IMG/VR virus record: IMGVR_UViG_3300027971_000267
Coordinates: 1 to 20,595 of that record
DNA from: a virus
Direction: 5' to 3' (one strand)
DNA length: 20,595 nucleotides
Shown one piece after another: positions 1 through 20,595 of this stretch; position 1 is the first letter of the stretch, and every line of letters begins with the position of its first letter. The notes below the pieces were generated by a model, which was given only the letters and a program-made list of their open reading frames with translations, had not been told where the DNA came from and ran no database searches. A program made the position numbers and the translations under genes.

Positions 1-2
1 TG

Positions 3-479
3 GTCTTGAGCGGCACCACCAATCCATGGCCAATCACAGTGGTAGCTGAGCTGATGGATGGTGCGTCCCTGAGCGACGTGACAGTCATTGAAGGGGCTAA
101 CATTGAAACTGCTGGTGCTGGCGCTACAAAGGCCATCACAAGCTTCGCCACTAGTGGCTTGTCTCAAAGTGCAACGGCTGCTGGTGGCACTGGTTACATT
201 GCCCATAAGTTTGAAAATGCCATTTGTGACCCATTATCAGCAGTGATGGTTGATAGGCAAGGCTCAAAAGTGCTGCCAACAACGAACAAAGTTTGCAGTT
301 ATTTTATTGGCGCAAATGAAACGAAACAATTTGACTTAACAAACATCTTTGGTCCAGATAAAATGTACATTACGGGAGCCCCTGGCACATTCCTTAATAC
401 TGGTACATTGTTTGTAATGGCAACTTCTCGTGCTGGAAGCGGCATTGCAAGTGCTATGCTTAATTGGGAGGAACAGTAA
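3..479 (+). CDS. Putative virion structural protein, 5' end possibly outside the window
   Basis: The reading frame is open to the left edge of the window. A TTG at 6 could be a start (157 residues), but the frame may simply continue upstream, so treat it as possibly 5'-partial. The product is rich in Ala, Gly, Ser and Thr with alternating hydrophobic residues, has no signal peptide or membrane segment, and ends in Asn-Trp-Glu-Glu-Gln. This composition is typical of beta-rich phage virion proteins. I do not recognise the family. It lies directly upstream of a run of tail-fibre genes and its stop overlaps the next start (TAATG at 477-481), so it is probably co-translated with them. A baseplate or fibre-associated role is inferred only from context. 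Confidence 0.6.
   Translation, partial: VLSGTTNPWPITVVAELMDGASLSDVTVIEGANIETAGAGATKAITSFATSGLSQSATAAGGTGYIAHKFENAICDPLSAVMVDRQGSKVLPTTNKVCSYFIGANETKQFDLTNIFGPDKMYITGAPGTFLNTGTLFVMATSRAGSGIASAMLNWEEQ
466..471 (+). promoter_or_regulatory. Shine-Dalgarno site fixing the start of the 479 gene
   Basis: GGGAGG lies seven bases before the ATG at 479. This supports that ATG over the TTG at 464, which lies upstream of the site. It is one of the few strong ribosome binding sites in the window. Confidence 0.75.
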
Positions 480-2260
480 TGGCGCTGCCTGGACTTGTTA
501 GAGCAAATAATCTTTCCGATGTTGCCGATAAGGAACTTGCATGGAATAATCTTGGTAAGAATTTTTCCGCCACTTTTAACGCCCCGTCGCCGGCCTTCGA
601 TGCTAATTTTGCGTCAAATAAAAGTTTAATTGATAATATCAGTGGCAGTAATCTTGTAACTTTTGCCAGGGCATCTACTGGCACCTTTGTGGGAAGCAAC
701 GGTCTTATTCAGACTGCCGCTAGCGGTGTGGCAAGGTTTAATCACAATCCACTTACCGGAGAAAGTTTAGGACTATTAGTGGAAGAAGCAAGAACAAATA
801 CAATGTATCCAAGCCTCGTGAATGGTACTTGGCTTGCGTCTAATGTAACAGTAACTCAAAATGCAGCAACAGCGCCAGATGGAACTAATACAGCAACTCT
901 TATAACTCCTAACGCTTACTATGCCAGATTTAGCGTTCAAAGAAATATATATCACACAGCAGGTACTGGGAGGATTTCATTTTACGCTAAGTCAAACGGA
1001 GTGCCGTGGATTGGTATTGGATGTGGACTAGGTATTCCTTGGTCTTATAGCAATGCTGCTTATAATCTTCTTACGGGAGCATCAAGAACTTATAGGCTTG
1101 ATACTTATGGTTATACTTTTAATTCCGCAACGTTAGTTGGGCAGGGATGGTATAAAATTGTTTTTGATTATTTTGCAAACAGTAATATTGGTGGTGATTG
1201 GAGCTTTTTGGGTTTAGCCCTGAATGCGAATGGAGACCTTGTAAACGGAAGCACCGGTAACGGAGTGGATGGAATGTATGTATGGGGAATTCAATATGAA
1301 GCTGGATCTTCTCCTACATCTTATATTCCTACATCAGGCTCCACGGTAACAAGAGGCGCCGATATTTGTAGTATTATTTCATCTATTTCCCCCGCTACAA
1401 CTTTTGCTCAATTTATAGCTACCAATCAAGCAAGCCAAGGCATTGCAAGTGCCAACAATAATACATCAAATGAAGTCTGGGAAACATTTGCATCAACTGG
1501 AAATGTGCAAACACAAATTGTTAGTAGTGGGGTTATCTCAAAAAATATCAACATAGGGACAACAACGGCCCAGACAAGTGCAAGAGTGGTATCTTCGCTT
1601 GCTGTCAATATATTAACTGGTTCGGTTAATGGGGGAGATGCTGTCAATAATGTTTTTTCTGGGTATCCATTAACAACTCAATTTAACATTGGACGCACCC
1701 AAGCCGGCTCATACCTCAACTCAACATTATCTCGACTTGCGCTATGGACTGTTCCCCTTTCTCCAATCTTAATTAAAACTCTGTCGGCATCTGGAGTGGG
1801 TAATGCATCAATAAAATACCAAAGCATTACTGGCAAGGATATAGTGGCGCTTAATGAAGTTTACAAAACATCTGCCAGAGATTTTGTATTTCTTCGCGGT
1901 CTTTCCTCTGCTATACAGCCTCGCATAACAACAGCATCACAAAATACAACTTCTGGAGTGTTATTTGCCAGCACAAAATTACTGGACGTTTCTCCTTCTT
2001 CTATCGGCAATTTTTATATTTCTAGCGGATCGTTAAACGCTCAAAGCTTAAGAACCAATGGCATAGCAGTGGCATCTTTGTCGTCTGTTCCATTTTCTGG
2101 AAGCACTGCCCTATTCCCATTGACCATTTCAACAGTAGAAATGTCTAGCAACTTCCGCTTCGTCCCATTGTTTACTTCTGGAGTTATAAGCTCTCCTACG
2201 ATTGGAGTGCAAATGGAGACAAATGATTTCATCTTGTACGCAAAAGCGGGGCAAAATTAA
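479..2260 (+). CDS. Tail fibre / receptor-binding protein with lectin-like body
   Basis: A 593-residue protein from ATG 479. The N-terminus carries LVRANNLSDV followed by AWNNLG, the 'NLSD...NLG' motif seen at the N-termini of many phage tail fibres and repeated in the gene at 3558. Residues about 55-110 contain the FARAST...GLIQTA...ARFNHNPLTGESLGLLVEEART signature, here described by its key parts: FARAST, RFNHNP and LLVEEART. This is common in phage tail proteins of the concanavalin/carbohydrate-binding type. The remainder is beta-rich with many Ser, Thr, Asn and Gly residues and no catalytic motif that I can identify. The next gene begins immediately after the stop. Role inferred: a virion appendage contacting host surface glycans. 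It is visibly more AT-rich than the replication genes. Confidence 0.8.
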   Translation: MALPGLVRANNLSDVADKELAWNNLGKNFSATFNAPSPAFDANFASNKSLIDNISGSNLVTFARASTGTFVGSNGLIQTAASGVARFNHNPLTGESLGLLVEEARTNTMYPSLVNGTWLASNVTVTQNAATAPDGTNTATLITPNAYYARFSVQRNIYHTAGTGRISFYAKSNGVPWIGIGCGLGIPWSYSNAAYNLLTGASRTYRLDTYGYTFNSATLVGQGWYKIVFDYFANSNIGGDWSFLGLALNANGDLVNGSTGNGVDGMYVWGIQYEAGSSPTSYIPTSGSTVTRGADICSIISSISPATTFAQFIATNQASQGIASANNNTSNEVWETFASTGNVQTQIVSSGVISKNINIGTTTAQTSARVVSSLAVNILTGSVNGGDAVNNVFSGYPLTTQFNIGRTQAGSYLNSTLSRLALWTVPLSPILIKTLSASGVGNASIKYQSITGKDIVALNEVYKTSARDFVFLRGLSSAIQPRITTASQNTTSGVLFASTKLLDVSPSSIGNFYISSGSLNAQSLRTNGIAVASLSSVPFSGSTALFPLTISTVEMSSNFRFVPLFTSGVISSPTIGVQMETNDFILYAKAGQN

Positions 2261-3529
2261 ATGCTGCAACAATACGGGTTTCGTGCCAGCCTCAATCTTA
2301 CGGAGATAGTAAGCAAGGATGCTTGCTTAGACAGTCTTGGCATAGATCGCAGTGATTTGCCTCTTTTGGAAGGCACGTCAAGCGCTGGGGTCGCAGCAAA
2401 AGACTACCAAGCAATTATTGGCTTAAAAAGCAATTTAGAGCTGCAAATGGTTCCGCTGATTAGCGGTTCAACTTCATTCACTGCTTCACTTTCTGGAAAG
2501 GCCTCACGCTTCGGGGACACTTTCACAGGCCCCATCGCTGCAGGAATTGTTAATAATGATCGTCCATATTACAACTCTAGTCTGGCCATTCTTGGCCCAT
2601 CAACTGCTTCTTACTTTTCTCCTGCAACTACTAGCGGATTTTCTTCCGGAGGTCAGTACAAGCTCGGACCAGTATATGCCACAAATACTACCATCAGCGG
2701 GTTTAACTTTACTGGCTCCACAAGATCGTGGAATAATTATTTCGTACGTTACAAGCAATATGCACAAATCACGCAAGACTCCACTAGCGCTGTAGCAACG
2801 GTTCCACTGTATCTCGCCCCTCCGGTTACTCTTTCAAGTAATAAAGTTTGGCTGGATGCTGAATATAGCTCTTTTGTCACTGACGCAAATGGCGTGGTAG
2901 AACAATGGCAAGATGTCTATGGGAGAGCAAATGCTGTGCAATCAACGTTTGCCAATCGCCCTATTCTCACAAGTAACTTACGCTATGACAAGCCTGGAGT
3001 TGTCTTCGATGGCGTGACTGATTTCCTTAGCCTAGGGAATCTTGGTGGACTATTCCCAACTGCTGCTACTGCCATTATTGTGGCAACTGTTGGTTCTGGA
3101 GTTACCACTGACACTGATTACAATATTTTTGGCACCTTAAGCAATACAGCAAATCGTTGGCGAACTGCCACGACAAGCGGTGCCTTTGGCATATTCACCA
3201 GCACTGTCCAGACGGGCTTTCCGGCTCCCATGCCCGCAAGTGGCACGTTTGTATTCACGGTGTCGGCAAGTAATGCGCTGGGCCTGGAACTGCGTACTGA
3301 TAGCGTTGTAACAGCAAGCAAATACAATTCTCCAACGGTGCAGGTCACTTATGCTGGTGGCACTGCTTATACCATTGGAGCTAATGCTGACGGAAGCGCT
3401 GGTTTCTTCAATGGAACCATCTATGCCATTGCACTTTTTGATCAAGTTTTAACTGGCAAAGAACTGCGTAGCATGGAAGAATACTTTGCCTGGCGCTATG
3501 GCTTTGTTGCCGATCCAGATCGCCCATAG
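2261..3529 (+). CDS. Tail fibre protein with C-terminal LamG/concanavalin-like domain
   Basis: A 422-residue protein starting at the base after the previous stop. The N-terminus (residues 5-40, FRASLNLTEIVSKDACLDSLGI then DLPLL in outline) resembles the short fibre N-terminal motif of its neighbours. Residues about 190-415 look like a concanavalin A-like/LamG jelly-roll: a VWLDA start, a WQDVYGR segment, PGVVFDGVTDFL, GTFVFTVSAS and a terminal LFDQVLTGKELRSMEEYFAWRYG. That ending is typical of such domains in phage and bacterial surface proteins. No catalytic residues are evident. It is probably a host-recognition fibre acting alongside the products of the 479 and 3558 genes. Fold and role are inferred from sequence pattern, not from a search. 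Confidence 0.8.
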   Translation: MLQQYGFRASLNLTEIVSKDACLDSLGIDRSDLPLLEGTSSAGVAAKDYQAIIGLKSNLELQMVPLISGSTSFTASLSGKASRFGDTFTGPIAAGIVNNDRPYYNSSLAILGPSTASYFSPATTSGFSSGGQYKLGPVYATNTTISGFNFTGSTRSWNNYFVRYKQYAQITQDSTSAVATVPLYLAPPVTLSSNKVWLDAEYSSFVTDANGVVEQWQDVYGRANAVQSTFANRPILTSNLRYDKPGVVFDGVTDFLSLGNLGGLFPTAATAIIVATVGSGVTTDTDYNIFGTLSNTANRWRTATTSGAFGIFTSTVQTGFPAPMPASGTFVFTVSASNALGLELRTDSVVTASKYNSPTVQVTYAGGTAYTIGANADGSAGFFNGTIYAIALFDQVLTGKELRSMEEYFAWRYGFVADPDRP

Positions 3530-3557
3530 ACCACTTAGTAATCACTGCTGCTGAACA

Positions 3558-4082
3558 ATGATTAAAGGACTCGTTCGCAAAAACAATCTTTCTGACTTGG
3601 AATCACCAGAGCAGGCCAGGATTAATCTTGGCTTGCTCACTGATGATTACAACAGAATTAAAGGCTTGTATGCAAGTGCGGGAGTTTCTAACCTTGAAAT
3701 TCAACGCATTGCAAACTCGCAAGGAAATTATCAAACGCAAATTGATTCAATTAATACAACAATTAATAGCATTGTTCCTGCAGCGTATGCAAATGTAAGT
3801 GGTGACACCATTTCTGGTACATGGACCAATGTTGGTCAACTGGGAGCATTTAGTGTACTCGTCAGCGGATCGCCTCCTACTGCTTCTTCTGATTCTTTAT
3901 TTACCCATGAAACTGCAGGCGGTCAGTTCAGGCTTACTACTACCACGCTGATTGCCAATAAAGGTTTAACTGTGGAAAGACTAATTGCAAGTGGCAATAC
4001 AGTGGTGGCAAGTGGAGTGGTAGTTGGCAAAAGAATTCCCATTACAATCAATAACATACCATTTTTCATTGAGGCAAGCTAA
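3558..4082 (+). CDS. Short tail fibre protein
   Basis: A 174-residue protein from ATG 3558, starting 28 bases after the previous gene. The N-terminus reads LVRKNNLSDLESPEQARINLG, nearly the same motif as in the 479 gene (LVRANNLSDV...NLG). The motif is known as a recurring element of phage fibres. A probable coiled-coil region (about residues 45-75) follows, consistent with trimerisation. A beta-rich Ser/Thr/Gly region comes next, and the C-terminus is hydrophobic (RIPITINNIPFFIEAS). The stop overlaps the next start (TAATG). It may be a linker or side fibre sharing an attachment point with the two longer fibres upstream; that is inference. Confidence 0.7.
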   Translation: MIKGLVRKNNLSDLESPEQARINLGLLTDDYNRIKGLYASAGVSNLEIQRIANSQGNYQTQIDSINTTINSIVPAAYANVSGDTISGTWTNVGQLGAFSVLVSGSPPTASSDSLFTHETAGGQFRLTTTTLIANKGLTVERLIASGNTVVASGVVVGKRIPITINNIPFFIEAS

Positions 4083-4387
4083 TGGCCACGCAATATCTTC
4101 GATTTCCTGACGAGGCAAGTTTTTGTTCTGCTGCCACTATTGCCGAACTTTACATTCCTCCCCATGGTGACAAACCTGGTTGGTATAATCAATACGACCA
4201 TGGTCATGCCATGGACATTGTTGGCATTATTTACAATGATGATGCCATAATTGATCCAGAAACGTTTGAAATTGTTGCTCCTGCCACGCCCAAAGAAGGT
4301 TGGCACGTTAATTTTATTGGCACACTTCCAGAAGGCTGGAAGCAGTATTTAGTCTTTCCCATCGCTCCTCATCGAGTGTTTGCTTGA
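4082..4387 (+). CDS. Small conserved phage protein of the tail module
   Basis: A 101-residue protein whose ATG overlaps the preceding TAA. It has a Tyr-rich N-terminus, a His-rich patch (YDHGHAMD, about residues 38-45), an acidic stretch and a C-terminal EGWHVNF...LPEGWKQYLV...PHRVF region. I recall this C-terminal pattern in small proteins encoded beside tail fibre genes in other phages, but I cannot name a function. There is no signal peptide, membrane segment or catalytic motif. The stop lies within a short region leading to the mini gene at 4448. Its position last in the fibre block suggests an accessory or chaperone-like role, which is unproven. Confidence 0.7.
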   Translation: MATQYLRFPDEASFCSAATIAELYIPPHGDKPGWYNQYDHGHAMDIVGIIYNDDAIIDPETFEIVAPATPKEGWHVNFIGTLPEGWKQYLVFPIAPHRVFA

Positions 4388-4447
4388 TGGCATCGAGCGG
4401 ACGGCGTCCTTAGCTGTTAAGATTTGCAACGTTCGCGCTCAAAGCAA

Positions 4448-4594
4448 ATGGCAGTTAAAAGCAAAGGGGGAAGTGCAGCACTTAAGCGTTCGCATGAGCC
4501 AGGGCCTCCCAAGACCACTTCTATTGGGCAAGGGGCGCATTCACGCCCTCGCCGCCGAGGGAAGAAGCCTTCACGAGGCCAAGGGAAAGGCTAG
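4448..4594 (+). CDS. Small basic protein, 48 residues
   Basis: A short ORF running from ATG 4448 to TAG 4592-4594, in a different frame from the longer open frame that starts near 4380. The peptide starts MAVKSKGGSAALKRS and ends RRRGKKPSRGQGKG, with a GPPKTT segment in the middle. It has many Lys/Arg and Gly residues and almost no acidic ones. I recall very similar small basic proteins (MAVKSK..., GPPKTT, RGQGK ending) in cyanophage genomes. That memory, together with its place between a gene end and a perfect terminator, is why I prefer this frame. Function is unknown; the composition would suit nucleic-acid binding or a minor virion component. It is intrinsically disordered by appearance. 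Confidence 0.7.
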   Translation: MAVKSKGGSAALKRSHEPGPPKTTSIGQGAHSRPRRRGKKPSRGQGKG

Positions 4595-4617
4595 GCGTTG
4601 ACAGTGAGTTGGACAAG

Positions 4618-4645
4618 GGCTAGCCTATAGGCTGGCCTTTTTTTT
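4618..4645 (+). terminator. Rho-independent terminator closing the first tail operon
   Basis: An 8-bp stem (GGCTAGCC pairing with GGCTGGCC, one T-G wobble) with a TATA loop is followed directly by eight T residues. It follows the small basic protein gene by 23 bases. The start codon of the next gene lies only three bases beyond the T tract. Confidence 0.9.
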
Positions 4646-4648
4646 GCC

Positions 4649-4924
4649 ATGACTGCCTTTGTTGATTCTTATTCCTTTTCCCATCGCTTCTCTTCCACGG
4701 AAAGCCTTCCTGGGTTTTGTAACTACGAAGAAGTGACGCATCAATGTCAAAATGCAAATGCAACTGCCTTGGTGCGTTCTTTCGCTCATTTTCTAACTGG
4801 ATGTGGGTTTCCACCGTCTTCTGTATATGACGCAATGGAAAGCATTGGATCAGAGTATAATGAAGCATACATGGGCAGGATAATTTGCGATGGGGCAAAT
4901 CAAGAGGCAGGGGGAACAGTTTGA
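4649..4924 (+). CDS. Conserved hypothetical phage protein, 91 residues
   Basis: The ATG at 4649 lies three bases after the terminator's T tract, so the transcript must come through the terminator or be nearly leaderless. No Shine-Dalgarno sequence is possible apart from the stem itself. The protein has an aromatic N-terminus, Cys at about 24 and 33, and a central VRSFAHFLTGCGF...SSVYDAMESI helix pair that I associate with small cyanophage proteins of unknown function. The last 35 bases overlap the start of the 408-residue structural gene. An internal start is possible but none has a better ribosome binding site. Function unknown. Confidence 0.6.
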   Translation: MTAFVDSYSFSHRFSSTESLPGFCNYEEVTHQCQNANATALVRSFAHFLTGCGFPPSSVYDAMESIGSEYNEAYMGRIICDGANQEAGGTV

Positions 4925-6116
4925 AACCCATGTGATTGCCGATAAGTATGGCAATCTTCTTGATTATGGCCCCGATAGTGGAGTGGTAGATGCATTCGGT
5001 CGGCAGCGTGTCAGCAATGCTTTCACGCTGTTCGACAGCACGATGCGTTATGACAAGCGTTCAGATCAATGGTATGAAATCACCACTGGCAGTGGTTCTA
5101 TCAACTTTCTCACCAATGCCAGTACGTTAGAGCTGAAAACTACCACTGCAGCGGGTGACACTGTTCTTCGTCGCACTAAGCAAAGATTTCCATACCAGCC
5201 TGGAAAAAGCCTTGTTTCTTTGCAGAGTTTTGTTGGCGCCCCATTGGCCTCTGGGCTCATTCAAGAAATTGGTTATTTTGATGATAACAATGGCGTGATG
5301 CTACGAGCTAGCGGCACAACTCTTCAATTTGTCGTTAGAAGCTTTACGACCGGCAGCATTATAGAAAATGTGGTGAATCAATCAGATTGGAACATTGATA
5401 CTTTTTCAGCCTTAGATTTCAGCAAAGCACAGATATTTTGTGCTGACTTTGAATGGCTTGGTGTTGGCCGAGTGCGATGTGGTTTTGTTATTGATGGAAG
5501 TGTTGTTTATTGCCATGAATTTAATCATGCGAACAAGATTAATAGAACATACATGCAAACAGCTATTCTCCCATTGTCTTACCGTATTTCCAATAATACT
5601 TTACAAGCAAGTGGAGCCACCTTTCAGCAAATTTGTTGCAGCTTATTAAGCGAAGGAGGCTATGAGCCAGATGGTGCCACTTATTCTGTGAGTCATTCTC
5701 TCGCCAGTATTCCGAACGTTAGTGGAGAACGAGTGACGGCTGGCATTCGCATGGCAAGTGGTCGCACTGGTAATGTTGTTCTGCCAACTAAAATTGATGT
5801 GGCATCTGAAAGCACCAATACTGTTGCTTGGAAGTTGCGTCTTAATCCCACGCTTTCTGGAGTCACTTGGGTGGCAGCGCTTAATGGCAGGGGAAATGTT
5901 GAGACTATCACCACTGCAAGTGCAGTTAGTGGAGGCACTATTGTCAATACTGGCATTATTTCACAAGGGCAATCGGTCAATTTGAATGTTGACACTGCCA
6001 TCCGTTTAGCTCTTGGAGTGAATGCATCAGGGGAAAGTGACACTCTCATTTTGACTGTTGATAGTGGAGTCAATTCAAAAGCACTTGGACAATTGGGCTG
6101 GGTGGAAGTGGTGTAG
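4890..6116 (+). CDS. Virion structural protein, probably tail-associated
   Basis: A 408-residue protein from ATG 4890, overlapping the preceding gene by 35 bases. The N-terminus has an IADKYGNLLDYGPDSGVVDAFGR-type stretch, then ...RVSNAFTLFDSTMRYD, a pattern I associate with large structural proteins of marine and cyanobacterial phages. The body alternates beta-prone segments with aromatic patches (for example VEVV at the end and WYEITTGSGSINFL near residue 65). There is no signal, membrane helix or enzyme motif. Tail or baseplate location is inferred from neighbours: fibre genes upstream and a collagen-repeat fibre downstream. The stop is ten bases before the next ATG, consistent with one transcription unit. 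Confidence 0.7.
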   Translation: MGQIKRQGEQFETHVIADKYGNLLDYGPDSGVVDAFGRQRVSNAFTLFDSTMRYDKRSDQWYEITTGSGSINFLTNASTLELKTTTAAGDTVLRRTKQRFPYQPGKSLVSLQSFVGAPLASGLIQEIGYFDDNNGVMLRASGTTLQFVVRSFTTGSIIENVVNQSDWNIDTFSALDFSKAQIFCADFEWLGVGRVRCGFVIDGSVVYCHEFNHANKINRTYMQTAILPLSYRISNNTLQASGATFQQICCSLLSEGGYEPDGATYSVSHSLASIPNVSGERVTAGIRMASGRTGNVVLPTKIDVASESTNTVAWKLRLNPTLSGVTWVAALNGRGNVETITTASAVSGGTIVNTGIISQGQSVNLNVDTAIRLALGVNASGESDTLILTVDSGVNSKALGQLGWVEVV

Positions 6117-6125
6117 ACTAACAAA

Positions 6126-6461
6126 ATGGAACCAGCACGTTACGACATTACGATTCATCAAGGGGCAACTTTTGCTCTTGGATTGCAATATAAAACTGGC
6201 TCTGGACTGCCAGTGAATATGAGTGGTTATACAGTTACTGCACAATTATGGAATAAAACTGGCACTGCTAAGTTTGCCAATTTTTCTACCCCATGGACTG
6301 ATCAAGCCAGTGGCATTTTCAAGCTCTACCTTTCAAGCACTGTCACCTCGGGAATTACGCAGCAAGGGCAATATGACGTGTTGGTAACTGAACCAAGCGG
6401 AGATAAGTCGTATATTTTGCAAGGAACTGCTTTTATTGATCTTGGACTTTCTGGAAAGTAA
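6126..6461 (+). CDS. Baseplate-type small beta protein preceding a collagen-like fibre
   Basis: A 111-residue protein starting at ATG 6126. The sequence shows DITIHQGATFALGLQYK, PVNMSGYTVTAQLW, GIFKLYLSSTVTSGI and GQYDVLVTEPSGD...LQGTAFI, an arrangement I recognise from small phage proteins with an immunoglobulin-like or BppU-N-like beta fold. These are often encoded next to fibre genes. The stop TAA shares a base with the following ATG (TAATG), so the two are likely translated together. It may form the attachment or baseplate adaptor for the following fibre. Family assignment is from pattern memory only. Confidence 0.65.
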   Translation: MEPARYDITIHQGATFALGLQYKTGSGLPVNMSGYTVTAQLWNKTGTAKFANFSTPWTDQASGIFKLYLSSTVTSGITQQGQYDVLVTEPSGDKSYILQGTAFIDLGLSGK

Positions 6462-7735
6462 TGGAAACCTTAACCATTGTCAAGGAAGACGTTCAATTAG
6501 TTGTCATTGATCCAGCGAGTGGGCCGCAGGGGGCTGTGGGACCACAAGGAGCAGTCGGTCCTTCTGGAAGTACAGGCGCTGTGGGAGCATCTGGGCTATC
6601 AGCCACAATTGCAGTTGGGACAGTAACCACTGGAGCCCCTGGATCATCTGCAACTGTCACAAACACTGGAAATAGTACCACTGCTGTTTTTGCATTTGCT
6701 ATTCCCCGAGGAGACACTGGAGCAATTGGGCCTAGTGGTGTGGCAGGAGCTAGCGGAGTGGCGGGGGCAAGCGGAAGTCCTGGCGCTTCCGGCGCCCCTG
6801 GAGTGGTAGCAGCCACTGCGCCAATTATCTATAGTTCAGGCACTCAAACAGTCAGCATCAATACCGCCACTGCTAGTGGAGCTGGCTCAATGTCAGCCAG
6901 TGATAAGGCAAAGCTTGATGGCATTGCCAGTGGCGCCCAAGTTAATGTTGCCACTGATCTTAGTTACACTCCATCCACTCGTCTACTGGGGTCAACCACT
7001 GGCGCTGGTGTGACATTGCCGCTGGTCAGTAGTGGTAATGCTGGCTTAGCACCAGCCAGTAGTGGAGGCACTGCAACTTTCCTGCGGGCTGACGGCACAT
7101 GGTCTACTGCTGGTAGTCCTCCTGGCGGCTCCACCACGCAAGTTCAGTTTAATGATGCTGGTGCATTTGCTGGAGATCCCGACCTCACTTGGAACAAAAC
7201 TACTAATGTTTTAACTGTTTCGGGAGATGTCAGCTTAAATGATGGCGGCACCTATACGACAACGGTGCAAACCATAACAGCAACTGCTGCTCGCACGATT
7301 AGCTTCCCGGATGCCACCGGCACTGTTGCGCTGGTTGCAGGCAGCAGCGGGCAGTTGATCTATAACAATGCCGGGGTGTACGCAGGTGGACCGCTTTTCA
7401 ACTCGACCACGGGAACCCTTGGTTATAACACTGGCGGAGCAGTCACACAGGCCACCAACAAGAGCACAGGTGTTACCTTAAATGGTGCATCTGGACGTAT
7501 CACTATGAATGGTGCTTTACTTGCCCTTGATACCACAGTTTCATTTACGCTTACCAATAGTTCAATCACAGCCAGCGATCTGCTAATTTTGAATCACGTC
7601 AGCGCTGGAACTGCTGGTTCTTATTTGCTAAATGCTCAGGCGGCAGCAGGTTCAGCCGTTATCAATGTGCGAAACATTTCATTGGCTGCCTTAAGTGAAG
7701 CCATTGTTATCGGCTTTGCTGTTATCAAGGCTTAA
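6461..7735 (+). CDS. Collagen-like repeat tail fibre protein
   Basis: A 424-residue fibre. Residues 21-47 hold nine consecutive Gly-X-Y triplets (GPQGAVGPQGAV...), and residues 84-114 hold ten more (GDTGAIGPSGVAGAS...). The two are separated by a beta-rich insert containing TIAVGTVTTGAPGSSATV. Such triplets form collagen-like triple helices in phage fibres. Residues about 145-165 contain SDKAKLDGIASGAQVN and residues 224-240 contain TQVQFNDAGAFAG, both recurrent phage-fibre motifs. The C-terminal 100 residues (GRITMNG, VSFTLTNSSI, LNHVSAGTAGSY, SEAIVIGFAVIKA) match a beta domain common at fibre ends and probably form the host-binding tip. Gly-rich, low-complexity DNA may recombine readily. 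Confidence 0.85.
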   Translation: METLTIVKEDVQLVVIDPASGPQGAVGPQGAVGPSGSTGAVGASGLSATIAVGTVTTGAPGSSATVTNTGNSTTAVFAFAIPRGDTGAIGPSGVAGASGVAGASGSPGASGAPGVVAATAPIIYSSGTQTVSINTATASGAGSMSASDKAKLDGIASGAQVNVATDLSYTPSTRLLGSTTGAGVTLPLVSSGNAGLAPASSGGTATFLRADGTWSTAGSPPGGSTTQVQFNDAGAFAGDPDLTWNKTTNVLTVSGDVSLNDGGTYTTTVQTITATAARTISFPDATGTVALVAGSSGQLIYNNAGVYAGGPLFNSTTGTLGYNTGGAVTQATNKSTGVTLNGASGRITMNGALLALDTTVSFTLTNSSITASDLLILNHVSAGTAGSYLLNAQAAAGSAVINVRNISLAALSEAIVIGFAVIKA

Positions 7736-7758
7736 CTACTCATTGAAAGGTTATCACT

Positions 7759-8019
7759 ATGGCCCAGTTCATTATTAACATCCCCGACGAACTGCTCCCA
7801 GCTTTGCTGGTTGAATTCGGTCTCGTCCAAGGCAGCGTTTCCGCCACAACTCCAGAAGAGTATTTCGCTGCCAGCATCGTGGAAACTGTGCGCCAACGAG
7901 CCGAGATCTATAAGGTTGGCCCGTACTACGTTGGCCCCATCGCTCCGAAGTACAATGCTGATGGCACTCCGTACGAGGCACCTCTGGCAGATGCCGCCGA
8001 GCCCAAGGTGCCGCAATGA
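7759..8019 (+). CDS. Small hypothetical protein of the fibre cassette
   Basis: An 86-residue protein from ATG 7759, with a modest AAAGG sequence about nine bases upstream. The N-terminal half is predicted helical (FIINIPDELLPALLVEFGLV, then an ETVRQRAEIYK segment). The C-terminal half is Pro- and Ala-rich with GPYYVGPIAPKYNADG. No known motif is visible. The final four bases (ATGA) overlap the start of the following fibre gene, so translation is probably coupled. It may be an assembly helper or a short connector for the fibre encoded next; the sequence itself does not show which. Confidence 0.65.
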   Translation: MAQFIINIPDELLPALLVEFGLVQGSVSATTPEEYFAASIVETVRQRAEIYKVGPYYVGPIAPKYNADGTPYEAPLADAAEPKVPQ

Positions 8020-8816
8020 CGCTTGTCGTCAAACCTGGTATCGTGCTGGCAAAAAGCTGGGACTTGGCAGCTTTTGACGCTGATGCTGCTGCTTACATAC
8101 AACGTGTTGAATGGGCAGATACAACGCCGCTTGAATCAACCACCCGCACTGCCATCAATAACTTTGTGGTCGGTTGTAAAGCCGATGGGATTTGGAACGC
8201 CATTAAAGCAAGTTGTATCTTAGCCGGAGCGCGGACCTTGGCCGGGGCATTGATGCCACTTGCTGGCACTGCCCCCACAAACTTTAACTTTGTTAGCGGG
8301 GATTACGACAGGAAAACGGGACTGGTAGGGGATAGTAGCACAAAGTATTTGCATAGCAACCGTTTTGGCAATTCAGATTCTCAAGACTCGCAACATATGT
8401 CTGTGTATGTATCAACTCGACCAACAGGATCCAATCAAAAAGCATACATCGGAGATGCAAGCGCAGTCGGAGCAACTTATGTGTTCTACAACGTATCAAC
8501 TTCCACTTTATTTACATCTTCCCGTACTGCTAATCAAGAAGAAAGTATAAGTGCATCCACCCACACTGGGCTAGTTGGAATTAGCCGCTCTGGATCTGCT
8601 AATTACAACAGGAGATTATCAGTCAGTACCACCACCCTAACTAGAACTAGCGCAGCAGGGGGAAATAATCCTATTTACGTTTTTGCATTCGGCCCTTCTT
8701 TCTTCAACGGCAACGGTCGCCTCGCTTTCTACTCCATTGGCGAATCCTTGGACCTCGCCCTTCTTGACGCCCGCGTCACCACGCTGATCAACGCTTTCGC
8801 CGCCGCAATCCCATGA
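8016..8816 (+). CDS. Tail fibre / host-specificity protein
   Basis: A 266-residue protein beginning in an ATGA overlap with the preceding gene. After an N-terminal helical part (AKSWDLAAFDADAAAYIQRVE, ending about residue 35), it has GARTLAGALMPLAGTAPTNFNFVSGDY and then RKTGLVGDSSTKYLHSNR. This pairing is familiar from phage tail proteins with a lectin-like C-terminal domain. The remainder is a Ser/Thr/Asn-rich beta region with NPIYVFAFG...GRLAFYSIGESLDL, and a closing helix, resembling the end of concanavalin-type jelly rolls. No catalytic motif was seen. It ends in another ATGA overlap, with a 19-codon ORF. Role inferred: one of several adhesins in the tail region. Confidence 0.75.
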   Translation: MTLVVKPGIVLAKSWDLAAFDADAAAYIQRVEWADTTPLESTTRTAINNFVVGCKADGIWNAIKASCILAGARTLAGALMPLAGTAPTNFNFVSGDYDRKTGLVGDSSTKYLHSNRFGNSDSQDSQHMSVYVSTRPTGSNQKAYIGDASAVGATYVFYNVSTSTLFTSSRTANQEESISASTHTGLVGISRSGSANYNRRLSVSTTTLTRTSAAGGNNPIYVFAFGPSFFNGNGRLAFYSIGESLDLALLDARVTTLINAFAAAIP

Positions 8817-8872
8817 CCTGGCTCATCACCTCCCGCTATCAACCATTGCCCCATCTGGAGGTGCTGCCATGA
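8813..8872 (+). CDS. 19-residue mini ORF, possible leader or relic of a fibre start
   Basis: The ATG at 8813 overlaps the previous stop (ATGA), and its TGA at 8870-8872 overlaps the next gene's ATG at 8869. The peptide is MTWLITSRYQPLPHLEVLP. Its start resembles MSWLIS of the next gene, and the first 18 bases of the two ORFs agree at 12 positions. It may be a coupling ORF that carries ribosomes between the two adhesin genes, or the stub of an older gene replaced by the glycine-rich one. No function is visible in the peptide. Confidence 0.4.
   Translation: MTWLITSRYQPLPHLEVLP
8857..8861 (+). promoter_or_regulatory. Shine-Dalgarno site for the glycine-rich adhesin
   Basis: GGAGG lies seven bases before ATG 8869. 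It sits inside the 19-codon mini ORF and sets the start of the 264-residue glycine-rich protein. Confidence 0.75.
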
Positions 8873-9663
8873 GCTGGTTAATTTCAGGGGGACTAAAGAC
8901 AACTTGGGCCGAGGGTGGCATGCCATCTCAAGCAATGGTAAGTGGCATAACCTATCGTATTCACACTTTTTCTAGTATTGGTACATCTACATTAAATGTC
9001 CTAAATACTGGAAATTACGAATATTTAATTATTGCTGGTGGTGGCGGCGGAGGTGTCGGATTTGGCGGAGGCGGTGGTGGTGGTGGCTATAGAACTGGTA
9101 GTATGATTATGTCGATAGGAGCATATTCAGTACAAGTGGGGGCTGGGGGTCTGGCTGGTCCTGCTAGCAATACACAAGGTTCAAATGGTGAAAACTCTAG
9201 TTTCAATGGAATTATTTCTGCTGGTGGAGGCGGTGGCGGCGGTGGTACAGGTGCAATAATAGTTGGCCTTGCAGGTGGCTCTGGAGGTGGAGGCGGTGCT
9301 GGAAGTGGCGCTGGCGGTGCAGGCAATACGCCCAGCGTTAGCCCATCACAAGGCAATAGTGGAGCAGCGGGGCTTGGTGGGGTGCGAGGTGGAGGCGGTG
9401 GTGGCGCAGGAGCTACAGGTTCTGGCAGGGATGGAGGAGCAGGTATTATTACGTCTTTCAATGGATCACTAGTGGGCTATGCAGGAGGTGGAGCAGCAAA
9501 CTCTACAACGGTGCTTGGCAATGCTTCATCGGGCGGAGGAGGATTATATGGCGGTATTTATCAAAGTGCTTTTGCTAATACAGGGGGAGGCGGAAATGGC
9601 GATAGTTTGCGGCCAAGTGGCAACGGTGGTTCTGGTATTGTAATTATTCGCTATCAAATTTAA
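8869..9663 (+). CDS. Glycine-rich tail adhesin
   Basis: A 264-residue protein starting at ATG 8869 with GGAGG seven bases upstream. A short N-terminal region is followed by YRIHTFSSIGTSTLNVL and YEYLIIAGGGGGG, then repeated poly-Gly runs separated by short beta-strand-like segments (SVQVGAGG, SSFNGIISAGGG, GYAGGG). It ends in GNGGSGIVIIRYQI. This layout matches the phage glycine-rich domain family, in which packed polyglycine helices present variable loops; the adhesin at the tip of some T-even long tail fibres is a known relative in design. It closes the plus-strand virion block and converges on the minus-strand lysis block with an 18-base gap. Role as receptor-binding tip is inferred. Confidence 0.8.
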   Translation: MSWLISGGLKTTWAEGGMPSQAMVSGITYRIHTFSSIGTSTLNVLNTGNYEYLIIAGGGGGGVGFGGGGGGGGYRTGSMIMSIGAYSVQVGAGGLAGPASNTQGSNGENSSFNGIISAGGGGGGGGTGAIIVGLAGGSGGGGGAGSGAGGAGNTPSVSPSQGNSGAAGLGGVRGGGGGGAGATGSGRDGGAGIITSFNGSLVGYAGGGAANSTTVLGNASSGGGGLYGGIYQSAFANTGGGGNGDSLRPSGNGGSGIVIIRYQI

Positions 9664-9681
9664 ATGTAATCAATATGCCAT

Positions 9682-10092
9682 CTAGACATTAAAATTATCT
9701 AATCTATATGTAATTCTTATTTCACCGCCCAAAGTCTTGACCGCGTCACTTGCATTTTCAGAAACTTTTTTTTCAATTATCACCGAAGGAACAATTGCAC
9801 CTGAAAAAGGAGTAACAATGGCGCTGGGAAACAATTCCTTGGCTTTAGTTGCCAACCCCTCAGCAGCTTCAACTTTCTCTTGATGCTCTTCTTTTTCCCA
9901 TTGCTCCTTGACTTCTTCAATTTGCTCATCAACCACTTCTAGGGTTTTCTGAGTTTTTTGCTCCACCCAATCAGGCTTACACCAAGCCAAAAGCGCAATA
10001 AACCATGGCTGAAATCTAATGGACGGCCACTGCTTGGCTGCTAGCAATGCAAGTTCATAACACAAGGCATTGAAAGCAGCTTGATCAAACAT
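9682..10092 (-). CDS. Coiled-coil protein of the lysis block, function unknown
   Basis: A 136-residue protein whose ATG overlaps the stop of the L,D-transpeptidase-like gene (TGATG), so the two are probably co-translated. It has an N-terminal helix with aromatic residues, a Trp/Pro-containing segment (SIRFQPWFIALLAW, about residues 24-37), and a highly charged helix (about 40-90, Glu/Lys/Gln-rich) likely to form a coiled coil. The C-terminal part is beta-prone and ends in IRITYRLDNFNV. There is no cleavable signal or lipobox, so a spanin role is not supported by visible motifs. The hydrophobic segment near residues 28-37 is too short and polar-flanked to call a membrane helix firmly. Confidence 0.65.
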   Translation of the reverse strand: MFDQAAFNALCYELALLAAKQWPSIRFQPWFIALLAWCKPDWVEQKTQKTLEVVDEQIEEVKEQWEKEEHQEKVEAAEGLATKAKELFPSAIVTPFSGAIVPSVIIEKKVSENASDAVKTLGGEIRITYRLDNFNV

Positions 10093-10610
10093 CAGCCTTC
10101 TTGATAAACACTTACAAAAGTGGTTCCTTTTGATGCCAATGGAACAACCTTGTCACGAAGGTCGATATTGTGACAACGAACGCAACCATAAGTTGGGAAA
10201 AGGCGCTGTGAAGAAGCCCATGCGCCAGGCCACCCACATTGGCTTCCACCACCATGGATCATAATTCCAGCCCTACCATTCCCGGCTTCTTGGTTCTCAA
10301 GCTCAACTAAATCAAGGCTATACCAGCCGTAAGCCATGAGGGTGCGATCATAGCCAGGATTGCTACCTACTTGCTCGTAGTCCTTGTAAATGGCACCAAT
10401 TTTGTAAAGGCCAGGAGGAGTGTCAGTGCGAGCAAGTTTCCATTCGTAATCACTACCTTGGCCACGGGCAAGACAAGGAACTTCCCACAGTTGCTTCCCA
10501 TCGTAATCAAATGCCTTCATCCTTTCAGAGAGGTCGTTGACGATGAGATGGTGATCTCCAGTTTTGAAGCCAAAGTCCTGCGGACGTTTTTTCGGACCAA
10601 TCAATGCCAT
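10092..10610 (-). CDS. L,D-transpeptidase (YkuD-fold) protein, possible lysis or cell-wall enzyme
   Basis: A 172-residue protein with the YkuD signature. GIMIHGGG holds the conserved His119-Gly120, and PTYGCVRCHN holds Gly142-Cys143-Val144-Arg145, equivalent to the family's (S/T)-x-G-C-(I/V)-R. Cys143 would be the nucleophile. Upstream strands include YDGKQLWEVPCLARG and TPPGLYKIGAIYKD, also typical of the fold. In bacteria these enzymes form 3-3 cross-links or attach proteins to peptidoglycan. No signal peptide is present, so export would need a holin or lysis. In a phage lysis block it could be the wall-active protein in place of a hydrolase, but hydrolytic activity is not shown by the sequence. 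Confidence 0.85.
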   Translation of the reverse strand: MALIGPKKRPQDFGFKTGDHHLIVNDLSERMKAFDYDGKQLWEVPCLARGQGSDYEWKLARTDTPPGLYKIGAIYKDYEQVGSNPGYDRTLMAYGWYSLDLVELENQEAGNGRAGIMIHGGGSQCGWPGAWASSQRLFPTYGCVRCHNIDLRDKVVPLASKGTTFVSVYQEG

Positions 10611-10619
10611 GATTATTTA

Positions 10620-10760
10620 CTATTTGGAGCGAAAAATAGTCTTAAGCCCTTCCATGATGAGTTGGAGAACGTTGTTACTGCGCCAGGGCGAATGATCCAG
10701 AATTTGGTCTGCGGCAGCAATGATGATGCCGCCAATGACAAACCACTGAATGGGTTCCAT
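10620..10760 (-). CDS. 46-residue membrane protein, holin-like candidate
   Basis: A short ORF from ATG (10760-10758) to TAG (10622-10620). The peptide starts MEPIQWFVIGGIIIAAADQI, giving one probable transmembrane helix (about residues 4-20). It continues with an amphipathic stretch and a basic C-terminus ending in FRSK. It fills the gap between the 69-residue membrane/coiled-coil gene and the L,D-transpeptidase gene on the same strand. I recall similar tiny membrane proteins in cyanophages. The size, single helix and basic tail fit a holin, antiholin or pinholin, but no family motif proves it. No Shine-Dalgarno sequence is visible. Confidence 0.6.
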   Translation of the reverse strand: MEPIQWFVIGGIIIAAADQILDHSPWRSNNVLQLIMEGLKTIFRSK

Positions 10761-10784
10761 GGTATTGATGCGATTTGCTAAAGC

Positions 10785-10994
10785 CTAGCGTTGAATTTCT
10801 AAATTGCGCACCCTTCCCTCAAGCCCTTTCATGTTGTTTGTTAAGTCGTCAAGCTTTTGGGTGATGCTTTCAATTTGTGTGGTGATTTTTATTTGCTGAT
10901 TACCAATGCCGATCATCATGCCACCAGTGGCAAGAAGCATCCCTGCAGTTGAAACCACTGCAAAGTCTGCAAGTTTAGCTTGCCAGGCGCTCAT
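10785..10994 (-). CDS. Small membrane plus coiled-coil protein, holin/XhlA-like candidate
   Basis: 69 residues from the ATG at 10994; a GTG one codon earlier is possible. Residues about 9-31 (FAVVSTAGMLLATGGMMIGIG) form a likely membrane helix. Residues 35-69 are a heptad-like coiled coil (TTQIESITQKLDDLTNNMKGLE region). Small phage proteins pairing a helix with a coiled coil include haemolysin-XhlA-like lysis proteins, although in XhlA the helix is C-terminal. It is the first gene of the minus-strand lysis block. A consensus TATAAT on the minus strand lies about 24 bases upstream of the start. Confidence 0.65.
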   Translation of the reverse strand: MSAWQAKLADFAVVSTAGMLLATGGMMIGIGNQQIKITTQIESITQKLDDLTNNMKGLEGRVRNLEIQR

Positions 10995-11017
10995 CACATT
11001 AAATGCTTGTTTTGTTC

Positions 11018-11023
11018 ATTATA
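11018..11023 (-). promoter_or_regulatory. Candidate -10 element for the lysis block
   Basis: The minus strand reads TATAAT here, an exact match to the sigma-70 -10 consensus, preceded by CTG. No convincing -35 hexamer is found at 16-18 bases. It sits just upstream of the first minus-strand lysis gene. Confidence 0.45.
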
Positions 11024-11066
11024 CAGTTTCCTCTAAAGCAAAGTTTTGCTACTAAGCTGGTGAAAG

Positions 11067-11072
11067 AATAAT
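11067..11072 (+). promoter_or_regulatory. Candidate -10 element for the HNH gene
   Basis: AATAAT matches the -10 consensus at five of six positions. A TTGCTA (four of six to TTGACA) lies upstream at 11046-11051, giving a short 15-base spacer. It lies 12 bases before ATG 11085, so transcription would start almost at the gene. Weak evidence. Confidence 0.25.
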
Positions 11073-11084
11073 CAAAACAAGATT

Positions 11085-11564
11085 ATGGGGATGCGAAATG
11101 GACCCGAGGAACTTCTTCAGTCGTTGTCCGAGTTGCGCCCCAGTGAAGCCAAGCGTAGGTTTAGGAGGAGCATTTTTGAAGACTACACGCTAAAAGGACC
11201 ATTTAACCATAGTGCTTGCGCGTATTGTGGAAAATGGAGTGAAAAGCTTACCATTGATCACATTGTTCCAAAAAGCAAGGGAGGACCACACTTTGCAAAG
11301 TGGAACAGTTGTCCGTCTTGTTTAGCTTGCAATGCTGACAAGAGCAATCTGCCTGTCTTTGAATGGTGGAGACCAAAGGAATTTTGGACTCAGCAGCGTG
11401 AAGAAATTCTGCTTGCTTGGGTGCATCATCATAGTTTTGTAAGCGCTCATACAGACTTGTCTGATTGGGAGGCTTGGTGTCAAGCCACGCAGAGAGTGTT
11501 GCCATTGCATGAAGAAGGGGCCTATCGAGGCCCCTTCCCTGCATTGCAGCTATATGCTGCTTAG
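11085..11564 (+). CDS. HNH endonuclease
   Basis: A 159-residue protein from ATG 11085; ATG 11091 is an alternative start. It carries a classic zinc-supported HNH domain: Cys45-x2-Cys48, then LTIDHIVPKSKGG with Asp58-His59, Asn74, and CPSCLACNADKSN with Cys79-x2-Cys82 and the closing Asn83. The domain cuts DNA with a single metal ion. The gene stands alone on the plus strand between two minus-strand blocks, and no terminase is nearby. A free-standing homing-type endonuclease therefore fits better than a packaging helper. The last codons contain a perfect 10-bp hairpin, and the end overlaps the convergent DUF3310 gene by four bases. Confidence 0.85.
   Translation: MGMRNGPEELLQSLSELRPSEAKRRFRRSIFEDYTLKGPFNHSACAYCGKWSEKLTIDHIVPKSKGGPHFAKWNSCPSCLACNADKSNLPVFEWWRPKEFWTQQREEILLAWVHHHSFVSAHTDLSDWEAWCQATQRVLPLHEEGAYRGPFPALQLYAA
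11514..11537. terminator. Strong hairpin at the convergent gene ends, possible bidirectional terminator
   Basis: A perfect 10-bp inverted repeat (GAAGGGGCCT / AGGCCCCTTC) with an ATCG loop lies inside the last codons of the HNH gene, just beyond the stop of the convergent DUF3310 gene. No T tract follows on either strand, so intrinsic termination is uncertain. It could also protect RNA 3' ends. Confidence 0.5.
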
Positions 11565-11932
11565 GACGCTTCGTCCACGCGATGGAACATGCCTTCTGGT
11601 GGTCCTTGGCGAACGTTGGGCATGGGACAAAAACCGTCAGGGCAACCACTGATCATATATGCATCTGGATCGTATCTAATTTCAATTTTTTCAAGCCATT
11701 CGTCACCTTGATCATTTTTTTTGTCTTCCAAAATACCAATCAGCCGCAATAAATACCACTGAGCTTTTTTCAAATCTTCAACGCCATTTTTGTCCTCGTA
11801 ACGATAAAGATATTTAATGCAATTGCCTTTCAAGAAACCCTTGAAGGCTTCTTCTGTCATTGAGGCTTCAATGGCTTCAATGCATTCAATGCCTCCTTTT
11901 TGGTAGTGCTTGGGGTTGATGGCGTCGGTCAT
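11561..11932 (-). CDS. DUF3310 family protein
   Basis: A 123-residue protein. The N-terminal 70 residues match the DUF3310 pattern: INPKHYQKGGIECIEAIEA, then FKGFLKGNCIKYLYRYEDKNG and EDLKKAQWYLLRL, written here in outline. This helical family is widespread in phages and is often labelled nucleotide kinase without evidence. The C-terminal 50 residues (YDPDAY...GCPDGFCPMPNVRQGPPEG) are outside the domain, rich in Pro, Gly and Cys, and of unknown role. It lies two bases downstream of thyX on the same strand, which places it in a nucleotide-metabolism operon. The stop converges on the HNH gene with a 4-base overlap. Confidence 0.8.
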   Translation of the reverse strand: MTDAINPKHYQKGGIECIEAIEASMTEEAFKGFLKGNCIKYLYRYEDKNGVEDLKKAQWYLLRLIGILEDKKNDQGDEWLEKIEIRYDPDAYMISGCPDGFCPMPNVRQGPPEGMFHRVDEAS

Positions 11933-11934
11933 GA

Positions 11935-12651
11935 TCAGAATTGGTAGTTGTTTTCAGCAAAAGCATCGAAAGCTTCTGGGGCAACATCATGCCCAAGGAT
12001 CAGAAGCGATTCAGCATAGGCAGTGATTTCGCTTTGGGCTCCATGCCCAATTCTTAAGGAAATGAAATGGAGCAGAGCTTGAAGCGAGCAAGTCCAAACG
12101 AAAGAAGTGTATAAGGCTGCTGGAAGAATTGCCCTGGCTTGTTCTTTGCTTACGCCAGTAAGCAGAAGGCCTTCGTAAGCTTGCTTGCAGGCTTCAATGG
12201 CTTGCACGTATTGCATCAATGCCAGTTGTTGCGACTGAGCAGGAAGGGCTCCATCAGAAGCTTGGCGATTGCTTTCGCTTTGTTTGGCAAATTCAATGGG
12301 AACGTAAAATTCTGCTTGATCTGCTGCACAATAACGAAAGCTCTTTTCGTTCCATCCAAGTTGATCATCAACGTAGGTGGAGGCAATAGTATGCTTCCAC
12401 CATTGCCTTGCAATAAACAAAGGAGCCTTGACTGCCCATTTGAATACCACACCACGGAATGGGGAAGTGTGGTGGTTCTTGGCTAGGTAACGAAGAAGCT
12501 TTCCGTCCTTATCTGTCCATTCAATGCTTTCCGCATCAAAGGACTGGCGAGCATCATTCACCACAGAAAGGCTGTTTCCCATGGAATCAAGCAGGCAAAG
12601 AGAGCTTTTGCCGTCTGAAAGAGGGTCAACAATCGTCTTAGAGGGCATCAT
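11935..12651 (-). CDS. thyX: Flavin-dependent thymidylate synthase (ThyX) with a divergent signature
   Basis: A 238-residue protein, close to the usual ThyX length. Recognisable parts are HHTSPFRGVVFKW (about residues 60-72), ARQWWKHTIAS (81-91), WNEKSFRY (100-107) and a C-terminal block, EQARAILPAALYTSF followed by LRIGHGAQSEI (about 170-209). ThyX makes dTMP from dUMP using FAD, NADPH and methylene-tetrahydrofolate. The family signature RHRxxSxNExSxRY is altered here: RHR is KHT, and roughly seven extra residues separate the Ser91 half from the NExSxRY half. The start ATG overlaps the stop of the upstream gene. It is probably active given how intact the rest is, but the altered site deserves attention. 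Confidence 0.85.
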   Translation of the reverse strand: MMPSKTIVDPLSDGKSSLCLLDSMGNSLSVVNDARQSFDAESIEWTDKDGKLLRYLAKNHHTSPFRGVVFKWAVKAPLFIARQWWKHTIASTYVDDQLGWNEKSFRYCAADQAEFYVPIEFAKQSESNRQASDGALPAQSQQLALMQYVQAIEACKQAYEGLLLTGVSKEQARAILPAALYTSFVWTCSLQALLHFISLRIGHGAQSEITAYAESLLILGHDVAPEAFDAFAENNYQF

Positions 12652-12998
12652 CAGGAAAGAATGTCAATGGGGCGGATGCGTTGAATTGCGACTGTACCAG
12701 AGATGAGAGCATCTTTTTGCTCCCATTGGACCACTGCAGCCTTCCTTCCATTTGGCCCCTTTGTGAAGCCCTGGAAGGTGCCGTAGAAGCTCGTGGGCAC
12801 CAGACCAGCCCCAGTGTAGGCGACCAGCACCACGCGCTCTCCTGGCGTCCAATCATGATCGTTTGGCGAACGCCTCAGCTTATACCTTCGGGAAGCCGGA
12901 CGCAAGATTTCGGCTTTTTGCCCATCGTCCACCACTCTTCCAAACTGCCGATGACTGTCATCTTGATGTAACCTAGTTACAAATGATTGACGCGCCAC
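12651..12998 (-). CDS. Hypothetical phage protein with a possible SH3-like barrel
   Basis: A 115-residue reading from GTG 12998. From about residue 33 (RPASRRYKLRRS) the sequence is basic. It then shows a barrel-like pattern: WTPGERVVLVAYTG, SFYGTFQGFTKGPNGRKAAVVQW and a closing AIQRIRPIDIL. The first 20 residues are doubtful, because the region contains a perfect inverted repeat and lies against a divergent gene starting two bases away. Internal GTG codons near 12932-12937 would free that stretch for a promoter. Family unrecognised; a small nucleic-acid-binding protein is one guess. It is the first gene of the thyX operon. Confidence 0.6.
   Translation of the reverse strand: MARQSFVTRLHQDDSHRQFGRVVDDGQKAEILRPASRRYKLRRSPNDHDWTPGERVVLVAYTGAGLVPTSFYGTFQGFTKGPNGRKAAVVQWEQKDALISGTVAIQRIRPIDILS
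12967..12981. promoter_or_regulatory. Perfect inverted repeat between divergent genes, operator candidate
   Basis: TGTAAC-CTA-GTTACA, a 6+3+6 palindrome, lies 18 bases before the plus-strand ATG at 13000 and within the extreme 5' end of the minus-strand ORF if that starts at 12998. Its length and symmetry fit a dimeric repressor site. Confidence 0.4.
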
Positions 12999-12999
12999 T

Positions 13000-13368
13000 A
13001 TGGCTCAATACTGTTTGCCAGTAAGCTTTGATTACAATGGGCGAAAGCACATTGCAAGCATGGGGCCATTTCAACATTCAACTGAGCGCGAGTTTGCTTT
13101 AACAGTTAGCCGAAAGGCAATTGATGATTGCAAAAGTATTGATCAGTTGAAGAAGGTGTCCTTAAATTTGCTTGAAGGATGGGCCTCCATGCAAACTGCA
13201 GTGCAAAGCTTGATGCTGGAAAACATTCAACTTCGCCAAGTAATAAATAAAAAGAATGTTGATTTAGAGGCCGCTGAAGAATTGCTTGGTCAAGCTGCTC
13301 AAGTTATCGAGCATTTTCAATATGAGCAGAAATCAACGAGAACCAAAAGGCGTCTTTGGCCATGGTAG
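13000..13368 (+). CDS. Small coiled-coil phage protein, function unknown
   Basis: A 122-residue protein from ATG 13000. The N-terminal third (YCLPVSFDYNGRKHIASMG) looks beta-like. Residues about 35-108 are helical, with LNLLEGWASMQTAVQSLMLE, then IQLRQVINKKNVDLEAAEEL, a likely coiled coil. The tail is strongly basic and ends in TKRRLWPW. I recall similar proteins in cyanophages without a function. It is the only plus-strand gene in a long minus-strand stretch, diverges from the thyX operon and overlaps the convergent endonuclease gene by 65 bases. Being divergent and small, it could be regulatory, although no DNA-binding motif is evident. Confidence 0.65.
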   Translation: MAQYCLPVSFDYNGRKHIASMGPFQHSTEREFALTVSRKAIDDCKSIDQLKKVSLNLLEGWASMQTAVQSLMLENIQLRQVINKKNVDLEAAEELLGQAAQVIEHFQYEQKSTRTKRRLWPW

Positions 13369-13669
13369 AAGTGAGGAGAAAAATCGTCCAATCACTGGTG
13401 TAGGCAAGATTGTACTTACGACAATCTCTTTCATAGCCCGAACCAGTGACATGGCGACCACGATTAAATACACCACCTTGAATTTCGATGCCAGTGCGAG
13501 AGTTGGGGTGAGCAAAATCTAAGCGATAGCGTTTGGAACGTTTACTTTTGGAATAGCGCTCTTGGTAATCTTTTTCCCAAGCTTCAATATCAGAGAACTC
13601 TCGTTCAAGAATTAACTTGGGAAACTTTGCTTGCCAAAGGCCAAGAAACTGATCTTCAAGAGCGCTCAA
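13304..13669 (-). CDS. Small PD-(D/E)XK (Vsr/DUF559-like) endonuclease
   Basis: 121 residues, starting at TTG 13669 three bases after the stop of the Dcd-like gene. An early Glu (LEDQF, residue 5), RYRLDFAHP with Asp51, and TGIEIQGG with Glu62 and Gln64 follow the PD-(D/E)XK order, with Gln in place of Lys. RGRHVTGSGYERDCRKYNLA and WTIFLLTS match the downstream part of Vsr/DUF559-type folds. Such enzymes nick or cut mismatched, branched or host DNA; the exact substrate cannot be read from the sequence. Its place at the end of the recombination operon suggests DNA repair, junction processing or host DNA breakdown. Confidence 0.7.
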   Translation of the reverse strand: MSALEDQFLGLWQAKFPKLILEREFSDIEAWEKDYQERYSKSKRSKRYRLDFAHPNSRTGIEIQGGVFNRGRHVTGSGYERDCRKYNLAYTSDWTIFLLTSTMAKDAFWFSLISAHIENAR

Positions 13670-13671
13670 AA

Positions 13672-14256
13672 TCAGACTGCAGCTAGTTGCACCTTAGCGC
13701 CTTGCTGTTGATAGTTGCCTTCATAAGCTTGCCCAACTTCTTCAATGCTAAAAAGAATAAGCTGAGCGATGCCTTCATTGGCATAGAGCTTAATTGGAAA
13801 TGGCGTTGGATTGATAAGGCACATGGTCAAGTAGCCAGACCAGCCAGGTTCAATGGGAAGAATGTTGGCAATCAAGCCACAACGACCATACGTAGACTTG
13901 CCTTCGCATAAGGCAAATACATTAGTTGGCATGGAAATCAGCTCAAGACTAGTACCAAGGCCATGGCTATAAGGAGGCAAGAGAAAAGCACAAGAGCCAT
14001 CGTTGTACTCAATAAGTTCAGCAGATTTCGGCTGCGCTTGGAAGTCTTTTGCATCAAGAGCGCAAGGCGATGAATCCTCATTGCTTTCAAAAATCAAAAA
14101 TTCAATGGAGGAAAGACGAATGTCGTAGCCTGCCTGTGAAAGACCAAATGAAATGGCCTTGGTGCCATTGTCAAGCGTACGTTGCTTTGAACCAACGTAA
14201 GGAAGAAACAGGTCGTTTTCAGCCAACTTGCTGATTTGCTTGTCGTTGAGCAACAT
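13672..14256 (-). CDS. dCTP deaminase / dUTPase family protein
   Basis: A 194-residue protein with the Dcd layout: GLSQAGYDIRL (about residues 38-48), LCEGKSTYGRCGLIANI with Ser121 and Arg125, IEPGWSGYLTMCLIN (135-149), and ANEGIAQLILF (159-169). It finishes in YQQQGAKVQLA. The family converts dCTP to dUTP or hydrolyses dUTP, feeding dTMP synthesis with ThyX. Aligned by eye to the E. coli enzyme, where the segment reads GWxGxIVLEF, the catalytic Glu138 position is Cys146 here. Arg110 is replaced by Lys120. It may therefore be a non-deaminating dUTPase, a regulator, or an inactive binder. The start lies just behind a terminator and has no Shine-Dalgarno sequence. Confidence 0.8.
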   Translation of the reverse strand: MLLNDKQISKLAENDLFLPYVGSKQRTLDNGTKAISFGLSQAGYDIRLSSIEFLIFESNEDSSPCALDAKDFQAQPKSAELIEYNDGSCAFLLPPYSHGLGTSLELISMPTNVFALCEGKSTYGRCGLIANILPIEPGWSGYLTMCLINPTPFPIKLYANEGIAQLILFSIEEVGQAYEGNYQQQGAKVQLAAV

Positions 14257-14260
14257 GGTT

Positions 14261-14291
14261 AAAAAAGGAAAAAAGGGGCGGTTAGCGCCCC
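14261..14291 (-). terminator. Rho-independent terminator between the small OB-like gene and the Dcd-like gene
   Basis: On the minus strand a 6-bp stem (GGGGCG / CGCCCC) with a 5-base loop is followed by TTTTTT, CC and TTTTTT. It lies 17 bases after the stop of the upstream gene. The Dcd-like ATG at 14256 begins four bases beyond the second T tract. Confidence 0.85.
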
Positions 14292-14307
14292 AAGAAGCTT
14301 TTGCTAA

Positions 14308-14571
14308 TCAGAAGAAATCGTTGGCGCCGCTTTCGCCGCCAATGGCTTCTTTCACCCAGACGCTGGCAAAGCCTTTAGCGCCATCTTTCTGGCCCTTGAT
14401 CTCGACGCTTCCTGTATAGCCAGGAGCGCGATCAGAGCTTTTCTTGGTGTTCTCCCAGACGGCCATGCCGAGGCTGTAGTTGCCACGGTCGTTGGGGCCT
14501 GCTGCCTTGAGGGCGTTCAAAACTTCAGGGGTGAGGTCAATAACAGCAGTGATAGGGGGCCTGTTGGCCAT
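14308..14571 (-). CDS. Small conserved protein, possible ssDNA-binding protein
   Basis: 87 residues from ATG 14571, chosen because GGAG lies seven bases upstream. An in-frame ATG at 14619, one base after the previous stop and behind a G-rich stretch, would add 16 Pro/Arg-rich residues and cannot be excluded. The sequence has a helical start (LTPEVLNALKAAG), then strands NYSLGMAVWEN, APGYTGSVEIKGQ and GFASVWVKEA, and a GANDFF tail. The strand pattern with a 'PxYxGxVEI' element recalls small OB-like phage proteins, and an acidic-aromatic C-terminal tip is a hallmark of ssDNA-binding proteins. It sits beside an exonuclease and an annealing protein, which supports that idea, though it is unproven. 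Confidence 0.7.
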   Translation of the reverse strand: MANRPPITAVIDLTPEVLNALKAAGPNDRGNYSLGMAVWENTKKSSDRAPGYTGSVEIKGQKDGAKGFASVWVKEAIGGESGANDFF

Positions 14572-14578
14572 GGCGTTT

Positions 14579-14582
14579 CTCC
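14579..14582 (-). promoter_or_regulatory. Shine-Dalgarno site supporting ATG 14571
   Basis: On the minus strand GGAG stands seven bases before the ATG at 14571. It supports the 87-residue form of the possible ssDNA-binding protein over the 103-residue form. Confidence 0.5.
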
Positions 14583-14620
14583 AGGGAAGTGATGGTGGTG
14601 CCCTGTTGGGCTCGCTCATC

Positions 14621-15388
14621 TTACCCCCTATCCATCGTCAATGCAAACGCCTTACCACCTGGGTAGTGCTCCTTGAAATATCTCTTGATAGTGTCCTTCA
14701 TGATCATCTGCTGTTGCACCAGCTCAAAGCCATCCATTTGCAGAATTTGCAGTTCAGCATTGCGCTCTGGCTCCTCTGGATCATAAACACTAATCACACA
14801 ATATGCTTCGCTAATGTCAATTCCATATTGCTGCTCTGCCGCCATTGAATATGCTCCAAGTTGCTTTTTGTAGTCCGCTAATTGATAATCAGGCTTGACT
14901 TTGTAAGAAGTTTTCCAATCCATCAGGGCAACGGCGCCGTCAGTCATTAGCGCAAGTTGATCAAGCGTCCCTGAGTACCCTATGCCATCGTCTCCTCCCC
15001 ACCATGCAACAGCACTTTCGGCAAGTATGGGCTTTTCAATAAGTTCAAGGAAAGGATCAATGGCGTCAAAATATGGCTTCCATTCTTGTTTGCGAGCAAG
15101 ATGGTTCTCAATGTCTTCCCCATTGAATAAATCTTCAATCACACCGTGCATCCAAGTGCCACGATCAGCAGCAAGGCGAGTGCGACGATTTGCTTCGTCA
15201 TTACCCACTCGTTTACGCCAATTGATCAGTGCCATGATTTTGGACACTGGTGCCATAGAAGACAGCACAGTGGTCACAGATGGCAACAACATGCCTTCTG
15301 GAACGTTTGGGAACTGGCTGCATGTGTAATGGCGCTTGCCATTTAAGGAGATCCGGCTCGGTTCGTAACGGGGGAGAACAATGCTCAC
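14621..15388 (-). CDS. PD-(D/E)XK exonuclease, RecB/Cas4-like
   Basis: A 255-residue protein from GTG 15388, which overlaps the upstream stop (GTGA). Motifs in order are LPSVTTVLS (about 35-43), RGTWMHGVIEDL with His81, GYSGTLDQL with Asp143, LMDWKTS with Asp157 and Lys159, and QLGAYSMA with Gln176 and Tyr180. This set is the RecB-family nuclease core plus the QxxxY motif. It is probably a processive or 5'-3' exonuclease that resects dsDNA ends for the annealing protein encoded upstream in the same operon, analogous to lambda Exo with Beta. A cysteine cluster for an iron-sulfur centre, as in Cas4, is not seen. Confidence 0.85.
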   Translation of the reverse strand: MSIVLPRYEPSRISLNGKRHYTCSQFPNVPEGMLLPSVTTVLSSMAPVSKIMALINWRKRVGNDEANRRTRLAADRGTWMHGVIEDLFNGEDIENHLARKQEWKPYFDAIDPFLELIEKPILAESAVAWWGGDDGIGYSGTLDQLALMTDGAVALMDWKTSYKVKPDYQLADYKKQLGAYSMAAEQQYGIDISEAYCVISVYDPEEPERNAELQILQMDGFELVQQQMIMKDTIKRYFKEHYPGGKAFALTMDRG

Positions 15389-15612
15389 GACAGTTTTTTG
15401 AGCTGCAATTTAAGACGGCGAATGCCAGTGAAGAAATAAGCATAGTCTCTGGTCTCAGTGACAGGCTTTTCTTGGTTGCAAACACGACAAGTGCCCATCC
15501 AAGTGGATGAGCACCCAACGTTATAGACGCCCCATTCATCGCCACATTCATGGCAACAAACAGCAGCATTTTCAAGCTTTTTAATTAGCTTTTTGATTTC
15601 AGAGGGAGTCAT
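15385..15612 (-). CDS. Small zinc-ribbon protein
   Basis: 75 residues from the ATG at 15612. The frame extends to an ATG pair at 15672, but that would overlap the upstream gene by 74 bases. Helix MTPSEIKKLIKKLENA is followed by Cys20-x2-Cys23 (CHECG), a TW...GTC stretch, and Cys42-x2-Cys45 (CRVCNQEK). A KPVTETRDYAYF segment and a basic helical tail (RRLKLQLKKL) complete it. Two CxxC pairs indicate a structural zinc site. The CxVCxxEKxVTExRD pattern recurs in small phage proteins of unknown role. Its place in the recombination operon, overlapping the exonuclease start by four bases, suggests an accessory to DNA processing. Confidence 0.65.
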   Translation of the reverse strand: MTPSEIKKLIKKLENAAVCCHECGDEWGVYNVGCSSTWMGTCRVCNQEKPVTETRDYAYFFTGIRRLKLQLKKLS

Positions 15613-15760
15613 TTGGCTTCGTGCAAGTTGCTCTTGCTTGCCATAGCAATGCCTGGCAAAGTATTTCATCACTTGGATCTACTTCTTCTGCATAAACAGA
15701 ATGAGCGGCCTCCCATGCGAGTAGCCAGTCTTGTTTTGTTGGGAATTTCCAGGAATTCAT
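15599..15760 (-). CDS. 53-residue hypothetical protein
   Basis: Starts at ATG 15760, which overlaps the stop of the 31-codon mini gene by four bases (ATGA). The longer reading from TTG 15784 is less likely for that reason. The peptide begins MNSWKFPTKQDWLLAWEAAH and continues with YAEEVDPSDEILCQALLWQA, so it is mostly helical and Trp-rich with a polar tail. No motif is recognised. The end overlaps the zinc-ribbon gene start by 14 bases. It belongs to the recombination operon by position. Confidence 0.55.
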   Translation of the reverse strand: MNSWKFPTKQDWLLAWEAAHSVYAEEVDPSDEILCQALLWQARATCTKPNDSL

Positions 15761-15852
15761 TCGGGAAGAAAAGTAATTGGACAATTGTCAGAATCAACGA
15801 TTAAGATGCCAGCAAAGGCCCGCACAAGGCGAGCCGATGCCAGATCAATCAC
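15757..15852 (-). CDS. 31-residue mini gene coupled at both ends
   Basis: The reading frame begins with GTG at 15852-15850, overlapping the TGA of the annealing-protein gene (GTGA). It ends in TGA at 15759-15757, overlapping the ATG of the 53-residue gene (ATGA). Residues 1-19 (MIDLASARLVRAFAGILIV) form a hydrophobic/amphipathic helix, followed by DSDNCPITFLPE. The exact 4-base overlaps on both sides match the spacing style of this operon and are the main reason to call it. Function unknown; it could be a short membrane-associated peptide or serve mainly to couple translation. Confidence 0.5.
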   Translation of the reverse strand: MIDLASARLVRAFAGILIVDSDNCPITFLPE

Positions 15853-16793
15853 TTTCCCTTAAGGAAAGCCTCCACCCCTTTCACTGACTGCTCAAGGGTT
15901 CCTTCAATGCAAATGGCACGAAGGGTGTCAAGGTCTTGAGTCATTGTCTCCTTGGAAACCTTAAGTCCTTGCTCCTTACACCATGAAGTGACCATGGTGG
16001 TAACGACATTGGCAAACATTTCTTTGTCCTTGATGTCGTCGCCTTTTGCCAGCCCAAGATTTTCCAAGGCTGCCTTTCCGGCCATCATGCTGGTGCGTTC
16101 GTCTGCATAGCTAAAGGCATTTGCCTTGCAGAATCCGAGAAGAGCTGCTTTGCCATCAAAAGTGCCAGTAGTCTCCGCCTTGCTGGCCGCAGGGGCAGGC
16201 TTTGGGACATCACTGGCTGGCGCTGCTTTGCTCTTCGCTGGGGGCTTTGTTGCTTCCTGCTGGAGCGGAAGCTTAGGCACTTCCTTTTCATCGCTCTTGG
16301 GGATATCCTCGCCAGAGTAAAGCTTGAGGCCAAGGCCAGTGAAAGTAGCAATACACTTTACGCTGGCACGTTGGATGTTATCGCTCACTGCACGAGCATT
16401 GAGTTCAACTAGCGCATTGTGCTTGTTGTCCATTAGCGGGAAAACAAGGGCAGGAGTGCGCTTGATGCCATCAGTGAGATAGGGGCGCAAAAGCCAGCAA
16501 CTATTCTGACCAAACACGGGCCAGCCCAGTGTGCTCTCTTCAAACGCCACATAAAGCGTAGGAAACTGTTCCTTGAGGTAGCGGAAAGCAAAAGGCCAGG
16601 ACAAATAGGAGAGCCCTTTGTAGTTCTTTTCTACATGCTCACCGATGGCAAGATCATAGGCAGCAGTAAATGCCTCTGCAGAAATTTCGAGAGGAGAAAA
16701 AAGTCCGTTCATACGGTCGGCCATTGCTAGAGAAGAAGGAGAATCCATGAAAAAGTCAGAAGGTTTATAAAGAAAAAGATTATGGTCGATCAT
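15849..16793 (-). CDS. DUF1071-type single-strand annealing protein (Sak3-like)
   Basis: A 314-residue protein whose ATG overlaps the upstream stop by four bases (ATGA). Residues about 59-160 contain the DUF1071 pattern: YKGLSYLSWPFAFRYLK, a WPVFGQNSCWLL stretch, LNARAVSDNIQRASVKCIA and TGLGLKLYSGEDIP. DUF1071/Sak3 proteins belong to the phage single-strand annealing recombinases. Residues about 165-210 are a disordered Lys/Pro/Ala linker, and residues 212-314 form a helical C-terminal domain with KAALLGFCKANAF and a closing LEQSVKGVEAFLKGK. With the nuclease at 14621 it likely forms an exonuclease-annealase pair for recombination-dependent replication or repair. Assignment by pattern, not by search. 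Confidence 0.75.
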   Translation of the reverse strand: MIDHNLFLYKPSDFFMDSPSSLAMADRMNGLFSPLEISAEAFTAAYDLAIGEHVEKNYKGLSYLSWPFAFRYLKEQFPTLYVAFEESTLGWPVFGQNSCWLLRPYLTDGIKRTPALVFPLMDNKHNALVELNARAVSDNIQRASVKCIATFTGLGLKLYSGEDIPKSDEKEVPKLPLQQEATKPPAKSKAAPASDVPKPAPAASKAETTGTFDGKAALLGFCKANAFSYADERTSMMAGKAALENLGLAKGDDIKDKEMFANVVTTMVTSWCKEQGLKVSKETMTQDLDTLRAICIEGTLEQSVKGVEAFLKGK

Positions 16794-17035
16794 TCTTCAC
16801 GATTGCGATAGAAAATAACCACTCTGGTTGGTTTTTCATTTTCTTGCACAATGACACTCCGACCAGGGAGTGGCCAGTCTTCAACAACTCTTACGTCAGC
16901 GACTTCTTCTGTGTGACAGAAGCTAAAGCCTTCGTGAAGAGGGCTTAAATCTTCATAGCAAAGCAATACTTCTGGGTTCTCGGAAGCTGCCTCGTCGCAC
17001 TTAACCAGTGCATCAATTAGTTCAGAAAGTTTCAT
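16790..17035 (-). CDS. 81-residue hypothetical protein
   Basis: Begins with ATG 17035, overlapping the stop of the regulator-like gene by four bases, and ends overlapping the annealing-protein start by four bases. MKLSELIDALVKCDEAASENPEVLLCYEDLSPL is a helix followed by an acidic segment; then come beta-prone runs VADVRVVEDWPLPG, SVIVQENEKP and TRVVIFYRNREE. The 'MKLSELIxxL...xNPEV' start is common in small phage proteins of unknown function. It is negatively charged overall. Confidence 0.6.
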   Translation of the reverse strand: MKLSELIDALVKCDEAASENPEVLLCYEDLSPLHEGFSFCHTEEVADVRVVEDWPLPGRSVIVQENEKPTRVVIFYRNREE

Positions 17036-17271
17036 GATTCAGAAGAGGATTCAGAGGAGGATTCAGAAGAGTAGTCCCAAGCAAAAGGCCAAGTGTGATC
17101 AGCAATTAAACTGCCGCCTTCAGTAATTGGAGTGCAGCGAATGAGGCGCTCTAGTGTTTCAGAGCGCGAAAGTTCAGCGTCTTTTGCTATTGAAGAAAGA
17201 TGATTGAAAGCGGAGGTTGTCAAAGTGAAATGACGACGTTGCTTTCCGCCTTCGTAAAGGCTTTTGGGCAT
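17032..17271 (-). CDS. Ribbon-helix-helix-like DNA-binding protein with SSES repeat tail
   Basis: 79 residues from ATG 17271; ATG 17307 upstream is in frame but would run toward the divergent primase region. Residues 11-45 (RRHFTLTTSAFNHLSSIAKDAELSRSETLERLI, in outline: a basic strand, a helix, a turn with SRSE, a second helix) fit the ribbon-helix-helix pattern of small phage repressors. The C-terminus is SSESSSESSSES, encoded by three 12-base repeats. As first gene of the minus-strand replication/recombination operon and divergent from the primase, it may control both. No target site can be assigned from the sequence. Confidence 0.6.
   Translation of the reverse strand: MPKSLYEGGKQRRHFTLTTSAFNHLSSIAKDAELSRSETLERLIRCTPITEGGSLIADHTWPFAWDYSSESSSESSSES
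17036..17071. repeat. Three tandem 12-base repeats
   Basis: Unit GATTCAGAAGAG on the plus strand occurs three times (17036, 17048, 17060), the middle copy with one change. On the minus strand it encodes the Ser-Ser-Glu-Ser tail of the regulator-like protein. The unit length is a multiple of three, so copy number could vary without a frameshift. Confidence 0.85.
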
Positions 17272-17414
17272 GGTGAGCTGCAAGGTTCGTGGCCACAATA
17301 GCTCCATTCAGGCCTTCGGCAAGACCTCTTTCCATAAGCGTTCCTAATGGAGCTGAGCCGATGCGGGCATTGCTTGGAGCTGCCATGATGGGTAGTGCTG
17401 TTCTCCTCCTTTCA
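17272..17414. other. Divergent intergenic region between regulator and primase
   Basis: 143 bases separate ATG 17271 (minus) and ATG 17415 (plus). Open frames cross it on both strands, including a plus-strand extension of the primase to GTG 17289 and a minus-strand frame from ATG 17386. No clear -35/-10 pair or large palindrome was found by eye. An AGGAGG-like run on the minus strand near 17402-17412 has no start codon at useful distance. By position it should hold the promoters of both operons. Confidence 0.4.
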
Positions 17415-19391
17415 ATGACCTTCTCGATTTTGGACTTCCTCGACCAGTTGGAGCCCAGCAAAGAAAAAGGCAAGTTCATTTGCCCAGCATGTGGAGGCAA
17501 TGATTTCACTGTCAATAAAAACACTGGAGGCTACAACTGCTGGCACGATCCTAGTCCTGCTCATAGAGCGGAAGTGAGGGATGCCCTGGCTCCAATGGTT
17601 CGATGGGAGAAGCCGCCTCGTAGCGCCGGGTCTTACGAATTTCCTTATAGAAACAAGCAAGGACAAGACTTAGTGGTGGTGCATCGTGATGATACCAGCG
17701 GAAGTAAGCGCATCTGGCAAAACTTTCCCACCATTGACCACTCCGCTCCAAGCCATAAAGCACAACTTCAAGAGATCAAGGCGCATGTTCTGCCTTTCAT
17801 GTATCAGGAGGCAATCGAAGAAAGCGAGCGTAGTGGCTTGCCAATTGTCATTGTCGAAGGGGAACTCACTTGTCAAGCAGTGTGGAGCATTGGTCTTCCT
17901 GCTGTTACTTTTCTAGGAGGCAGTAAGCAGTATCGCACTAATGGCGATTACTCACACTTGTTCAAAAAGCACAAAATTGTCCTTGCTCCTGATAGAGATG
18001 AGCAAGGTGTTGCTTTCATGCGTGAGATCGAAACTGATAACCCTGGCGCTCAATGGCTTTATGCAGACCCCAGATCTTGGGAATGGCAGAATCTTCCTAG
18101 CGGCAATGGCTTGGACCTTGCTGATTACATTGAAGAAGGCGCTACCAAGGAAGACCTTCTTGCTTCTATTGTCTCCAAGAGCAAGCATGCTGGACAAGAT
18201 GGAAAGCCTTCGTACGAAGAAATCATTTCCACCATTGAAAATTTTGTTGGCCTTTATGCCAATGATGCTCGCATTGTCTACGAAGCTGGCAACTGGTTAG
18301 AGCAACGCAATGTGAAGATGAGCCAGCAGAACATTGACAAGATTATTGAGGAAGCCAAGAGTCGCATCTATGGCAAGGAAGAGATAGAAACCATTGATGC
18401 CCTTACCATTGCCAATTCTGAGCAATGTAGGGAATGGCTAGTTGCAGGCATTATTCCCTTGGGAAGCGTGATGCTTCTTGCTGCTTCAGGAGGCACGGGC
18501 AAAAGCACTTTGATTTACAACTGGGCGTTGAACGTAGCTCTTGGACAATCATGGAGCGGAAGGCGTTGCATGAAAGGAAAAAGCCTCATCATTCAAAGTG
18601 ACGAACCCCTTGTTGATACCAGCGAGAAACTGGGAGTGATCGGCTTTCAAGATGCTGGCCTGGAGCCTGGCACCATTGCTTTTTGGGAAAACTGGCGCTT
18701 TGGCCACATGAAGCAGCTAGAAGACTATGTGAGGAAGCATCGTCCTTTGCTTGTCGCCATTGATTCTCTCACTGCATGTCTTGCAGGCATGGACGTAGAT
18801 TTGATCAAGAGCAATGCTGGTGATGTAATCTATGGACTGCGAGATATTGCCAATCAATACAAAACAAGCATTGTCATTCTTCACCACTTAAATAAGAGTG
18901 GAGGACTGCGAGACTCCACTAGCTTTGTGGACAATGTGAGTGAAGTGGTGAAGCTCACTCGTCCAGAAGGCAACTTTGACCCCAATCAGTTCCATCTTGA
19001 ATGGCTGAAGAGCAGGAGTGGCCTCACTGGCAAGCATGTGCTACAGCGTGATACTTTGAACTATGGATGGAACTATGCTGGCCCACTTGGCGGCTCTTTA
19101 GAAGAGCTTGATCAATGCGTGAATACAGTGAACATGCGAAAGAACGAGCGGCTTTCTAGGCAGCAAGTGGCAGCTCTTTCTGGAAGCTGGGAGATTGCTT
19201 CTACTGGAAAGATGCTAGAAGTGGCGAGGCGTCAGGGGCTGATTACTAGCAGTTTCCAGAATGGTCCGAACAATGAAAAGATTCGACTGTACCATTCTTG
19301 GGAATATATAGCTCCCGTTTGGGAGAAGGAAGAAGGAGCTATAGCTCCTGAGACGGAAGAAAAGGAGGACAGTTATTCAGACCTTTTCTAA
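17415..19391 (+). CDS. DNA primase-helicase (Toprim plus RecA-like AAA_25 domain)
   Basis: 658 residues from ATG 17415. The start was chosen because FICPACGGND follows soon after, and the upstream frame to 17289 encodes an unlikely hydrophobic stretch. A zinc finger (Cys23-x2-Cys26, Cys42, His44) leads into a Toprim domain with VEGE (Glu148) and APDRDEQG (Asp193, Asp195). A linker to about 325 is followed by a RecA-like ATPase with Walker A GGTGKST (359-365), QSDEP (394-398), Walker B LLVAIDS (Asp450), ILHHLNKSG (488-496) and GLRDSTSFVDN. The C-terminus has a winged-helix-like segment and an acidic tail. It should prime and unwind DNA at the phage fork. The helicase part resembles the RepA/AAA_25 type rather than DnaB or T7 gp4. 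Confidence 0.85.
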   Translation: MTFSILDFLDQLEPSKEKGKFICPACGGNDFTVNKNTGGYNCWHDPSPAHRAEVRDALAPMVRWEKPPRSAGSYEFPYRNKQGQDLVVVHRDDTSGSKRIWQNFPTIDHSAPSHKAQLQEIKAHVLPFMYQEAIEESERSGLPIVIVEGELTCQAVWSIGLPAVTFLGGSKQYRTNGDYSHLFKKHKIVLAPDRDEQGVAFMREIETDNPGAQWLYADPRSWEWQNLPSGNGLDLADYIEEGATKEDLLASIVSKSKHAGQDGKPSYEEIISTIENFVGLYANDARIVYEAGNWLEQRNVKMSQQNIDKIIEEAKSRIYGKEEIETIDALTIANSEQCREWLVAGIIPLGSVMLLAASGGTGKSTLIYNWALNVALGQSWSGRRCMKGKSLIIQSDEPLVDTSEKLGVIGFQDAGLEPGTIAFWENWRFGHMKQLEDYVRKHRPLLVAIDSLTACLAGMDVDLIKSNAGDVIYGLRDIANQYKTSIVILHHLNKSGGLRDSTSFVDNVSEVVKLTRPEGNFDPNQFHLEWLKSRSGLTGKHVLQRDTLNYGWNYAGPLGGSLEELDQCVNTVNMRKNERLSRQQVAALSGSWEIASTGKMLEVARRQGLITSSFQNGPNNEKIRLYHSWEYIAPVWEKEEGAIAPETEEKEDSYSDLF

Positions 19392-19399
19392 ATACTGCG

Positions 19400-19431
19400 G
19401 GACTAGCTTATGATTAAAGCTAGTCCTTTTT
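19400..19431 (+). terminator. Rho-independent terminator after the primase-helicase gene
   Basis: A perfect 10-bp stem (GGACTAGCTT / AAGCTAGTCC) with a 7-base loop is followed by TTTTT. It begins nine bases after the primase stop. The next plus-strand ATG is at 19441, nine bases after the T tract. Confidence 0.9.
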
Positions 19432-19440
19432 CTTATCTTC

Positions 19441-19593
19441 ATGGCAATCATTTGGGACAATGGCTTTAAGGCAAAGCCAGTGATTATTTCTGCCTCCATT
19501 GAAAATCCTCCTTCTCTTCCATTGGAAGAAAAAGAGAAAATTGATGGAGCTGTAAATAAAGAAGAAAAAAGCTCTAAGGGCTTTGGTCGTTAG
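19441..19593 (+). CDS. 50-residue hypothetical protein downstream of a terminator
   Basis: An ORF from ATG 19441 to TAG 19591-19593. It starts MAIIWDNGFKAKPVIISASI, followed by a Pro segment and a Glu/Lys-rich tail ending in KSSKGFGR. It is probably disordered after residue 20. The start lies nine bases after the terminator T tract, with no Shine-Dalgarno sequence, so expression would need read-through. It converges on the minus-strand block with three bases between the stops. No family is recognised. The call rests on uninterrupted frame, tight packing and phage-like codon use. Confidence 0.5.
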   Translation: MAIIWDNGFKAKPVIISASIENPPSLPLEEKEKIDGAVNKEEKSSKGFGR

Positions 19594-19596
19594 CGT

Positions 19597-20013
19597 TTAC
19601 CGCCCCCAGCGGGCGAGGACGGTGCGAGCGATCTCTTCCACGTCTCCACTTGTGGGACCGTCGTGAAAGGAATACAGCTCTTGCCATAGCTGGTGCAGTT
19701 CGTCGGTAGTCGGCCCCACCGGCTCCGGCTCGGCCAGGCGCTCCAAAAGGTCGGCGGCGCGGGCAAGCTGCTTGAAACGCGGGGCATCAGACTCCCATAG
19801 CCGGGCAATTTCGCGCAGCCAGTAGGCCAGGAACGCCACCTCCCCATCGGCGGGGTGCTCCGGCTCGGCCAGGGCGGCGCGGGCGCGGTCCACTAAGGCA
19901 CAACGAATTGAATCAAGAATAACTGAGCAGCCTTGGTGATACATCAATGATTTTTGCGTGTTTTCAAGCTCGTGAACAAGCTCAGTGCACAGGGCGCGAT
20001 AGTCAGTGATCAT
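19597..20013 (-). CDS. Hypothetical phage protein with a sharp GC boundary
   Basis: 138 residues from ATG 20013, overlapping the upstream gene's stop by four bases. The start MITDYRALCTELVHELENTQ and the later LVDRARAALAEPEHP, FLAYWLREIARLWESDAPRF, ARAADLLERLAEPE and ARTVLARWGR elements are of a type I associate with cyanophage and picocyanobacterial small proteins of unknown function. It is predicted helical throughout. The DNA for the C-terminal two thirds (about 19621-19890) is very GC-rich, while the N-terminal part drops to near 40 percent G+C. That break indicates a recombined or modular gene. No catalytic motif is visible. Confidence 0.7.
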   Translation of the reverse strand: MITDYRALCTELVHELENTQKSLMYHQGCSVILDSIRCALVDRARAALAEPEHPADGEVAFLAYWLREIARLWESDAPRFKQLARAADLLERLAEPEPVGPTTDELHQLWQELYSFHDGPTSGDVEEIARTVLARWGR

Positions 20014-20285
20014 GGTTGGGCCTCCAGCTCAGCGGCGATGGCGAGGAGTCGATTGCGGATCATTTTTGCAAAGAGTCGATAGCGGATCAATCCCTGACGA
20101 TCCTTATGCCTCTTGGTCCCGCTACTGACTGGGCCAAGAGTAAAAAACTCTGGCATTGCCTGATCCGCAGCGGCGCGAAGGGCGGCGGCGATGCATTGCC
20201 GATAAACGGGATCGTTGATCACGTTGGGGTTGCCCATCGTGCCTGCGATCATCACCGCCTGCGCGGCGGGGGAAAGTTCAGTCAT
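20010..20285 (-). CDS. LSPAAQAV-family small protein, copy 1
   Basis: 91 residues from ATG 20285, overlapping the upstream gene by four bases and the downstream gene by four. It opens with MTELSPAAQAVMIAGTMG, then VYRQCIAAALRAAADQAMPE, a basic middle (KRHKDRQGLIRYRLFAK), and a closing LLAIAAELEAQP. The N-terminal, central and C-terminal blocks recur in the next gene upstream, so the two are tandem paralogues. I recall the 'LSPAAQAVxDA...ALRAAADQ...IAAELE' layout from cyanophage genomes. Function unknown; a small helical bundle is likely. Confidence 0.7.
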   Translation of the reverse strand: MTELSPAAQAVMIAGTMGNPNVINDPVYRQCIAAALRAAADQAMPEFFTLGPVSSGTKRHKDRQGLIRYRLFAKMIRNRLLAIAAELEAQP

Positions 20286-20488
20286 TGGTAAGCCTCCAGC
20301 TCGGCGGCGATAGTGAGTAGCTTTGTGGCGTCCGCGATGGAATACAGAAACATCTTGGATTGGTAGCAGCTCATTTGATCAGCAGCGGCACGGAGAACGG
20401 CGGCGATGCCTGATTGATGGCTTTTTGAGTCTCCCCACCAAGCATCCATCACCGCTTGCGCGGCAGGGGAAAGGCTTTGTTTGCTCAT
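20282..20488 (-). CDS. LSPAAQAV-family small protein, copy 2
   Basis: 68 residues from ATG 20488; an in-frame ATG at 20512 would overlap the 28-codon ORF upstream. It begins MSKQSLSPAAQAVMDAWWG, continues with GIAAVLRAAADQMSCYQSK, and ends in ADATKLLTIAAELEAYQ, matching copy 1 in all three blocks but lacking most of its basic middle. The DNA encoding the shared N-terminus is nearly identical in the two genes, so the duplication or exchange appears recent. Function unknown. Confidence 0.65.
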   Translation of the reverse strand: MSKQSLSPAAQAVMDAWWGDSKSHQSGIAAVLRAAADQMSCYQSKMFLYSIADATKLLTIAAELEAYQ

Positions 20489-20492
20489 GGTT

Positions 20493-20579
20493 TTAGTTAG
20501 GACCTTGCCCATCGTACCCGACCATCAAGATGATGGCCACTGTGCCAATCAAGAAATTGTCCATTTTAATTTGTGGCAT
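20493..20579 (-). CDS. 28-residue membrane peptide ORF
   Basis: From ATG 20579-20577 to TAA 20495-20493. The peptide is MPQIKMDNFLIGTVAIILMV followed by GYDGQGPN, a single hydrophobic helix with a short polar tail. A second ATG at codon 6 would give 23 residues. The stop is four bases before ATG 20488 of the LSPAAQAV gene, consistent with operon spacing. Very short, so chance cannot be ruled out. No family is known to me. Confidence 0.35.
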   Translation of the reverse strand: MPQIKMDNFLIGTVAIILMVGYDGQGPN

Positions 20580-20595
20580 GTGCCTAGACTCGTCC

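Follow-up and report, generated by a model that had tools for sequence, protein, structure and literature searches.

Closest described systems

In T4 I-TevI and segB, and in Aeh1 mobE, a late promoter is positioned so that late transcripts miss an inhibitory hairpin (PMC2988022). S. elongatus is described as lacking Rho and as having a -10 element of the form Ta-aaT and no clear -35 consensus (PMC3219970). Polymerase recycling, in which reinitiation takes place near terminators, has been described in vitro for E. coli polymerase, with terminators and promoters that are separate (PMC11347151).

The window considered here is the whole stretch of DNA that was analysed, a virus contig of 20,595 bases. 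Its primase/helicase shares 58% identity with the counterpart in Synechococcus phage S-CBS4, and the S-CBS4 gene order thymidylate synthase, dcd, small gene, exo is similar in the contig. These two features suggest that the contig is probably an S-CBS4-like cyanophage. The virus group that carries the element described below appears to infect Synechococcus-type cyanobacteria.

A hairpin and promoter-like boxes at one junction

The element (site 1) occupies positions 4598–4648, and the features at and around it are the following.

4448–4594, plus strand: small basic ORF of 48 amino acids, ending in RGQGKG and a stop codon, upstream of the element
4598–4603, plus strand: putative -35 box, TTGACA
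4615–4640, plus strand: putative terminator hairpin, indicated by fold energy and by compensatory pairing among relatives
4621–4626, plus strand: putative -10 box, TAGCCT, in the left arm and first loop base of the hairpin
4633–4648, plus strand: predicted leader, from a probable start near 4633
4638–4645, plus strand: T8 tract of the putative terminator, which is also the bulk of the predicted leader
4649–4924, plus strand: gene for a 91-amino acid protein, whose family aligns from the start codon
4890–6116, plus strand: virion structural protein, phrog_1645 (PHROG E-value 1.7e-93)

The hairpin consists of a stem, AAGGGCTAGCC/GGCTGGCCTTT, in which 4615–4625 pair with 4630–4640 around the loop TATA (4626–4629). 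The T8 tract comes next, then GCC, and then ATG 4649. The predicted RNA fold has an energy of -17.7 kcal/mol (z = -3.4), and only one of 200 shuffled sequences was equally stable. A G+C-rich RNA hairpin with an immediate U tract, as in an intrinsic (Rho-independent) terminator, is therefore present at this site. The start codon itself is backed by the N-termini of divergent homologues, which align there. The first-pass annotation had described a hairpin and T8 tract set directly against this ATG, and the fold and a direct reading of stem, T8, GCC and ATG bear this out. It had also held that the arrangement left no room for a promoter. However, TTGACA, a 17-nt spacer and TAGCCT stand ahead of ATG 4649 and overlap the hairpin, and the hairpin loop opens with the final T of the -10 box. 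The -10 box agrees with TATAAT only at TA and the last T, which counts against reading it as part of a promoter.

Conservation among related phages

The motif was first noticed in the upstream DNA of ten relatives, by an exact-pattern search and in contexts from 13 genomes; there it takes the form TTGAC[AG]-N17-TAGNNT ahead of genes of the 4649 family. A profile built from nine homologues of the 91-amino acid gene yielded 80 loci, of which 77 have sufficient upstream DNA and represent 59 distinct elements. The sequence TTGA[CT]-N16-18-TANNNT occurs at all 77 of these loci (59 distinct elements) and in ~0.3% of shuffled sequences. The strict form, beginning with TTGAC[AG], is found in 57 of the 59 distinct elements versus 0.1% of shuffles. 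The spacer is 17 nt long in 52 elements, 16 in six and 18 in one, and the distance from the -10 box to the start codon is 21–27 nt. Conserved -35 and -10 boxes spaced 16–18 nt apart before a gene, as in a sigma70-type promoter, are thus observed. In an alignment of 42 elements the only columns without variation are TTGAC, TA...T and, within the start codon, TG, although the elements were extracted with the motif itself, so this invariance is partly by construction and the informative point is that no locus fails. The sequences are also akin to one another, falling into 15 clusters at 70% identity, 13 of which show the strict motif. When this junction is compared among related phages, as the first-pass annotation had proposed, the site-1 layout recurs, with the motif at every readable locus. 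Since S. elongatus has no clear -35 consensus (PMC3219970), a fixed TTGAC is notable in a phage of such hosts.

On the minus strands at G002:C1:55779 and G003:C1:41506 there is also a conserved TTGACA-N17-TATATT/TATGCT, with a Shine-Dalgarno-like sequence and a GTG start after it. It is probably a standard promoter of this type at another place in these phage genomes.

Of the 59 distinct elements, some 55 have an RNA hairpin on the sense strand that overlaps the -10 box and whose pairing is retained through compensatory and G-U changes. Among 31 in-register relatives, 96.1% of cells are paired compared with 87.7% in shuffled sequences, and both sides have changed in 21 cells compared with 4.4 in shuffles. 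Pairing in the same relatives falls to 53–63% when the partners are slid by one column. The 42-sequence alignment is concordant (84.5% paired versus 75.6%). Folding is better on the sense than on the antisense strand in 55 of the 59 elements, and G-U pairs make up 124 of 649 pairs. In 38 elements NCG follows the final T of the -10 box, which gives a UNCG-type loop in most of them. We also considered whether the U-G wobble of the stem keeps an antisense -10 box from arising; this idea is unsupported, as antisense TAGNNT persists in 28 of the 59 elements.

Neither the hairpin nor the T tract is universal. In L187, L191 and L195 the -10 box is not covered by any clear hairpin, and the hairpin in L241 is weak and unusual. 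The promoter motif is kept in all four, which indicates that the promoter varies less than the hairpin does. A U-rich tract lies immediately 3' of the stem in most relatives, and the T tract is poor in a few. The existence of a few relatives with a poor T tract or no clear hairpin suggests that termination is not always needed.

Genomic context of the element

The same kind of small basic ORF precedes 54 of the 59 elements, and its stop codon mostly touches or overlaps the -35 box. In the five elements with a different upstream gene, the promoter motif is still there. The small ORF in the window (MAVKSKGG...RGQGKG) has hundreds of relatives on viral contigs, in varied neighbourhoods. A search with this ORF gave 68 distinct loci, 25 with the 91-amino acid gene and 43 without. 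The element lies near the stop codon of the small ORF in 24 of the 25 loci with the gene versus one of the 43 without it, and in the remaining gene-bearing locus (L312) it is present beyond an insertion. The element goes with the downstream gene and not with the upstream one. In L310, after position 1341, the element is found and no gene of the 91-amino acid family was detected downstream; this copy may be what remains after the gene was lost.

Searching with a covariance model built on the element gave a single copy per genome in ten gene-bearing genomes, with scores from 62.7 to 29.7 bits, and the runner-up match scores 14.8 bits. A scan of 13 genomes for more terminator-promoter overlaps gave one match elsewhere (G016), which is taken as chance. 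The hairpin choice in that scan was greedy and lost several true elements, and the covariance search is the better count. Rfam and tRNA scans gave no matches. Every relative that could be examined has the arrangement, always at this same junction.

The protein encoded behind the element has no match in Pfam or PHROG. Its structure model is of moderate quality (mean pLDDT 78), with an uncharacterised protein of an uncultured phage as the top structural match, and searches of genome_contigs and phage isolates did not find the gene family. The phrog_1645 gene is probably on the same transcript.

Two further hairpins in the window

Hairpins also stand before two other start codons.

14275–14291, minus strand: simple terminator hairpin ahead of dcd (ATG 14256), kept in relatives and in S-CBS4 (site 2)
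19399–19427, plus strand: hairpin before ORF 19441, with TATGAT (19409–19414) in its loop, an inverted repeat found at the same junction in relatives (site 3)

The first-pass annotation had taken these sites and site 1 for a single recurring arrangement. All three hairpins exist, but the full set of -35 and -10 boxes is confined to site 1; site 3 has TATGAT without a good -35 box, and site 2 has neither.

The site-2 hairpin (14291–14275) is located 18 nt from ATG 14256. The hairpin and its T tract, between an ssb-like gene and dcd, are conserved down to S-CBS4. Many relatives have GNRA or UUCG loops, and the hairpin lies 0–20 nt ahead of the dcd start. No promoter-like match was found within 87 nt. 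The simplest reading of these sequences is a partial terminator in the ssb-dcd series.

The site-3 hairpin is located 13 nt from ATG 19441. At the corresponding junction between primase and the next gene in many relatives (L075, L079, L086, L089, L104 and L108), TATAAT or TATGAT occurs in an inverted repeat immediately before the start codon, mostly with no T tract and no good -35 box. Direct copies of ATTATGRCTGG recur at this junction in relatives. Site 3 may be related in kind to site 1, with a weaker case. A search for relatives of ORF 19441 found none. Further along, the adjacent minus-strand ORFs at 20010–20285 and 20282–20512 resemble tandem paralogues (LSPAAQAVM...AAADQ...AAELEA).

Placement of a hairpin against a start codon is probably regulatory. 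Of the explanations offered in the first-pass annotation, expression set by termination efficiency is plausible, mainly at site 2, and we found nothing that calls for antitermination or RNA processing.

Possible function of the site-1 element

The boxes, their spacing, the hairpin and the position of the start codon are all conserved, and it seems fairly likely that 4598–4648 is a composite terminator-promoter, with promoter activity, start site, termination and effect on translation as predicted from the sequence. Polymerase coming in from the structural genes upstream would make the hairpin and U8 and would mostly terminate just before ATG 4649. Polymerase initiating at TTGACA-N17-TAGCCT would start at ~4633, 7 nt past the -10 box and within the right arm, a position compatible with the -10-to-start distance in the 59 elements. 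A start in the right arm would give a new mRNA with no hairpin and only a short U-rich leader of ~16 nt. Such an mRNA should be translatable; the mean predicted leader stability is -17.3 kcal/mol for read-through RNA versus -3.3 kcal/mol from the predicted start. Any read-through RNA that escaped termination would have the hairpin ~8 nt ahead of its start codon, and its translation should be poor. None of the 59 leaders contains a Shine-Dalgarno sequence. The 91-amino acid gene, and probably the phrog_1645 gene as well, would in this way be insulated from upstream transcription and dependent on their own promoter. By analogy with recycling, a polymerase terminated at the T tract might stay on the DNA and restart at the overlapping promoter, linking the structural operon upstream with the one that follows and resetting the 5' end of the mRNA, although we regard such a relay as unlikely.

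Three other explanations can be considered. A translational switch like that of T4, in which the hairpin only blocks translation of read-through RNA and does not terminate transcription, would accommodate the relatives with a poor T tract, and there is precedent in the hairpin-free late transcripts from the late promoters of T4 I-TevI and segB and Aeh1 mobE (PMC2988022). However, most relatives have a U-rich tract right behind the stem, and the hairpin pairs with neither the start codon nor a Shine-Dalgarno sequence, which makes this explanation improbable.

Alternatively, as in the first-pass annotation, the element could be a leaky terminator within an operon, with the 91-amino acid gene expressed by read-through only and its level set by an antitermination factor or by how efficiently transcription terminates. 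The hairpin and T tract do look terminator-like, and partial intergenic terminators in S. elongatus are described as setting stoichiometry (PMC3219970). However, this explanation does not account for the constantly spaced -35 and -10 boxes at all 77 loci, for their persistence where the hairpin has been lost, or for an association that follows the downstream gene and not the upstream one. It therefore appears quite improbable.

Finally, an inverted repeat over a -10 box is a common operator position, the site-1 repeat is so placed, and the site-3 relatives carry inverted repeats round TATAAT mostly without a T tract, but a DNA palindrome bound by a repressor or activator is highly improbable here, as the arms at site 1 vary with compensation and keep no single operator sequence, and the G-U pairs, the strand-specific folding and the fit of 38 of 59 loops to UNCG disfavour it. 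The composite terminator-promoter is the preferred reading.

Comparison with known systems

We found no description of this exact terminator-promoter overlap in the open-access literature, which is weak evidence of novelty. Approximately 50 bases in these uncultured cyanophages are apparently under two constraints, one as a promoter in the DNA and one as a terminator in the RNA. The 59 natural variants form a test series for the sharing of sequence by terminator and promoter, for reinitiation fed by termination, and for the insulation of adjacent late operons. The locus is also a caution, as reasoning that there is no room for a promoter breaks down once the promoter sits within the terminator.

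The nearest described mechanism is the T4-type promoter within a hairpin (PMC2988022), and site 1 may act in a comparable way. The likeness would lie in the gene-proximal promoter and in a hairpin present only on read-through transcripts, which is here predicted from sequence. In the T4-type systems a Shine-Dalgarno sequence is sequestered by the hairpin, and transcription starts from a T4 middle or late promoter, whereas site 1 has a U tract, a putative sigma70-like promoter and no Shine-Dalgarno sequence. The site-1 hairpin has no such sequence to sequester in any of the 59 leaders, and its stem stops before the last bases of the leader. With nothing sequestered and a terminator-like hairpin, the site-1 element is not classed as a T4-type member. 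The S. elongatus phycocyanin operon resembles the present loci in having a terminator directly between serial genes, a comparison that probably fits the hairpin at 14256. The available part of its description contains no embedded promoter (PMC3219970), whereas site 1 has a predicted one. In recycling polymerase (PMC11347151) the likeness is that termination and a nearby promoter may couple; site 1 differs in that the two share the same bases.
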